Assembly: GCF_014646015.1 (NCBI RefSeq)
Contig: NZ_BMMQ01000006.1
Location: forward strand, 1-64,000
Reading direction: 5' to 3'
DNA: 64,000 nt
Source of the DNA: Microbacterium nanhaiense
Lineage (GTDB): Bacteria; Actinomycetota; Actinomycetes; Actinomycetales; Microbacteriaceae
Shown here piece after piece: positions 1 through 64,000 of the stretch. Each line of letters opens with the position of its first letter. Positions within the stretch are counted from its first letter, which is position 1. The position numbers and the translations under genes are program-made. Under the pieces are notes generated by a model, which was given only the letters and a program-made list of their open reading frames with translations, was not told the origin of the DNA and did no database searches.

Positions 1-1798
1 CAACCGTGCCAACCTCGACACCGTCAACCGTGATCGTCACCGTCTCGAGCGGAGCAAAACCCTCACCCGAGATCGTCGTCGAACCACCCTGCTCCACCGA
101 TCCCGGCGTCACCAGAATCGACGTGTCATACACGGGTGCTTCGTCCAGCGCACGCACGGTCGACGATGCCAGGGAAACGTTTGCGACGTTCAGCGCCGGG
201 AGTAGCGAGATGCCCAGCGCATTCACCGTGAACGACTCGTCGCCCAGCAGGCCAAGCTCTGCCGATTCAAAATTTGTCGGTTGCTCGTTGATCGTCACCT
301 GCACAACCTGGTTGAGCGCGGCGAACACCGGTGAGAGGCCATTCAGCAGGCTCGCGAGAGGCCCAGAGATAACCTCTTCAAGATTGTCGAGCAGCGGCAC
401 CACAGTCAGCCCGACCGTGTCGCCGACAGCATTGAGCACACCGTTCAGGACGGGAGTCAGAAGCGCATTGATCAGCCCGTCGAGTTCGATACCGAGCGCC
501 CCCAGCAGAGCACCGAGAAGGCCACCCTGCTCTACCTCAATGTTGATGAGGTCCGTATCGAAGTCTTCAGCGGTCCCGAGCAGCTGGCCGAGCGGCGCGT
601 TGATCGAGACGTCTGCCGCGACCGACGCGACGAGCGGAACTGACAGGTTAACGCCGAGTTCAATGTCCACCTGAAGCGAATTAATGATGTTCTTCACCGG
701 GTCGACGACATCCGTGACGACGTTTCCGAGAAGATCTGCCGCCGCATTCGTGATCAGCGTCAGGGTTGTGGCGTTCAGCAGCTGAGTGTTCGCGCCGAGA
801 CCATTCAGGTCGCCGCTTTCGACGAGCTTCGACAGGTCGATCGTGATGTCGCCAGCACCGAGATCGAGCGAGAGGAGCCCGTTGTCATCGCCAATGGTGC
901 TGGTTAGCAGCTCATCGACCTCAGCCAACGCAGCATCGAGGCCGTTGACGCCAACGGAGCCGGATTGGACCGTGGCGGCGAGAAGCCCCAGGTTGATGTC
1001 GAGGTCGATGTCGTTGAGCGCCCCGACAAGAGTTCCTTCAGAGCCAAGTGCCTCGTTCAGCGCCAAGCCGAGATTCGTCGATGCACCACCGAGAGCCGTC
1101 GTCAAATCGCCTGCAAGCGGGCTGGAGACGGCGATCTCAGCACCCGCAACCACGTAGTCCGAGGTCACCACGCCGGCGTTCTCTTCCGCCACCGACGCAA
1201 GGGCGCCCAAATCGAGCGATAGCCCATCTACGATCGCGTCCGAGACCCCCTCGAGATTCAGCTGACGCAGCAGGTCGATGAGGTCGACTGAAGCGAAATC
1301 GGTGCTTCCCTCGTTGATGCCATCAACATTGATCGCGCCGTCCTCAGTGACCACGCCTGCCGCGGCCTTCGACGATGTCGCCGTCGGCGAGTGGCCGAAC
1401 GAGTTCACGAGCCCCGCGTTGCCAAGATCGAGAAGCCCGTTCTCCTGATCCGGAGTCTTTAGCAGCGGCAGGTTCACCGTCGGCAGGTTGACGTCAAGAA
1501 GCCCGAGAGCGCCGATGTTCAGCGGGTTGAAGTTTGCACCCTCATCGCTTGGGTTGCCCGACGTGGTGACGCCGACGTCCAATAGCTGCTCGTCAGTCAA
1601 ACCCCCGATGACCTCGTTGAGAAGGTCAGACGCGATCATCTGTGCAAGCGACTCGGAGTCATCGGTTTCGGCAGCGGTCGCGGAGGTTGCGCCTGCACCA
1701 ACGAAGGCTGCGGTGATCGCAGTGGCAGTGACAACACCCCCGACCCGCTTTGCTGTGAGCCAGGGCTTCACCCGTGGCCGCTGCTTTTCAGCACGCAT
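1..1798 (-). CDS. Choice-of-anchor G family surface protein (5' part)
   Basis: An open frame of 599 codons runs without a stop from ATG at 1798 to the left edge, so the C-terminus is missing. A clear SD (GAGGGGA on the minus strand, 1804-1810) lies 5 nt before the ATG. The N-terminus is basic (MRAEKQRPRVKPW), followed by a hydrophobic stretch and an Ala-rich cleavage site (ATAAETD), so it is a secreted protein. The body is rich in Asn, Leu, Val, Gly and Asp, with repeated NxxGLxxLDL-type segments (for example NIGALGLLDVNLP), typical of the actinobacterial choice-of-anchor G proteins. Near the window edge begins an Ig/IPT-like stretch (VTPGSVEQGGSTTISGEGF), as in repeats that precede a wall anchor. 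Function is unknown; a wall or outer-surface structural role is inferred. Short + strand frames opposite it are shadows. Confidence 0.8.
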   Translation of the reverse strand, partial: MRAEKQRPRVKPWLTAKRVGGVVTATAITAAFVGAGATSATAAETDDSESLAQMIASDLLNEVIGGLTDEQLLDVGVTTSGNPSDEGANFNPLNIGALGLLDVNLPTVNLPLLKTPDQENGLLDLGNAGLVNSFGHSPTATSSKAAAGVVTEDGAINVDGINEGSTDFASVDLIDLLRQLNLEGVSDAIVDGLSLDLGALASVAEENAGVVTSDYVVAGAEIAVSSPLAGDLTTALGGASTNLGLALNEALGSEGTLVGALNDIDLDINLGLLAATVQSGSVGVNGLDAALAEVDELLTSTIGDDNGLLSLDLGAGDITIDLSKLVESGDLNGLGANTQLLNATTLTLITNAAADLLGNVVTDVVDPVKNIINSLQVDIELGVNLSVPLVASVAADVSINAPLGQLLGTAEDFDTDLINIEVEQGGLLGALLGALGIELDGLINALLTPVLNGVLNAVGDTVGLTVVPLLDNLEEVISGPLASLLNGLSPVFAALNQVVQVTINEQPTNFESAELGLLGDESFTVNALGISLLPALNVANVSLASSTVRALDEAPVYDTSILVTPGSVEQGGSTTISGEGFAPLETVTITVDGVEVGTV

Positions 1799-2092
1799 TG
1801 ATATCCCCTCAGATACGTACGCAAGTAGAGCCCGAAGCGGACGCCTCGGGGACTGAGGAGGCCAGCGAACGTGGAGCTGTACGCAGGATTTACTCAGTCG
1901 AGAGATATCCTGCCGGGCCGGAGGGGTAATGTCCAGCGAACGCAGAGAAATACCGCTACTCCCCGCGAGTCGCTTGTGGCGCGTCGTTCCGCGGGTGACG
2001 CCGCGTGTCAAATCCATGTATGCGCATTGAAAATCGGAAGGCAAGCGCGAGGCGAGATTCGCCCCCGCGCGGAGGTCAGTGGCGGACCGCTA
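1799..2092. other. Intergenic region upstream of the choice-of-anchor gene
   Basis: This stretch separates the start of the surface protein gene (minus) from the 3' end of recQ (minus). It should hold the surface protein promoter. I see its SD at 1804-1810 and a GGGGTAA at 1923-1929 that recalls the TTACCCC elements near 11624-11957. A GC-rich imperfect hairpin (2045-2070, arms GCGCG..GGCG / CGCC..CGCGC) just beyond the recQ stop may help end recQ transcription, but it lacks a T-run. No credible gene is visible. Confidence 0.4.
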
Positions 2093-4096
2093 CTACGCCG
2101 CCGTGGCGCCGATCACCTCGAGCACCTGTTCGCCGTACGCATCGAGCTTCTTCTGACCCACGCCGCTGATGCCGCTCAGCTCCTGCAGCGACGCCGGGCG
2201 ATGCTCGGCAATCGCGCGCAGCGTGGCATCGCCGAACACGATGTACGCCGGCACGCCCTGCTCGCGGGCCTGGCCGGCACGCCACTCGCGAAGCGCCTCG
2301 AAGAGACCGCGGTCGTTCTCGTCGAGAGTGTCGGCGGCACTGGTCTTCCGCGCGATCGCGGAACGCGACTTGCGGCCGATCACGTCGTGCCGCAACAGCA
2401 CGGGCGTCTCTCCGCGAAGCACCCCGGCCGAGGCCGGGGTAATCGCAAGCGTGTTGTACTCGCCCTTCGGCGTGAGCAGCCCCATCGCGAGGAGCTGGCG
2501 GATCACGCTGCGCCAGTCCTGCTCTGAGAGGTCCTCTCCGATGCCGTAGGTGCTCAGCTGGTCGTGACGGAAGCGCTGGATCCGCTCATTTGACTTGCCC
2601 CGAAGGATATCGATGAGGTGCCCCGCACCGAACGACTGCCCGCGCTCGCGGTCGAGGCGCACGATCGTCGACATCAGCTTCTGCGCGGCGACCAGGCCGT
2701 CCCACGTCTTGGGCGGTTCGAGGCAGGTATCGCAGTTGCCACACGGATCCGACTTCTGACCGAAGTACTCGAGCAGGTTCTGCCGCCGGCACGAGACCGT
2801 CTCGCACAGCGCCAGCATCGCGTCGAGGTGCTGGTTCTGCCGCATCTGCAGGGTGCGGTCTCCCCCGCCTTGCTGGATCATTCGCCGCTGCTGCACGACA
2901 TCACCGAGACCGTACGCCATCCAGGCGACGCTCGGTTCTCCATCGCGACCGGCACGACCCGTCTCTTGGTAGTACCCCTCGACCGACTTCGGCAGATCGA
3001 CGTGCGCGACGAAGCGCACGTCGGGCTTGTCGATGCCCATGCCGAATGCGATGGTCGCGACCACGACGACGCCGTCGTCGCGGAGGAATCGCGACTGATG
3101 CGCCGCGCGCACCTCTGCGGGCAGACCCGCGTGGTACGGGATTGCGTCGATCCCCTGCCCCGCCAGGAAGGTCGCGATCTGCTCCACCGACTTGCGGCTG
3201 AGGGCGTACACGATTCCCGCGGATCCGTCGGGCTGCGATCGGATGAACTGCAGCAGTTGCTTCCGCACCTCCGTCTTCGCCTCAATGCGGTACTGGATGT
3301 TCGGGCGATCGAAGCTCGACACGAAGTGCTGGGCGTTCTGCAACTGCAGGCGCTCCGTGATCTCCCGATGCGTCTCCCGCGTCGCCGTGGCGGTGAGCGC
3401 CACGCGCGGCACGCCGGGAAACACCTCTCCGAGGTCGCCCAACGCGAGGTAGTCAGGCCGGAAGTCGTGACCCCACTGACTGACGCAGTGCGCCTCGTCG
3501 ATCGCGATCACGCTCAGGGATCCGCGCTGCAGCAACGCGCGCGTCTGCGGATTCGACAGCCGCTCCGGTGCGACGTAGATGAGGTCGAGCTCGCCCGCGA
3601 TGTACGCGCGCTCGACGGCGAGCCGCTCCGACGGATCCTGCGTCGAATTGAGGTACGCGGCCGCGACGCCGTTCGCGCGCAGCGCCTCCACCTGGTCGTG
3701 CATCAGCGCGATCAGCGGCGACACGACGAGCCCCGTGCCCTCGCGCACGAGGGCGGGCACCTGGTAGCAGACGCTCTTTCCACCACCGGTCGGCATGAGC
3801 ACGATCGCGTCGCCGCCCGAGATCACCTGCTCGACGACGGCGGCCTGATCGCCGCGGAAGGCGTCGTACCCGTAGACGGTGCGCAGCGCCTCCAGCGCGG
3901 TCGCATACCGCGAGCCGCGAGCGGCCCGCACCGGCGGATCCGTCGGCGCGACCGCGCCGGGAGCACCGGAGGGTGCGGCGAACGGGTCGGCCCATTCGAT
4001 CGCACCGCCGTCGTAGTCGCCGTAGAAGTCCTGCGGCGGTTCCTCCGGGGGGAGCCACCCGTCGTCGGGCTCGGGCGCGTACATCGGATCGCTCAT
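2093..4096 (-). CDS. recQ: ATP-dependent DNA helicase RecQ
   Basis: A 667-residue superfamily 2 3'-5' DNA helicase for recombination and replication-fork repair. After a ~60-residue acidic, Pro-rich N-terminal extension come motif I (MPTGGGKSVCYQ, about 101-112), motif II DEAH (about 200-203) in the RecQ signature AIDEAHCVSQWGHDFRP, motif III (TATAT), and motifs V-VI (IAFGMGIDKPDVRFV, ETGRAGRDG). A zinc-binding Cys cluster follows (CETVSCRRQNLLEYFG then CGNCDTC), then the RecQ winged-helix region. The last ~75 residues match an HRDC domain (LQELSGISGVGQKKLDAYG). Length and order are normal for RecQ. The gene is monocistronic and separated from the upstream adhesin by a strong terminator. The ATG at 4096 has only a weak SD; ATG at residue 5 is an alternative. 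Confidence 0.97.
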   Translation of the reverse strand: MSDPMYAPEPDDGWLPPEEPPQDFYGDYDGGAIEWADPFAAPSGAPGAVAPTDPPVRAARGSRYATALEALRTVYGYDAFRGDQAAVVEQVISGGDAIVLMPTGGGKSVCYQVPALVREGTGLVVSPLIALMHDQVEALRANGVAAAYLNSTQDPSERLAVERAYIAGELDLIYVAPERLSNPQTRALLQRGSLSVIAIDEAHCVSQWGHDFRPDYLALGDLGEVFPGVPRVALTATATRETHREITERLQLQNAQHFVSSFDRPNIQYRIEAKTEVRKQLLQFIRSQPDGSAGIVYALSRKSVEQIATFLAGQGIDAIPYHAGLPAEVRAAHQSRFLRDDGVVVVATIAFGMGIDKPDVRFVAHVDLPKSVEGYYQETGRAGRDGEPSVAWMAYGLGDVVQQRRMIQQGGGDRTLQMRQNQHLDAMLALCETVSCRRQNLLEYFGQKSDPCGNCDTCLEPPKTWDGLVAAQKLMSTIVRLDRERGQSFGAGHLIDILRGKSNERIQRFRHDQLSTYGIGEDLSEQDWRSVIRQLLAMGLLTPKGEYNTLAITPASAGVLRGETPVLLRHDVIGRKSRSAIARKTSAADTLDENDRGLFEALREWRAGQAREQGVPAYIVFGDATLRAIAEHRPASLQELSGISGVGQKKLDAYGEQVLEVIGATAA

Positions 4097-4151
4097 GGTT
4101 CCAGCCTATGAGCGAGGCCTGACAATCGCGCCGGGTGTGGAGAACACGACA

Positions 4152-4183
4152 AAGAGGCCAGGACCTCGCGGTCCTGGCCTCTT
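4152..4183 (-). terminator. Intrinsic terminator after the adhesin gene
   Basis: A perfect 14-bp inverted repeat (AAGAGGCCAGGACC / GGTCCTGGCCTCTT) with a TCGC loop lies 87 bp past the stop of the large adhesin gene and before recQ. The stem is AA/TT flanked. It should end the adhesin transcript and keep it from reading into recQ. Confidence 0.85.
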
Positions 4184-4270
4184 CGCACGGGGTCGCCTAT
4201 GAGGCGCTCCGTGAGCTCACCCGACCCGTTCGACCATTGGGGGAACGAGAGAACGAGCCGGGTGAACGTC

Positions 4271-7200
4271 TTATCGCTGCTGCGTGCGGCGACGCATCGT
4301 GTAGACGATGGCACCACCCAGCAGCATGGTCATCGCGAGCGCACCCAGCGGGAGTGCGAGGTCCCCACCGGTCGGCGACAGGTCGCCCTCCGGTCCCTCC
4401 GTGGGAGACGGCGCCGGCGCCGGCGACGGCTCCTCGCTCGGCTCCGCGGCGGGTGCCGGTGCGGGCTCCTCCGACGGCTCCGCGCTCGGCGCGGGAGACG
4501 GCACCTCGGTGGGTCGAGGCGTTGGCTCGTCGGTCGGAGTCGGCGACGGGTACTCCGAGGGAGCAGGCGACGGGTCATCCGTCGGAGTCGGCTCGGGGGT
4601 CGGCTCCTCGGTCGGCGTCGGCGTCGGCGTCGGCTCCTCGACGGGCGTCTTGACGAACCCGAAGTCGAGGGTGTCGTCGCGGTCACCGTCGTTCACCAGG
4701 TTGCCCGACTCGGCCTCGTTCGTCGACGAGTCCTTGTCGCGGTCGCCCACGCCCGGCTTCGTCGGCTCGTAGCCCTCGGGAACGCACGTCACCCGGACGG
4801 TGTAGTGCTGGCCCTCCGGCAGTGCCGGCAGGTTCTCGAAGGAGTAGTAGCCGTTCTCGTCGGTCGTCACTCGCTCGACGGGGTTGCCGTCGATGTCCGT
4901 AACGGGCTTTCCGTCGGGGCCGACCAGCTCGAGGCAGACTCCGGGGATGCCGGGCTCGCCGTCGTCCTGGATGCCGTTGCCGTTCTCGTCGAACCAGACG
5001 GTGTCGCCGACCGAGACCCGCTTGACCACGAGGCCCGCGTCCCACGTCGGGTCGATGCCCTCGGTGGCGGCCAGCGAGCCGTCGAAGACGAGCTCACCGT
5101 TCGAATCGTCGAGGACGATCTCCTTCGTCAGGCCCGTCGCCGGGTCTGCGTCGGAGTCGGTGCGCTTGTCACCGGATCCGGTTGTGGTGAACGCGTAGCG
5201 CTGGGACTGCTCGTCCGTGAGGACGAACTTCACCTGATAGGTGCCCGCGGGCAGCGAGTCAAAAACGTACCAGCCCTTCTCGTCCGTCGTCGTCGAGTCG
5301 ATCGTCTCGCCCGTCGCCGGGTCGATGAGCTCGACGGTCACGTCGCCGAGCGCGGCTTCGTTCGCGTCCTGCACGCCGTCGCAGTCGGTGTCGATCCACA
5401 CGTAGTCGCCCAGCGCGTAGGTCTTCTCGACCACGCCCGCGTCCCACGTCGGGTCGATGCCCTCGCTCGCGAGCACCTCGCCGAACTCGTACTGCTCGCC
5501 GGAGACGAGGGATCCGTTGGATCCGTCGAGAACGAACGAGACGGTGAGACCGGATCCGCGCGTTGCGTCGGAGTCGGCCAGGTCGTCGTCACCGGCGTGA
5601 ACGTCGGTGAACGTGTAGACCTTCGCCTGCTCGTCGGTCAGCGTGAAGCGGAGCTTGTACTCGCCGCGGCGCAGCTCGTCGAAGATGTAGCGGCCGTTGT
5701 CATCGGTCACCGTCTTCGCGACGACCTCGCCCGACTCGACGTCGATGAGCTCGACGGTGACGCCCGGGAGAACCGGCTCGCCCTCGTTCTGCACACCGTC
5801 GCGGTTGGCGTCGATCCACGTGTAGTCGCCGACGGCGTAGGTCTTGTGGACCACACCGGCGTCCCACGTCGGGTCGATGCCATCGGTGGCCGTGACCTCG
5901 GCGGGCTCGTAGCTCGTCGTGAGGTTCGGGCTGCCGTGCTTCAGCTCGATGACGTCGGTGATGCCGGTCGCCGGATCGGCGTCCGAATCTTCGCCACCGA
6001 TTTCCGCGTTCTTGCCGGTGAAGTTGTATTCCTTCGCCTGCTCGTCCGTCAGGGTGAACTTGACGCGGTAGTTGCCGGCCGGCAGCTCGTCGAAGAGGTA
6101 GCGGCCGTTCTCGTCGGTCTTGATCGTGGCGATGACCTCGTCGGAGGTCTCGCCGAGCAGCTCGACGATGACGCCCTCGAGCGTCTCCTCGTCGTCCTGC
6201 AGACCGTTGCCGTTCTCGTCGACCCAGACCGTGTCGCCGATCGCGTAGCTGCGAGCGAACACGCCCGCGTCCCACGTCGGGTCGATGCCCTCGGTCGCCT
6301 CAACGCCGTCGACGCCCAGCACGAGCTGCTCGTTGCCGTCATCGAGCGTCACCGGAACGGTGATGGCGATGGCCTGGTCGTCACCGGAGACGGTCGCGTC
6401 CGAGTCCTTGTTGGGACCGGTGCCCTCGTCCAGGCTGTTCGGGAACGTGTAGACGTAGAGCTCCGACTGCTCCGGGGTCAGCGTGAACTGGACCCGATAC
6501 TCGCCCGCGGGCAGGTTGTCGAAGCGGTACTGGCCGTCCTCGTCCGTGGTGGCCGGGTCGACGGGCTTGCCCTCGATGTCGGTGACGGGCTCGCCGTCAA
6601 CGCGCTGCAGTTCGACCGTGACGCCCGACAGGACCTCGTCGTCGTCCTGCAGGCCGTTCTTGTTCGCGTCGATCCACGTGTAGTCGCCGATTGCGTAGGT
6701 CTTGACGACCACGCCGGCATCCCACGTCGGGTCGACACCCACGGTCGCGAGGATCTCGGTGTCGGCGTGCGCCTCCTTGTAGGCGACGAAGTCGTCGCCC
6801 TTCAGGACGGTGCTGTAGCCGACCTGGAACGGTTCGGTCAGACCGGATCCGCGCTTCGCGTCGGAGTCGGTCGCCTTGTCCTCGCCCTGGAGCGCGTCGG
6901 TGAAGGTGTACTTCACCGCGTCCTCACCGTTGAGCGTGAACTTCACGCGGTAGGTACCCGACAGAACCTCGTCGAACAGGTAGTACCCGTTCTCGTCGGT
7001 CGTCGTCACGACGGGCTCCTCCAAGGAGTTACCTTCAGCGTCGACGAGCTCGACGGTGACGCCCGGAAGAACCGGCTCGCCCTCGTTCTGCACGCCATCG
7101 CGGTTGACGTCGATCCACGCGTAGTCGCCGATCGCGTAGGTCTTGACGACCACACCGGCGTCCCACGTCGGGTCGATGCCATCGGTGGCCCTGACATCGG

Positions 7201-10200
7201 CGGGCTCGTAGCTCGTCGTGAGGTTCGGGCTGCCGTGCTTCAGCTCGATAACGTCCGTGATTCCCGTCGCCGGATCGGCATCCGAGTCGGCGTTCGGTCC
7301 TTCGGTCGCGACGCCCTTCGTCGTGAAGATGTACGTCTCGTTCTGCTTCTCCGTCAGCGTGAACTTCACGCGGTAGCTGCCCGCGGGCAGCTCATCGAAC
7401 AGGTAGCGACCGTCGGCATCCGTCGTGACCGTGCGCGGCTCCTCGAACGAGTTGCCGTCGGCGTCGAGCAGCTCGACCGTGACTCCCGAGAGAGTCGGCT
7501 CGTCGTCGCCCTGCAGACCGTCGAGGTCCTCGTCGATCCACACGACATCACCGATGGCGAAGTTGCGCTCGACGACACCCGCGTCCCAGGTCGGGTCGAT
7601 GCCCTCCGTCGCCCCGATGCCCGGATACTCCCGGTCAAGGTTCGTGTTGGCATCGCCGAGGACGATGTCGCCGGTCGTACCAACCGCAGGGTCGTCGCCG
7701 GGCTTGGCGTCCGAATCCGTCGCCGAGCCGTCTCCGAGCTTGGTGAACACGTACTGCTCCGCCTGGTCTTCGGTGAGCGTGAAGCGCACCTGATACGTGC
7801 CGGAGGAGAGGTTGTCGAACGCGTAGTGCCCGTTCTCATCCGTATGCGTGGTGCCAGCCACGTCGCCGTCGCGAATCAGCTCGACGGTGACGCCGGCAAG
7901 CGCCGGCTCGCCCTCATCCTGCTGACCATCACGGTTGCTGTCGATCCAGACGACGTCACCGATCGCGTAGCTCCTCTGAACCACGCCGGCGTCCCACGTC
8001 GGGTCGACGCCGTACAGGGCCTGTACGTCGCCGAACTCATAGTCGGTCGTGAGGTTCGCGTTGTCACCGTTCAGGTGGATGACGCCGCTCTCGCCCGACG
8101 CCGGGTCGGCGTCGGAGTCAGCGGCCGGGTCTCCCTGATGCACCGACGTGAAGACGTAGTCTTCGGCCTGCGTGTCCGTCAGGACGAAGCGCACCTTGTA
8201 CTCGCCTGCGGGAAGCAGGTCGAACAGGTAGCGACCGTTCTCGTCGGTCGTCTCAGTGCGGATCACGTCGCCCGTGGCCGCGTCGAGCAGTTCGACCTTG
8301 ACGCCCTCGAACGCCGTCTCATCGGCGCCCTGCACACCGTCGCCGTTGGCGTCGATCCACGTGTAGTCGCCGATCGCATACAGCGGCAGGGGGTCGTTGT
8401 TGATCGTGACCGCGGTCGACGCGCCGTCGGCGCGAATCGTTGCAACAACCGGCACCTCGCTGAGTTCGTAACCGGCGGGCGCCTTGGTCTCGACGATGGT
8501 GTACTCGCCCACGGGCACATCCGCGGGGTCGTTCGAGTCGCCCTTGAGACCCGGAACCACGACGCCGACCTCGTCGCCGTCGTCGTTCAACGTCACCAGC
8601 TGCCCGTCCACGACGTATGCGTCCTCAACCGAGAAGCCGTTCGGTCCCGTGATCGAGAACCGCGCGTCGCGGTCGGTGATCGTGACGTTCGGGCGCTGCG
8701 AGTCGGACTTCGCGATCACCAGCGGGTATCCGCTCGTGTACGTGATCACGGTCGGGGCGGCGCCGGGGATCTTGTTGACGATGCCCACGTTCGGCTCCGC
8801 CGCATCGACGCGCACCTTAAAGTTGACGTGCGGGTTGACGCCCGCGGGCAGGGTCGTGCCCTGCTGCTGCGAGATCGTCATCACGCCATCCTTCAGCGTC
8901 GCCTGCAGGTTGCCGTCCAGGGTGACGCGGTCGGTGGCGCTGACCTCGCCGGAGACGATCTTGTCGTCGCTCACAAAGCCCAGCGCGGTGATGCCCTCCG
9001 GAAGCACGTCGCGCACGTCGAAGATGCGCACGCCGTTGTAGCTGCCGTGCGGCAGCAGCTCCACACGGTAGATGAAGGTCGAGCCCGTTACAGCGTTGCC
9101 ATCCTCGTCGAGTGGCACGCGAAGGTTCTTCGTCCAGTTCGCGTTACCCGCGTCGTAGACGTACTTCTGCACCTCCATCTCGTCGCCGTATGACGTCGCG
9201 GAGGCCTTTGCCTCGTTGTACCAGGTGTACTCGCGGGTCGTCTCGCCCTCCACGCGGGCCGAGTTCGATGCGTCAAGCGTCTGCTTGCCGGTCACGACGT
9301 GCGTCGGCAGGCTGAATGCGAGGTGCAGTCCGTCGACGAGGTTGCCCTCGTCGTCCTTCAGCTCGTCGAGCTTCGTCGTATTCAGCTGGAACACCAGCTC
9401 GCCGTCGTTGTTGATCGACAACGAGAAGTCGTCGCCGTTCAGCTCCACACCGGCGTATCGAGCCGAGATCGTCGCGCCGATCGCGTCCAGGGTGTCGTCG
9501 GCAATGTCGAAGGTGTCGTGGTTGACCATGTCGATGATCTGCGACTGGGCCAGGTCGACGAGCGCGCCCTTCCCGATCTCGAAGGTGAACGGAATCCAGT
9601 TCACCTCTCCGATCGTCATGCGCCCAAACGTGCCAGCCTTCTTGTCGAAGGCCTTATCGTCATCGATCTCCGTGCCGGCATTCTGCACGACGAAGAGGTC
9701 GCGGTTCTGCGACGGACGATTCTGCGTGTGCTTCGCCGATCCGTCCTCGCCGCGACCGTCCCAGTAGAAGAAGTTCGCCGTGTTCTGGAGGCAGTACGAC
9801 GTCGCGACCTGCGGATCGTTCTTGTTCCAGGTGCAGAAATCGTCGAACGCCGAGGCGTCCTCAATCACCGAGGCGACCGTGAACGACCAGTTCTTCGAGG
9901 TGTCCTGTCCGAGGTTGATCCACAGCGTGCGGTTCGCGGCGTCGATCCAGTAGTCGCCGGCATCCGTGTTCGCGGCGAAGGATTCCTCCGTCAGGGGCTC
10001 GGCCGGTGCCGAGGCGAGCCCCGTCAGCTCGGCGTTCGCCTCGAGCACCGAGGCACCCCAGACGACCCCCTTCGGCAGCTGGTCGCGCATGACGACGTCC
10101 TGCGTGAGGTTCCACTTGGGCAGCCACGTGCCGTTGTCCTGGAACGCGCGAAGGTCGGCGGTGATCGTGTACTCGGTCGTTAGCGGGAGCGCGGTCAGAA

Positions 10201-11431
10201 CCGGCTTGCCCTCGTCGTCGACGGTGCCCTCCGGGTTCAGAATCGTCTGCTGCGGGGAGTCGAGCTTCTTACCGAAGCCGGGCTTCGGCTGCGGCTCGGC
10301 GTCGATGCGCAGCGCCAGCTTGCCGTCGGCACGCGCCGAGGTACCGGCCGTCGTGCTCGCATCGTTTCCGAACAGCGCCCAGATTTCACCGCCGGACTCC
10401 GAACTAACCTCATCGAGGCTGTTCACCCGGCCGTTGTCCTTGCCGCCGTCCTTCAGCAGCTGTGCGATCGCATCGAGCTGCTCGGGGTCGACATGGGCGG
10501 TGTACGTGATGACGATCTGTGCAGCCTGGTCGACCGAGATTCCGGGAAGCGTGAAGGAGTTGTCCGAGATGTTCACCGCCGGAAGGGGGAAGTCGGCGGT
10601 CTCGCTGGAGAACTCGTTCCAGGTCTTGATGGTCGCGTAGAAGCTGTCAGCATCGTAGACAAGGCGCTCGTCGATCACGTCGCTGAGGTCGAAGGTCGAG
10701 GCGTCGGCGACGTTGACTGTCAGGGAATACCGCAGGGCGCCCGGCTGGGTGACTTTCGGATCGACCGTGATGGTCTCGGTCGCGGCGTCATACTTCAGCG
10801 CGCCGTCGAAGCCCGGCGTCGCGATGCCCTTGTTCAGGGCGTTGCCGAAGTTCCCCGGCTTCGGGTCCCAGTCCTCCGGATCCTTGACGACCAGCTCGGT
10901 GTCGAGCTGGATGTTCGGCAGGGTCCAGGTGATCGTTTCACGCGTCGTGCCCGACTCGGGCTTGCTCAGCGTGAAGCGGAAGTCGATAACACCCTGGGCG
11001 TTGTATGAACCCGATTCGACGTCATCCTGGAAGGTGAGGCGGAGCTCTCGAGTGGCCTCGTCGAATACCACGTCTTTCAGGGCGCCATTTCCGGCCGGCA
11101 CACCGCTAGGGAACACCACACCCTCCGGCACCCCGACCACGACCGTGCTGCCGTTCTTCTGCAGATTCGTCTCGTACTGCAGCTTCACGCTGTATTGCGT
11201 GCCGGGCGTGACGATCGTGTCGTCGCCGAGCGCCTCATTGCCGTAGTCGACGGTGAGGGTCAGCCCCGCGTCGACGTCCTCGGTGATGATCGGCGCCGCG
11301 ACGGCTGCGCTCGGCACGACGAGGCCGAGCACGGCCACGGCGAACGCAAGCGCTGCAGCGAGCGCCGTTCTGAACGACCAGCGGACGCCGCGGCGTTGCA
11401 ACGCGGCGTCCTCCGAAACCTGATGGTGCAC
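4271..11431 (-). CDS. Giant SdrD-like wall-anchored adhesin
   Basis: A 2,386-residue secreted protein. I place the start at GTG 11431 because an AGAGGGG SD (11437-11443) sits 5 nt upstream; an upstream ATG at 11515 would add 28 residues without an SD. A signal peptide follows (hydrophobic [20 protein letters not shown], AxA cleavage before APIITED). The N-terminal ~900 residues resemble isopeptide-forming adhesin domains. Next comes a SpaA-like prealbumin domain ([20 protein letters not shown]). Nine SdrD B-like repeats follow (+ strand span about 4690-8385), each opening with a motif like [17 protein letters not shown] and ending in [11 protein letters not shown]; the acidic DxNxDGxxD loops suggest Ca2+ binding. 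A Pro/Thr/Glu-rich stalk (about 4400-4650) precedes LSPTGG, a TM segment and RRRTQQR, a sortase-type sorting signal with Ser in place of Pro. No sortase gene is in the window. Likely role: adhesion or cell-cell contact (inference). Confidence 0.9.
4690..8385 (-). repeat. Nine tandem SdrD B-like repeats inside the adhesin
   Basis: Nine units of about 110-140 codons each begin with a (Y/F/V)(A/S)(I/V/L)GD..W(I/V/F)D motif. DNA of some units is nearly identical although the units are not adjacent: the block around 5758-5990 recurs at about 7049-7290, 1,291 bp apart, with only a few mismatches. This points to recent internal duplication or gene conversion rather than old divergence, and makes unit number liable to change by recombination. 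Confidence 0.85.
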
Positions 11432-11623
11432 TGTGTCCCCTCTTGTGAAATGGTCTAGCCGAGCGCACGCCAAAGTCGCAGGCGCGCGACAGGGTAAAGC
11501 CCTCATCGGCTGCATGTGAGCGGGTCCCCCGACCCGCTCTGTCGCTCGCGCGCACGCAAAGGCGGCACACGACCCACGTCCAGCTTTCCGTATGGCGATT
11601 GAGGCTCCAGGACGAAGCGCGGC

Positions 11624-11656
11624 TTTTACCCCCGCTTTTACCCCCCGTCGTTACCG
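11624..11656. promoter_or_regulatory. Direct repeats TTTTACCCCC(C)G, adhesin side
   Basis: TTTTACCCCCG (11624-11634) and TTTTACCCCCCG (11636-11647) follow each other with a 12-bp period, and a partial copy TTACCG lies at 11651-11656. Direct repeats spaced by about one helical turn fit cooperative binding by a MalT-type LuxR protein, and one is encoded next door. The sites lie about 200 bp upstream of the adhesin start. The binding partner is inferred. Confidence 0.45.
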
Positions 11657-11698
11657 TTCCGATATCAGACGTGTGAAGGAAGCCACGCGGAGCGGGAA

Positions 11699-11734
11699 GC
11701 GAGGGGCTAAGAGCTCCACTTCCTAGCCCCTCGC
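11699..11734. repeat. Inverted repeat, 11-bp arms
   Basis: GCGAGGGGCTA (11699-11709) and TAGCCCCTCGC (11724-11734) are perfectly complementary around a 14-nt loop. It lies in the divergent intergenic region, far from any gene end, so it is not an ordinary gene-end terminator; it may be an attenuator, part of a small RNA, or an operator. Confidence 0.55.
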
Positions 11735-11792
11735 GGGCGGCGGTGATACCGCTGCCCTGCGCGAGAACCGACTCAGAGCGGGTCCCGCGCGA

Positions 11793-11830
11793 CGTGCGGA
11801 TTCTCTCGCTGAGGGGTCGAGATCCGCACG
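11793..11830. repeat. Inverted repeat, 9-bp arms
   Basis: CGTGCGGAT (11793-11801) and ATCCGCACG (11822-11830) are perfectly complementary with a 20-nt loop, in the same divergent region as the other hairpins. Confidence 0.45.
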
Positions 11831-11936
11831 AACCGTACGCCGATCGGACGTCGCGGCTCTGCCGGGTCCGGTTGGGCCTCCCCACTGTGACGCATGCGCC
11901 GGCCCGATCTCACCCCCGCTCTCGTTTTCGCGAAGA

Positions 11937-11957
11937 TTTACCCCGCGGTTACCCCCG
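11937..11957. promoter_or_regulatory. Direct repeats TTTACCCCG/TTACCCCCG, luxR side
   Basis: TTTACCCCG (11937-11945) and TTACCCCCG (11949-11957) repeat with an 11-12-bp period and match the pair near 11624. They lie about 200 bp upstream of the LuxR gene, so they could serve autoregulation. Binding is inferred from the spacing and the neighbouring MalT-like gene. Confidence 0.4.
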
Positions 11958-12000
11958 CGCCGATCACCGCGCCACGGTGCCGCGGCGCCGCACCGAGAGC

Positions 12001-12079
12001 ATTTCCTGCCGTAGATCAGGCAGAAATCCGGCGGCCTTACGGCTAATCCAGGGCATCAATGCCCGAAAGATCCGTAAGG
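12001..12079. promoter_or_regulatory. Three-hairpin leader element before the LuxR gene
   Basis: Hairpin 1: ATTTcCTGCC (12001-12010) pairs with GGCAGAAAT (12019-12027) with one bulged C. Outer hairpin 2: CCTTACGG (12035-12042) pairs with CCGTAAGG (12072-12079). Inner hairpin 3: GGGCAT (12051-12056) pairs with ATGCCC (12059-12064) with a 2-nt loop, nested in hairpin 2. The nested, closely packed design ending 73 nt before the ATG suggests an ordered RNA leader or a protein operator. I do not recognise a known riboswitch class. Confidence 0.45.
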
Positions 12080-12152
12080 TGGCCTGTGGGGGAACGTTCT
12101 GTCGACCCTTTGTGCGTATCCCGGCGCCCGAAGGTGAGCGTGGGGAGTACGT

Positions 12153-14564
12153 ATGCGGGACGACCGAGAGAGACAGCCGCGCGCCGATTCGTTGGCGGAT
12201 CCGGCGCTGATCGTCGTGCGCGGATCCGCGGGGATCGGCAAGACCGACCTCGTTCGGCGCTGGGCCGGCACGCTCTCGGGCGCCGCGCTGCTGTGGCCGA
12301 GCATCGCTCCGCCGCGGAGCACGCGCAATTTCTGGATGCGCGCGATCACGCAGCTCCACGCCCGCGGGTGGATCAGCGATCGGGCGCTCTTCGACGCGAT
12401 CGACCGCGCCGGTCAGCCCGACGACGACATCCGCGACATCGTCGGCGGACTGCTCCACAGCATCGCCGACTCTCCCATCATCGTGCTCGACGACCTGCAC
12501 AGCGCCGTCGACGACGGCATGTACCTCGAGATCGTCAGCGACCTCGTGCACTTCCTCCGCGTCTGCGAGAAAACCCGCGCCGTCATCATTGAGAGTTCGC
12601 CCTCGCCGATCGACGCAATCGACCTCCCGGAACACATCGTGGTCAGCGAGGCGCACCTCCCACCCGTCGCGTTCCTCGGCCGGGCGAGCGGATCCGGCGT
12701 GGGGTTCTTGTCGTCCGCGCCGGGCCTGCGGGCACTGGTGCAGGATTCGCGGCTGCTCCGCGACGTGTGCATCGCCGCGATGCCCCATGAGATCGACGCA
12801 GAAGTGGCCGGCACGTTGACGGGGCGCGACGGCGCGGAGCTTCTCGAGACCTTCGCCCGTTGGGGTCTCGGAACACTCGAAAGCGGGCCGCACAAGTCAC
12901 GTTTCGTCTTTCGAGCCGACACGAGGATCGCGGCACTTGCCGAACTGCGCCGATCCTGGCCGAAGCTGCTCGTCACGACGGCGGAACGCCTGTCACGGCT
13001 CTACATGATGCGGGCAGAATACGACGTCGCTTTCGAGTTCGCTGTGCTCACGGGCGATGTGGCTCTGATCACCCGCGTCGGCCTCCGGATGGTGCCGTTT
13101 CCTATGGAACTCACGCCGGACATCGTCGATGCGATCGGCCGGCTCCCTCTCGAAGACATCCATAACAGCGCGATGCTCAGCCTTTTCGCCGCGACCGTCG
13201 CCGAGCAGGCGCCCCGGCCCGACCGTTCGACGACCGATCTCTACCGACACGCGGCCGACGCGGCACGCGCCTCGTCGCGCGGGCTTCGCCCGACCGAGCG
13301 TCTCGTCATGTTGGGCATCGAGTCTTACGCACTCCAGCACGCGGGGAACATGTCCGCCGCCATCACAGCCGCTCTGCACTTCGCCGAGCGCGCGGCGGCG
13401 ATGATCACCGAACGTGACATAGACGCCGAGCTCGCACACGTCTTCGGCAACTTCGCGTATCAGGTCGCCGTCACGCTCATCACCGGGGATGAGTTCACGG
13501 CCGCAGCCGCGCTCCTCACCCACCTCGAGAGGTACTGTCTCGCACACGGCATCGAGTACCGGCGCCGCTTCGCGCTCGCGGGGCTCGCGTTCCTGGAATC
13601 CGTCGGCGGCCGAGTTCCCGCCTCGCTCACCCTCACGCAGACGACCGAGGGGCCGCTCACCTCACCCCTGCAGAGTTCGCGATCGTACGGGGCGTTCGTC
13701 AACGCCACGGCCGTCATCTGTGCCGGGCTCACGGGCGACTTCGACGCGCTTCAACGCGCCGTGACCACCCTCCGCGAACGTCCGCATCCCATGCACTGGG
13801 ACGTCCTGCTCTTCGGCGAGGTCATCCTCGACCTCGCCGCGGGCAACGTCGGCGCGGCGCGCGTGAGATTCGACGAGGCGGTGGGCGCGCACCTCGCCTT
13901 CTCCCCCTCCGCACCGTCGCCCCGCCGCGCCAGTTACGTGCGCTCGATCCTCGTGCTGTTCGGCGAGAATCCGCGACTACTCGCGACCTCCGGTACGCGC
14001 ACGGCCGAGGATCCGCTCTCCCTCGCATTCAGCGCGGGGCGCGACATCGATCACGGCGATCAGGACGCGGCCGCCGCCAAGCTCGGCAAGGCCGCCGCCA
14101 GCGCGCACACGCCCCTGCAACAGCACGTCGTGTTCACCATGCTCGCGCGCCTGGGCGTCGCCAGCGAGGATCCGGAGACGACGCGGGATGCCGCAAGCCA
14201 CCTCCTCGTCCTCGCGCGCACGCACAAGCTCCGGCTCGCATTCGCACTCCTCACCCGCGACGAGCGCACGCGGATCCTTCAATCCCTCCGCTCGCCGGGC
14301 GAGCTTCGCGCGGCGTTCGCGGTCACGCGGCCACTCGCGCAGGAGTCGACTGCGGTCAACGCCTCGATCCTGACCGCGCGTCAGCTGGTGATCATCCGCG
14401 CCCTCGCAGATCTCGGCAGCCGCCAGGAGGTCGCGCGGAAACTCTTCCTGTCTCCCGGCACGGTCAAGGCACACCTGCGCGCCATCTACAAGAAGCTCGA
14501 CGCACACAATCAGGCCGAGGCCATCTACAAGGCGGCCGCGCTCGGCCTGCTACGCGGCCGTTAG
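12153..14564 (+). CDS. LuxR-family (MalT/LAL-like) STAND regulator
   Basis: An 803-residue regulator. Residues ~24-31 form a Walker A loop (GSAGIGKT) in an N-terminal P-loop NTPase, with a likely Walker B in IIVLDDLH (about 110). The middle is helical and TPR-like, as in MalT proteins. The last ~60 residues are a LuxR helix-turn-helix (LTARQLVIIRALADLGSRQE, then VARKLFLSPGTVKAHLRAIY). The start ATG 12153 follows SD GGGGAG (12142-12147) by 5 nt. It likely integrates a ligand with ATP and activates transcription; the ligand is unknown. It is divergent from the giant adhesin across a repeat-rich region, so adhesin control is a reasonable inference. It converges on vanY with an 8-bp gap and no terminator that I can see. 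Confidence 0.9.
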   Translation: MRDDRERQPRADSLADPALIVVRGSAGIGKTDLVRRWAGTLSGAALLWPSIAPPRSTRNFWMRAITQLHARGWISDRALFDAIDRAGQPDDDIRDIVGGLLHSIADSPIIVLDDLHSAVDDGMYLEIVSDLVHFLRVCEKTRAVIIESSPSPIDAIDLPEHIVVSEAHLPPVAFLGRASGSGVGFLSSAPGLRALVQDSRLLRDVCIAAMPHEIDAEVAGTLTGRDGAELLETFARWGLGTLESGPHKSRFVFRADTRIAALAELRRSWPKLLVTTAERLSRLYMMRAEYDVAFEFAVLTGDVALITRVGLRMVPFPMELTPDIVDAIGRLPLEDIHNSAMLSLFAATVAEQAPRPDRSTTDLYRHAADAARASSRGLRPTERLVMLGIESYALQHAGNMSAAITAALHFAERAAAMITERDIDAELAHVFGNFAYQVAVTLITGDEFTAAAALLTHLERYCLAHGIEYRRRFALAGLAFLESVGGRVPASLTLTQTTEGPLTSPLQSSRSYGAFVNATAVICAGLTGDFDALQRAVTTLRERPHPMHWDVLLFGEVILDLAAGNVGAARVRFDEAVGAHLAFSPSAPSPRRASYVRSILVLFGENPRLLATSGTRTAEDPLSLAFSAGRDIDHGDQDAAAAKLGKAAASAHTPLQQHVVFTMLARLGVASEDPETTRDAASHLLVLARTHKLRLAFALLTRDERTRILQSLRSPGELRAAFAVTRPLAQESTAVNASILTARQLVIIRALADLGSRQEVARKLFLSPGTVKAHLRAIYKKLDAHNQAEAIYKAAALGLLRGR

Positions 14565-14572
14565 ACCGGCTC

Positions 14573-15559
14573 TCAGCTGTCGTAATCGGTCGCGGCGGGA
14601 AGGCCCCAGAAGTCCTCGTAGGTCTCGTAGCCGCCCTCCGCATACGCCTTCGCGAGCTCTACACCCACATAGCGCAGGTGCCACGGCTCCGACTCGTAGC
14701 CGGTCGTGTCGGTGCCCGGCTCGCCGTAGCGCACGATGAACCCGTACTTCCACGCGTTCGCGTCGACCCACTGGCCCTGCGGCGTCGAACCGAACTCGTA
14801 GATCGTGCCGCAGATCTGGCCGTCGCAGGCGACGAGGTCGGCGGCCAAGCCCAGCTGGTGCTCGCTGTATCCGGGCCTCGCCGAGGTGAGCTCCGCCTGC
14901 TCCTCGCCGAGCTCGGCGACGAGCGAATCGTGCGCGGTCACCTGCGACGCGTAGTCGCGGTAACCGCTCGACAGGCCGATGGATCCCTCGCCCGTCTCCT
15001 CGACGGCATGCGCGAGCGCGTCGAGGGCCTCGGCCGCCGCCGGCGTCAGCGTGGAGCCGATGGGGCTGAACGTCTCGGGCACGACCGTCTCGGGGGCGAA
15101 ATCGATCGGTTCGATCGGTCGCTGCTTGTTCACCACGACCCAGGACCAGGCGGGGTGGTCCAGCGCGATGCAGCCATCCGCGGCACCGGAAACGACGCCC
15201 TCGCGGAAGGCCTCGCCGCCGCCGGCCGCCACCACGACGGCCTCCGCGTCTCCCGAGTCGATCGCCGACTTCACGGCGTCATCGCAGAACGCTTCCTCGG
15301 CCGAGTCTGCCCGTTCCGCGGGCTCCTGCGGATCCGCGGTCGGCGACGGTGTCGGCGCGGGCGACGGCGTCTCCGCCGCGACCACGGGCTGCGGTGCGGC
15401 GCCCGCGGATCCGGCCCCCGTCGTGAGCGCGGCGCCCGCGACGATCATCACACACGCAGACGCCGCCGAGGCGATCGTCACGATCGCCCGGCGGCGGCGG
15501 CGCTCCGCCCGGCGCAGCATCTGTGCGCGCCGAACGTCGGACCGGAGCGGGGAAGTCAT
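14573..15559 (-). CDS. VanY-type D-Ala-D-Ala carboxypeptidase (M15)
   Basis: A 328-residue membrane or exported peptidase. A basic start (RRAERRRRR) and one hydrophobic segment (IVTIASAASACVMIVAGAAL) are followed by a Pro/Thr-rich linker, so the catalytic domain lies outside the membrane. The M15 zinc-site motifs are present: SGYRDYASQ, SEHQLGLAADL (SxHxxGxAxD) and EPWHLRYVG. The enzyme is expected to trim the terminal D-Ala of peptidoglycan peptides. The 170 residues between TM and SGYRDY include a PASTA-free region of unknown role. Its ATG (15559) overlaps the TGA of the epimerase gene as ATGA, with AAGG just upstream, so the two genes are translationally coupled although their functions look unrelated. 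Housekeeping wall turnover is more likely than vancomycin resistance, since no vanHAX genes are here. Confidence 0.88.
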   Translation of the reverse strand: MTSPLRSDVRRAQMLRRAERRRRRAIVTIASAASACVMIVAGAALTTGAGSAGAAPQPVVAAETPSPAPTPSPTADPQEPAERADSAEEAFCDDAVKSAIDSGDAEAVVVAAGGGEAFREGVVSGAADGCIALDHPAWSWVVVNKQRPIEPIDFAPETVVPETFSPIGSTLTPAAAEALDALAHAVEETGEGSIGLSSGYRDYASQVTAHDSLVAELGEEQAELTSARPGYSEHQLGLAADLVACDGQICGTIYEFGSTPQGQWVDANAWKYGFIVRYGEPGTDTTGYESEPWHLRYVGVELAKAYAEGGYETYEDFWGLPAATDYDS

Positions 15560-16503
15560 TCCTTAATTGTGACCCCGGAGTTCGTCGAGACGCTGACACC
15601 CCAACTAACATTCCAGCTCGCGCCGGGCTCGAGCCAGGTCAGGTTGTCGCCGGAATTGAAGCCGTCGGTGGGGATCGTCATCGGCTCGATGGCGACGGCG
15701 TAGTCCTGGCCCGGGTAGTTCTCCGTGGTGTAGACCTGCAGGTACTCGAAGTTCTCGTCCTGCCACACCGAGACCTTCGTTCCGTCCGCGGACTCGAGCG
15801 TCGTCACCGCGCGCCCCTCGTCATCGCGATCGAGCCCCGCGAAGCCCGTGTCGAGCGACACATCGCCCAGGCGGCGGCCGGCGCGCAGGTCGGTGTCGCC
15901 CGTCACGTCGCGTTCGGCGACGGGAAGCAGGCGCTCATCGACCTCGAAGAAGCGCGAAGCGGGCAGGGTGAGGGTCAGCTCGCGCGGATCCGCGCCGCCG
16001 ATGTGAAAGAACGGGTGCGTTCCCACGCCGACGGGCGCCGCCGTGTCGCCGACGTTCGTGAGCGTGTGCGTGACCGTGATTCCGTCGTCCGTGAGGGCGT
16101 ACTCGACCTCGGTGACGAGGGCGAAGGGGTAGCCGTTCTGCGGGACGACCGCGGCCGTCAGGGTCGCCTTTTCCTCGCCCGCCTCGACGACGTACGGCGC
16201 GAAACGCAGCAGCCCGTGGATCGCGTTGTCGAGATCCGGCTCCGTGAGGGCCAACTCCTGCTCGTACTCGGTGCCGTGCGGATCCGTCTGCTTCCAGATG
16301 CCGTCCGCGATGCGGTTCGGCCACGGGACGAGCACCGCGCCCGAGCACGACGGCGCCATGGTGCCCTCGGGGAAGGGCGTCACGACGGACACGCCGCCGA
16401 CGGTGAGGCCGCGCAGGCTCGCGCCGACCTGTGCGATGTGTGCGGTGACGTCGCCCTTGGCGAGGCGAATCTGCTGGCCGGTGGGATCCACGGGAGTATG
16501 CAT
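15556..16503 (-). CDS. Aldose 1-epimerase family protein
   Basis: A 315-residue galactose mutarotase-like protein. Recognisable family features are MAPSCSGAVLVPWPNRIADG (residues ~65-85), NAIHGLLRF with the catalytic His, and GVGTHPFFHIG with the second catalytic His. It interconverts alpha and beta anomers of aldoses. I choose ATG 16503 (MHTPVDPTG) over ATG 16539 because the longer frame would place its first codons in the terminator stem of the DEAD-box gene. The SD is weak. It is the first gene of a two-gene operon with vanY (ATGA overlap). Confidence 0.88.
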   Translation of the reverse strand: MHTPVDPTGQQIRLAKGDVTAHIAQVGASLRGLTVGGVSVVTPFPEGTMAPSCSGAVLVPWPNRIADGIWKQTDPHGTEYEQELALTEPDLDNAIHGLLRFAPYVVEAGEEKATLTAAVVPQNGYPFALVTEVEYALTDDGITVTHTLTNVGDTAAPVGVGTHPFFHIGGADPRELTLTLPASRFFEVDERLLPVAERDVTGDTDLRAGRRLGDVSLDTGFAGLDRDDEGRAVTTLESADGTKVSVWQDENFEYLQVYTTENYPGQDYAVAIEPMTIPTDGFNSGDNLTWLEPGASWNVSWGVSVSTNSGVTIKE

Positions 16504-16523
16504 GCGTCCATTCTGGCGCACGC

Positions 16524-16555
16524 AAATGGGCAGGGTCACCAGACCCTGCCCATTT
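16524..16555 (-). terminator. Terminator after the DEAD-box helicase gene
   Basis: A perfect 14-bp inverted repeat (AAATGGGCAGGGTC / GACCCTGCCCATTT) with an ACCA loop lies 9 bp past the helicase stop. The stem ends in AAA/TTT. It separates the helicase from the epimerase gene on the same strand. Confidence 0.85.
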
Positions 16556-16564
16556 CCGCGTGTC

Positions 16565-18643
16565 TTAGCGCGTCAGCTCTTCGATGCGCTCGTCACCGGG
16601 CTGCACCTCGTGGAACGGCGCGTCGATCTCGGCGCGGTCGAGCAGCTCGCTCATGCGGCGACGGCGGTTGCGCGGGATCAGCGTGACGACGCGACCCGAA
16701 CGACCGGCGCGGCCCGTGCGGCCGGCGCGGTGCATGTACGTCTTGTACTCGTCCGGCGCATCCGCCTGCACGACCAGGTCGACGTCGTCGACGTGGATGC
16801 CGCGGGCCGCGACGTCGGTCGCGACGAGCACCTGGATGTTGCCCTTCGAGAAGCGCTCGATGTTGCGCGTGCGCTTGGCCTGGTTCAGGTCGCCGTGCAG
16901 CGCGATCGCGCGCAGACCGTTGTCTTCGAACTGCTCGACCAGCTGGTCGGCGAAGGCACGGGTGCGGCTGAAGATGATCGTGCGGCCGTCGCGGTCGGCG
17001 AGCTGCTCGAGCACATCGCGCTTCGAACGCTGGTCGACGACGAACACCTGGTGGTCGATCGTGCCCGAGTCCTGGTCCTCGCCGGCGACCTCGTAGACCT
17101 GCGGGTCCTTGAGGAACTCGTCGACGAGCGCCGAGACCTCGCGGTCGAGGGTCGCCGAGAACAGCAGCTTCTGGCCGTCGGCCTTCGTCAGGCGCAGGAT
17201 CTCCTGCACCGGCTCGAGGAAGCCGAGCTCGCACATGTGGTCGGCCTCATCGAGGACGGCGATCTGGATCTGGCTCAGGTCGAGCTTGCCCTGACGCTCG
17301 AGGTCCTGGATACGCCCCGGCGTGCCGATGACGATGTCGACGCCCTTCTTGAGCGCACCCACCTGCTTGCCCTGGGGCACGCCACCGTAGACCTGGGTCG
17401 TGAACAGGCCGACGCTGCGCGCGAGCAGCTGCACCGTGCGGTCGATCTGCAGCGCGAGCTCGCGCGTCGGGGCGAGGATCAGTGCCTGCGGCGAGCGGCC
17501 GTAGGCGCGCTCCTTGCCCTTGCGGGCGCGGAGCAGCGCCTCCACGAGCGGCGCGCCGAACGCGATCGTCTTACCGGATCCGGTGCGACCGCGACCCAGA
17601 ACGTCCTTGCCCTCGATGATCGGGCCGGCCGTGGCCGCCTGGATCGGGAAGGGCTTGTCGGCGCCCATGCCCGCGAGGGCACGGACGATGTTGTCGCCGA
17701 GGCCGAGGTCGGCGAAGGTCTGGCCCTCTACCTCTTCGGCGGCGACAGCCTCCGACTCGAGACGCTCGTGCACGACGTCGATGCGCTCCTCGTGAGCGGC
17801 GGTGCGCTGGGGGGCCGCGTCGCGGCGCTCCTGCCAGGCGCGCTCGCCGGCGTTCTGCTCGCGCGGGGCGCGCTCCTCGCGGTTGTCCTCGCGCTTGTCG
17901 AAGCGGTTGTCGAAGCGGTTGTCGTCGCGCTTCTCGAAGCGGTTGTCGTCGCGCTTGTCGAAGCGACGCTCGCCGCGGTCCTCGAAGCGGCGCGGGCCGC
18001 GGTTGTCGTCGAAACGACGGGGCGCGCGGTCGTCGCGGTTGAAGCCGCCACGGTTGTCGCGGTCGAACGGGCGACGCTCGCCGCGGTTGTCGTCAAAACG
18101 ACGGGGCGCGCGGTCATCGCGGTTGAAGCCACCGCGGTTGCCGTCGAAACGACGCTCGCCACGGTCCTCGCGGTTGAATCCACCACGGTTGTCGCGGGAG
18201 AAACCGCCACGGTTGTCGCGGTCGCCGCGGAAACCACCACGCTCGCCGTCGAAACGGCGCTCGCCACGATCCTCGCGGTTGAATCCACCACGGTTGTCGC
18301 GGGAGAAACCGCCACGGTTGTCGCGGTCGCCGCGGAAACCACCGCGGTCGTCGCGGGTGTATCCGCCGCGCTCGCTGCGGTCGAATCCGCCCCGGTTGTC
18401 GCGACCGGATCCACCGCGGTTGTCGCGGTCGAACGAGCGGCCGCCGCGCTCGTCACGGTTGAACGGGCGACGCTCGCCACGGTCGTCACGACCGGTTCCG
18501 GCGCGGTTGAAACCGCCCTCGCGGGATCCGCCCTGACGCTGGTCGCGGTCATCGCGGTTCCAGCGGGGCTTGCGGTCTGCGGCGAACTTGGGGTCGAAGT
18601 TCCTGGCGGGACGACCGCCAGCGGGCTTCTTGTTTTTAGGCAT
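16565..18643 (-). CDS. DEAD-box RNA helicase with N-terminal RG-rich tail
   Basis: A 692-residue ATP-dependent RNA helicase. The core occupies about residues 300-690: Q-motif (FADLGLGDNIVRALAGMG..PFPIQ), motif I GRGRTGSGKT, Ia PTRELALQ, GTPGR, II DEAD (VLDEADHM), III SAT, V VATDVAARGIHVDDV, VI HRAGRTGRAG. Residues ~20-290 are low complexity, made of repeats such as RDNRGGFNRDDR and RGERRFDG, encoded by tandem DNA repeats at about 17880-18560. Many bacterial DEAD-box proteins carry RG-rich tails at the C-terminus; here the tail is N-terminal and very long. Such tails bind RNA and can drive condensates (known for the type, inferred here). Likely role: ribosome or mRNA remodelling in the cold or under stress. 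Start ATG 18643 has an AAGG SD about 12 nt away. Confidence 0.93.
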   Translation of the reverse strand: MPKNKKPAGGRPARNFDPKFAADRKPRWNRDDRDQRQGGSREGGFNRAGTGRDDRGERRPFNRDERGGRSFDRDNRGGSGRDNRGGFDRSERGGYTRDDRGGFRGDRDNRGGFSRDNRGGFNREDRGERRFDGERGGFRGDRDNRGGFSRDNRGGFNREDRGERRFDGNRGGFNRDDRAPRRFDDNRGERRPFDRDNRGGFNRDDRAPRRFDDNRGPRRFEDRGERRFDKRDDNRFEKRDDNRFDNRFDKREDNREERAPREQNAGERAWQERRDAAPQRTAAHEERIDVVHERLESEAVAAEEVEGQTFADLGLGDNIVRALAGMGADKPFPIQAATAGPIIEGKDVLGRGRTGSGKTIAFGAPLVEALLRARKGKERAYGRSPQALILAPTRELALQIDRTVQLLARSVGLFTTQVYGGVPQGKQVGALKKGVDIVIGTPGRIQDLERQGKLDLSQIQIAVLDEADHMCELGFLEPVQEILRLTKADGQKLLFSATLDREVSALVDEFLKDPQVYEVAGEDQDSGTIDHQVFVVDQRSKRDVLEQLADRDGRTIIFSRTRAFADQLVEQFEDNGLRAIALHGDLNQAKRTRNIERFSKGNIQVLVATDVAARGIHVDDVDLVVQADAPDEYKTYMHRAGRTGRAGRSGRVVTLIPRNRRRRMSELLDRAEIDAPFHEVQPGDERIEELTR
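17880..18560 (-). repeat. Degenerate tandem repeats coding the RG/DNRGG tail
   Basis: The DNA reads as repeated GGTTGTCGCGGTCG- and CCGCCACGGTTG-type units. Two blocks near 18140-18230 and 18240-18340 share long near-identical stretches, so unit number probably varies by slippage or unequal exchange. The antisense strand yields a long spurious Val/Ala-rich frame. Confidence 0.75.
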
Positions 18644-18814
18644 GCGAAACTAACGCACCTTCCGTAGGTGTTATGCGGCCACGACAGGACACATTCACAC
18701 CCACGTACACAACGTGGCATCCCTTAGCCGACCTACCTACGTTAGCGGTATGCCCTGGGAAACCCCGGGGTAGATGCCATTTTGGGTTCCTAGGGGCCGC
18801 CCGCCGGCTCGCGT
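18644..18814. promoter_or_regulatory. Upstream region of the DEAD-box gene with inverted repeat
   Basis: This region should hold the helicase promoter and 5' leader (minus strand). CCACGT (18701-18706) and ACGTGG (18712-18717) form a 17-bp inverted repeat with a 5-nt spacer, a possible operator. No gene is visible. Confidence 0.35.
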
Positions 18815-19290
18815 CTCGCGGAGATGACCCAGATTTTCGGTGCGAATCGACGGGTTCCTCCGAATGTGGTGGCCAGCCCCGCGGATCCGGGCCGGCGCCC
18901 CTGGCGCCCCCTGGCGCCCCGCTCGGCGCCCCGAAGTGCGGAGATGGCCCCGATCTTCGTCGTGATCCCAAGATGTCCTCCGGACTTGGGGGCCAGCTCC
19001 GCGGATCCGGACCGGCGCTGAGCGCGTGAACCCCAGCCGCGGAAGTGACTCCGAATTGCGGAGTCGTTCACCTTAATCCTCCGCAGTTAGGGAGCATCTC
19101 CGCGTATCCGGTCCGACGGCCGGCGCGTGGACTGGACAAACGCGTAGGCCTAATCGGGCGGGTGTCCACGAATTTCGGAGAAATCCGCGAGTCCATGTCA
19201 ACCTTGGGCGCGCGAACCCGAAGTGCGGACATGGCCCCGTGCTGCGGAGAGGGGCCGCAGTTCCTTCCGTAGTACGGGGCCATATCCGGG
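18815..19290. repeat. Hairpin repeat array, first block
   Basis: About five degenerate units share the layout left arm (GCGGAGATGACCCxGA..), short spacer, inverted right arm (TCCGxACTTxGGGGCCAxCT), then CCGCGGATCCGGxCCxGCGC. Good examples start near 18818, 18939, 19040 and 19220. The left and right arms are inverted copies, so each unit can fold into a hairpin. The block also contains a short run of CTGGCGCCCC copies at about 18900-18930. It fills the gap between the DEAD-box gene start and the DUF559 gene end. Confidence 0.75.
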
Positions 19291-19298
19291 ATTCGGGG

Positions 19299-20126
19299 TC
19301 AGCGCTTCGCGAGATGAAGTCCCTGCGCGATGGCTTGCAGGATGAGCTCCTGCACGACGTGCCACTCATTCATGAGCTGCCAGTAGGTGACCCGGATCGG
19401 GTGATAGCCCGCGAGCCTCAGCTGCGCGTCGTGCTCGTTGTCGCTCGCACGTTGCGCGTCGACGTGATGACCGCCATCGACCTGGATCACCAGGCGGTCA
19501 CCGATCAACAGGTCGACACGGTGGCCGAGGATCCAGGTCTGCCGCCGCCTCGGCAAGCCCAGCCACGTCAATCGGTGGAACAGGATCGATTCGGTACCCG
19601 CGTCCGCGTACGGGCGCGCGGCCTCGAGCACCTCCATCGCGCGGGGCCGCAGCGGGAGTGCCCGCATCAGCTCGGGTTTCGCGGCGCCGACGCGGAGCGC
19701 GGCCTCCCAGATCGCGACGGCCTGTTCGAAGGGCTGGCACTCCGCGACGAGGGACAGCACATTGGGCGCGGAATCGACGAGCTGACCGGGCGCGCGACGC
19801 ACAACGGGCTCATTCCAGTGCACCTTCGCGGGCCTCGTCAGGATCGGATGGCCGTGCTGCGCGGCGGCCAAGTGCGGCTTCTTTTCGCCGACATCCCACC
19901 AATCGAGGTGGGCGGCGGCGGTGATGCAGGTGAGGACGACGCGCGCCCCGGCCGCGCCGAGGAGCATCGGATCCGCGCTCGGCAGAGCGATCCATCCCCT
20001 ACTGGGCCGAATAAGGATCCCCGCCGCAACTGCACGTTTCATGCGCGTGAGCGAGATCCCTCGTTTCACGAGCTGCGAGGTGAGCATGACGCCGCCGCCA
20101 CGGCGGATGGTGCTGACAAGGTCCAT
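19299..20126 (-). CDS. DUF559 nuclease-like protein with AbiEi-type N-terminus
   Basis: A 275-residue protein. Residues 1-50 (IRRGGGVMLTSQLVKRGISL, then TRMKRAVAAGILIRPSRGW) look like the winged-helix antitoxin domain of AbiEi. The C-terminal ~110 residues are DUF559-like and fit the PD-(D/E)xK/Vsr fold: GTESILFHRL with a candidate acidic residue, HRVDLLIGDRLVIQVDGGHH with D..QVD, then LAGYHPIRVTYWQLMNE. DNA cleavage is possible but not shown. Such genes are common as orphans in Microbacteriaceae; no cognate AbiEii toxin is adjacent. It is flanked on both sides by the hairpin repeat arrays. Start ATG 20126 has a GAGGG SD about 3 nt away. Confidence 0.75.
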   Translation of the reverse strand: MDLVSTIRRGGGVMLTSQLVKRGISLTRMKRAVAAGILIRPSRGWIALPSADPMLLGAAGARVVLTCITAAAHLDWWDVGEKKPHLAAAQHGHPILTRPAKVHWNEPVVRRAPGQLVDSAPNVLSLVAECQPFEQAVAIWEAALRVGAAKPELMRALPLRPRAMEVLEAARPYADAGTESILFHRLTWLGLPRRRQTWILGHRVDLLIGDRLVIQVDGGHHVDAQRASDNEHDAQLRLAGYHPIRVTYWQLMNEWHVVQELILQAIAQGLHLAKR

Positions 20127-20249
20127 GCCCTCGATCGTGCGCGACAGCGCCGCTGTCCCGCTCGGCGGATCCGCGAAATGTGAACAAAACAGGAGCTTCC
20201 CGCCCTGTGCACAGCTCGCCGCCCGGATCCCGCCGCGTTCGGCGCGGAT

Positions 20250-21060
20250 CCAAGGTGCGGAAGTGACCTCGATTGGCGGGGAGCACTGGTTTCCCTCCCC
20301 GCACTACTGGGCCACATCCGCGGATCAGGCCCAGCGCACCGCGCGAGAACTCGAACTACGGAGAAAACCCCGAACTGCGGAACCACCCGGGCTCACCCTC
20401 CGCGAGAAGTGCCCACCTCCGCGGATCCGGACCAGCGCACCTCGCGAACACCCGAACTACGGAGAAAACCCCCAACTACGGATCCAGCCGAGCTGCCTCT
20501 CCGCACGACGGGACCGCTTCCGCAGATCCGGCCCAGCGCGCCACGCGCAACGCCGAACTGCGGGAATGACCCCGACCTACGGAACCACCCCGGGCTTTCA
20601 CTCCGCGCTACGGGACCACCTCCGCAGATCCAGCCCAGCGCATTGCACGGCAGCACTTAGCTGCGGAGATAGACCCGAACTGCGGGTTCAACCGAGCTCC
20701 CTCTCCGCACTACGCGTGCGCATCCGCAGATCGAGACCAACGCATACCGCGAGAATCCAAACTTCGGACATGACCCCCAACTACGGATCCAGACAGGCGC
20801 CTTCTCAGCACTACTGGACCACCTCCGCGGATCCGGCCCAGCGCGCCACGCGCAACCCCGAGCTGCGGAGATGACCCCGAACTACGGAACCACCCGGGCT
20901 CCCTCTCCGCGCTACGGGCCACCTCCGCACATCGAGCCCAGCGCACAGCGCGAGAACCGAAACGACGGAAATGGCCCCGAACTGCGGAAGCATCCCCTGA
21001 GGAGCTCCGCAGTTCGGGGCCATTTCCGCAGTGCGGGCCAGGCCGCCCCGCGGATCCGGC
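20250..21060. repeat. Hairpin repeat array, eight ~101-bp units
   Basis: Eight direct units with a 100-103-bp period, with equivalent GCGG or ACGG positions at about 20260, 20361, 20462, 20563, 20666, 20767, 20868 and 20968. Each unit contains a left arm like CGGAGATGACCCCGAACTAC, a ~15-20-nt spacer, an inverted right arm like CTCCGCGCTACGGGCCACCT, and a tail CCGCGGATCCGGCCCAGCGC followed by CGCGxGAA. So every unit is a hairpin repeated in tandem. There are no unique spacers between identical repeats, so this is not CRISPR. The array fills the space between the DUF559 gene start and the RND gene end. Confidence 0.9.
20966..21028 (-). terminator. Perfect 23-bp hairpin at the array edge, likely RND terminator
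   Basis: The last array unit has arms 20966-20988 and 21006-21028 that are perfectly complementary over 23 bp (core ATGGCCCCGAACTGCGGA), with a 17-nt loop. It lies 33 bp past the stop of the RND transporter gene and is the best paired unit of the family. A terminator or 3'-end protection role is inferred; there is no T-run. Confidence 0.55.
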
Positions 21061-24000
21061 TCAGCCGCGCCGGCGGCGGAGCTGCGGGGCCGTGATGACG
21101 CCGCCCTCGCCCGGGGTCGGGCCGTGGGGCTGCGGGTCGTGATCCGTCTTGCCGCGGCGGGCCTTGCGGCGCTCCTTCGCGCCCTCGACCAGGTTGAACA
21201 GGGTCGGGAGCACGATCAGCGTCAGGAAGGTCGACGACACCAGGCCGCCGATCACCACGATGGCCAGCGGCTGTGAGATGAAGCCGCCGTGGCCGGTGAT
21301 GCCGATCGCCATCGGCGTGAGCGCGAAGATCGTCGCAAGCGCCGTCATCAGGATCGGACGCAGACGCATCGAGGCCCCCGCAAGGGTCGCGTCGTGCACG
21401 TTCAGGCCGTGGTGCGAGCGGTACTGGTTGACGAGGTCGATGAGCACGATCGCGTTGGTGACGACGATGCCGATGAGCATCAGCACGCCGATGAGGGAGG
21501 CGACATCGAGCGGCACGCCCGTGATGACCTGCAGCAGGATCGCCCCCGTCGCGGCGAACGGCACCGAGACGAGCAGCAGCAGCGGCTGGCGCAGCGACTT
21601 GAAGGTCGCGACCATGACGATGTAGATGATCAGGATCGCCGCGAGCATCGCGAGGCCCAGCTGCTCGAAGGAGTCGGCCTGCTGCTCGGCGACGCCGCCC
21701 ATCGTGGCGCGCGCTCCGTCGGGCAGATCGACCTCGTCGAGCGCCGCCTGCACCGCGACCGTCGCGGTCTGGAGGTTGTCGGTCGCCGGCGCGACCGTCA
21801 CGGTGGCGGTGCGCTGCCCGCCCTGCGTCGAAATCGACGCGGGGCTCGTCGACTCGTCGACCGTCGCGATCGACTGGAGCTCGACGACGCCGGCGGCGGT
21901 CGGGATCGGCATGCGGCGCAGCTCATCGACCGTTGCCGGGGGCTGCTCGTTCGCGACGTAGATCGTGAGCGAGGATCCATCGAGCTCGACGGATCCGGCC
22001 TCGGCAGGCTGCATCGTCGAGTTCACCATGGCGCCGACGGCGGCCTCGCTGAGCCCGGCCGCGGCGGCCTTCGCGCGATCGACGTCGACCGAGATATACG
22101 GCATGTCCGACTGCAGCGAGTTGCTCGGCGGCTCGATTCCATCGCGGCCCTCGAGTGCGCCGGTCACGGCTTCGGTGGCCTCGCGCAGCGTGGCGTCGTC
22201 GGCGGCCTCGATCGTGATGGCGATGTCGCTCGACATTCCCATTCCGGCGGCCGACTGTACGGTGATCTCACCCGCGTCCTCGATGTCGGCGAGCGCCGCC
22301 GTCACGTCTTCCTGCAGCGCCGCCTGATCCGCGTCGGCGTCGGTCATCACCGAGTAGGTGATGCCGGATCCGCCGAGGAGCGCGCCCATGCCGCCGGAGG
22401 ATCCGATGGTCACCTGCACGGTGTCGACGCCGTCGATGCCGCGCAGCACATCCTCCACCTCGGCGGCGGCCGTATCCTGCGCGTCGAGCGACGCGGTCTC
22501 GCCGAGATCCTGCGTCACCGTGAGGGAGTTCTGCCCCATGTCGCCGAGGAAGCTGATCTTCATGAGCGGCGCGAGCGCGACCGTGCCGATCATCACGACC
22601 ACGGCGATCCCGAGGGTCGACCACGAGTGCTTCAGGGTCCAGGAGAGGATCGGCTGGTACGCCTTCTGCAGGCGCGACTTCGGAGCGTCGGGGTGCTCGG
22701 GGTCGATGCGGTGCCCCGCCTCGGTCAGAAGCGGCTTGCCCGGCTTCATAAACCAATACGCCAGCACGGGAACGATCGTGAGCGACACCAGCAGCGATGC
22801 CGCCATGGCGATCGTCACCGTCATCGCGAACGGACGGAACAGCTCGCCGACCATGTCGCCGACGAAGGCGATCGGCAGGAACACTGCGACGGTCGTCACG
22901 GTCGACGCCGTCACGGCGCCGGCGACCTCGCGCACGGCGAGGCGGATCGCGTCGCCCTTGTCGGCGCCCTCCACATAGTGGCGCTTGATGTTCTCGATCA
23001 CGACGATCGAGTCGTCGACCACGCGGCCGATCGAGATCGTCAGTGCCCCGAGGGTGAGCATGTTGAGCGAGTAGCCGAACACCTGCATACTCGCGAAGGT
23101 CACGAGCACGCTCGTCGGGATCGAGATCGCCGTCACGAGCGTCGAACGGATCGACAGGAGGAAGACGAGGATCACCACGACCGCGAAGACGAGACCGAGC
23201 AGCCCCTCGGTCGCGAGGGTCTCGATCGAGTCGGTGATGAACGGCGCCTGGTCGAAGACGACCGTGAACTCGACGCCCGGCAGTTGCTCGCCCGACCGGT
23301 CGAGGGCGTCGAGGACGCCCGCCGATACGTCGACGGTGTTGCCGGTCGGGAGCTTCGTGACGGCGATCGAGATCGCGTCCTCGCCGTTGACGCGCGAGAT
23401 CGACGTGGTCGGGTCGTCCTCGAGATCCACGCTCGCGACGTCCGCGATCGTGTAGGCCTGCGGCGGCACGGGCAGCCCGGTCGCCGGATCCACCTGCGGA
23501 GCCCCGGAGGCCACCAGGGGCAGCTCGCGTAGCTCGTCTACGGAGCCGATCTTGACGCCGGTCTGGACCGTCAGGGTTTGGCCGTCCTCCGTGATCTCGC
23601 CACCGGGGAACAGGTTGCCGTTCTGCTCGAGCGCGTCGGTGATCGCCTGCTGCGTGAGCCCCGCGGCGGCGAGCTTCTCCTGATCCGGAACGATCGTGAT
23701 GCGCTGACCCGCGGCTCCCGCGACCGACGCCGTACCGACGCCCTCGACGTCCTCGATCTCGGGGATCACCAGCTCGTCGAGCTGCTCCTGAGCCGTCGCG
23801 GGATCCTCGAATCCGGACACGGCGACCTGGACCACCGGCAGCTCGTCGAGTGAGAGCGCGACGACCTGCGGATCCACCGACTCGGGCAGCTGCGCGGAGA
23901 CCCGGTTGATCGCCTGCTGCATCTTCTGCTCGGCCGTGGCCATGTCGGTGCCGTAGTCGAACATCGCCTGCACGATCGACACGTTCGAGGAGCTCGTGGC

Positions 24001-24246
24001 GGAGGAGCTGTCGAGGCCGGGCACCGTCTGGATCGCCTCTTCGATGGGCGTGGAGACGTCGGCCTCCACGACATCGGGCGATGCGCCCGGGTAGGTGGTC
24101 GTGACGAGCAGCGCCGGCAGCTCGACCGGCGGCATGAGCTCCTGCTTGAGGTTCGTGAGACTGAAGCCGCCCACGATCGCCACGCAGATCGTGATCAGCG
24201 CGATGAGCGCGCGGTTCTTCAGACTGAGAACAGAGAGTTTCGACAC
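21061..24246 (-). CDS. RND-family efflux permease (HAE1/AcrB-like)
   Basis: A 1,061-residue permease that would export drugs or lipophilic compounds using the proton gradient. Features: first TM in ALIALITICVAIVGGFSL, large periplasmic-type loop after it, conserved GRVVDDSIVVIENIKRHYVE with the TM4 Asp residues (about 405-425), and a second internal half starting LSWTLKHSWSTLGIAVVV. Length and two-fold layout are normal for the family. In this monoderm lineage there is no adjacent membrane-fusion or outer-membrane gene, as is usual for actinobacterial RND proteins. The start is GTG 24246 with GGGGAA upstream. A 14-bp palindrome (24265-24278) lies upstream and may be a repressor operator. Confidence 0.93.
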   Translation of the reverse strand: MSKLSVLSLKNRALIALITICVAIVGGFSLTNLKQELMPPVELPALLVTTTYPGASPDVVEADVSTPIEEAIQTVPGLDSSSATSSSNVSIVQAMFDYGTDMATAEQKMQQAINRVSAQLPESVDPQVVALSLDELPVVQVAVSGFEDPATAQEQLDELVIPEIEDVEGVGTASVAGAAGQRITIVPDQEKLAAAGLTQQAITDALEQNGNLFPGGEITEDGQTLTVQTGVKIGSVDELRELPLVASGAPQVDPATGLPVPPQAYTIADVASVDLEDDPTTSISRVNGEDAISIAVTKLPTGNTVDVSAGVLDALDRSGEQLPGVEFTVVFDQAPFITDSIETLATEGLLGLVFAVVVILVFLLSIRSTLVTAISIPTSVLVTFASMQVFGYSLNMLTLGALTISIGRVVDDSIVVIENIKRHYVEGADKGDAIRLAVREVAGAVTASTVTTVAVFLPIAFVGDMVGELFRPFAMTVTIAMAASLLVSLTIVPVLAYWFMKPGKPLLTEAGHRIDPEHPDAPKSRLQKAYQPILSWTLKHSWSTLGIAVVVMIGTVALAPLMKISFLGDMGQNSLTVTQDLGETASLDAQDTAAAEVEDVLRGIDGVDTVQVTIGSSGGMGALLGGSGITYSVMTDADADQAALQEDVTAALADIEDAGEITVQSAAGMGMSSDIAITIEAADDATLREATEAVTGALEGRDGIEPPSNSLQSDMPYISVDVDRAKAAAAGLSEAAVGAMVNSTMQPAEAGSVELDGSSLTIYVANEQPPATVDELRRMPIPTAAGVVELQSIATVDESTSPASISTQGGQRTATVTVAPATDNLQTATVAVQAALDEVDLPDGARATMGGVAEQQADSFEQLGLAMLAAILIIYIVMVATFKSLRQPLLLLVSVPFAATGAILLQVITGVPLDVASLIGVLMLIGIVVTNAIVLIDLVNQYRSHHGLNVHDATLAGASMRLRPILMTALATIFALTPMAIGITGHGGFISQPLAIVVIGGLVSSTFLTLIVLPTLFNLVEGAKERRKARRGKTDHDPQPHGPTPGEGGVITAPQLRRRRG

Positions 24247-24264
24247 AGGGTTCCCCGGGGTTCA

Positions 24265-24278
24265 ATACAGACGTGTAT
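24265..24278 (-). promoter_or_regulatory. Palindromic operator candidate for the RND gene
   Basis: ATACAGACGTGTAT has perfect 5-bp arms (ATACA/TGTAT) around 4 nt, placed 19 bp upstream of the RND start. The size and position fit a TetR-type operator, but no TetR gene is adjacent. Confidence 0.4.
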
Positions 24279-24353
24279 CGGCGGGGTCAGTCTGTCATGC
24301 CGAAGCTATGTTTCTGCTTTCGATCGGATGAAGATCAGACCACGGTATGACGC

Positions 24354-24887
24354 TCACGCCTCGTCGAAGATGGGCGCCTCGTCGGCGACCGGCTCGCCGA
24401 GCGGCACGACCAGGAGCGGCCGGTGCTGCCGGTGCGACAGGCGCGCGGCGACGGATCCGGTGAAGAACTCGCGGAGCGACTCCCCGAAACCGCGCTTGCG
24501 CGTGCCGACGACGATCAGCGGCGCATCGATCTTGTTGGCGTAGTGCTTGATCGCCAGCGCGGGGTCTCCGACGAGCTGCACGGTCGTCCACTCGACGTCC
24601 TGCTTCGCGAGCGCCTCGGCGACGTGCTTCTGCACCTCGGCGAGCTCTTCGGCCCCCGCGTCGACGTTGATGTCGATGGGCGCCGTGTGCGGCGCCCCGT
24701 CGGGATCCTCGTAGGTCACGAAGCGCGTCACATCGACGTGGACGACGACGAGCGGAACTCCGAGCATGTTCGCATAATGCGCGGCCTCGGTGACGACGCG
24801 CGCGGGCTGGTCGGGGATAATCGCCGCGATTACGGCGCCGTGAAGGTCTTTTTCCGCCGCCTGAGCGGCCTGTGAGATCTCGGACAT
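24354..24887 (-). CDS. Universal stress protein (UspA family)
   Basis: A 177-residue single-domain Usp. The ATP-binding signature is present near residues 137-160 (GTRKRGFGESLREFFTGS, matching G2xG9xG(S/T)), and the N-terminal strand IAAIIPDQPARVV replaces the usual VxVDxS. A role in stress survival is known for the family; the specific trigger is not visible. I use ATG 24887; GTG 24896 is 3 codons earlier but sits almost on the GGGAGG SD. The gene is divergent from the DUF3073 gene. Confidence 0.88.
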   Translation of the reverse strand: MSEISQAAQAAEKDLHGAVIAAIIPDQPARVVTEAAHYANMLGVPLVVVHVDVTRFVTYEDPDGAPHTAPIDINVDAGAEELAEVQKHVAEALAKQDVEWTTVQLVGDPALAIKHYANKIDAPLIVVGTRKRGFGESLREFFTGSVAARLSHRQHRPLLVVPLGEPVADEAPIFDEA

Positions 24888-25040
24888 CGGTGGCACACCT
24901 CCCGCCTGCGGAGCCCTCGGTTCAGGCCCCGTGGTATCCTGAAGCTTACTCTTTCCGGTCTTTCACCGGGTGCCATGTAAGCATGTATCTGAATAGGGTT
25001 CATTCACCTGCAGATCAACGTTTAAGGGGGTCGACGCGCT

Positions 25041-25226
25041 ATGGGGCGTGGCCGTCAGAAGGCGAAGCACACAAAGCTCGCTCGTGAACTGAAGTCGTTT
25101 AGTCCGGATGTGGACTACGCGGCGCTCGAGCGTGAACTCACGCACAGCACCGACGACCAGTACGTCGACCGCTGGGCCGACATGTATGACAACGAAGATG
25201 AGGACGACGAGCCCGCGAGGGTTTGA
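25041..25226 (+). CDS. DUF3073 family small acidic protein
   Basis: A 61-residue protein with a basic N-terminal third (MGRGRQKAKHTKLARELK) and a strongly acidic C-terminus (YDNEDEDDEPARV), the pattern of the actinobacterial DUF3073 family. Function is unknown. Start ATG 25041 follows AAGGGGG (25024-25030) by 10 nt. It is monocistronic, with a strong terminator 17 bp after the stop. Confidence 0.9.
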   Translation: MGRGRQKAKHTKLARELKSFSPDVDYAALERELTHSTDDQYVDRWADMYDNEDEDDEPARV

Positions 25227-25242
25227 CCTCTCATCTGGAGTG

Positions 25243-25271
25243 AACGCCGCGGGTGTCCTACCCGCGGCGTT
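25243..25271. terminator. Bidirectional terminator, DUF3073 / MFS
   Basis: Perfect 12-bp arms AACGCCGCGGGT (25243-25254) and ACCCGCGGCGTT (25260-25271) with a 5-nt loop. It lies between convergent gene ends (25226 + and 25289 -) and has A/T-rich stem ends on both sides, so it can serve both. Confidence 0.85.
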
Positions 25272-25288
25272 TGCCGTACCCGAATCGT

Positions 25289-26536
25289 TCAGCGAGCGCG
25301 ACGGTTGAGGACGACGAAGGCGGCGAGCGCGAGCACGAGAATCCCGAGCATCGGCAGGTAGGCGACGCGGAACAACTCGATCGAGTAGTCGCCCGGCTGC
25401 GAGGCATCCTGCAGCGTGAGCATGGCTCCCGTGAGCCAGATCACCACCAGCCCGCCCGAGAACCCGCCCGTGTTGACGATGCCGTTGGCGCGGGCCGCGA
25501 GGTGCCCCGGCACCCACTCCCGGGCGATATCGAACGCCGTGACCGACACCGGTCCCCCGATGCCGAGGGCGAAGGCGAGTAGCGCTAGCAGCACGCCCGG
25601 CGTCGGCACCGGCCACCAGAGCACCAGCACCCACGCGACCACCTGCACGATCACGGTGCCCTGAAGGATCCGGGCGCGCAGGCGCGGACGCCCGACGACG
25701 GCGCGCCCCAGAATGATTCCCGCGACCATCCCGACGATGGGCACGACGGTGAAGAACAGCCCGATGCCCGCGGCGCCGAGGCCCGCGCCGTGCTCGAGGA
25801 ACAACGGCCCCCACGTCACGGCGAATGCCGTGAAGGACGCACCGGTCATCAGGTGCGCCGTGAACGCGAGCCACGCGCCCCGCTGGCGCATCGATTCCGC
25901 GGTGCCGCGGAGCACGGATCCGATCCCCTCACCGCTCGCGGTACGGGACGGATCCGCACCCATGAGCAGGAGCACACCGAAGGAGATGAGCGCCACGACG
26001 CCCGTGAACGCCGCCGTGATCGCGTAGCCCGCGGGCCAACCCGCCGCGCCGACGACTGCCAACAGCGGGGTCGCGGACACGATCATGCCGAAGGTGCCGA
26101 TGACCCCCGTGAGCTGGGTGCCGGCCGGCACCCACCTGCTCGGGAGCGCGACGGCCGTGAGCCGAACCGCGGAGGGGAAGACGAGCGCGTCCCCGAGCCC
26201 CGCGACCGCGCGGGCCGCGAGCAGCACGCCGAAGGATCCGCCGAAGCCCACCGCGAGCTGGCTGGCCGCGACGATCACGACGCCCGAGAGCAGGACGGCG
26301 CGGCCACCCAGACGGTCGATGAGCATCCCGACGGGGATCTGGGCGAGCGCATACACGAGGATCTGCAGGATCCCGAACGCCGCGAGATCCCTGCTCGACA
26401 GATCGAAGCGTTCGCTCGCGATCGACGCGGTCGCCGACAGCGAGGTGCGCGACATGATCGCGGCGAAGTAGGCGAGGCTCCCGACAGCCCAGACGGCGAC
26501 GCGGAGCCACCTCGGTGATTCCTGCAGTCGGGCCAT
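25289..26536 (-). CDS. MFS permease (nitrate/sugar-phosphate type, unspecified)
   Basis: A 415-residue 12-TM major facilitator. TM1 begins VAVWAVGSLAYFAAIMSRTS. The conserved loop 2-3 motif is seen as GMLIDRLGGRAVLLSG (about 70), and TM4-5 as AVAGLGDALVFPSAVRL. A family-level transport role is supported; the substrate is not. I start at ATG 26536 (MARLQESPRW); the longer frame would run into the PadR terminator. The SD is weak, so initiation may be leaderless or coupled. Confidence 0.85.
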   Translation of the reverse strand: MARLQESPRWLRVAVWAVGSLAYFAAIMSRTSLSATASIASERFDLSSRDLAAFGILQILVYALAQIPVGMLIDRLGGRAVLLSGVVIVAASQLAVGFGGSFGVLLAARAVAGLGDALVFPSAVRLTAVALPSRWVPAGTQLTGVIGTFGMIVSATPLLAVVGAAGWPAGYAITAAFTGVVALISFGVLLLMGADPSRTASGEGIGSVLRGTAESMRQRGAWLAFTAHLMTGASFTAFAVTWGPLFLEHGAGLGAAGIGLFFTVVPIVGMVAGIILGRAVVGRPRLRARILQGTVIVQVVAWVLVLWWPVPTPGVLLALLAFALGIGGPVSVTAFDIAREWVPGHLAARANGIVNTGGFSGGLVVIWLTGAMLTLQDASQPGDYSIELFRVAYLPMLGILVLALAAFVVLNRRAR

Positions 26537-26577
26537 ATGACCCGAGTTTACGCCGTGCGGCTGGGCCTCCCGAAAGC

Positions 26578-26633
26578 AGAGGGGCCCCTCCGCGGGCCGA
26601 TGCGGTGTCATCGGCCTGCGGAGGGGCTCCTCT
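26578..26633 (-). terminator. Terminator after the PadR gene
   Basis: A 25-bp stem (26578-26602 with 26609-26633) has two mismatches and a CGGTGT loop; AGAGGGGCCCCTCCGC and its complement are the core. It lies 9 bp beyond the PadR stop and before the MFS start, both on the minus strand. Confidence 0.85.
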
Positions 26634-26641
26634 ATGGGGCG

Positions 26642-27241
26642 TCAGCCGAGCGAGGCGCGCACCCGCGCCGTCACTCCGTCGAGGTCCTTCGTCAGGGCGT
26701 CGACGAGCTCGGGAGTGAGCGCGCCGCCCCGGGCGATATGGGTGCGGAGGTCGGCGCGGATCGTGGCGCGGAAGCCCGCGAGCACGGTCTCCGCGCGGGC
26801 GAGCTGGATCCGCGCGGCCGCTCGCGGATCCTCCGCCGGCGGCTCCTCGGGTGCCGGCGGCTGCTTCGCCGCCGCGGCGAAGTCGGCCCGCATGCTCTTC
26901 ATCGCCTCGCGGACGTTGCTGCGCACGCTCTCGGCGATGATCCGCACCGAGTCGCTGAGACCGCTCTGGATCCCGTCGATCTCGTCGGCGCGCTGCGCGA
27001 CCTCCGCGCGGCCCGCGTCGGTGATCTCGTAGATGGTGGTGCGACCCTCCTGGGTCTTCGTGACGAGCCCCTCATCCTCGAGCTTCGCCAGCCGCGGGTA
27101 GATCGTGCCCGCGCTCGGCGTGTAGGTGCCACCCGTGCGCTCCGACAGCGCCTGGATGATGCCGTAGCCGTGCAGCGGCCGCTCGGCGAGGAGGCTCAGC
27201 AGGTAGAGGCGCAGATCGCCGTGGCTAAAGACGGGAGGCAT
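26642..27241 (-). CDS. PadR-family transcriptional repressor
   Basis: A 199-residue regulator. The N-terminal winged helix carries the PadR pattern (LYLLSLLAERPLHGYGIIQA, then GTYTPSAGTIYPRLAKLEDE with the YPxLxxLExxG recognition helix). The C-terminal half is helical and acidic-basic, likely for dimerisation. I start at ATG 27241: its A is the last base of the DUF4097 TAA (TAATG), so translation is coupled; a frame 8 codons longer has no better SD. PadR proteins commonly repress their own operons, and repeats at 28111-28145 before DUF4097 are a candidate operator. Confidence 0.92.
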   Translation of the reverse strand: MPPVFSHGDLRLYLLSLLAERPLHGYGIIQALSERTGGTYTPSAGTIYPRLAKLEDEGLVTKTQEGRTTIYEITDAGRAEVAQRADEIDGIQSGLSDSVRIIAESVRSNVREAMKSMRADFAAAAKQPPAPEEPPAEDPRAAARIQLARAETVLAGFRATIRADLRTHIARGGALTPELVDALTKDLDGVTARVRASLG

Positions 27242-28095
27242 TACTTCTCGCCCCCGTTCGGCCACTCGACCTGGGTGTCGACCTCGATCTGCGGGGCGAT
27301 GCCGTTGCGGCGCAGGATCGTGATGTCGCCCGAGACCGTGTTCGCCCGAACCTCCGCGAACATGCCCGAGAGCGCACCGGCGTGACCGTCGTAGTTCTTC
27401 GAGCGCGAGACACCGTCGACCTGCACGCGGCCACTCAGCGTGTGCACGTTGTAGCGCGCGGGGTACTCGTCGTCGATCCGCAGGGTGACGGATCCGGAGA
27501 CCGCGTTGACGGTCGCCTTCTGTAGGGCGCCCTCCGCGTCGATCACGACCGTGCCGGTCACGGTGTTGATGTCGGTCGTGTGCACGCGACCCGCGACCGC
27601 GATGTCTCCCGAGACGATGTCGCTCGAGAAGTCGCCGTCGAGCCCGCGCACCTGCACGTCGCCCGAGACGGCGTGGGTATTCAGGTCGCCGATCAGGCCG
27701 TCGACGAGAACGTCACCCGACACGGTGTTGATCGTCGCGTCCTCCTCGAGACCCGCCACGAGGGCGCTCGCCGAGACGACACCGAGCGAGAGCGCGAGGC
27801 GGCGCGGAACCGCGACCGAGATCTCGGCGCGGGGGCCCGAGGAGCCCACGTTGACGAAGGTCTTGATGAAGTTGTCCCAGCGCACCTGCGGGTGATCGAT
27901 CTCGAGCTCGGTGCCGTCGACCTCAATGCGCAGCTCCTTGACCGCGACGCTGTGCACCTCCACCCGCACGTGATCCTCGTCGTGACCGACGATGTCGATC
28001 TGTCCTCCGACGAGCCCCGCCTTCAGCCGGGTGATGCCGTCGATGTCGATAACACGGGTCTCACCTGGGTGGATGATCCATTTCTCGTGTGCCAT
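27241..28095 (-). CDS. DUF4097 family beta-repeat protein
   Basis: A 284-residue protein with many short beta strands such as VSGDVLVDGLIGDLNTHAVSG, VSGDVQVRGLDG and VSGDIAVAGRVHT, the adhesin-like beta-solenoid pattern of DUF4097. There is no signal peptide or TM segment, so it is probably cytoplasmic. Function is unknown. ATG 28095 follows GGAGG (28101-28105) at good spacing; an upstream ATG at 28134 has no SD. It forms an operon with padR (TAATG overlap), a pairing seen often in actinobacteria. Confidence 0.88.
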   Translation of the reverse strand: MAHEKWIIHPGETRVIDIDGITRLKAGLVGGQIDIVGHDEDHVRVEVHSVAVKELRIEVDGTELEIDHPQVRWDNFIKTFVNVGSSGPRAEISVAVPRRLALSLGVVSASALVAGLEEDATINTVSGDVLVDGLIGDLNTHAVSGDVQVRGLDGDFSSDIVSGDIAVAGRVHTTDINTVTGTVVIDAEGALQKATVNAVSGSVTLRIDDEYPARYNVHTLSGRVQVDGVSRSKNYDGHAGALSGMFAEVRANTVSGDITILRRNGIAPQIEVDTQVEWPNGGEK

Positions 28096-28110
28096 TGTCG
28101 CCTCCAAGTT

Positions 28111-28145
28111 CGCGATATAGCTCGAGTAAAACACGATGTATCGCG
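28111..28145 (-). promoter_or_regulatory. Candidate PadR operator
   Basis: CGCGATA (28111-28117) and TATCGCG (28139-28145) form a 7-bp inverted repeat. Within it lie two degenerate copies of a CGATATATCG-like site: CGCGATATAGCTCG (28111-28124) and CGATGTATCG (28134-28143). The position just upstream of DUF4097-padR fits autoregulation by PadR. Binding is inferred. Confidence 0.5.
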
Positions 28146-28265
28146 TTGGGCAACCGTTCGAGCAAACTCCCAGCTTGGCGACGAGCCGGCCACGATGACT
28201 ATCCGCCGTCGCACCCGCGGCGCTACTGTCGGAACGAGTACACCCCTCTCACACCAGGAGTCAGC

Positions 28266-28853
28266 ATGTCGTCCGAGACCCAGAGCGCGCGACCCGGATT
28301 CGCCGTCCGGCAGGGCCTGCGCACCGCCATCCTCATCAGCAGCATCGTCGCGATCGTCTTCGGTCTCGTGATGCTGATCTGGCCCATCAAATCGGCATTC
28401 GCCGTGACGATCCTCATCGCGATCTACGCGATCGCCGCGGGCCTCCTGCAGCTCGCCAGCGGCATCACCTCGAAGGGCCTCACGGGGTGGACCCGCGCGG
28501 GCCTGATTCTGCTCGGGATCCTCTTCCTCGCCTCCGGCGTCGTCGCCTTCTTCAACCTGGGCGCGTCGACCCTGCTCCTCGCGGTCATGGTGACGACCTT
28601 CATCGGGATCTCGTGGATCTTCGAGGGCGTCGTCTCGCTCACCTCGCTCCGGATCGGCAGCCCCGCCGTCCCCGGATCCGACCGGGCTCACAAGGGATGG
28701 ACGATCTTCTTCGCCATCGTCAGCATCCTCGCCGGCGCGTTCGTGATCTTCTCCCCCGTGCTGTCGGCCGTGTGGATGTGGCTGTTCCTCGGCGTCTCGC
28801 TCGTCGTGACCGGCATCATCGGCATCTTCCGCGCGGCGTCGCTCGACAACTGA
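28266..28853 (+). CDS. HdeD/DUF308-like membrane protein
   Basis: A 195-residue protein with six hydrophobic segments arranged in pairs (TAILISSIVAIVFGLVMLIW, ILIAIYAIAAGLLQLASGI, AGLILLGILFLASGVVAFF and so on), the DUF308/HdeD layout. HdeD is linked to acid stress in enterobacteria; here only the fold is supported. ATG 28266 follows AGGAG (28255-28259) by 5-6 nt. It is monocistronic, with a strong terminator after it. Confidence 0.85.
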   Translation: MSSETQSARPGFAVRQGLRTAILISSIVAIVFGLVMLIWPIKSAFAVTILIAIYAIAAGLLQLASGITSKGLTGWTRAGLILLGILFLASGVVAFFNLGASTLLLAVMVTTFIGISWIFEGVVSLTSLRIGSPAVPGSDRAHKGWTIFFAIVSILAGAFVIFSPVLSAVWMWLFLGVSLVVTGIIGIFRAASLDN

Positions 28854-28869
28854 CGCCGCCCGCAGACGC

Positions 28870-28901
28870 GACACGGCCCTCGCATTCGCGAGGGCCGTGT
28901 C
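28870..28901 (+). terminator. Terminator, HdeD-like gene / purF
   Basis: Perfect 14-bp arms GACACGGCCCTCGC and GCGAGGGCCGTGTC with an ATTC loop, 16 bp after the HdeD-like stop and 28 bp past the convergent purF stop. It can serve both strands. Confidence 0.8.
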
Positions 28902-28929
28902 ACTGCATCCCAGGGATCCCCGGGTGTCC

Positions 28930-30405
28930 CTAGGAGCTCTGGGTCGCGGCGACCCACTCCAGGTATTCGTCGGTGACGGTTCCCGTGATGTAGCGGCCGT
29001 CGAAGCAGCTCATCTCGACGTCGTCGAGCTGAACGCCCCCGGCGGCACAGCCCTCGATGATCGCGTCGCGCAGGTCGTCGATCTCCTGGAACACGATGTG
29101 GTCGCAGCCCAGCACCTCGCCGATCTCCGGGATCGTGCGCTCATGGGCGATGAGTTCGTCCGCCGTCGGCATGTTGATGCCGTAGACGTGGGGGTAGCGC
29201 ACGGGCGGCGCCGCAGACGCGAACGTCACGCTGATCGCGCCGGCGTCGCGGGCCATCTGGATGATCTGCTGGCTCGTCGTGCCGCGCACGATCGAGTCGT
29301 CGATCAGCAGCACCTTCTTGCCGGCGAACTCGCTCGACATCGCGTTGAGCTTCTGGCGCACGCTCTTCTTGCGCGTCTCCTGCCCCGGCATGATGAAGGT
29401 GCGGCCGACGTAGCGGTTCTTGTAGAAGCCCTCGCGATACTCGAGCCCGAGCACGCGGGCGACCTCCATCGCCGCGGGACGCGATGAGTCGGGGATCGGC
29501 ATCACGACATCGATCTCGCCCTCGGGGATGTGCTTCGCGATGGTCCGCGCGAGCTTCTCACCCATCCGGAGACGCGATTCGTAGATGCTCTGGCCGTTCA
29601 TGACCGAGTCGGGGCGCGCGAGGTAGACGTACTCGAACGAGCACGGCGCGAGGATCGCGTCCTCCGCGCACTGTTTGCGGGACAGCTCGCCGTCGTTCGT
29701 GATGAACACGGCCTCGCCCGGCGCGACCTCGCGAACGATCTCGTAGTCGCCGTTCTCGAGCACGAGGGACTCGCTCGCGACGACCCACTCGTCGGTGCCG
29801 TCGGCGTTCGAGCGGCGTCCGAGGATCAGCGGACGGATGCCGAACGGATCCCGGAACGCCAGCAGCCCGTACCCCGCGATGACCGCGATGACGGCGTAGG
29901 CACCCTCGATGCGCTTGTGGGTGCGCTCGACGGCCTGGAAGATGCGCTCCGCATCCAGGTCGACGGTGCTCGTGGTCTCCTGCAGCTCGCTCGCGAGCAC
30001 GTTGAGCAGCAGCTCGGTGTCGCTCGACGAGTTGAGGTGGCGGCGGTCGCGCTGCGCCATGTCGGTGGTCAGCTCGCGCGTGTTCGTGAGGTTTCCGTTG
30101 TGGATGAGGGTGATGCCGTAGGGCGCGTTCACGTAGAACGGCTGCAGCTCTTCCTCGCTCGACGCGGTGCCCTTCGTCGCGTAGCGCACGTGGCCGAGCC
30201 CGACGTTGCCGAGCAACGATCGCATGTCGCGCGTGCGGAACGCCTCGCGCACCATGCCCTTGTTGCGGGCCATGTGCATGACCCCGTTGGGCTCCGCCGT
30301 GGCGATGCCCGTCGCATCCTGCCCGCGGTGCTGCAGGAGCAGCAGCGCGTCATAGATGTCTTGATTGACGTGGCCGCGACCGACCATTCCGACGATGCCG
30401 CACAT
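28930..30405 (-). CDS. purF: Amidophosphoribosyltransferase
   Basis: A 491-residue enzyme of step 1 of purine synthesis (PRPP + glutamine to phosphoribosylamine). The start is ATG 30405, giving MCGIVGM: the Cys becomes the N-terminal glutaminase nucleophile after Met removal, which fixes this start over the much longer frame. The PRPP loop is VLLIDDSIVRGTTSQQI (about 365-380). GGAG lies upstream inside the purM end. It follows purM by 7 bp, so purM-purF form an operon. Confidence 0.97.
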   Translation of the reverse strand: MCGIVGMVGRGHVNQDIYDALLLLQHRGQDATGIATAEPNGVMHMARNKGMVREAFRTRDMRSLLGNVGLGHVRYATKGTASSEEELQPFYVNAPYGITLIHNGNLTNTRELTTDMAQRDRRHLNSSSDTELLLNVLASELQETTSTVDLDAERIFQAVERTHKRIEGAYAVIAVIAGYGLLAFRDPFGIRPLILGRRSNADGTDEWVVASESLVLENGDYEIVREVAPGEAVFITNDGELSRKQCAEDAILAPCSFEYVYLARPDSVMNGQSIYESRLRMGEKLARTIAKHIPEGEIDVVMPIPDSSRPAAMEVARVLGLEYREGFYKNRYVGRTFIMPGQETRKKSVRQKLNAMSSEFAGKKVLLIDDSIVRGTTSQQIIQMARDAGAISVTFASAAPPVRYPHVYGINMPTADELIAHERTIPEIGEVLGCDHIVFQEIDDLRDAIIEGCAAGGVQLDDVEMSCFDGRYITGTVTDEYLEWVAATQSS

Positions 30406-30412
30406 GTGTGTG

Positions 30413-31546
30413 TTACTTCGCTCCGTCTGCGTACTGGCCGACGAGTCGCACGGCCCCGCCGTCGACCCCCTTGGCGCCCTGTTCGAATCCGTCTTCCGGA
30501 GCGTCGCCGAACGCGACGGTGCCGGTCTGCCAGGCGGGGATCCCGTCGGCCGCGAGCGAGGCGACCGCCTCGTCGACCTTGTCCTGCGCCACGACGGCGA
30601 AGAAACCGATGCCGAGGTTCCAGGTGCCCTCGCTCGACTCAAGCGAGGTGCCCGCCACGTCGCTCAGCGCGCGGAACACCGGGCTGGGGCTCCAGCTTGC
30701 GCGATCGACCTCCGCCCAGGATCCCTTCGGAAGCACGCGGGCGAGGTTCGCCGCGATGCCGCCACCCGTGACGTGGCTCAGCGCGTGAACCGATCCCGGG
30801 ACGTTCCGGATGAGGTTGAGGAGCTGGAGCGTGTACAGGCGCGTCGGCGTGAGGAGCGCCTCGCCCCAGGTGGTGCCGAGATCAGCCGCGTGGTCGTTGT
30901 AGCCGAGGCCGGCGTTCTTCAGGATGTGGCGCACGAGCGAGTATCCGTTGGAGTGGATGCCGCTCGATTCGAGCGCGAGGATCGCATCGCCCGGCTGCAC
31001 GAGGTGCGCGCCCAGCATCTCGTCCTTCTCGACGACACCGGTTGCGGCGCCCGCCACGTCGTAGTCATCGGGGCCGAGAAGCCCGGGGTGCTCCGCCGTC
31101 TCACCGCCGACGAGAGCGGTGCCGGTGGCGCTGCACGCCTCCGCGATACCGCGGACGATGTCGGCGATGCGTTCGGGGTAGACCTTGCCCGTCGCGATGT
31201 AGTCGGTCATGAACAGCGGCTTCGCGCCCGTCACGACGATGTCGTCGACGACCATGCCGACGAGGTCCTGACCGATCGTGTCGTGCTTGTCGAGCGCCTG
31301 CGCGATCGCGACCTTCGTCCCGACGCCGTCGGTGCTCGTCGCGAGCAGCGGGTGGCGGTACTCCTTGAGGAACGAGGCGTCGTAGAGTCCGGCGAAGCCA
31401 CCCACTCCGCCCAGGACCTCGGGCCCCTGCGTGGCCCGGACGGACGATTTCATGAGCTCGACGGCGAGGTCGCCGGCCGCGGTGTCGACTCCTGCTTCGG
31501 AGTACGTCGAACGGGGCGCTTCGGCGGGCGAAGTGGAGGAAGTCAC
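30413..31546 (-). CDS. purM: Phosphoribosylformylglycinamidine cyclo-ligase
   Basis: A 377-residue AIR synthase (step 5 of purine synthesis). Recognised features: YSEAGVDTAAGDLAVELMK, STDGVGTKVAIAQALDKHDT, ALVGGETAEHPGLL, SSGIHSNGYSLVRHIL, and SHVTGGGIAANLARVLP. The start is GTG 31546. It is the first gene of purM-purF. The C-terminus extends a little past the usual end. Confidence 0.97.
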   Translation of the reverse strand: MTSSTSPAEAPRSTYSEAGVDTAAGDLAVELMKSSVRATQGPEVLGGVGGFAGLYDASFLKEYRHPLLATSTDGVGTKVAIAQALDKHDTIGQDLVGMVVDDIVVTGAKPLFMTDYIATGKVYPERIADIVRGIAEACSATGTALVGGETAEHPGLLGPDDYDVAGAATGVVEKDEMLGAHLVQPGDAILALESSGIHSNGYSLVRHILKNAGLGYNDHAADLGTTWGEALLTPTRLYTLQLLNLIRNVPGSVHALSHVTGGGIAANLARVLPKGSWAEVDRASWSPSPVFRALSDVAGTSLESSEGTWNLGIGFFAVVAQDKVDEAVASLAADGIPAWQTGTVAFGDAPEDGFEQGAKGVDGGAVRLVGQYADGAK

Positions 31547-31597
31547 CCCACGAGTTTACCGGCGATACACCTGTGCGCTCGCCCGAATGACGAACTC

Positions 31598-32191
31598 TCA
31601 GTCAGCCTCGGATACCGGTTGCACGCGAAGCTCGATCGCCTCCCCCTCGCCCGCCAGCGTTCGGTGCCGCGTGCTCGGCAGGAGCACGGTGCCGACGGGC
31701 AACGGGATATCGTTCCAGCGCAGCTCTCCGGCGAGGATCCCGACGATTCTCGTCTCCGACGGCGGCACCTCGAGGCCGTCGCCGATGCAGAGCGGCGAGG
31801 CGATGGGCTCGGCGATCGACCGGGCCGTCATGAGGTTCAGCACGGTCGCCCCGCTGGAGGCGGGGGTGGGAAGCACAGCGGCCTCACCGGGGAAGCGCAC
31901 CATCCGCCCGCGCGTCAGCCGCCGCAGCTCGCCGTCGATCGTGAGCGTCAGCGGAGCGTCGCTCACGAGAACGAGGATCCGTTCCATCCCCGGGAACAGT
32001 GAGAACGAGAGCGTTCCGCGGATCTCCGCGAGGCTCAGCCGCCACGCGAGCGATTCGTGGATCACGCGCGTGGTCCCCAACCCGTTCCGCCAGGGCTGCG
32101 GATCCACAGCCTCCGGTGTCACGATTCCCCGCCGCGCCAGCTGCTCCATGGTCCATTTCGTCAGCGTCGGCTTCGCACTGCTTGTCTGCAT
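31598..32191 (-). CDS. HutD/Ves family protein
   Basis: A 197-residue cupin-like protein. The family signature WRNGLGTTRVI (PWRNGxGxTxEI type) sits at about residues 32-42, and a second conserved stretch is FSLFPGMERILVLV. HutD/Ves proteins accompany histidine use or act in cold; the role is not known in detail. The start is unsure: ATG 32191 (MQTSSAKPT) and ATG 32149 (MEQLARRG) are both possible and neither has a good SD. It is divergent from amtB. Confidence 0.75.
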   Translation of the reverse strand: MQTSSAKPTLTKWTMEQLARRGIVTPEAVDPQPWRNGLGTTRVIHESLAWRLSLAEIRGTLSFSLFPGMERILVLVSDAPLTLTIDGELRRLTRGRMVRFPGEAAVLPTPASSGATVLNLMTARSIAEPIASPLCIGDGLEVPPSETRIVGILAGELRWNDIPLPVGTVLLPSTRHRTLAGEGEAIELRVQPVSEAD

Positions 32192-32236
32192 GCCGGGAAC
32201 GCTACGGGCGCCGGCGATCACGGAGCGAACGCACGC

Positions 32237-32273
32237 GTTTCCACCATGTAAAAGCCGCCCGGCGCATTGAAAC
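32237..32273 (+). promoter_or_regulatory. Possible nitrogen-regulator half-sites upstream of amtB
   Basis: GTTTC (32237), GTAAA (32248) and GAAAC (32269) sit 11 and 21 bp apart, resembling the ~11-bp-spaced GTNAC/GAAAC half-sites of actinobacterial GlnR boxes. The match is degenerate and incomplete; the suggestion rests mainly on amtB being downstream. Confidence 0.25.
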
Positions 32274-32363
32274 GCCTCCGACACAGCTCAGAAATGGCCG
32301 GGGCGAGGGTTTCCGCGATGGTTATCGCATCGCCCCCTCCCGGGCGACGACGAAAGGATTCCC

Positions 32364-33602
32364 ATGCCCGCCGCCGACCTCGCCTGGATGCTTGCAGCCT
32401 TCGCGCTCGTCCTTCTCATGTTCCCCGGACTCGCCCTCTTCTACGGGGGAATGATGAAGGGGCGAAACGCCCTCAACATGTTCATGATGGTGATGGGCTC
32501 CATGGCCGTCACCGCCTTCGTCTACGTCGCATTCGGGCACGGTCTCGTGCTCGGCGACTCGGTCGGTGGCCTCGGCCTCATCGGCAACCCGCTCGAGTAC
32601 GCGGGCTGGACGGCCTTCACGGCCGACGACGGATCCGACGCCGCGTACTGGGGCGCCTTTTACACGCTCTTCGCCGCGATCAGCATCGGCATCGTCGCTT
32701 CCGGAGGCGCGGGACGGATGCGCTTCGGCGCCTGGCTGGTGTTCTCCGCGCTGTGGATCGTGCTCGTCTACGCTCCCCTCGCCCACTGGGTCTTCGCGTT
32801 CAGCGACGAGGAGTCGGGCGTCGTGGGCGGCTGGATGCGCAACGTGCTCGGCCTGCACGACTACGCGGGCGGCACGGCCGTGCACATGAACGCCGGCGCC
32901 TCGGCCCTCGCCCTCGCCGCGGTGCTCGGTCCGCGACGGACATCGCACGGCCGGCCGCACAACATCTCCCTCGTGCTGCTCGGCGCGGGAATGCTCTTCG
33001 TCGGCTGGATCGGGTTCAACGGCGGTACGGCCGCGGGCGCCAACTTCCTCGCCGGCTACGTGGTCTTCACGACGCTCCTCGCGGCCCTCGGCGGCGGCCT
33101 CGGCTTCGCCCTCATCGAGCACTTCCGCGACGGGCAGGCGACCATGCTCGGTTTCGCATCGGGACTCATCGCCGGTCTCGTGGGCATCACCCCGACGGCC
33201 GACGCCGTCACGCCCCTCGCGAGCCTCCCGCTCGGCCTCGTCTGCGGTGCGGTCGTCGCGTGGGCAATCACCTGGCTGCGCCGCCGCCGCGTCGACGACG
33301 CGCTCGATGCATTCGCGGTGCACGGCATCGGTGGCATCGTCGGCACCTACCTGGCGGTGCTCTTCGCTTCCTCGGCCGCGCCGGCCGGCCTGACCGGCAT
33401 CGTCTTCGGAGGGGATCCGATGCTCGCGGTGACCGAGACCATCGCCATCGCCGTCACGCTCGTCTACTCCTTCGGCATGACCTACGCGATCGCCTGGGTC
33501 ATGAACAAGATCCGTCCCATCCGGGTCAGCGCCAAGCAGGAAGCGGTCGGCCTCGACCGCGCCCTGCACGCCGAGACCGCGTACGACTTCGACCGCATCT
33601 GA
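32364..33602 (+). CDS. amtB: Ammonium/methylammonium channel AmtB
   Basis: A 412-residue Amt-family channel with 11 hydrophobic segments. The twin pore histidines are seen in TAVHMNAG (about 172) and FAVHGIGGIVG (about 313). The start MPAADLAWMLAAFALVLLMF has no cleavable signal. ATG 32364 follows AAAGGA by ~7 nt. It is the first gene of a tight operon amtB-PII-DmmA-like-reductase-DUF3445, which suggests transport of ammonium or methylated amines (inference). Confidence 0.95.
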   Translation: MPAADLAWMLAAFALVLLMFPGLALFYGGMMKGRNALNMFMMVMGSMAVTAFVYVAFGHGLVLGDSVGGLGLIGNPLEYAGWTAFTADDGSDAAYWGAFYTLFAAISIGIVASGGAGRMRFGAWLVFSALWIVLVYAPLAHWVFAFSDEESGVVGGWMRNVLGLHDYAGGTAVHMNAGASALALAAVLGPRRTSHGRPHNISLVLLGAGMLFVGWIGFNGGTAAGANFLAGYVVFTTLLAALGGGLGFALIEHFRDGQATMLGFASGLIAGLVGITPTADAVTPLASLPLGLVCGAVVAWAITWLRRRRVDDALDAFAVHGIGGIVGTYLAVLFASSAAPAGLTGIVFGGDPMLAVTETIAIAVTLVYSFGMTYAIAWVMNKIRPIRVSAKQEAVGLDRALHAETAYDFDRI

Positions 33603-33610
33603 GGACCGCC

Positions 33611-33949
33611 ATGAAGCTGATCACCGCCATCATCCAGCCCGACCGACTCGACGACGTGCGCGAGAGCCTGAGCGCCGTGGGCGTGACCGGACTCACTGCC
33701 TCCGTCGTCAAGGGCCACGGCGCGGGCGCCTCCCGCACCGAGTACTACCGCGGCGAGGCCCATGCGATCGAGCTCCGCGACAAGGTGCGCATCGAGATCG
33801 TCGTCTCCGCCGAGCGCGAGGATGCCACGGTCGACGCGATCGTCGCCGGTGCCCGCACCGGGCAGATCGGCGACGGCAAGGTGTGGGTCGTCGACATCTC
33901 GCGGATCGTGCGCGTGCGCACCGGCGAAGAAGGCACGCAGGCGATATGA
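33611..33949 (+). CDS. PII signal protein (GlnB/GlnK family), degenerate T-loop
   Basis: A 112-residue PII protein, collinear with E. coli GlnB. It starts MKLITAIIQPDRLDDVRESL and ends with the C-loop IGDGKVWVVDISRIVRVRTGEE. Its T-loop reads KGHGAGASRTEYYRGEAHAI. Arg47 and Lys58 are kept, but Tyr51, the uridylylation or adenylylation site, is His, and Gln39, which helps bind 2-oxoglutarate, is Gly. So the usual covalent switch should be absent and 2-oxoglutarate sensing may differ; ATP/ADP sensing and plugging of AmtB remain possible. It lies 8 bp after amtB and overlaps the next gene as ATGA. Confidence 0.93.
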   Translation: MKLITAIIQPDRLDDVRESLSAVGVTGLTASVVKGHGAGASRTEYYRGEAHAIELRDKVRIEIVVSAEREDATVDAIVAGARTGQIGDGKVWVVDISRIVRVRTGEEGTQAI

Positions 33950-34455
33950 GCCTGCTCGCACCCCCGGTGGCGCGGCGCCACTCGAACGCGCCCCGCGACG
34001 AGGACATGACGGCGCTCGCGAGCGCCCGATCGGTCATCGTCGTCCGCTGCGACGGCGAGCGCCTCGCGATCCTCGTTCCGGCCGTGCCGGTCACGCGCGT
34101 GGCCGTCCGGTCGATCGGGGCCGAGGTGGACCTGCGCGAGCTGCGCGCGGCGCTCGAGGACGCGCGGGTCGGGGTCCGATTCGCCATCGTGGGGCCGGAG
34201 CGCACGGTGTACGCCGCGCGGGCCGAAATCCGCCGCGCGGGCGGGCTCGACTCGGAGATCGCGATCCGCGTCACCGATCGAGACGCCCGCGTGGTGCTCT
34301 GCGCCCACTGCCGCGAGCGCACCCCGCTCGACGGCCCCACCGGATCCGTCATCGCGTGCGCGGGATGCGGGCTGAGGCTCGTCGCGAACGAGCACTTCTC
34401 GCGGAGCCACGCGGCGTATCTCGGCCACAAGGTCGACGCGGAGACCCCCAGGTGA
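33946..34455 (+). CDS. Dimethylamine monooxygenase DmmA-like zinc-ribbon subunit
   Basis: A 169-residue protein. The C-terminal part has a four-Cys zinc ribbon, C119xxC122 and C138xxC141 (CAHC ... CAGC), ending VANEHFSRSHAAYLGH, as in the small DmmA-type subunit of dimethylamine monooxygenase. The N-terminal half has no clear domain. The start ATG 33946 overlaps the PII stop (ATGA), and its own stop overlaps the next GTG (GTGA). The functional call comes from the motif plus the reductase and DUF3445 neighbours. Confidence 0.7.
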   Translation: MSLLAPPVARRHSNAPRDEDMTALASARSVIVVRCDGERLAILVPAVPVTRVAVRSIGAEVDLRELRAALEDARVGVRFAIVGPERTVYAARAEIRRAGGLDSEIAIRVTDRDARVVLCAHCRERTPLDGPTGSVIACAGCGLRLVANEHFSRSHAAYLGHKVDAETPR

Positions 34456-35417
34456 CCGCCGTGACGCTGCCCGCCCTGCGCAACGGACTGGACCTCGTCG
34501 TCGCCGACGTCGTCGAGCGGCCCGGCGGAATCCGCTCGATCGCGCTCGCGGCCCCCGGCGGCGAGGAGCTTCCCGGTTTCACCGCCGGCAGCCACCTCGT
34601 CGTCGGGTGCGGCGGGCAGGCGAACGCCTATTCGCTCACCGGCGAGGGGATCTTCCCCGAGCGCTACACGCTCTCCGTGTTGCGGCGCGACGAGGGGCGG
34701 GGCGGCAGCGCCTTCATGCACACCCTCGCGGTCGGCGACGCCGTGCGCGCGTCCCGCCCGCGCAGCGCCTTCGCGCCCGTCGCCGATGCGCGTCTGCACC
34801 TGCTGATCGCGGGCGGGATCGGCGTCACGCCGATCCTGTCGCACGCGCGCGCAGCCGCCGCCTGGGGCCGGCGCGCGGCGATCCTGTACGTGCACGCGCC
34901 CGGATCCGATGCCCACCTCGACGACCTCGAGGACGTCGCACGGGTCGCGGGATTCGAGCTCGTCGCCTGCGAGGGGCGCGCGTCGCTGCCGCAGGCCCTC
35001 GCCGGGTTCCTCGGCGACCGCCCCCTCGGGTCCCATCTGTACACCTGCGGCCCCGAGGGATTCATGGAACGCGTCCTCGGCGAGGCGCGGGCGGCGGGGT
35101 GGCCCGAGGACCGCCTCCACTCGGAGGCGTTCGGATCGGCGCAGCTGGATCCGGGGGCGCCCTTCACCGCCACGCTTGCGCGCAGCGGCGAGCGCGTGAG
35201 CGTGCCCGCGGGCGTCTCGCTGCTCGAGGCGCTCGAGGGCGCCGGGCGCGCGATTCCGAACATGTGCCGGCAGGGGGTCTGCGGCGAGTGTGTCCTGGCC
35301 GTGCGCGTCGGGCGACCCCTGCACCGCGATTCCTACCTCAGCGACGACGAGCGCGAGTCGGCGATCATGCCGTGCGTCTCCCGCTGCGTCGATACCGAAC
35401 TGGAGCTCGACCTGTGA
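34452..35417 (+). CDS. Ferredoxin reductase-type oxidoreductase (FMN/NAD, 2Fe-2S)
   Basis: A 321-residue phthalate-dioxygenase-reductase-type protein. Order: flavin domain (GFTAGSHLVVGC, YSLTGEG), NAD(P) domain (LIAGGIGVTPILSHARAAAA, YTCGPEGFMERVL), then a plant-type 2Fe-2S domain with CRQGVCGECVL and a later Cys in MPCVSRC. It would pass electrons from NAD(P)H to the haem oxygenase encoded next. The GTG start (34452) and the end (35417) both overlap neighbours by 4 nt, so expression is coupled. Confidence 0.9.
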   Translation: MTAVTLPALRNGLDLVVADVVERPGGIRSIALAAPGGEELPGFTAGSHLVVGCGGQANAYSLTGEGIFPERYTLSVLRRDEGRGGSAFMHTLAVGDAVRASRPRSAFAPVADARLHLLIAGGIGVTPILSHARAAAAWGRRAAILYVHAPGSDAHLDDLEDVARVAGFELVACEGRASLPQALAGFLGDRPLGSHLYTCGPEGFMERVLGEARAAGWPEDRLHSEAFGSAQLDPGAPFTATLARSGERVSVPAGVSLLEALEGAGRAIPNMCRQGVCGECVLAVRVGRPLHRDSYLSDDERESAIMPCVSRCVDTELELDL

Positions 35418-36379
35418 TCACGACCGCCGCCCGGCTCGACCGCTTCCCCTTCCCCTTTCGCGACGACACCTACCGGTACTCGACGAACGTCGAACCCGCG
35501 CGCGGGGCCCAGAAGACCGCGGCGGGGCTCTGGGGCGACCGGATCCTCGAGATCGACGACGGATACGCGCGGGAGCTCGCGCTGCGGGCGCGGATCCTGT
35601 CGAGCGACCCGACCCGCGCGGCGACCGCGCCCCACATGCGGGCGGCCGAGTGGGACGCCCTGGTGTACTGCCTCTCCGAGCTCGCCGCGAGCTACCCCGA
35701 GACGATGAGCTTCACGCGCGAGGGCACGCGGCTGCGCTGGGTCAATGCGCTGCAGGGGCTCGAACTCAAGGCCGCCTACGGCGACGACGCCTCGCTGCCC
35801 GGCGGGCCGCTCGCCTTCCTCGCGACGCAGATCCAGGAGGACATCGCCCTGCTCGACCAGCGCGAGAACGCGCTCTGGCTCGACGCGGGCGTCGTGACCT
35901 TCGCCGCCGACTGGTCGATGGGTTTCGACACCGGCATGCGCTTCCTGGAGATCCACGAGGAGCGGATCATCGCGCGGGCGCACCAGTTCCTGCTGCGCAT
36001 GCAGCCGCACGACGCCTTCCGGCGCACCAATTGGACGATGTCGGTCGACGGCCGGCTCGACACCTCCACCGAAAGCTACCCGGAGTGGGGGCCAGACCGC
36101 GTCGAGGTCGTCGATGACCCCGCCCTGCCGGACCGCCTGCACCTGCGCGTCGAGGTGCAGCACCTGATCCGCCTGCCGCACTCGGGCGCGATCATGTTCC
36201 TGATCCGCTCGTATCTCGAACCGCTCCGCGCGCTTGCCGAGGTTCCGGGCTGGGCGGAGCGCATCGGAAACGTGCTCCGCGAACTGCCCGAGGACATGGC
36301 CGACTACAAGGGAATCACGCGGTACCGCCACCGCGCGGCCGACTGGCTCCTCAGTCGAGCGAACCCGTCTCGTCGGTGA
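35414..36379 (+). CDS. DUF3445 haem-dependent oxidative N-demethylase (DMA monooxygenase-like)
   Basis: A 321-residue protein of the DUF3445/HODM family. Conserved stretches are FPFPFRDDTYRYSTN, ETMSFTREG, DIALLDQRENALWLDAGVV, and NWTMSVDGRLDTST. Family members bind haem in a PAS-like fold and oxidatively remove methyl groups from amines, giving formaldehyde; the dimethylamine enzyme works with a reductase and a DmmA subunit, as here. The substrate, dimethylamine or another secondary amine, is inferred. GTG start at 35414. Its last 29 bp overlap the convergent membrane protein gene. Confidence 0.85.
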   Translation: MITTAARLDRFPFPFRDDTYRYSTNVEPARGAQKTAAGLWGDRILEIDDGYARELALRARILSSDPTRAATAPHMRAAEWDALVYCLSELAASYPETMSFTREGTRLRWVNALQGLELKAAYGDDASLPGGPLAFLATQIQEDIALLDQRENALWLDAGVVTFAADWSMGFDTGMRFLEIHEERIIARAHQFLLRMQPHDAFRRTNWTMSVDGRLDTSTESYPEWGPDRVEVVDDPALPDRLHLRVEVQHLIRLPHSGAIMFLIRSYLEPLRALAEVPGWAERIGNVLRELPEDMADYKGITRYRHRAADWLLSRANPSRR

Positions 36380-36701
36380 CTTCGCGCACGACGTTGACCT
36401 GACGCGTGCGACGGCCGACAGTGCGGTCGAGGATCATCGCGAGGATCAGCATGACCGCGATGCCCGCGGGGACGCACCACAGCAGGATGAATCCGAAGGT
36501 CTGCGACTGCGAGTACCGCACCTCGGTGAACGGACTCGGCTCGCTCGTGCCGGTGAAGGCGAAGGTGAGGATGAGCGCGGCGATGAGGCCGAGGGCCACG
36601 CCGATGGCGGTGAAGACGCCGTACTTGGGCGAACGCCGCACGGCCACGGGGCTCACCTGACTCACGCGAACAGCTTCGTTCTCGGCACGTGCATCATCCA
36701 T
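36351..36701 (-). CDS. Two-TM actinobacterial membrane protein
   Basis: A 116-residue protein with two TM segments (VFTAIGVALGLIAALILTFA and FGFILLWCVPAGIAVMLILA) and a basic linker after each. It resembles small membrane proteins found near purD in Microbacteriaceae. Function is unknown. ATG 36701. The 3' end overlaps the N-demethylase gene by 29 bp on the opposite strand. Confidence 0.7.
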   Translation of the reverse strand: MDDARAENEAVRVSQVSPVAVRRSPKYGVFTAIGVALGLIAALILTFAFTGTSEPSPFTEVRYSQSQTFGFILLWCVPAGIAVMLILAMILDRTVGRRTRQVNVVREVTDETGSLD

Positions 36702-36737
36702 GCCGTCAATGTTCGCACTCGCACCCTGTGAGCGGTC

Positions 36738-37091
36738 TCACCAGCGCACGGGAAGGATCCCGGAGATGTCTGCACGGGTGCCGGACACGGCGATCCTGCC
36801 CTCCGATACCGCGTCCGTCCACGTGCTCGCGCCCGTCGCGAGCGCGAGCCAGGTCGCCGCGTCGGTCTCGACGACGTTCGGCGGCGTGCCGCGGTGATGC
36901 GAGAGCCCCTGGATCACCTGGACCGCACCGAAGGGCGGTACCCGCACCTCCACGCTCTTGCCCGGGGCCTTCTCCTCGAGCAGTTGCAGGAGGTATCGCA
37001 CGGCCATCGCCGTCTGCTGACGGGCGGGGGCATCGCCGAGCGCGGCGCGGACCGCGGCGCGGCCTTCTTCGGTGTCGATCTTTCGAGCCAT
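36738..37091 (-). CDS. Sterol-carrier-family small protein
   Basis: A 117-residue protein (MARKIDTEEGRAAVRAAL) with the pattern of the small SCP-like proteins found next to purD in actinobacteria, including VEVRVPPFGAVQVIQG and WLALATGASTWTDAVSEGRI. A hydrophobic-ligand role is assumed from the family. I start at ATG 37091; the longer frame extends into the purD leader. It is divergent from purD, with 32 bp between the starts. Confidence 0.65.
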   Translation of the reverse strand: MARKIDTEEGRAAVRAALGDAPARQQTAMAVRYLLQLLEEKAPGKSVEVRVPPFGAVQVIQGLSHHRGTPPNVVETDAATWLALATGASTWTDAVSEGRIAVSGTRADISGILPVRW

Positions 37092-37123
37092 GCACCCATT
37101 GTCTCCGCCGGTACCCTGGAGGG

Positions 37124-38389
37124 GTGAAGATCCTCGTTCTCGGCTCCGGCGCACGTGAGCACGCAATTGTCCTTGCCCTCAGGTCTGATGCTGCGCAGCA
37201 CGAGGTGCTCGCAGCCCCGGGCAACGCCGGCATCGGGCGCGACGCGGCGCTCGTCGACGTCGACATGATGAGCCCGTCGAGCGTCACGGCGTATGCGAAG
37301 TCGCACGGCGTCGACCTCGTCGTCGTCGGGCCGGAGGCGCCCCTCGTCGCGGGTGTCGCCGACGCGCTGCGCGAGCACGGGATCCCCGTCTTCGGCCCCG
37401 GCAAGCGCGCCGCGCAGCTCGAAGGATCCAAGGCGTTCGCCAAGCGGATCATGGAGAACGCGAACGTCCCCACGGGCCGAGCCGTGCACGCCCGCACCCT
37501 CGACGACACCGCCGCGGCGCTCGACGAGTTCGGCGCGCCCTACGTTGTCAAGGCCGATGGTCTCGCCGCCGGTAAGGGCGTCATCGTCACCGACGATCGC
37601 GCGGCAGCGCTCGAGCACGCCTCGGCATTCCTGCCGAGCGGACCCGTGCTCGTCGAGGAGTTCCTCTCGGGCCCCGAGGTGTCGCTCTTCTTCCTCAGCG
37701 ACGGCGACACCGTGCGGCCGCTCAGCCCCGCGCAGGACTTCAAGCGCGCCCTCGACGGCGACCAGGGGCCGAACACGGGCGGCATGGGCGCCTACTCGCC
37801 GCTCCCCTGGCTCGCGGATCAGTTCGGCAGCGTCGACGCGTTCGTCGACGAGGTCACCGAGACGGTCGCGAAGCCCGTCATCGCCGAGCTCGACCGCGAC
37901 GGCTCGCCGTTCATCGGCCTGCTCTACGCCGGCCTGATCATCACCGAGCAGGGCGTGCGCGTGATCGAATTCAACGCGCGCTTCGGCGACCCCGAGACGC
38001 AGATCGTTCTGCCGCGCCTGCAGACCTCGCTCGCCGAACTGCTGATGGCAGCCGCGACCGGCACGCTCGAAGACCAGCCGCGACCGGTCTTCTCCGACGA
38101 TGTCGCCGTCACCGTCGTGCTCGCGAGCGAGGGATACCCCGCCTCCGCCGTCACCGGCCGCGAGATCACCGGCCTCGACGAGGCGGCCGCGGTCGAGGGC
38201 GTCCACATCACGCACGCCGCGACGGCGCTCGAGGGCGACACGCTCATCGCGACCGGCGGCCGCGTGCTGAACGTCGTCGGCACCGGATCCACCTTCGCGA
38301 TCGCGCGCTCGCGCGCCTACGAAGCGATCGCGAAGATCGGGCTCGAGGGCGGCCAGTTCCGCACCGACATCGCCGCAAAGGTGGCGTAG
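37124..38389 (+). CDS. purD: Phosphoribosylamine-glycine ligase
   Basis: A 421-residue GAR synthetase (step 2 of purine synthesis). The start is GTG 37124, giving VKILVLGSGAREHAIVLAL, the normal PurD N-terminus; GGAGGG lies only 2-4 nt upstream. Recognisable: ATP-grasp YVVKADGLAAGKGVIV, PVLVEEFLSGPEVSLFFL, GPNTGGMGAYSP and FNARFGDPETQIVLPRL. It is not in the purM-purF operon. Confidence 0.97.
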   Translation: MKILVLGSGAREHAIVLALRSDAAQHEVLAAPGNAGIGRDAALVDVDMMSPSSVTAYAKSHGVDLVVVGPEAPLVAGVADALREHGIPVFGPGKRAAQLEGSKAFAKRIMENANVPTGRAVHARTLDDTAAALDEFGAPYVVKADGLAAGKGVIVTDDRAAALEHASAFLPSGPVLVEEFLSGPEVSLFFLSDGDTVRPLSPAQDFKRALDGDQGPNTGGMGAYSPLPWLADQFGSVDAFVDEVTETVAKPVIAELDRDGSPFIGLLYAGLIITEQGVRVIEFNARFGDPETQIVLPRLQTSLAELLMAAATGTLEDQPRPVFSDDVAVTVVLASEGYPASAVTGREITGLDEAAAVEGVHITHAATALEGDTLIATGGRVLNVVGTGSTFAIARSRAYEAIAKIGLEGGQFRTDIAAKVA

Positions 38390-38459
38390 GCGGCGTCGAC
38401 ACGCCCGGGCATCGACGCCGGATTTGGCACCTCGAAGCCACGACCGTAAGCTTGATCTC

Positions 38460-38550
38460 GGTGACGTGTCCGAGCGGCCGAAGGTGCAACACTCGAAATG
38501 TTGTGTAGGGTAACCCCCTACCGCGGGTTCAAATCCCGCCGTCACCGCCA
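38460..38550 (+). tRNA. tRNA-Ser (CGA anticodon)
   Basis: The 91-nt gene has acceptor arms GGTGACG (38460-38466) and CGTCACC (38540-38546), discriminator G, and encoded CCA (38548-38550). The anticodon stem CAACA/TGTTG holds loop CTCGAAA, with anticodon CGA at 38494-38496. A long variable arm (TGTAGGGTAACCCCCTACC) and the T-loop GGTTCAAATCC are typical of serine tRNA. It reads UCG. Confidence 0.96.
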
Positions 38551-38552
38551 CA

Positions 38553-38582
38553 AGAAAACCCCTGGGTAACCAGGGGTTTTCT
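38553..38582 (+). terminator. Terminator after tRNA-Ser
   Basis: AGAAAACCCCTGG (38553-38565) pairs with CCAGGGGTTTTCT (38570-38582) around a GTAA loop and is followed by GCTTTTCT. It starts 3 nt after the tRNA CCA. Confidence 0.9.
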
Positions 38583-38600
38583 GCTTTTCTGGGGCGAGCC

Positions 38601-38635
38601 GTGCGGGCACCGGCATCGATGGCCGGTGCCCGCAC
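38601..38635 (-). terminator. Terminator after the FrnE-like gene
   Basis: Perfect 14-bp arms GTGCGGGCACCGGC (38601-38614) and GCCGGTGCCCGCAC (38622-38635) with a 7-nt loop, just past the stop of the minus-strand oxidoreductase gene. Confidence 0.8.
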
Positions 38636-38638
38636 CGG

Positions 38639-39373
38639 TCAGACGGGGCAGCCGTCGGGGCCGCAGACCTCGCCGTCGGGGGTCATCAGGTTGAGGGCCG
38701 GCTTCGGGTTGAGCTCGTCGTAGACCTGGGTCAGCGCCTGCTGGAAGACCTCGATCGGCTGCGCACCGGATACGCCGTAGCGACCGTCGAGCACGTAGAA
38801 CGGCACCCCACGGATCCCGAGCTGCGCCGCCTGCGCGATGTCGCCCTCGACGTCGGCCGCGTGCTTCGCGGGGTCCGCGAGCACAGCGTCGGCGGCCTCA
38901 GCGGACAGACCCGCGTCGACGACGACGCTCTTCAATGCGGCGTGGTCGCCGACATCGAGCCCGTTCTGGAAGTAGGCGAGGAAGAGGGCGTCGACGACCT
39001 GCCGTTGCACGCCCTCGCCCGCTGCCGCCTGGATGAGGCGATGCGCGGTGAAGGTGTTCGCGGGAACGACGGCGTCGTGGTTGAATTCGAAGCCCACCTC
39101 GGCGGCGCCGGCGCTCAGGTGCTGGTGGCTCTGTTCGAGCATCTTCGGATCGAAACCGCGCCCCGCCAGGTACTCCGCCTGCGATTGCGTCGCCTTCTCG
39201 GGGAGCGTCGGGTCGAGCTGGTACGAGTGGTAGCGCACGTCGACGTTCTCGCCGAACGGCAACTTCTCGATGACGGCGTCGAGCCGGCGTTCGCCCAGCA
39301 GACACCAGGGGCAGGCCACGTCGAGCCAGATATCGATTCCGAGGCGCGCAGGAGCGGAGGTCGTGTCGGTCAT
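38639..39373 (-). CDS. FrnE-like DsbA-family oxidoreductase
   Basis: A 244-residue thioredoxin-fold protein with an active site CPWC (LDVACPWCLLG, about residues 19-29), a cis-Pro loop GIRGVPFYVLDGRYGVSGAQ, and a second Cys pair at the C-terminus (VCGPDGCPV). No signal peptide, so it acts in the cytosol, as for FrnE. Role: disulfide chemistry, possibly in oxidative stress. ATG 39373 is chosen over ATG 39388 five codons earlier; both are weak in SD. Confidence 0.88.
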   Translation of the reverse strand: MTDTTSAPARLGIDIWLDVACPWCLLGERRLDAVIEKLPFGENVDVRYHSYQLDPTLPEKATQSQAEYLAGRGFDPKMLEQSHQHLSAGAAEVGFEFNHDAVVPANTFTAHRLIQAAAGEGVQRQVVDALFLAYFQNGLDVGDHAALKSVVVDAGLSAEAADAVLADPAKHAADVEGDIAQAAQLGIRGVPFYVLDGRYGVSGAQPIEVFQQALTQVYDELNPKPALNLMTPDGEVCGPDGCPV

Positions 39374-39421
39374 ATGAGCGTCAACCACCCGCTACTGAGC
39401 TTTGTTCCCCTGGGAACTGCG

Positions 39422-40030
39422 TTACTCGCAACCCACGCCGTCGCCGTCGCGGTCAAGATGACTGGCGTAACCGGGGTCACCGCGGTACACCGGTGCCGCT
39501 CCCGCCGCTCGCGCCTCCGAGCAATTCTTGTAGGAAACGCTACCGCCGCTCTCGACCGCAGCCTGCTCCGGCTGGGGCTCGGGCGCCACCGGCGTCGCGG
39601 CAGCGGCGGCAGCTTCGAGCTCACCGATTCGTGCGTCGCGCTCGTCCACAAGTGCCGAAGCCTCTTCGGCCTGCTGAAGCGCCTCATCCGCCTCCTGAGC
39701 CGCGTCCACCGCCTTCTGTTTCTCCACCTCGATCGCGCTCCCGAGATCGTCGATCTGACGCTGAAGATCCGCAGTAGTGTCCTCAAGCTCTTCTGCTGCC
39801 GAGCGAGCTTGTTCGGAATCAACTGACGCGGCGTCGGCGCGATCTTCGGCGGCTTCTAGCTGGGCCGAGATCAGTGCGTTCTCTGCGGTCAGTTCGTCGA
39901 TCTCGGCGGAGCTGCTCGACGAGCCGCCCACGCTCCCGATCACGATCCCCCCGGCGAGCACAGCCCCCACCAAAATTGCAGTTGCTTTGCGTGACATCGT
40001 TCCGTTCAAGAACCGGGGCAGGCGCGACAC
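39422..40030 (-). CDS. Secreted coiled-coil protein with excalibur domain
   Basis: A 202-residue protein: a TM or signal segment (ATAILVGAVLAGGIVIGSVG), an Ala/Glu-rich coiled coil (about 45-150), and a C-terminal excalibur Ca2+-binding motif (YKNCSEARAAG, then DRDGDGVGCE) with two Cys. Extracellular. The GTG at 40030 has GAGGAG 5 nt upstream (40035-40040) and is preferred over ATG 39997, which has no SD. Function is unknown. Confidence 0.82.
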   Translation of the reverse strand: MSRLPRFLNGTMSRKATAILVGAVLAGGIVIGSVGGSSSSSAEIDELTAENALISAQLEAAEDRADAASVDSEQARSAAEELEDTTADLQRQIDDLGSAIEVEKQKAVDAAQEADEALQQAEEASALVDERDARIGELEAAAAAATPVAPEPQPEQAAVESGGSVSYKNCSEARAAGAAPVYRGDPGYASHLDRDGDGVGCE

Positions 40031-40075
40031 ATCGTCTCCTCGAGAGATATTTCAGGGGTCTCAAGAAGACTAGGG

Positions 40076-40087
40076 CAGATATATCTG
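40076..40087. promoter_or_regulatory. 12-bp palindrome CAGATATATCTG
   Basis: A perfect 12-bp AT-centred palindrome lies between the excalibur gene start and the radA stop, about 46 bp upstream of the former, so it is a possible repressor site for it. Which protein binds is unknown. Confidence 0.35.
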
Positions 40088-40143
40088 TCACGGGAGGCCC
40101 GATCGCAGGCATATAAACCCGACGCTGAGGGCATTCCGGCCGA

Positions 40144-41532
40144 TCAGAACGGCGCGATGTCGTCCTCGGTCAGCTTGGCGCGGCGCTTGCCGCCGCTCGC
40201 GCGCGGGCTGCGGGTCATCAGGGCGTCGAGCGCGCTCTGCAGTCGCCCTGCCCTGTCGTCGATCGTGTGCGTGTAGCCGAGCCGCTTCGCCTCGGTGCGG
40301 CGCTGGGCCGCCTGCGTCACGGGGCGCACCTCACCCGCCAACGACAGCTCACCGGACACCGCGATGTCGCGCGGTATTGCGAAGTTCTTGATGGATCCGG
40401 CGACCGCGGCGGCGATCGCGAGATCGGCGGCCGGCTCGGAGAAGCGCACCCCGCCGACCGTCGAGACGTAGACCTCCTGGTCGCTGGTCTTGATCCCGGC
40501 GCGGCGCTCGAGGACGGCGAGCACCATGGCGACGCGTGACGAGTCGACGCCGTGCACGACGCGACGCGGATTGGGGGCGTTGGTGGGGATCGTCAGCGCC
40601 TGCACCTCGACCGGCAGTGCCCGCTGGCCCTCCATGGAGATTCCGACGCACGTGCCCGCCTCGGGGTCGCCCTTCGAGAGGAACATGCTGGACGGATCCG
40701 GGACCTCGCGGATCCCCGCGCCCGTCATCTCGAAGCAACCGACCTCGTCCGTCGGGCCGAAGCGGTTCTTCAGGGCACGAATGAAGCGCAGCGCCGTCTG
40801 TCGGTCTCCCTCGAAGTGGCATACGACGTCGACGAGGTGCTCGAGCACGCGGGGGCCCGCGACGTTCCCGTCCTTCGTCACGTGACCGACGATGATGATG
40901 GGCAGGCTGCGCTCCTTTGCCACGCGGATCAGCGTCGAGGCGACCTCCCGTACCTGGCCCGGCATGCCCGCCGCGCCATCCTGATCCGCGGAGGCGACCG
41001 TCTGCACGGAGTCGACGATGACGAGCTCGGGCTCGACCTGGTCGATGTGCCCGAGAACCGTCGCGAGATCGACCTCACTGGCCAGGAAGAGCTCGTCGTG
41101 CAGGGCGTCAGTGCGCTCGGCGCGCAGGCGCACCTGTGCCACCGATTCCTCCGCACTGACATACAGCACGCGGCGCCCCTCCTTTGCGGCCCGCGCCGCG
41201 ACCTCGAGCAGCAGCGTCGACTTGCCGACCCCGGGTTCGCCCGAGAGCAGGATCGCCGCGCCCGGCACGATGCCCCCGCCGAGCACCCGGTCGAACTCCC
41301 CCACACCGCTCTGACGCCGCGGCAAGTCGCTCGTGGAGATCTGCGTGATCGGCCGCGCCGAGGCCGTGGGAGCCAACGACTGAACGCGTTTCGCCGCCGC
41401 CTTCGCCGTCATGCCGGCTTCTTGGACCGTGCCCCACTGCTGGCACTCGCCGCACCGCCCGACCCACTTCATCGTCGTCCACCCGCACTCGGAGCAGACG
41501 TACGCGGGGGCGGAGGAACGTTTCGTGGCCAT
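40144..41532 (-). CDS. radA: DNA repair protein RadA
   Basis: A 462-residue RadA/Sms protein for branch migration in recombination. Order: N-terminal zinc finger (CSECGWTTMKWVGRCGECQQWG), RecA-like ATPase with Walker A GEPGVGKSTLLLE (about 95), the RadA motif KNRFG (RALKNRFGPTDEVG), then a Lon-like C-terminal domain. ATG 41532 is clear from the zinc-finger start; the longer frame runs into the KAP gene. It is co-directional with the KAP gene, 37 bp downstream of it. Confidence 0.96.
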   Translation of the reverse strand: MATKRSSAPAYVCSECGWTTMKWVGRCGECQQWGTVQEAGMTAKAAAKRVQSLAPTASARPITQISTSDLPRRQSGVGEFDRVLGGGIVPGAAILLSGEPGVGKSTLLLEVAARAAKEGRRVLYVSAEESVAQVRLRAERTDALHDELFLASEVDLATVLGHIDQVEPELVIVDSVQTVASADQDGAAGMPGQVREVASTLIRVAKERSLPIIIVGHVTKDGNVAGPRVLEHLVDVVCHFEGDRQTALRFIRALKNRFGPTDEVGCFEMTGAGIREVPDPSSMFLSKGDPEAGTCVGISMEGQRALPVEVQALTIPTNAPNPRRVVHGVDSSRVAMVLAVLERRAGIKTSDQEVYVSTVGGVRFSEPAADLAIAAAVAGSIKNFAIPRDIAVSGELSLAGEVRPVTQAAQRRTEAKRLGYTHTIDDRAGRLQSALDALMTRSPRASGGKRRAKLTEDDIAPF

Positions 41533-41569
41533 GCGTACAAGGCTAGGCGGGTCCACTGACAAACGAAGC

Positions 41570-43474
41570 TCAGGCTTGCATAACGAGACGCGAGCGCGCG
41601 ATATCGAGCCAGAACTCGGCGAGACGCCGACGAAGATCGGTCTCCTCCGGGCGGATCTGCCCCACCGAGAACCACTTGTTGTCATTCGAATTGATACGCG
41701 AATGATCGAGGTCCTGAAACTTCTCCCGAAGCTTGTCGAGCCAGTATCCGGGATGGGGCTCGTTCGCCCATCGCGGCTCAAAGGTGACGTGGAAGAACCG
41801 CTGCCTGATCACGACCATGCCGATGCGCCGACCGTTCGACTCGATGACCCAATCCTGCGGAGACGACGAGCTCGCGCCCACCCGGATGTCGTCGCTATAC
41901 GTCTCGAGAACCCGCACGAACTCCTCCGGGCCGTGGAGCGCGGCATCGAGCGCGCGCCATCCCCGCTGCTCCATGTGGGCCCGGCGCGCCGCGGCGCCAT
42001 ACTTCTTTCCGCGGGTTCCGGTTTGCGGTTGAGATGAGGAACCACCCGAGCTCGTCGTCATCGCTTGCGTCATCGCGGCGGTGAATGTCGCCCGGTCGAA
42101 CGCGCCGCCAACGAGGAACTGATCCCCGATGACCTTGCCGAGCGCCGCGAAGCGCGTCGCACCGCGCTCGATGCCGAGGCCCGCGTACTCGGCTTCGTTG
42201 CGCTGGGCGTCCTCTGCGGAGATCTCGCCCGTGCCGCCGCCCTCCTCATCCGGCATGATGTAGCTCTGCACGAGTTCGTGATCTTCGATGGCCTCCGTGT
42301 CGACGATCGCGGCGTAGGCATCGGGGTACGCGGTCTGCAAGCAGAGCACCGCGAAGAGCTGCAGATCACCGACGCTGTGATCGCCCGTGTCGCTCTTGGA
42401 GATATCCGCGATCATTCGGAGGAGCGAGAAGGTATTGATCAGGCGCTTGATCGATCGCGGATTGCTCCCGACCGAGGCGGCGACCAACTGTCCGAACACC
42501 CTCTTCTCTTCTGCGCCGCGCAGCTCGATCCCGATCTGCGCGATCAAGGTTTCGATGAATTCATCGACCCTGTACGCGCTGACCGGCAGCTGAAACGGAA
42601 CCTGGATGATCTTGTCGAAGAACGCACGCGCCTTCGCTTCGTCTCCTTTGTCTGTGAGGTCGTACTTCTGCATCACGCCGCGCTTGACGACCTCGAAGTC
42701 GATGGCCAGCACGAACACGCAATGCGGTACATCCAGGAAAAGCTTGAGGGCTTCCATGAGCTCGACGGCTTTGCGCGGCTCGAGGCGGTCGAGATCGTCG
42801 ATGAAGACAACGACTCGTCCCTTAGGTGTGTGGTCCACCCCGGGCGCGGCGCTCACCAATTCATCGACCGCGGCGGCGAACTTCTCGCGGACATTCACCA
42901 ACGTCGCCGCGGCATCCGCTCCATCCGCGGAGTGCGCGCTGTGGAACGCGCGCGTAACCTCGTCGAGCACGCCGCCGAGCGCGCTTCCTCCCGCAGCGGT
43001 CAGTCCCGCACGGAGCAGCCCGATACCCGTCGCCGAGGCAATGGGAGCGACCGATTTCAGGAACTCCGCTCGCTTTGCACTCTTCGACGCGGAGTTTGCG
43101 AGGAGCAGATGCGCCCCGAGGTTTTCGAGCATGCTCCCGACAAGCTTCTCGCCCATGTCGAACTGCGAATACTGCCAGGTGTTGAACCGGATCGTGTAGA
43201 TCGGTTCGCCCCGGACGGCATCGGGCTTCTCCTCGGGAGGATCCGAAAGGCGAAAGTGAGCGTGCGGTGCAAGCTCACTCTCCACGAGGAGCATCGTGTT
43301 TGTCTTGCCCGTACCCCAGTCTCCTTGGACAGCTATCGTCATCGGCGTCTGACAATGCGTGATGAAACGCGCCAGGCCCGCCACGAACGGCTTCGCGTTG
43401 AGAAGATCGTGTCCGCGCGGGGTATCGATGACCCCCGCGAACACAGGTGCCTTGTCGACTTTTCGGGTGCCCAT
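41570..43474 (-). CDS. KAP-family P-loop NTPase
   Basis: A 634-residue NTPase with the KAP pattern: Walker A GDWGTGKTNTM (about residues 50-60), Walker B VVVFIDDLDRL (about 220), then SRALKLFLDVP-like LMEALKLFLDVPHCVFVLAI. A hydrophobic helical segment (SVAPIASATGIGLLRAGLTA) lies between them, as the TM insert of KAP proteins does. The last ~110 residues (GPEEFVRVLETYSDDIRVGA onward) form an additional domain that I do not recognise. KAP proteins include phage-exclusion PifA and signalling NTPases. ATG 43474. Confidence 0.85.
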   Translation of the reverse strand: MGTRKVDKAPVFAGVIDTPRGHDLLNAKPFVAGLARFITHCQTPMTIAVQGDWGTGKTNTMLLVESELAPHAHFRLSDPPEEKPDAVRGEPIYTIRFNTWQYSQFDMGEKLVGSMLENLGAHLLLANSASKSAKRAEFLKSVAPIASATGIGLLRAGLTAAGGSALGGVLDEVTRAFHSAHSADGADAAATLVNVREKFAAAVDELVSAAPGVDHTPKGRVVVFIDDLDRLEPRKAVELMEALKLFLDVPHCVFVLAIDFEVVKRGVMQKYDLTDKGDEAKARAFFDKIIQVPFQLPVSAYRVDEFIETLIAQIGIELRGAEEKRVFGQLVAASVGSNPRSIKRLINTFSLLRMIADISKSDTGDHSVGDLQLFAVLCLQTAYPDAYAAIVDTEAIEDHELVQSYIMPDEEGGGTGEISAEDAQRNEAEYAGLGIERGATRFAALGKVIGDQFLVGGAFDRATFTAAMTQAMTTSSGGSSSQPQTGTRGKKYGAAARRAHMEQRGWRALDAALHGPEEFVRVLETYSDDIRVGASSSSPQDWVIESNGRRIGMVVIRQRFFHVTFEPRWANEPHPGYWLDKLREKFQDLDHSRINSNDNKWFSVGQIRPEETDLRRRLAEFWLDIARSRLVMQA

Positions 43475-43600
43475 AGGCGCCACCCTAGTGGTATTCCGAC
43501 CCGGCGCGAGAGGCATCGGCCAGGGCAGGCCGCCGGCGACGTCGACGAACGACGCACCGATCGGGCCCTCGCGCCCCCGCGGGAGCGGGAGAATGGGCGC

Positions 43601-43645
43601 ATGAAGACCTCTCCGGACGACGTCACGCCCACGACGGGCGCGTAG
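43601..43645 (+). CDS. 14-codon upstream ORF before the MFS exporter
   Basis: ATG 43601 to TAG 43642-43644 encodes MKTSPDDVTPTTGA and has GGGAG upstream. It ends 4 bp before the exporter ATG. It could be a regulatory leader peptide, or chance. Confidence 0.25.
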   Translation: MKTSPDDVTPTTGA

Positions 43646-43648
43646 ACG

Positions 43649-45013
43649 ATGCCCTCGCCGACGCGGATCCTCTGGGTCGCGATCCTCGCCTCGTTCGTGT
43701 CGTTCCTCGACGGCACGATCGTCAACGTCGCCCTGCCCGCGATCGACCGGGAGCTCGGCGGCGGACTCGCGACGCAGCAGTGGGTCGTCGACGGGTATCT
43801 CGTGACGCTCGGCGCCCTGATGCTCGTCGCGGGATCCGTCAGCGACTCCTTCGGGCGCGCGCTCGTACTGCGCATCGGCCTCGTCGGATTCGGCGTCGCC
43901 TCGGTGGCGATCGCCATCGCGCCGGATCCCCTGATCCTCATCGCCGCGCGCCTCCTGCAGGGCGCCGCCGGCGCCTTCCTCGTCCCGAGTTCACTCGCCC
44001 TCATCACCTCTGCGTTCGACGAGCCGGCGAGGGCGAAGGCCATCGGCACGTGGACGTCGTTCACGACGGGTGCGATGATCGCGGGACCGCTGATCGGTGG
44101 CGCGCTCGTCGACCTCGCGAGCTGGCGCCTCGCCTTCCTGATCAACGTCCTCCCGATCGCCGCGACGCTCTGGCTCGCGCGCGGGATCCGGGATCCGCAA
44201 CGCCGCCCCGACGCGCGGATCGACGCGCTCGGCGCGACAATGTGCGTGCTCGGCCTCGGCGGCGTCGTATTTGCGCTCATCGAGCAGCCGCGACGCGGCT
44301 GGGCGGATCCGGCGATCCTCGCGGCCGCGATCGGCGGGCTCGCGCTGTTCGCGCTGTTCCTCCTGCGGCAGCGCACGTCCCGCTCACCGATCCTCCCCCT
44401 CGGGCTGTTCCGGGTAAGGAACTTCTGGACGGGCAACCTCGCGACGGCATTCGTCTATGCGGCGCTCTCGCTCAACGGCTTCGTGCTCGCGATCTACCTG
44501 CAGCAGGGCGCGGGGCTTTCGGCGACGCTCGCGGGGCTCGCGAGCCTGCCGGTGACGATCCTCATGATCCTGTTCAGTTCGCGCGCCGGCGAGCTGGCCG
44601 GGAAATGGGGCGCGCGCTGGTTCATGACGGCGGGCCCCCTGCTCATGGCGGCCGGCTCGCTGATCCTGCTGCTCGTCGCCGACGACTTCGACTACTGGTG
44701 GCAGGTCCTGCCCGGCATGGTCGTCTTCGGCCTCGGACTGACGACGACCGTCTCGCCGCTCACGTCGACGATCCTCGGCGCGATCGACGCCGAGCGCAGC
44801 GGCATCGCGAGCGCCGTCAACAACGCCGTCTCACGCGTGGCCGGTCTCATCGCCGTCGCGATGATCGGCACCGCGGTCGGCGGGTTGCTCGATCTCGCGG
44901 GCTTCCACCGCGCGTGCATCATCGTCGCGGCGCTCCTCGCGGCGGGCGGCGTCGTCTCGTGGGCGGGCATCCGGGATCGGCGCGCGCCCGCAGGCGAGAG
45001 AATGGATCCATGA
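43649..45013 (+). CDS. DHA2-type MFS drug exporter
   Basis: A 454-residue permease. TM1 holds SFLDGTIVNVALPAIDREL, the DHA2 (EmrB/QacA) signature; motif A is SDSFGRALVLRIGLVG and motif C-like GALVDLASWRLAFLINV follows. About 14 hydrophobic segments. It would export drugs or other small molecules by proton antiport; the substrate is unknown. ATG 43649. Its stop overlaps the YchJ start as ATGA, so the two are coupled. Confidence 0.9.
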   Translation: MPSPTRILWVAILASFVSFLDGTIVNVALPAIDRELGGGLATQQWVVDGYLVTLGALMLVAGSVSDSFGRALVLRIGLVGFGVASVAIAIAPDPLILIAARLLQGAAGAFLVPSSLALITSAFDEPARAKAIGTWTSFTTGAMIAGPLIGGALVDLASWRLAFLINVLPIAATLWLARGIRDPQRRPDARIDALGATMCVLGLGGVVFALIEQPRRGWADPAILAAAIGGLALFALFLLRQRTSRSPILPLGLFRVRNFWTGNLATAFVYAALSLNGFVLAIYLQQGAGLSATLAGLASLPVTILMILFSSRAGELAGKWGARWFMTAGPLLMAAGSLILLLVADDFDYWWQVLPGMVVFGLGLTTTVSPLTSTILGAIDAERSGIASAVNNAVSRVAGLIAVAMIGTAVGGLLDLAGFHRACIIVAALLAAGGVVSWAGIRDRRAPAGERMDP

Positions 45014-45363
45014 CCACCTGCCCCTGTGGATCCGCCGACTACGACGCGTGCTGCGGCGCGCTACACCGCGGCGCACGCGACGCCGAGACGGCGGAGGAGC
45101 TCATGCGCTCGCGGTACTCCGCCTTCGCGAAGGGTGATGCGTTCTACCTCGCGCGCACCTGGCACCCGCGCACCCGCCCCGACGACCTCTCGATGGATCC
45201 GTCGCTGCGGTGGACGGGGCTGACGATCCTCGCATCGTCTGACGACACGGTCGACTTCATCGCGCGCTACGTTGACGCCGAGGGCCCCGGCGAACTCCGC
45301 GAACACTCGCGCTTCTCCCGTCGCGCGGGGCGCTGGGTCTACGTCGACGGCGACGTGGGCTGA
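45010..45363 (+). CDS. YchJ-like protein with SEC-C motif
   Basis: A 117-residue protein of the YchJ/UPF0225 type. The N-terminus has the SEC-C-like motif CPCGSADYDACCG, and the body has LMRSRYSAFAKGDAFYLART and HSRFSRRAGRWVYVDG. Zinc binding is likely; function is unknown. ATG 45010 overlaps the exporter stop by 4 nt. The following 197 bp hold hairpin repeats up to the next gene. Confidence 0.88.
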   Translation: MTTCPCGSADYDACCGALHRGARDAETAEELMRSRYSAFAKGDAFYLARTWHPRTRPDDLSMDPSLRWTGLTILASSDDTVDFIARYVDAEGPGELREHSRFSRRAGRWVYVDGDVG

Positions 45364-45560
45364 ACCGCAGTTGCGGCGATAAGCCGAACCTGCGGATCCA
45401 CACGCGCAAGTGCTCCACAATTGCGGGTCGTTCCCGCGGGGTGGGCGCCGGTCCGCGCGTGCGACCCGCTGAGCCGCAACTTCGGAGATAAGCCGCAACT
45501 GCGGATCCAGATCCGCGTGCACTCCGCAATTGCGGGTCATCTCCGCGGGAGCGAGCAGGC
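45364..45560. repeat. Hairpin repeat pair between convergent genes
   Basis: Two units of the family fill the gap between the YchJ stop (45363) and the SseB-like stop (45561). Unit 1 has left arm CGCAGTTGCGGCGATAAGCC and right arm ACAATTGCGGGTCGTTCCCG. Unit 2 has left arm CAACTTCGGAGATAAGCCGC, inner CAACTGCGGATCCA, and right arm TCCGCAATTGCGGGTCATCT. The core letters match the family at 20250-21060 but the middle is diverged (GATAAGCCG in place of GATGACCCCG). Position between stops suggests bidirectional termination. Confidence 0.75.
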
Positions 45561-45971
45561 TCAGGCGCGGAGGGCGTCCAGGATGTCGGCCGGGGCGGCC
45601 TGCATGGGATGCGGGCCGGCGATGTCGATGAACACCGTCGTGATGGTGCCCTCGTGGGTCGTGAGGAAGGCCTCGAGCCAGGAGGCGGAGTACGACGCGA
45701 CCGTCGGCGGCAGGTTCGCCGGCTTATTGCGGGCGTCGCTGAAGAGCAGCAGCGCCACGTCGCCCGTCTTGGCGTCGCGGTACGTCCACACCTCGCCCGA
45801 GTCGAGCGGGTTGTCGCGATCGCCAGCCGAGATCAGTGGCACGATGGTGTTGCCGTTCCGCAGCGACAGGGCGATGGCCGCCATGTCCTGCTTCTCCAGC
45901 GCCTGAGCGAGCGCCTCCGAACGGAACTCCTCCGGATCCAGCTGCTCCGGCTTCTTGCGCTTTTTCGCCAT
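45561..45971 (-). CDS. Conserved hypothetical, SseB-like
   Basis: A 136-residue cytosolic protein. IALSLRNGNTIVPLISAGDR, LLLFSDARNKPANLPP and GPHPMQAAPADILDAL fit the N-terminal domain of SseB-type proteins, where a substrate-like loop is followed by a P-rich end. Function is unknown. ATG 45971, poor SD. The call is tentative. Confidence 0.5.
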   Translation of the reverse strand: MAKKRKKPEQLDPEEFRSEALAQALEKQDMAAIALSLRNGNTIVPLISAGDRDNPLDSGEVWTYRDAKTGDVALLLFSDARNKPANLPPTVASYSASWLEAFLTTHEGTITTVFIDIAGPHPMQAAPADILDALRA

Positions 45972-45987
45972 GCAACAAGCCTATGGG

Positions 45988-46662
45988 TTACAGCGTGAAC
46001 GACTTCTCGGGAGACGCGATATCGCTCAGCTTGACGGTGAGGTTATAGGTGGCGCCGGACGGCGCCGCCGGGCGCTCCTCGGCCTCGCAGGTGTCCGGGT
46101 AGGAGCGGGTGCGGTCCCAGATGATCGGCGACTCGGTCTCGGCGCTCTGCCCCGCCTTGATGGTGTTCCACTGGTCGGCGGGATCCACGGCGCAGTCGCT
46201 CGACCGCCACCAGACGTCGACGCCGCTAGAGATCTGGTACACCTGCGCGGAGGTACCGACGTTGACGAGGCAGTCGACGGATCCGACGTTCGTGACCTTC
46301 ATCCGCAGCTGCGGCAATTCGTCCGCGCCGTAGGCCGTCTTGTCGAGGAGCGCCTCGACCTCGAGCGCTCCCGAGGCGCAGACCTCCGGCGTCGGCGACT
46401 CGGACGGATCCTGGTTCGACGCGGATCCCGCGCCCGGCCCCCCGGTCGGGAAGATCGTCGGGACGGGTTCCGGGGTCTTCACGACCGCCGGACCGGGCTT
46501 CAGGAAGGGCAGGTTCTCCCACGGCTTCTCGTTGACGAGCCAGCGCACCCCGAAAACAGCGCCCACGACGACGGCGGCGAGAACGATCAGCGTGATGAGG
46601 CCCACCGCCAGACGGCGACGGCGATACATCACCTTCTTCGACGGTCTGCGCTTCTCTGCCAC
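45988..46662 (-). CDS. Membrane-anchored extracellular protein (unknown)
   Basis: A 224-residue protein: basic N-terminus, one TM (AVGLITLIVLAAVVVGAVFG), a Pro/Ser/Thr linker, then a beta-rich extracellular domain with several Cys (DCLVNVG, SDCAVDP, PDTCEAEE). The start is GTG 46662 with AAGGTGG at 5 nt. Function is unknown. It lies 9 bp after the NAGS gene, so they may be cotranscribed. Confidence 0.75.
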   Translation of the reverse strand: MAEKRRPSKKVMYRRRRLAVGLITLIVLAAVVVGAVFGVRWLVNEKPWENLPFLKPGPAVVKTPEPVPTIFPTGGPGAGSASNQDPSESPTPEVCASGALEVEALLDKTAYGADELPQLRMKVTNVGSVDCLVNVGTSAQVYQISSGVDVWWRSSDCAVDPADQWNTIKAGQSAETESPIIWDRTRSYPDTCEAEERPAAPSGATYNLTVKLSDIASPEKSFTL

Positions 46663-46671
46663 CCCGCCACC

Positions 46672-47178
46672 TTACGTGAGGCGCTTGAGCATGCGCGTGT
46701 TGCCGAGGGTGTTCGGCTTCACGTGCGCGAGGTCGAGGAACTCGGCCACGCCCTCGTCACGGCTTCGCACCAGCTGGGCGTAGACGTCGGGGGTGACGAT
46801 CTGTTCGCCGATCTCGGTGAAGCCGCGGCGCGAGAAGAACTCGACCTCAAAGGTCAGGCAGAACAGGCGCGTGAGCCGCAGCTCGCGCGCGACGGCCTCG
46901 AGGGCCTCGACGATGCGACGCCCGACGCCCTTGTGCAGCCAGTCGTCGGAGACGAGCAGGGTGCGTACCTCGCCGAGGTCTTCCCACATGACGTGCAGCG
47001 CGCCCGCGCCGATGACGCGGTCGTCGCTGTCGACGGCGACGAGGAACTCCTGGGTCGCCTCGTACAGCACCACGAGCTCCTTGCCCAGCAGGATCCGACG
47101 CTCGACGTACGGCTGCATGAGGGCATGCACCTGAATCATGTCGTCAGCTCGGGCCGGGCGTATGGAGTACTCGCTCAT
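46672..47178 (-). CDS. N-acetylglutamate synthase-type GNAT
   Basis: A 168-residue GNAT of the short actinobacterial amino-acid N-acetyltransferase type. Acetyl-CoA loop around LVSDDWLHKGVGRRIVEALE (V/I-x-x-x-x-R/K-G-x-G-x-G/A pattern), then LFCLTFEVEFFSRRGF and a C-terminal substrate half. Arginine synthesis (glutamate acetylation) is the likely role. ATG 47178. Confidence 0.82.
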   Translation of the reverse strand: MSEYSIRPARADDMIQVHALMQPYVERRILLGKELVVLYEATQEFLVAVDSDDRVIGAGALHVMWEDLGEVRTLLVSDDWLHKGVGRRIVEALEAVARELRLTRLFCLTFEVEFFSRRGFTEIGEQIVTPDVYAQLVRSRDEGVAEFLDLAHVKPNTLGNTRMLKRLT

Positions 47179-47258
47179 CGACAGCCAGGCTACTCCCGTG
47201 CCCTGAGAGGGTCGCCAGGAACCGCGGTGCGGCGGCTTGCCGCGAGCGCGGCCCTCAC

Positions 47259-47300
47259 ACGACGAGTGGGCCCACCCCGAAGGGTGGGCCCACTCGTCGT
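47259..47300 (-). terminator. Terminator after clpC
   Basis: A 19-bp perfect stem (47259-47277 with 47282-47300) with core CGAGTGGGCCCACCC and a CGAA loop, located just past the clpC stop. Confidence 0.88.
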
Positions 47301-47305
47301 CGCGC

Positions 47306-49834
<2,529 letters not shown>

Positions 49835-49995
49835 GTCACTCCTCCGGGCGCTTGACGGTTCGCACGGCACGTCTAACGCGCCGTGTTTCTAAGGTAATCA
49901 GCGATCAGACCCCAGGGCGCCGTGTTCGCCGTGGGCATATCTGGATCCGGCGGCGCCCGGTGGATCCGCCGGCGGACAAGACTCCCCTCGCATTT

Positions 49996-50017
49996 AACGA
50001 TATTCGTTGTTATCGTT
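49996..50017 (+). promoter_or_regulatory. 22-bp AT-rich inverted repeat, operator candidate
   Basis: AACGATA (49996-50002) and TATCGTT (50011-50017) are perfect 7-bp arms around 8 nt. It lies just upstream of the small ORF at 50044 and the DUF2975-HTH genes, so the operon's own HTH protein is a natural candidate ligand. Confidence 0.5.
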
Positions 50018-50043
50018 TTTCGTAAACACCAAGAAGGGGCGTC

Positions 50044-50109
50044 ATGGTCACAGCGAGCGGCACCGATCTGCGGCCGGACTCACAGCGCGATACGGAGGGG
50101 CTCGTATGA
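50044..50109 (+). CDS. 21-residue ORF ahead of the DUF2975 gene
   Basis: MVTASGTDLRPDSQRDTEGLV, ATG 50044 with AAGGGG SD, stop overlapping the next ATG (ATGA 50106-50109). Its last eight residues QRDTEGLV equal the C-terminus of the DUF2975 protein. It may be the remnant of a deleted paralogue or a coupling leader. Confidence 0.45.
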   Translation: MVTASGTDLRPDSQRDTEGLV

Positions 50110-50837
50110 TCAGCGTCGGAGGCAGTTCGGTCGGTGAGACGTTGGGGTTTCTCGCGCTCGCGCTCGCCCTCGCCGTCCTCATCATCGCCTGGGTGGTCGC
50201 GAGGGGAAGACGTCGCGGCAGCACGACGATCGCACTCGACACGGCCTTTGCGCTGTCGTCGTGGATCACCGGCGTGGGCGCGGTCTTCGCGCTCATTCGT
50301 TTCGGGGCGGCGCTCGTCGACGAGCGCGCCGAGATTTCCACCTCGCAGGTCACTCTCGACGCTGCGGACTCCTTGCCCTGCGGTCACCACGTGGAGAGCG
50401 ATCGCAGCGGCGACGGCCCCTGGCTCGAGTGCATCGTCAGCGCGTCCACCCGCGTCAGTGTGGATGGCGTTCCGCTGGGTGCGCGAGCGCTCCTCGCCAC
50501 CGGCGAGCTCCTCACGACGATCGCGATCCTCGCACCGTTCGCCCTGGTCGCCGCCGTCTGCTTCGAAACGCTCCGCGGGCGCACGTTCGGAAACACCGTC
50601 ATTCGCTCGCTGTGGACCGCCGCGGCCGTGATCCTCGCCGCCGGCACTTTGGGCGGCGCCATCGCACCATTCGGCGAGTTCCTCGCACTCTCGGGCATCG
50701 ACTCGGCCTACGCGCCGCAATCGGTCCACACCTCGCTCACGCTCCTCCCCCTGGGCGGCGCGCTTCTCTGCGCCGCCCTCGCGGCAATCTTCCGCCACGG
50801 CGCACGCCTGCAGCGCGATACGGAAGGGCTCGTATGA
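50106..50837 (+). CDS. DUF2975 family membrane protein
   Basis: A 243-residue protein. TM segments are seen in LGFLALALALAVLIIAWVVA, FALSSWITGVGAVFALIRFG, LLTTIAILAPFALVAAVCFE, SLWTAAAVILAAGTLGGAIA and SLTLLPLGGALLCAALAAIF, with a Cys-containing extracellular loop between the second and third. DUF2975 proteins are paired with small HTH repressors, as here. ATG 50106 has GGAGG upstream. Its last 8 residues and start region repeat those of the neighbouring junctions. Confidence 0.8.
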   Translation: MISVGGSSVGETLGFLALALALAVLIIAWVVARGRRRGSTTIALDTAFALSSWITGVGAVFALIRFGAALVDERAEISTSQVTLDAADSLPCGHHVESDRSGDGPWLECIVSASTRVSVDGVPLGARALLATGELLTTIAILAPFALVAAVCFETLRGRTFGNTVIRSLWTAAAVILAAGTLGGAIAPFGEFLALSGIDSAYAPQSVHTSLTLLPLGGALLCAALAAIFRHGARLQRDTEGLV

Positions 50838-51049
50838 CCGAGCTCTCGGGGATCCACTGCCGGCTCGATACGCTGCTCGCCGAGCGCGGCATGACGCTCA
50901 CTGCCCTCGCCGACGCCGTCGGGGTGAGCATCGTGAACCTGTCGATCCTCAAGAACGACCGCGCGAAGGCGATCCGCTTCTCCACACTGGTGGCGATCTG
51001 CGATGCCCTCGACTGCGAGGTAGGTGATTTGCTCGTGCGGGCGCGGTGA
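50834..51049 (+). CDS. Xre/Cro-type (YozG-like) HTH regulator
   Basis: A 71-residue single-domain HTH (LDTLLAERGMTLTALADAVG, then VSIVNLSILKNDRAKAIRFS), ending CDALDCEVGDLLVRAR, the YozG pattern. ATG 50834 overlaps the DUF2975 stop (ATGA). Likely represses its own operon, perhaps at the palindrome at 49996-50017 (inference). Confidence 0.88.
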   Translation: MTELSGIHCRLDTLLAERGMTLTALADAVGVSIVNLSILKNDRAKAIRFSTLVAICDALDCEVGDLLVRAR

Positions 51050-51052
51050 TCC

Positions 51053-51286
51053 CTATCGCCCGAACCGCTGCTGTGCGGCCTGCCGCGTGATGTCGAGCGC
51101 CGCGCCGATCACGGTCCACGATTCGCCCGCCTCGCGCGCGGCGAGCACGGCAGCGCGAAGATCTTGCTGCGCCCGGGCGACGGCTTCATTCGCGGCAATA
51201 ACCGCACGGAAATGTGCCGCGTCACGAAGCTTCACGCGACTCGCGTCGAGCCGGTCAAGCCCCGCGTCATCGGTCGCGAGTGTCAT
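51053..51286 (-). CDS. Small HTH protein (HTH in ~25 C-terminal residues)
   Basis: A 77-residue protein whose last third, AREAGESWTVIGAALDITRQ then AAQQRFGR, is a helix-turn-helix common in small actinobacterial proteins. I use the second ATG (51286), which has GGGAGG at good spacing and overlaps an upstream stop as TGATG; the first ATG (51289) is one codon earlier. Function is unknown. Confidence 0.7.
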   Translation of the reverse strand: MTLATDDAGLDRLDASRVKLRDAAHFRAVIAANEAVARAQQDLRAAVLAAREAGESWTVIGAALDITRQAAQQRFGR

Positions 51287-51438
51287 CATTCCTCCCTAGA
51301 GATAGTCGTAGAACTTAGCTCGGAGACGATCCGCATCATCCACTCCATGTTTATGGGCTGATCGTCGTATTTCCAAGGCAACCGCGCCTTCGAGAGATTG
51401 TCAATAGTAAGTTGACACCCGTCTGCTGTGATCCCCAT
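51286..51438 (-). CDS. Small low-GC ORF coupled to the HTH gene
   Basis: A 50-residue frame, MGITADGCQLTIDNLSKARL onward, ending in ..ELSSTTISREE, whose TGA overlaps the HTH ATG (TGATG). Its codons are far less GC-rich at the third position than any neighbour. The start is doubtful because GGAGG directly abuts the ATG. It is either a transferred gene remnant or non-coding leader. Confidence 0.35.
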   Translation of the reverse strand: MGITADGCQLTIDNLSKARLPWKYDDQPINMEWMMRIVSELSSTTISREE

Positions 51439-51571
51439 CCTCCATTCCGCGAAGCAGCGATCTCTCGTTATCCACAGCCCAATTCCCGCAATCGCCCTGT
51501 GGATCTTTTCACCGCCGCTCGTACGGGTGCGGTGATTTTCGGATCCGGACGCCCCGCGCGACGATGGATGC

Positions 51572-52036
51572 ATGCGCGTGCACATTCCCGTTCATCGGCG
51601 CTGGGGCGATCAGGATGCCCTCGGCCACATCAACAACGTCTCGATGCTGAAGATCCTCGAGGAGGCGAGGCTCCGAGCGTTCTGGCGCGAGGAAGGATCC
51701 GACAATAGCCCTCTCGCGGTGTTCGATGAGGACACGGTGTCGGGCGGCGGATCCGCGCGAACGCTCGTGGCGCGGCAGGAGATCGAGTATCTCGCGCCCG
51801 TTCCCTACGGGCGGGATCCCCTGGATATTCAGGTGTGGATCGGCCGACTCGGCGGATCCAGTGTCGAGATCTGCTACGACGTCTGCAGCCCGGACGGGCA
51901 GACCTGCTACGCCCGCGCGAGCGTCGTCGTCGTGCTGGTCGACAGCGCGACGGGCGCCCCGACGCGGCTTCCGGCCGAGGTGCGCGCCGCATGGAAGCCC
52001 TACGTGGAGGCCCCGCTCGAGTATCGGCGGCGCTGA
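51572..52036 (+). CDS. Hotdog-fold acyl-CoA thioesterase
   Basis: A 154-residue 4HBT-type protein. The active-site segment is WGDQDALGHINNVSMLKILE (about residues 11-30, with the catalytic Asp), followed by a strand-rich half (ARQEIEYLAPVPYGRDPLDI). It hydrolyses acyl-CoA thioesters; the chain specificity is not visible. The repeat pair at 52037-52214 starts right after the stop. Confidence 0.88.
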   Translation: MRVHIPVHRRWGDQDALGHINNVSMLKILEEARLRAFWREEGSDNSPLAVFDEDTVSGGGSARTLVARQEIEYLAPVPYGRDPLDIQVWIGRLGGSSVEICYDVCSPDGQTCYARASVVVVLVDSATGAPTRLPAEVRAAWKPYVEAPLEYRRR

Positions 52037-52214
52037 GCCGGCCCCTCACTGCGGAGCTGACCCGGTTCTGCGGACGAAAACCACCATCGGATCCGCAGAA
52101 CTGGGCCAACTCCGCAGATGCAGAGCGCCGACCCGCTCCTGCGGAGAAGAACCCCTACTGCGGACCAGAACCACCACCGGATCCGCAAGTCGGGGCCAGC
52201 TCCGCAGAAGCGGC
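52037..52214. repeat. Hairpin repeat pair between thioesterase and jetC
   Basis: Two units fill the gap between the convergent thioesterase and jetC stops. Unit 1: CTGCGGAGCTGACCCGGTTC(TGCGGA) with inverted right arm (TCCGCAG)AACTGGGCCAACTCCGC, 23 of 26 positions paired. Unit 2: CTGCGGAGAAGAACCCCTAC(TGCGGA) with right arm CAAGTCGGGGCCAGCTCCGC. Both share GAxCCGGATCCGCA-type loops. It lies where a jetD gene would be expected. Confidence 0.8.
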
Positions 52215-55200
52215 TCAGGCGGCGTCTTCGAACGCGGTGATGAACGAGTACCCGGCGCGGTTCTTCGTCACCGCGAGGTTCAGGCCCATGTGCGGTTCGA
52301 GCGCCGTGACCTTGTCGAGCGGTGCCACGACGATGATCTGGAACCCGAGCCCGAGCCACGCCCTGATCGCCCGCCCCGTGAACGCGCTGTCGGCCTTGAC
52401 GAAGCCCTCGTCGAGGAACACCGGCGCGAAGCGCGGCCACGACCGCGTCTGATCGCCCAGCTGGTAGCGCAGCGCCGCGCCGACGACGAAGGCAACGAGC
52501 TCCTGCGATTCGCCTCCCGATTTGTCACCGAGGGTCGAGTAGGTCGAGACGACCGATCCGTCGGGCGCGACCCTGCTCGCCGTGATCTCGATGTGCCGGC
52601 GCACGTCGAGCAGCTCCTCCCGGTGCGGGTTCGTGCCGTCCTCGGGCTGGTCGATCAGGTCGATGAACTCCTGCAGCTCGGCGAAGCGCCGGTCGGCCTC
52701 CTCGTCGGTCCACTCCGCGATCTCCGCCTGGGCGAGGTCGCGGAGCCGCGCCCGCACGCGTTCGACGCGCTCCGGATGCAGGTGCCGCATCTCGATGCGC
52801 AGCCGGTCCGTCTCCGACGCGAAGGCGAGGCCCTTGAGAATTTCGTCGACGGGATCCAATCGCTCGCGGATCGACTGCAGCGCGTGGCCGAAGGAGTCGC
52901 TCAGCATCTTCAGGTCGGTCGACGACACGTCCTGAATGTGGCGCCGGAACTCGAGCCGGTGGGCCGAGAGCCCGTCGCGAGAGATCTCCTCGTAGATCGA
53001 TGCGTACTCGTCGTAGGCGTCGACGGAGGTTCCGCGGTTCGGATCCGGCCACTTCTCGTCGTATGCGCGGAAGATGCGCTCGAGCGAGGCGGCGGCCTGA
53101 TCGGCGGCGACGACCTCGCGGCGCACGCTCGCCGTCAGCTCGTCGCGCAGGCGCGCGAGGGCCCGCGCGAGGGTGTCGGCGGTGACGTCGGGCTCGATGC
53201 GGGCGAGCTCGGCGTCGAGGTGCGCCGCATCGTCATCATCGATGGCGGTCGCCGCCTCGACGCGCTCGAGCTCGATGTACGAGGCGTCCTGCCGGTCCAC
53301 GAGCACGCTCCACGCCTCGTTCAGCGCCTCGAGCTCGGCCTCGGCCCGGAATCGGAGGCGGCGCGCCTGCTCTAGCCCCTCCTCCGCGGCGGCGAGCCGC
53401 CCCTCGACGCCCGCGAGGGCGTCGGAGGTGTCGAGCACCGCCGCCCGCCGCTCGCGGAGCTCGGCCGCCTGCGCGAGCACGGGATCCGGATCGATCGCCT
53501 CCCACGACGCCTCCGCGATGCGCCGGTGCGCGGCCGCGAGCCGCTCCACCGCCTCCTGCTCACGCTCGCAGGCGGCGCGCGCGGCCTCCAGGCCGTCGAT
53601 GCGCGCGTCGAGCGATGCCAGCTCCGACTCGATCTCATCGCGGTGCGACTCGTTCGAGAAGCCGAGGATCCCGCGCTCGCGCGGATCCCGGCCATGCGCG
53701 CCGCGCCGACCGTTCGCGGTCTGCCCCGTGATCGTGACCGCCGGGGTGTCGCCGCCCAGCTGCGCCGCGGACGACGCGCAGAGGTGGTCGCGCTGCAGAA
53801 CCTGCTGCTTCACCCAGCCGACGAAGGGCGAGGCCTTGAAGCTCAGCCGCCCGGAGATGAAGCGCTCGTCGTCGAGGTCCGGCGCGTCGAGGTCGAGGTC
53901 CACGCCCTCGAAGCGCACCCGGCGTTCGAGGTGCACCTCGTCGATCGCGGCGCGGATCTGCGCCTGCCGGCGGGCATCCATCAGCAGGGTCATGCCGAGG
54001 CCGCCCAGGGTCGCCTCCGCGGCGACCCGCCACTCGTCGAACTCGGGGCGCACGTCCATGAGCTCGGCCGCGAAGGGCAGTTCCGCGGGATCCAGCCCCG
54101 CCGCCCGCGCGATCTCGCGACGGGCGCGGTCAAAGGCGTCAGGGATCCGGCTGTCGCGCGAGCGCAGCGAGGTGAGCTCGCTCGTCAATTCGCGCTGGGC
54201 GCGCCTGAGCTCGCCCGCCCCGACGACGGCCTCGTCGCGGCGACGTTTGATGTCGGCGAGCGCGTCGTCGACGCCCGCGAGGTAGTCGCGCGCGACGCGC
54301 TTCGCGGCGTCGAAGGCGTCGGCGTCCGACAGGTCGGCGCCGACCTCTGCGATGCGCGACTCGAGCGTGCGGCGGACCTCGGAGATCCGTGCGGCCCGCG
54401 CCTCCGCCTCCGCGAGGCGCGCGTCGATCCGCGAGAGCTCGTCGCCGCCGCCCGCGGCGCGCTGCTGCTTGAGCTCCTCGACCTCCACCGCGAGCGACGC
54501 CTCTTCGGCGCGGGCCGTCGTGACAGCGGCCTTTGCGGCGTCGCGCGCCTCGCGGTTGCGATCGGCCTCCGCGTCGAGCAGGCGCTGCTCGGTGCGCAGC
54601 TGCCACAGGCGCAGCGGCGTCGACGCGAGCGGATCCTGCGCGACACCGTATCGGTCGAGGCGGCTCGTGCGTTCGCGCGCGCTCGTGTACTGCTCGTAGA
54701 GTCCCGCGATGTCGGCGAGCATCGTCTCTTTGGCCTCGGCGGTCGCGAGGGCCTCGTGGCTCTGCCGCAGCGCATGGAACTGCTCGAGAACCGCGTCGGC
54801 GGCCGCGAAGGTCGAGGGGCGCTCCAGGACCATCTCTTTGAAGAGGCGATCGACCGTGCGCACCTGATGTCCGGCCTGGATGCGGGCGAGTAGCCGCAGC
54901 GCGTTGTCGCTGTCGCCGCCCTCGCCGATGCCGAGGCGCGCGGCGACCGCGTAGAGGAAGTCCTGCGTGGTCTCGTGATTCTTCAGCCCGGGGAACGCCG
55001 CGCGCACGGCGCGGGGATCGAAGCGCGCATCCGCGAACTCGGCGAGCCGGCTGAGGTCGATGTCGCCCTCGAGCGTGAAGTGGCGCGTGCGCACGTCGAC
55101 GGAGCGCGCGGCGTTCGCGGGCGCGAAGTACGCCCGCATGGCCGTGTACTGCCGGCCGGATCCGTCCACGAAGGTCGCCGAGACGGCGCCCCACACGGCG

Positions 55201-55538
55201 GATCCGTCGCCGCGGAGTACCTTGTCGACGTCGCCGACGGTGTCGCTCTTTCCGCGCAGATAGGTGAGCACATTGCGCTGGTCGGCCCCGCGCGCACGCC
55301 CCACCGTGGCGTCGTTCGAGGCGCCGTTGAAGGGCACGGTCGACGGCATCATGAGAGCCGTGTATGCGTCGAGCAGCGTCGATTTGCCGGTGCCGGATCC
55401 GCCCGAGATCAGCGTCGCGTGCTCGTCGAACCGTGTCGTGTGATGCCCGTGGAAGCCGCCCCAGTTGATGACCTGCAGGTTCTGCACCCGCCACTGCGCG
55501 GTCTCGTCGTCGTAGCCGGCAATCAGCAGATCGCTCAC
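52215..55538 (-). CDS. jetC: JetC/MksB-like SMC-type ATPase
   Basis: A 1,107-residue condensin-type ATPase. N-terminal Walker A GGSGTGKSTLLDAY (about 46), long coiled coils (Ala/Glu/Arg-rich, about 270-520 and 630-850) around a hinge-like region (GVDLDLDAPDLDDERF, VGWVKQQVLQRDHLCASS), then the C-terminal signature SGGESQELVAFVVGAALRYQ and Walker B APVFLDEGFVKAD. This matches MukB-type JetC of the Wadjet plasmid-defence system and MksB. The GTG start (55538) overlaps the jetB stop (GTGA), with GAGGAGG upstream. No jetD follows; repeats begin right after the stop. Confidence 0.85.
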   Translation of the reverse strand: MSDLLIAGYDDETAQWRVQNLQVINWGGFHGHHTTRFDEHATLISGGSGTGKSTLLDAYTALMMPSTVPFNGASNDATVGRARGADQRNVLTYLRGKSDTVGDVDKVLRGDGSAVWGAVSATFVDGSGRQYTAMRAYFAPANAARSVDVRTRHFTLEGDIDLSRLAEFADARFDPRAVRAAFPGLKNHETTQDFLYAVAARLGIGEGGDSDNALRLLARIQAGHQVRTVDRLFKEMVLERPSTFAAADAVLEQFHALRQSHEALATAEAKETMLADIAGLYEQYTSARERTSRLDRYGVAQDPLASTPLRLWQLRTEQRLLDAEADRNREARDAAKAAVTTARAEEASLAVEVEELKQQRAAGGGDELSRIDARLAEAEARAARISEVRRTLESRIAEVGADLSDADAFDAAKRVARDYLAGVDDALADIKRRRDEAVVGAGELRRAQRELTSELTSLRSRDSRIPDAFDRARREIARAAGLDPAELPFAAELMDVRPEFDEWRVAAEATLGGLGMTLLMDARRQAQIRAAIDEVHLERRVRFEGVDLDLDAPDLDDERFISGRLSFKASPFVGWVKQQVLQRDHLCASSAAQLGGDTPAVTITGQTANGRRGAHGRDPRERGILGFSNESHRDEIESELASLDARIDGLEAARAACEREQEAVERLAAAHRRIAEASWEAIDPDPVLAQAAELRERRAAVLDTSDALAGVEGRLAAAEEGLEQARRLRFRAEAELEALNEAWSVLVDRQDASYIELERVEAATAIDDDDAAHLDAELARIEPDVTADTLARALARLRDELTASVRREVVAADQAAASLERIFRAYDEKWPDPNRGTSVDAYDEYASIYEEISRDGLSAHRLEFRRHIQDVSSTDLKMLSDSFGHALQSIRERLDPVDEILKGLAFASETDRLRIEMRHLHPERVERVRARLRDLAQAEIAEWTDEEADRRFAELQEFIDLIDQPEDGTNPHREELLDVRRHIEITASRVAPDGSVVSTYSTLGDKSGGESQELVAFVVGAALRYQLGDQTRSWPRFAPVFLDEGFVKADSAFTGRAIRAWLGLGFQIIVVAPLDKVTALEPHMGLNLAVTKNRAGYSFITAFEDAA

Positions 55539-56242
55539 TCGGCGTCCTCCTCGTCATCGAATGCGACGCCGGCCTCCGGGCCCTCGTCGTCGCGGGCGGC
55601 GCCCGGTGCGTTCTGCGCCTTCAGCCACGCGAGCAGCTCGTACATCTTCTCGATCGAGAGGAGGCGCTCGATCACCTCGGAGATCAGGAAGCGGTCGTCG
55701 GAGCCCGCCTTCACGAGGATCCCCGCCCTCGCAAGGGAGTCGACGGCGCTCGCGGCGCGCTTCGCGTCGCCGACGCGGTCGGTCGAGCGCGCCGGGCGGA
55801 ACATGTCGATCCCCGCGAGGAGCTCCTCGCGATCGACGTGGGCCCGCGGCAGACCGGATCCCTTCGCCGCGAGATGCCGCTGGCGCAGCACCACGAGCAG
55901 CACCGTCTCCTCGCGGGTGAACGCCGCGTCGCGCAGCAGCGGCGGCACGTATCCAAACTCCGCGGAGCGGATCTGCACTTTGTAGGCGATACCGCGCTCG
56001 CGATCGATCACCAGGTCGAGGAAGAGGTCGTTGAGCCGGCTCTTGATGAGCCTGCTGTCGCGCACGAGCGTGGCCCACTCGGCGCGCTCGTCGGTGATGA
56101 TGGGGTGCTTGAGCACGACGATCAGGCACCGGCGCTGGTCGAGCGTGAGGCCGCCATCATCGCCGTCGAACAGCGACAACCGGCTGTCGACATGGTCGTC
56201 CTCGACACCGATGGTCGGGGCGAACACAGACTCGTCACTCAT
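55535..56242 (-). CDS. jetB: JetB/MksE-like protein (DUF4194)
   Basis: A 235-residue MukE-like winged-helix protein of the DUF4194 family: LTLDQRRCLIVVLKHPIITD, DLFLDLVIDRERGIAYKVQI, and AFTREETVLLVVLRQRHLAA. The C-terminal tail is acidic (EAGVAFDDEEDAE). ATG 56242 overlaps the jetA end by 8 nt; a longer frame lacks an SD. It joins JetA and JetC in a condensin complex. Confidence 0.85.
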   Translation of the reverse strand: MSDESVFAPTIGVEDDHVDSRLSLFDGDDGGLTLDQRRCLIVVLKHPIITDERAEWATLVRDSRLIKSRLNDLFLDLVIDRERGIAYKVQIRSAEFGYVPPLLRDAAFTREETVLLVVLRQRHLAAKGSGLPRAHVDREELLAGIDMFRPARSTDRVGDAKRAASAVDSLARAGILVKAGSDDRFLISEVIERLLSIEKMYELLAWLKAQNAPGAARDDEGPEAGVAFDDEEDAE

Positions 56243-57686
56243 GGGCGTCTCCTGCCATCGTGGGGAGCGTAAAGGAACGGGCGGATCCGTCGGGGCGCAC
56301 GGCGCGCACGACACCGCGGTCGGCGGCGTCGATCTCGCCGCGCGAGGCGAGGTAGGCCAGGCCGAAGAGTTCGACGGGGCGGCGCAGATCGTCGGGCAGG
56401 GCGTTGAAGGCATCGGCGAGCGCGTCGCCGCGGTTCAGCCTCTCGGCGATCTGCTCCCGCACCTCGCCGAGGAGCGGGCCGCCCTGACGCCGCACGTCCT
56501 CCAGCACGAGCGACTCCGGCCGCTGGTCCGAGACGTCGTCGAGCCGGGGCGCCGGGGCCTCCGTGGCGGGGTCGTGGAAGCGGGTGCGGAGGTGGTCGAT
56601 GTCGAGGCGCGTCGGCATCCATTCCATGGGCACCGTCTCGCGCGGCCGGGCCGAGTCCATCCACACGCTCAGCTCCTGCTCGAGCGCGCGCAGGACCCGG
56701 GTCAGCTCGCGCTCGGATCCCGCCGAATAGCTCGACAGGTACTCCGCCAGTGACTGCGAGGCGCGTCGCTGACGCATCTGCACGTCGCGCAGCCCCCGGC
56801 GCAGCACCGCGTCGGCCTGCACGAAGGCTGCGCGTTCGTCGGCCGTGAGCTCGCGCGCGAAGGGGTGGGACATGATCGACCGGAGATCCTCGCGGAAGGC
56901 CTCGAGCAGCCGGTCGTCGCTCAGCACCGTGAGCGCCCCCTCGAACGCGCGCCCCTCCCGGGTCTGATTGGCGAGCCGCGCCGACGCGGCCAGGTATTCG
57001 CCGAGCACCTCGCCCTTAGGGCGCTCGTCAGCACGGAAGTCGCGGACCATCTGCTCGTGGATCCGGTCGAGCGCCTCCTCGACGCGACGGAAGTCGCCCG
57101 GCAGCTGGTCGATGAGGTCGACGAGGTCGTTGTACCCCTCCTGCATGCGCTCGTCGTCCGCCGCGACGACCTCTCCCCCGGCGGCGATCCGCTCGCGCTC
57201 GGCGGTCAGCCGGGCGATCTCCGCGTCGAGCGCCGCGATGCGGGTCGACTCGTCCGGATCGGCCTCGACGGCCCAGCGGTGCACGGCGTCGAGGATCGTC
57301 GTGAGGCGCGACTCGCTCAGGAGGGCGCGGTCGCGGGACAGCCCCTCATGCATCTGCATCGCCGCGATGGCATGCGAGGTGAGCTCGTATGCCTCGCCGC
57401 CGTCGTCGAGCGGGACCCGGCGCAGCCACTCGGAGTGCATCCACGACAGGCACAGCGCGCGGCCGTCGTCCTGCGCGGGTACCTCGTGCCCGGCGTCGCG
57501 CAGCTCGAGAATGTAGGTCTCGACCTGCACGTGCAGCCGCTCGGCACGCACCTGCTTGGTGTCCTGTGAGAACACCTCTCGGAAGATCGCCACGATCACC
57601 GGTGCCCAGGGACTGCGAACGAGACTCAGCGCCGCGCCCTCGCGCGCGCGCTCGAGGCGCGCGACATCGCGTGGAATAGAGCTCAC
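56235..57686 (-). CDS. jetA: JetA/MksF-like kleisin (DUF3375)
   Basis: A 483-residue kleisin-type subunit of the DUF3375 family (VARLERAREGAALSLVRSPW, PVIVAIFREVFSQDTKQV). Helical linkers (residues ~160-330) and a C-terminal winged-helix-like part match the MukF/JetA layout. It bridges JetC heads with JetB. The start GTG 57686 has GAGGGG upstream. It leads the jetA-jetB-jetC operon, which is 51 bp past the antiporter gene. Confidence 0.85.
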   Translation of the reverse strand: MSSIPRDVARLERAREGAALSLVRSPWAPVIVAIFREVFSQDTKQVRAERLHVQVETYILELRDAGHEVPAQDDGRALCLSWMHSEWLRRVPLDDGGEAYELTSHAIAAMQMHEGLSRDRALLSESRLTTILDAVHRWAVEADPDESTRIAALDAEIARLTAERERIAAGGEVVAADDERMQEGYNDLVDLIDQLPGDFRRVEEALDRIHEQMVRDFRADERPKGEVLGEYLAASARLANQTREGRAFEGALTVLSDDRLLEAFREDLRSIMSHPFARELTADERAAFVQADAVLRRGLRDVQMRQRRASQSLAEYLSSYSAGSERELTRVLRALEQELSVWMDSARPRETVPMEWMPTRLDIDHLRTRFHDPATEAPAPRLDDVSDQRPESLVLEDVRRQGGPLLGEVREQIAERLNRGDALADAFNALPDDLRRPVELFGLAYLASRGEIDAADRGVVRAVRPDGSARSFTLPTMAGDAHE

Positions 57687-57737
57687 GGATCCCCTCTCTC
57701 AGCCGGATCCTCGATTCTCGCATCCGCGGATCCGGAT

Positions 57738-59510
57738 TCACTCCTTACGGAGGGAGCCCTTCGTGTCGAGCACGAGTTCCTCGGCATCGATCGCGTCGAA
57801 GACCTCGCGCATCACTTCCTCGCTGAGATTGCCCGCGCGGCTCTGCTCGAAGGCGACCCGCCGGCGCACCGCCAGCCAGCCGCGCGAGAGCTCGTGGAGC
57901 TCGTCGTAGGTGAGGCCGCCGATACCGCCGACCGCGATCTTCTCGGTGACGCTGTCGAGGTCGCGCTCGCCCTGGTCGGCGCCCTTCTCGATGCGCAGCA
58001 GGCCGCGCGAGAACCGGTTGAACGTCTCGACCGCCTCCACGCCGTACTTGTCGATCCACGCCTGCTGCTGCTCGCGCAGGTACTCGATGCCTGCCTCGCC
58101 CGCCATCATGCGCATGCGGGCGATCTCGCGGTTGTCCGCCGCGACGTCGGCCCTCGAGGTGACCTTCAGCCCCTTGATCAGCAGCGGGAGCGTCAGCCCC
58201 TGCAGCAGCAGCGTGCCGACCGTGACGATATAGGCGACGGCGACGAGGTCGTCGATGTGGCCGCCGCGCATCGCGTGATCGGTGAGGTCGGGAAGCGCCA
58301 CCGCGAGGGCGAGCGTGACGACGCCGCGCATGCCCGACCACGACACGACGAGGCGTTCCTGCCACGACAGGGGCGGCTCGAGCACGCGCCGCCTAATCGC
58401 CTGCTTCGTGGGCGCCACGGGGAGCCTCGCGCGGCGCCGCTTCGCGGCCGCCACGGGACGCGCGGCGCGCGAGGCGGGATCCGCGTGGTACGCCTCGACC
58501 GCGTGCTTCCAGCGCCGAAGCTTGATGCGCTGCCAGAACTGCCCCCACTCGTACGCCGCGAAGACGAAGATGGGGCGCAGGACGATGACGACGAGCAGGA
58601 CGACGCCGGCGAGCACCAGGGTGTCGGCGCCGCGCGTGCTCGTGACGGTGCTGATGACCTGGGGCAGCTGCAGGCCGACGTAGGCGAAGACGAAGCTCTC
58701 GAGGATGAAATCGACCGAGTGCCACAGCGGCTTGTCGTGCTGGCGCTGCGAGTAGGAGGTGCGCGGCGAGTGGTAGCCGACGTAGAAGCCCATCGCCACG
58801 ACCGCGAGCACGCCGGAGCCGTGCAGGTGCTCCGCGAGGATATATGCCCCGAAAGGCATGAGCAGGCTGAGGGTGCCGGTCACCGTCGGGTCGTCGAGGT
58901 GGGTGCGCAGCTGGTGCAGCACGACGCCGAAGACCAGGCCGATGGCGACGCCGACGCCGACCGCGAGCACGAACTCGCCGAGCCCCTGCCAGACCGTGAC
59001 GGTCGCGCCCGCCGCGATGGCCGCGAACACGCGCACAATCGTGAGGCTCGTGGCGTCGTTGATCAGGCTCTCGCCGCTCAGCACCGTCATGACCCGGCGG
59101 GGAAGCCCCAGCTTGCGGCCGATCGCCGCCGCGGAGACGGCGTCGGGCGGGCCCACAATCGCGCCGAGCAGGAGGGCCCCCGGCACCCCGATCTCGGGCA
59201 TGAGGTGGTAGGCGACGAAGCCGATGACGGCGGCGTTGACCGCGACCAGCCCCACGCCGAGCCGTCGCACATGCGGGAGCGCCTGCTTGAAGCTCGTGAA
59301 CGACGCGTCGAGCGCGGCCGAATAGAGCAGCGGCGGCAGCGTCGCCGTCAGCAGAAGCTCGCCGTCGATCTCGATGTTCGGGACGAAGGGCAGGAACGAT
59401 ACGAGGAGCGCGACGCCCGTCACGACCAGGGGCGCGGGCCACCCGCGCCATCGTGCGAATCCCGCAACTGCGACGGCACCCGCCATCACGAAGATCAGAT
59501 CGGCGCTCAT
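57738..59510 (-). CDS. CPA1-family Na+/H+ antiporter
   Basis: A 590-residue antiporter. About 12 TM segments, with the family motifs GPPDAVSAAAIGRKLG, SGESLINDATSLTIVR (conserved ND) and VVSWSGMRGVVTLALAVALP. A C-terminal cytosolic domain of about 160 residues (MMAGEAGIEYLREQQQAW onward) follows, as in bacterial CPA1 proteins. Roles: pH and sodium homeostasis. ATG 59510. It lies upstream of jetABC on the same strand, but there is no functional link that I can see. Confidence 0.93.
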   Translation of the reverse strand: MSADLIFVMAGAVAVAGFARWRGWPAPLVVTGVALLVSFLPFVPNIEIDGELLLTATLPPLLYSAALDASFTSFKQALPHVRRLGVGLVAVNAAVIGFVAYHLMPEIGVPGALLLGAIVGPPDAVSAAAIGRKLGLPRRVMTVLSGESLINDATSLTIVRVFAAIAAGATVTVWQGLGEFVLAVGVGVAIGLVFGVVLHQLRTHLDDPTVTGTLSLLMPFGAYILAEHLHGSGVLAVVAMGFYVGYHSPRTSYSQRQHDKPLWHSVDFILESFVFAYVGLQLPQVISTVTSTRGADTLVLAGVVLLVVIVLRPIFVFAAYEWGQFWQRIKLRRWKHAVEAYHADPASRAARPVAAAKRRRARLPVAPTKQAIRRRVLEPPLSWQERLVVSWSGMRGVVTLALAVALPDLTDHAMRGGHIDDLVAVAYIVTVGTLLLQGLTLPLLIKGLKVTSRADVAADNREIARMRMMAGEAGIEYLREQQQAWIDKYGVEAVETFNRFSRGLLRIEKGADQGERDLDSVTEKIAVGGIGGLTYDELHELSRGWLAVRRRVAFEQSRAGNLSEEVMREVFDAIDAEELVLDTKGSLRKE

Positions 59511-59587
59511 CTTCCGATTTTATTGCGCACTCTGCAAGCCCCCGGGCATTCATAGAAACGTCACAATGCGGTAACTATTCTGGAATC

Positions 59588-61654
59588 ATGAGCACCGCGA
59601 CGACCGAAAAGCCGAGCACCGCTCGACACTCCGCCGCCTGGCGCCCGGATATCCAGGGGCTCCGGGCGCTGGCGGTCGCGCTCGTCGTCATCGCCCACGT
59701 CGGCACGCCCGGGGCCGAGGGCGGGTTCATCGGTGTCGACGTGTTCTTCGTCATCTCGGGCTTCCTGATCACGCAGCTCCTGCTGCGCGAGGTCGACCGC
59801 ACGGGCCGCGTCTCGATCGCGCAGTTCTACGTGCGGCGCGCGCGCCGGATCCTGCCCGCGGCGACGGTCGTCACGGTCGCCGTCGTCGCGTATGTGCTCA
59901 TCACCTCGTCGCGGGCGCGCCTCGGTCAGACCGCCGAGGACGCGTCCTGGACGAGCGTGTTCCTCGCGAACTGGCACTTCGCGGCGTCCGGGACCAACTA
60001 CTTCTCGGTCGAGGACCCCAGCCTTTTCCAGCACTACTGGTCGCTGGCCGTCGAGGAGCAGTTCTACCTCGTCTGGCCGATCCTCGTCCTCTTCGTCGTG
60101 CCGCGCTTCGGGAAGCGGGGCCTCGCTCTCGTCTCCGCGGGCGTGTTCGCCCTCTCGTTGGGGTATTCGGTGTGGTCGACGGCGGCGTTCCCCGAGCCCA
60201 CCTACTTCAACACCGCGGCGCGCGCCTTCGAGCTCGCCGCGGGAGCCCTGCTCGCCTGCGTCATGTCGTCCCCGCTGAGTTCGCGCTGGCGTCACGCGGC
60301 GGGCCTCGGCGGATTGGCGATGCTCGTATATGCGACGCTCGGCTTCACGGAGCAGACGCCGTTCCCGGGCTGGCACGCGCTCGTGCCCGTCGTGGGCACC
60401 GCGCTTCTCCTCGCCGCGGGCCCGGACACGCCGGCCGGTCGCGTCGCGTCGTGGGCCCCCGTGCGCTACATCGGAGACATCTCCTTCTCGCTGTACCTCT
60501 GGCACTGGCCCGTCGCGCTGACGGTTCCCGCCGCCTTCCCCACGCTGCCGCCGCTCCTCGCGGGCCTGCTGACCGTCGCGATCTCGTTCGTGCTCGCCTT
60601 GGCGAGCTACCACCTCGTCGAGAAGACCTTCCAGAACTGGCGGCTGCCGGGGCTCCGCACCCTCTGGTTCTGGCCGGCGAGCGTCGTGATCGTCATCTGC
60701 GTGGCCCTTGGCGCGTCGATGCTGGCCGACGTTCGCGCCCACGCCCAGCAGCGCGCGGCGCAGGAGTACTTCGAGGAGCACGGGTACCAGCCCGTGGAGG
60801 GCAGCGACATCGACGAGGTCCAGGACACCCTGGACGACGCCGTCCAGGTCGCCGAGTCCGGTGCGCCCGTGCCGCCGGATCTCGACGGCGACGGGATCCG
60901 GAAGGAGACCTGGGTCGACGTCGTCACGCGCGAGTGCTACGCCAGCACGGGCGACGACGATACGAAGGTGTGCGAGTTCGGCGACGTCGACGCCACGCAG
61001 ACGATCGCCGTCATCGGCGACTCGCACGCGGCGATGTGGATGCCCGCGCTCGACATCCTAGGCCGGGACCACGGCTTCCGGGTCGTTCCCTTCCTCAAGA
61101 TGTCGTGCGGCGCGTACCCCGTCGTGCAGGACGCGCACAACCTCGACCAGAACGACTGCGACAACTTCCGCGAGTTCACGAGCCGCGAGCTGGAGAAGCT
61201 GAGCCCCGACGCGATCGTGATCGGATCGCGCGGCCAGTTCAACATGCGCGACGGCGTCGACGGGAAGTCGATCGACGAGCAGTGGGCGCAGGCCGTGAAC
61301 GATCAGGTGACGGCCATGCGCGACATCGCGCCGTCGGTCGTCGTGCTCGGCGACATCCCGGTGCGCGCCGAACCCGAGCCGAAGGACTGCGTCGATTCGC
61401 CGGGCGCCTCGCAGGACCAGTGCCTGGTCGAGCCCGCGGGCCGCGAACAGGCCAGCAACACCATCACCGAGGAGCAGGCCGAGGCCGCGGGGGCCAGCTA
61501 CATCGACACGATGCCGTTCGTCTGCGCCGACGAGATGTGCCCCCTCTTCGCCGGCGACATCGCCATCTACGAGGACGCGTCGCACCTGAACCGCCTCTGG
61601 GTCGAGCACGTCGCCCCGGCCATCGGACGCGAGTTGGAGGAAGCGCTGGAATAG
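59588..61654 (+). CDS. AT3-SGNH O-acyltransferase (OafA-like)
   Basis: A 688-residue protein. N-terminal acyltransferase_3 domain of about 10-11 TM segments: RPDIQGLRALAVALVVIAHV, GGFIGVDVFFVISGFLITQL, and YWSLAVEEQFYLVWPILVLF. An extracellular SGNH-like domain follows, with the serine block IGDSHAAMW (about residue 477) and the DxxH block DASHLNRLWVEH near the end. Such proteins acetylate cell-wall or surface glycans. ATG 59588. It is divergent from the antiporter gene. Confidence 0.93.
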   Translation: MSTATTEKPSTARHSAAWRPDIQGLRALAVALVVIAHVGTPGAEGGFIGVDVFFVISGFLITQLLLREVDRTGRVSIAQFYVRRARRILPAATVVTVAVVAYVLITSSRARLGQTAEDASWTSVFLANWHFAASGTNYFSVEDPSLFQHYWSLAVEEQFYLVWPILVLFVVPRFGKRGLALVSAGVFALSLGYSVWSTAAFPEPTYFNTAARAFELAAGALLACVMSSPLSSRWRHAAGLGGLAMLVYATLGFTEQTPFPGWHALVPVVGTALLLAAGPDTPAGRVASWAPVRYIGDISFSLYLWHWPVALTVPAAFPTLPPLLAGLLTVAISFVLALASYHLVEKTFQNWRLPGLRTLWFWPASVVIVICVALGASMLADVRAHAQQRAAQEYFEEHGYQPVEGSDIDEVQDTLDDAVQVAESGAPVPPDLDGDGIRKETWVDVVTRECYASTGDDDTKVCEFGDVDATQTIAVIGDSHAAMWMPALDILGRDHGFRVVPFLKMSCGAYPVVQDAHNLDQNDCDNFREFTSRELEKLSPDAIVIGSRGQFNMRDGVDGKSIDEQWAQAVNDQVTAMRDIAPSVVVLGDIPVRAEPEPKDCVDSPGASQDQCLVEPAGREQASNTITEEQAEAAGASYIDTMPFVCADEMCPLFAGDIAIYEDASHLNRLWVEHVAPAIGRELEEALE

Positions 61655-61717
61655 CACCTGCTCCACGCACAGGGCCTTATCCAGCGCTTCTTCAACCCCG
61701 AAGGAAAATCTCTTGTG

Positions 61718-61767
61718 CCTTCGTTCTACTCGTGTCACACTTTCATGCAACACGAGTAGAACGAAGG
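61718..61767 (+). promoter_or_regulatory. 18-bp inverted repeat holding the SD of the nucleoside hydrolase
   Basis: CCTTCGTTCTACTCGTGT (61718-61735) and ACACGAGTAGAACGAAGG (61750-61767) are perfectly complementary with a 14-nt loop. The right arm contains GAAGG of the GAAGGAG SD (61763-61769), and the ATG follows at 61776. As RNA the hairpin hides the SD; as DNA it could be an operator. A terminator is less likely because no T-run follows. Confidence 0.8.
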
Positions 61768-61775
61768 AGTTCACG

Positions 61776-62726
61776 ATGCGAGTGATTCTCGACACCGACA
61801 TGGGCATGGGCGTTCCGGGCACGGAGATCGACGATGGCTTCGCCCTCGCGCTCATTGCCGCGGACGACGAGTTCGAGCTTGACATGGTGACCACGGTCAA
61901 CGGCAATATCGACGTCGAATCCGGCACCTATCTCAGCCGCGAGCTCCTGCAACGCCTCGGTCGGGAAGAGGTCCCCGTCTTCCGAGGCGCATCGGCTCCG
62001 CTAGCGGAGCCCGAACGCGGCCGGGTGGCACCCGGCGCTATCCGAGAGCGCTTCGGCCATCACCGACCCAACCCCGGATATGCGGCTGCTGAGATCGCGC
62101 GTTGCGTCGTCGAGTCGCCCGGTGAGATCACGATCATCGCGATCGGTCCACTGACGAACATCGCTGCCGCCATCAATCTCGACGAGCGCGTTGCATCTTC
62201 GGTCAAAGAGATCGTGATCATGGGCGGTGCCTTCCAACAGCACACCAACCTGCTGCACATGCCCGGCGAGTTCAACTTCTGGGTCGATGCGGTCGCTGCG
62301 CGCGCTGTCATGCGGTCCGGTGCGCCGCTCCGCCTCGTCGGTCTCGACGCGACGCTCAAGGTGCGCCTGACGAGAGAGCACGCAGCCGCGATGTCCGCCA
62401 GCGGACGTTCCTTCGGAGCATTCGCGGGCGAGTCGACCACCGCCTGGATCGATGCGATGGCCGCGAAGATGCCCGGCGACCCCGCGCACGCAGACTCGTG
62501 CGCCATGCACGACCCGCTCGCCGTTGCAGCGGTGTCGCACCCCGAACTGCTCGAGTGGGCGCCCGCGTGTGTCGATGTCATCGCCTCCGACGAGGCGGGG
62601 CGCGGCATCGCCGTCGCCGATCTCCTCATGCACGCCGACTCCCCCGCACCGAACGCGCATATCGCGGTCGATGTCGATGTCGACGGCTTCATGACCTATT
62701 TCCTCAATCGCATCAGCAACTACTAG
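61776..62726 (+). CDS. Nucleoside hydrolase (inosine-uridine type)
   Basis: A 316-residue protein of the nucleoside hydrolase superfamily. The metal-binding N-terminus is DTDMGMGVPGTEIDDGFALA: the canonical DTDxGxDD has an insertion (MGVPGTE) between DTD and DD. VTTVNGNIDVE, AIGPLTNIAAAI and MGGAF follow. It cleaves nucleosides to base and ribose. ATG 61776. It precedes a binding lipoprotein, so an uptake-and-use operon is likely. Confidence 0.88.
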   Translation: MRVILDTDMGMGVPGTEIDDGFALALIAADDEFELDMVTTVNGNIDVESGTYLSRELLQRLGREEVPVFRGASAPLAEPERGRVAPGAIRERFGHHRPNPGYAAAEIARCVVESPGEITIIAIGPLTNIAAAINLDERVASSVKEIVIMGGAFQQHTNLLHMPGEFNFWVDAVAARAVMRSGAPLRLVGLDATLKVRLTREHAAAMSASGRSFGAFAGESTTAWIDAMAAKMPGDPAHADSCAMHDPLAVAAVSHPELLEWAPACVDVIASDEAGRGIAVADLLMHADSPAPNAHIAVDVDVDGFMTYFLNRISNY

Positions 62727-62748
62727 CTCCCTCGCGAAAGGTAAGAGC

Positions 62749-64000
62749 ATGCAACGACGCACCCTCATCGCCGGCACAGGACTCGCCCTCCTTGCCCTCA
62801 CCGTCACCGGATGCGGTGGCGGCTCGGATACGCCTTCGGGCAGCGAATCCGACTGGTCCCTTCCGTCCGAAGACCCGACGACCACGATCCAGGTGCTGGG
62901 CCAGCACCCCAAGGACAGCGGCATCCTGGAGGTTTTCGAGGCATTCGAGAAGGCCCATCCGACTATCAAGGTCGAGTTCGAAAGCGTGCCGTTCGATCAG
63001 CTCAACTCCGTGCTGGACGCGCGCATCGGCAACAAGGACGGCAACCCCGATGTGTACTGGGCGGATCAGCCCCGCATCGCCGCGCTGTCCGCGCGTGGAT
63101 ACACGGAGCCCCTCTCCCGAGTCTTCGAGGACGAGCTGGGACCGCTCGATGAAGCTCCCATCGAGTCGAGCTCCTTCGACGGCGAACTCTGGGCCCTGCC
63201 CATCGCCAACTCGACGCAGCTCATGTACTACAACAAGACGCTCCTCGACCAGGCGGGGCTCGAGAGTCCATCCGCGGACCCCGCGCAGCGTTTGACCTGG
63301 GAGGAGCTCACGTCAAACGCCAAAAAGGCCGTTGACGCAGGCGCGGGGCAGGGGTTGATGTTCGGGCAGACCGATCGCTATTACCAGTTGGAGGCACTCT
63401 CGTCGTCGCTGGGCGGGTCCGTAGGAGCGAAGGGCGAGGGCAATCTTGAACCCGACTTCACGTCGGATGCGTGGATCGAGGCCATGACCTGGTACGGCTC
63501 GATCTTCGAAGACGGCATCTCCTCCCGAGGCGTGAAGCCGGAGCAGGCGGACGACGAGTTTCTCGCGGGAAACGTCGCATACTTCGTTCAGGGCCCCTGG
63601 TTCCTGCCGACGCTCAACGGCTCCGACATCGATTGGGGCGTCGCTCCCCATCCGTATTTCGAGAGCGGTGAGCCCGTGACCGCCACGGGTTCTTGGTCTC
63701 TCGCGATGAGCCCGTTCTCGGACGACAAGGAAGCTGCAGCGATCTTCATGAAGTGGATGTCGATCGATGACGGCGGCGGCTACTCGACGCACATGCCGGA
63801 GCCCGAGCTACCTGCGAACAGCGAGGGCAAGGAACAGTACTACGAGCGCGACGTGTTCGCCTCTGAGGCAGGTCAGGACGCCGCGGCGATCATCGACTAT
63901 GAGACGCAGAACACTGCGGTCCCACGCGTGCCGACCGTCGGATACGTCGAGTTCGAGGAGATTCTCGGTCGCGCCTACTCCGACATCCGCAACGGCTCCG
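62749..64000 (+). CDS. ABC sugar/nucleoside solute-binding lipoprotein (5' part)
   Basis: The right end of the window cuts the gene after 417 codons. It has a lipoprotein signal peptide (RRTLIAGTGLALLALTVTGC, Cys lipobox TGCGG), then the family 1 binding-protein pattern: FEAFEKAHPTIKVEFESVPF, NPDVYWADQPRIAALSARGY, LWALPIANSTQLMYYNKTLL, and FVQGPWFLPTLNGSDIDWGV. It binds a sugar or nucleoside; the ligand is unknown. ATG 62749 follows AAAGG. It is 22 bp downstream of the nucleoside hydrolase, so it is probably in the same operon, with permease genes expected beyond the window. Confidence 0.92.
   Translation, partial: MQRRTLIAGTGLALLALTVTGCGGGSDTPSGSESDWSLPSEDPTTTIQVLGQHPKDSGILEVFEAFEKAHPTIKVEFESVPFDQLNSVLDARIGNKDGNPDVYWADQPRIAALSARGYTEPLSRVFEDELGPLDEAPIESSSFDGELWALPIANSTQLMYYNKTLLDQAGLESPSADPAQRLTWEELTSNAKKAVDAGAGQGLMFGQTDRYYQLEALSSSLGGSVGAKGEGNLEPDFTSDAWIEAMTWYGSIFEDGISSRGVKPEQADDEFLAGNVAYFVQGPWFLPTLNGSDIDWGVAPHPYFESGEPVTATGSWSLAMSPFSDDKEAAAIFMKWMSIDDGGGYSTHMPEPELPANSEGKEQYYERDVFASEAGQDAAAIIDYETQNTAVPRVPTVGYVEFEEILGRAYSDIRNGS

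Follow-up and report, generated by a model that had tools for sequence, protein, structure and literature searches.

Tandem 81-bp dyads beside an AbiEi-like/DUF559 nuclease gene in Microbacterium nanhaiense: a candidate repeat-plus-enzyme system

What is the tandem array of palindromic repeats found in a 64 000-nt stretch of the Microbacterium nanhaiense genome (the window), and does any gene belong to it? We characterized the repeat unit, the gene next to it and the relatives of both in other genomes.

The array and its dyad unit

The array consists of eight direct tandem units at 20249–21037 (Table 1), each of 80–82 nt (~81 bp), with starts 100–103 bp apart (successive spacings 101, 101, 101, 103, 101, 101 and 100). 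Unit starts are those of matches to R1, a covariance model made from 32 elements of the window genome (alignment A1); the elements at 18930, 19031, 19217 and 20249 are rows of A1 and hence part of the R1 training set. On the window, TRF reported 20292–20953 with period 101 and 6.5 copies. The eight-unit array at a 100–103-bp period, described in an earlier note on this DNA, was confirmed by TRF and R1 matches together. Its count holds for the array; the window, however, has 16 such elements (eight in the array, four at 18810–19297 and pairs at 45365–45554 and 52043–52213), and the note had missed the link to a gene, the four copies beyond that gene and the solo copies.

The unit has the layout box(13)-6-box(13)-17-box'(13)-6-box'(13), with two direct and two inverted boxes at offsets 0, 19, 49 and 68 and few indels. 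A linker of ~20 nt separates array units; the 'CCGCGGATCCGGCCCAGCGC' tail is box 4' plus linker. Sequence (CGG/CCG cores) and spacing are invariant across units. An exact double-box pattern search of the window genome gave no match. Rfam at gathering threshold, a check named in the earlier note, yielded a tRNA and nothing else in the window; no dyad matched at gathering score. The last array unit lies 23 nt from the stop end (21061) of an RND transporter gene. On the other side, the DEAD-box helicase gene (16565–18643) encodes a long repeated N-terminal region rich in Arg, Gly, Asp and Asn, which gives rise to many TRF rows (17837–18490).

Table 1. Dyads and nuclease gene of the window
Feature	Coordinates	Strand	Evidence
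Degenerate dyad, 3' side of nuclease gene	18810–18890		R1 48.9 bits
Dyad, 3' side of nuclease gene	18930–19010		R1 68.3 bits; A1 row
Dyad, 3' side of nuclease gene	19031–19111		R1 68.0 bits; A1 row
Dyad at nuclease-gene stop codon, strong hairpin	19217–19297		R1 69.8 bits; A1 row; RNA fold z −8.6
AbiEi-like N-terminal DNA-binding domain plus DUF559 (Vsr/EDxHD-like) nuclease, 275 aa	19299–20126	−	Pfam, AF2, Foldseek
Array unit 1, 5' side of nuclease gene	20249–20329		R1 57.2 bits; A1 row
Array unit 2, poor hairpin	20350–20430		R1 64.6 bits; z −0.7
Array unit 3	20451–20531		R1 71.3 bits
Array unit 4	20552–20633		R1 66.8 bits
Array unit 5	20655–20735		R1 61.3 bits
Array unit 6, poor hairpin	20756–20836		R1 65.3 bits; z −1.3
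Array unit 7	20857–20936		R1 72.2 bits
Array unit 8, near-perfect hairpin	20957–21037		R1 81.5 bits; fold −62 kcal/mol, z −11.6
Dyad remote from nuclease gene	45365–45445		R1 39.4 bits
Dyad, 6 nt from stop codon	45474–45554		R1 70.6 bits
Dyad between two convergent genes	52043–52123		R1 74.9 bits; fold z −7.7
Dyad, 1 nt from stop codon	52133–52213		R1 70.6 bits

Pairing and folding of the array units

Sliding the partner drops pairing in the array units to 27–39%; the dyad is therefore real. Of the cells in the eight units, 66.1% are paired (shuffles, 66.9%); changes on both sides affect 4 pairs versus 3.6 in shuffles (261/500). These counts contradict the covariation of arms that the earlier note had claimed within the array. 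All 32 elements of the window genome taken together gave weak covariation (41 cells versus 35.5, 60/500). What the array units conserve is the sequence and spacing of the boxes, not compensatory pairing.

Six RNA folds were computed for five elements. Strong hairpins were obtained for 20957 on both strands, for 19217 and for 52043; the inner units 20350 and 20756 fold no better than shuffles allow. The description of each unit as an inverted repeat stands as to the dyad, with unit 20957–21037 a near-perfect hairpin, but two inner units barely fold. Selection for folding, also put forward in the earlier note, finds no support in the pair counts and the two inner folds. A reading of the array as free-standing structured RNA was dropped, being unsupported by the pair counts (32 and 8 elements) and the six folds.

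The gene between the repeats

A gene on the minus strand stands between the eight-unit array and the four-unit cluster (Table 1). In its 275-aa protein, Pfam detected DUF559 (8.8e-7) and AbiEi_3_N (8.8e-4, below cut-off) and PADLOC detected AbiEi (6.1e-5); NCBIfam and PHROGs gave no match. A profile of 68 relatives compared by sequence with PDB matched 3hrl (2.1e-5) and 3r3p (E 0.059). The AlphaFold (AF2) model (pLDDT 91.6, pTM 0.83) was matched by Foldseek to AbiEi (6y8q, E 2.5e-6) and to the catalytic domain of I-Bth0305I (3r3p, E 1.1e-3, TM 0.74 on target); Foldseek also lists long, poor matches to mitoribosomal proteins. All 81 sequences compared have E179, Q215, D217 and H221, and 80 have D205; E179, D205, D217 and H221 probably correspond to the EDxHD active-site motif. 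The dN/dS ratio against the M. sorbitolivorans gene is 0.13 (274 codons, dS 0.81).

The neighbours of the gene are the RND transporter gene on the array side and the DEAD helicase gene on the far side. Pfam scans of six window proteins (the nuclease and five neighbours) found no partner toxin, methylase, AbiEii or Cas family. Linkers in the array are repeated and unique spacers are absent; the earlier note was right that this is not CRISPR. A divergent relative (L077) has a sub-cut-off Pfam match to the MTES_1575 domain, a related domain described as having the Vsr REase fold in PMC3710099.

Gene–repeat pairing across loci

R1 elements occur one per side of distant homologues of the nuclease gene in two other species (G014 and G011) and on each side of a closer homologue in a third (G008). 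Of 149 genomes of the genus searched with the protein, 140 contain relatives. Among the matches listed, 30 loci (one per genome, window included) have dyads beside the gene in most cases, as do most of 17 further copies, which include second copies in the same genomes. By eye, one side falls short of 20 pairs at some loci, L105, L110, L113, L125, L128 and L132 among them.

The main test was made on the best 80 of 227 relatives from named genomes, ranked by protein similarity and not by flanks. By record title, these loci come from Microbacterium (69), Agromyces (4), Frigoribacterium (1), 'Planococcus' (1) and five less precisely named sources; some genomes were already among the 30 above, and the set includes a few near-duplicate loci. 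The locus titled Planococcus (L172) carries a Microbacterium-like copy of the unit, and its label may be wrong. The best stem exceeded the 95th percentile of controls (310 windows 1–2 kb from the gene) in 53/80 upstream flanks, 56/80 downstream flanks and 40/80 loci on both sides. When arms were compared across the two flanks of a single gene, identity averaged 23.1/32 versus 14.3/32 between loci (0/20 000 permutations; 64 of the 80 loci, 16 having <20 pairs on a side). A stricter test of whole-flank sharing was passed by only 40 of 79 loci, one of the 80 being too short. By arm identity, a gene has the same box on its two flanks, and different genes have different boxes.

In three of the 80 loci (L164, L166 and L189), the nuclease gene has an in-frame stop, which may be a sequencing error; L166 and L189 retain dyads of at least 22 pairs. 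A single R1 match in a genome outside the family of the window genome (G030:C1:351676-351756, L078; E 2.2e-5) lies in a predicted coding frame and may be due to chance.

Pairing within dyads was compared across loci as well. In 44 downstream dyads, found solely through left-arm similarity to the upstream dyad, the left arm pairs with its own right arm at 22.4/32 positions and with right arms of other loci at 10.8 (0/20 000 permutations); dyad symmetry is therefore kept while boxes diverge. Across different genes and species, the arms covary and the symmetry is constrained.

Dispersed copies

An R1 search of the window genome (G000) at E 0.1 or better yielded at least 111 strand matches, which amount to 57 positions; one of these (C1:14302) was assigned to a second family. 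The window family has at least 56 elements at 28 places, 12 of the elements lying beside the gene. By gene context, 29 places were divided into 7 convergent, 14 tandem, 1 divergent and 7 inside an over-long frame of the simple ORF caller; many places are 1–60 bp from a gene end. The elements are unevenly distributed, with 4 on C1–C3 (1.57 Mb) versus 52 on the rest of the genome, which may reflect chromosome position.

The same kind of dispersal was seen for other boxes. Two other genomes, each of one contig, carry 9 own-type elements at 7 places (G008; none in four other genomes) and 15 at 11 places (G067; none in three other genomes).

A 7.1-kb stretch of the window genome (G000:C6:171007-178117, L274) is bracketed by two direct dyads and holds genes for a GH32-like enzyme, a transporter and LacI (named by eye). 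Its counterpart in M. sorbitolivorans (L262, G164:C3:524576) has one dyad and different gene content; the difference suggests exchange across dyads.

Covariation of protein and box

Box similarity was compared with the similarity of individual protein segments while controlling for the remainder of the protein; such Mantel-type tests leave some shared ancestry. The data were the 69 of 80 loci with a dyad of at least 22 pairs (11 left out) plus the window, whose arms were entered by hand. Partial correlation with the box was highest for residues 88–97 (r 0.268, 0/1999) and 31–50 (0.202, 0/1999), followed by 12–30 (0.128, 13/1999), 115–164 (0.068, 174/1999) and the nuclease core 175–244 (0.018, 722/1999). 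With 60 non-redundant loci the values were 0.268 (0/1999) for 88–97, 0.189 (1/1999) for 31–50 and 0.026 (589/1999) for the core. A clean split is contradicted by residues 170–270, which given 5–60 keep a weak correlation (0.115, 10/999), and by the 14-residue window 223–236, which reaches 0.164. By these sequence comparisons, the box follows the DNA-binding part more closely than it follows the nuclease core.

The loop motif ASRL coincides with six or more ACAGG in the flanks (9/9 loci versus 0/71 others), partly within one orthologous group. A rule relating Cys or Arg at residue 42 to GGGC or GGGA boxes was rejected as not significant (5/6 versus 2/7, p 0.10).

Inheritance and copy-number change

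Two loci were taken to have a flanking gene in common when genes within 2.5 kb matched at ≥45% identity. This holds for 100/103 pairs of nuclease genes with ≥70% identity and for 129/2281 pairs with 50–60%. Since close homologues nearly always share a flanking gene, the enzyme is mostly inherited vertically at fixed loci; mobility of the gene at close range was ruled out by this conserved context. M. sorbitolivorans, M. gubbeenense and Ca. M. stercoravium all retain the DEAD helicase and the RND transporter as neighbours. For the two sides of the gene, the dyad counts are 8 and 4 in the window; M. sorbitolivorans has 6 and 9, M. gubbeenense 2 and 2, and Ca. M. stercoravium 2 and 1.

The M. sorbitolivorans genome gave at least 150 R1 strand matches, and many of its dyads occupy sites with an orthologous dyad site in the window genome. 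Copy numbers at orthologous sites were recounted in full on individual sequence pieces. The counts (window genome/M. sorbitolivorans) are 1/6 at L047/L264 and L067/L273, 1/5 at L052/L269 and L059/L261, 2/7 at 52043/L257, 2/3 at L065/L272, 2/1 at L053/L270, 4/4 at L057/L258, 2/2 at 45365/L256 and 1/1 at L056/L259. Given that many sites are common to the two species, some at equal copy number, new dispersal is slow or old.

At another site, M. sorbitolivorans has five dyads (L256 1929–2443) where the window has no dyad and a ~1.9-kb gene (41570–43516); L256 1918–2478 compared with window 41566–43649 is not a clean empty site. A search at the RND gene covered 24 loci (L226–L249), none with a DEAD or DUF559 neighbour. 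No clean empty dyad site was found in the M. sorbitolivorans comparison or at the RND locus.

Proposed mechanism and alternatives

We lean towards the view that the array belongs to a repeat-plus-enzyme system of REPIN/RAYT-like logic, with enzyme and repeat of unrelated parts. Comparison of genomes shows gene–repeat pairing, box specificity per gene, covariation of box and protein, dispersal, vertical inheritance and copy-number difference; physical binding of the dyads by the AbiEi-DUF559 protein is what we infer in addition. The protein would bind the 81-bp dyads as a dimer or tetramer, either of which suits the dyad symmetry, and its N-terminal region (residues about 31–50 and 88–97) would read the 13-bp boxes. 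The predicted nuclease domain, for whose kind dimerisation on long targets has been described, would cut or nick in or near the dyad, and repair of the cut could copy, tandemly expand and homogenise dyads around the gene and at solo sites. The gene, fixed in place and vertically inherited, would by analogy encode a domesticated enzyme of REP type, served by non-autonomous repeats that form a population of their own.

The strong hairpins and the positions of dyads near gene ends would also be expected if the system served regulation only, with an AbiEi-type autorepressor, upstream dyads as operators, post-stop dyads as bidirectional terminators or mRNA 3' ends, and the nuclease domain otherwise employed. 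AbiEi does bind inverted repeats in its own promoter (PMC3985639), very strong hairpins were seen in three of five folded elements (20957, 19217 and 52043), and the contexts of the 29 places, with 7 unclear and many within 60 bp of a gene end, fit such roles. Gene-specific boxes that flank the gene on either side and recur at dozens of remote places do not, however; both folded inner units are not hairpins, eight tandem units far exceed the need of a terminator or operator, and terminator-like sites near the gene number 3 versus 1.4 expected in a scan that covers U-tract terminators only. We consider regulation alone rather unlikely. An RNA or hairpin-repeat family selected for folding and independent of protein, the view of the earlier note, shares the strong folding of some units and the maintenance of dyad pairing between loci; it is hardly credible given the lack of covariation in the array, the pairing of repeats with a nuclease gene and the covariation of boxes with the DNA-binding part of its protein.

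The nuclease could instead survey DNA for host defence, with chromosomal dyads that sequester, regulate or license it and invading DNA being cut. AbiEi and Vsr-like domains occur in conflict systems (PMC3710099), PADLOC reports the AbiEi match, and fast diversification of boxes resembles an arms race. The six Pfam-scanned window proteins include no partner toxin or methylase, though, and vertical inheritance, a stable locus and purifying selection would sooner be expected of a domesticated gene; we regard defence or self-marking as improbable. Still less probable is an active homing element, whose nuclease would cut allelic or ectopic sites that lack the gene, which would then be copied in via homologous dyads. 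The resemblance of the catalytic domain to the homing endonuclease I-Bth0305I, in a family that binds long targets of near 60 bp as a dimer according to PMC3943268, speaks for it. Against it stand the common flanking gene kept by pairs at least 70% identical, dyads outside the gene that are complete rather than split, and the lack of an empty site at the one locus examined (RND; 24 loci without DEAD or DUF559 neighbour).

Relation to known systems

The repeat-plus-enzyme reading invites comparison with REP/REPIN-RAYT systems ('REPtrons'), which likewise have palindromic intergenic repeats, an enzyme gene bracketed by its own repeats and dispersed non-autonomous copies. As described for RAYTs in PMC8049555, the enzyme is inherited vertically. 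The bracketed gene differs: by Pfam and fold search it is AbiEi plus DUF559, unlike RAYT, an HUH/Y1 tyrosine transposase. REPs have GTAG beside a 20–40 bp palindrome, whereas the dyads here are ~81 bp with doubled boxes at 19-30-19; no conserved GTAG was seen by eye in the 32 aligned elements or in the 8 nt to the left and 14 nt to the right of the elements inspected. The box sequence, unlike that of REP/REPIN-RAYT, differs per gene. CGTC-tagged REPs and MITEs are also short palindromic repeats between genes, and the CGTC REPs are without a dedicated enzyme according to PMC3733652; the dyads here have a paired enzyme gene.

With AbiE type IV toxin-antitoxin systems, the protein shares the N-terminal AbiEi fold with winged helix (6y8q) and a presumed binding to inverted sites, as AbiEi has in PMC3985639. 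It differs in its C-terminal nuclease fold, in sites on both flanks and genome-wide, and in that no AbiEii is found among the Pfam-scanned window neighbours. With the EDxHD homing endonuclease I-Bth0305I and the Vsr family it shares the catalytic fold (3r3p) and the acidic and His residues; I-Bth0305I binds its long target as a dimer (PMC3943268). The gene here is free-standing at a fixed locus with complete dyads on both sides, unlike I-Bth0305I. By its parts the system appears to fit no family tested, and its logic, by analogy, resembles REPIN/RAYT.

Titles and abstract openings in the literature, with few subscription journals or preprints among them, mention no repeats tied to DUF559 or AbiEi-nuclease genes and hold no published description of the array, in agreement with the suggestion in the earlier note that it may be undescribed; the repeat system is apparently undescribed in bacteria. 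It provides a candidate biological role for DUF559, a 'protein of unknown function' family, and suggests that an enzyme without relation to known transposases can run populations of REP-like repeats. Natural enzyme–target pairs in many variants mean that a DNA-recognition code could be read. The presence of dyads near stop codons and the change in copy number between close species become testable as well.

Other DUF559 genes and their repeats

The window genome has five DUF559 genes at E 1e-3 or better, and only one of them is near window-family elements. The doubt that this cast on the DUF559 link was overturned by flanks in other species, which have the same layout, and by the own repeats of the other four genes. 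All five have own repeats on both sides: the window gene, a second gene on C12, whose family has ~31 elements at ~12 places, and three remote genes (L122, L123 and L124). In these three, flank-to-flank sharing is 25, 32 and 27 of 32, above the threshold of 24 that marks the 99th percentile for mismatched flanks; mismatched flanks reach 25 at most, hence L122 is marginal. L122, L123 and L124 are each flanked on either side by short repeats, inverted and tandem, that have other shapes, and in L123 a 32-nt stretch is identical on both flanks, inverted.

Whether these cases make up a new class of repeat system, in which actinobacterial (perhaps wider) DUF559-type nucleases each keep private recognition repeats with a readable AbiEi-loop code, several coexisting per genome, is in our judgement evenly balanced. 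Other genera of the order provided 20 loci, less L275 for its short flank and L278 and L291, whose ORFs could not be used; six of the remaining 17, which include one from the same family and five from one genome, exceed the 99th percentile of mismatched flanks. Gene–repeat pairing may thus reach beyond this DUF559 subfamily, with other repeat shapes. Among the DUF559 genes of other genera, L282, L285, L289 and others have flanks that share repeats of up to 32/32 nt.
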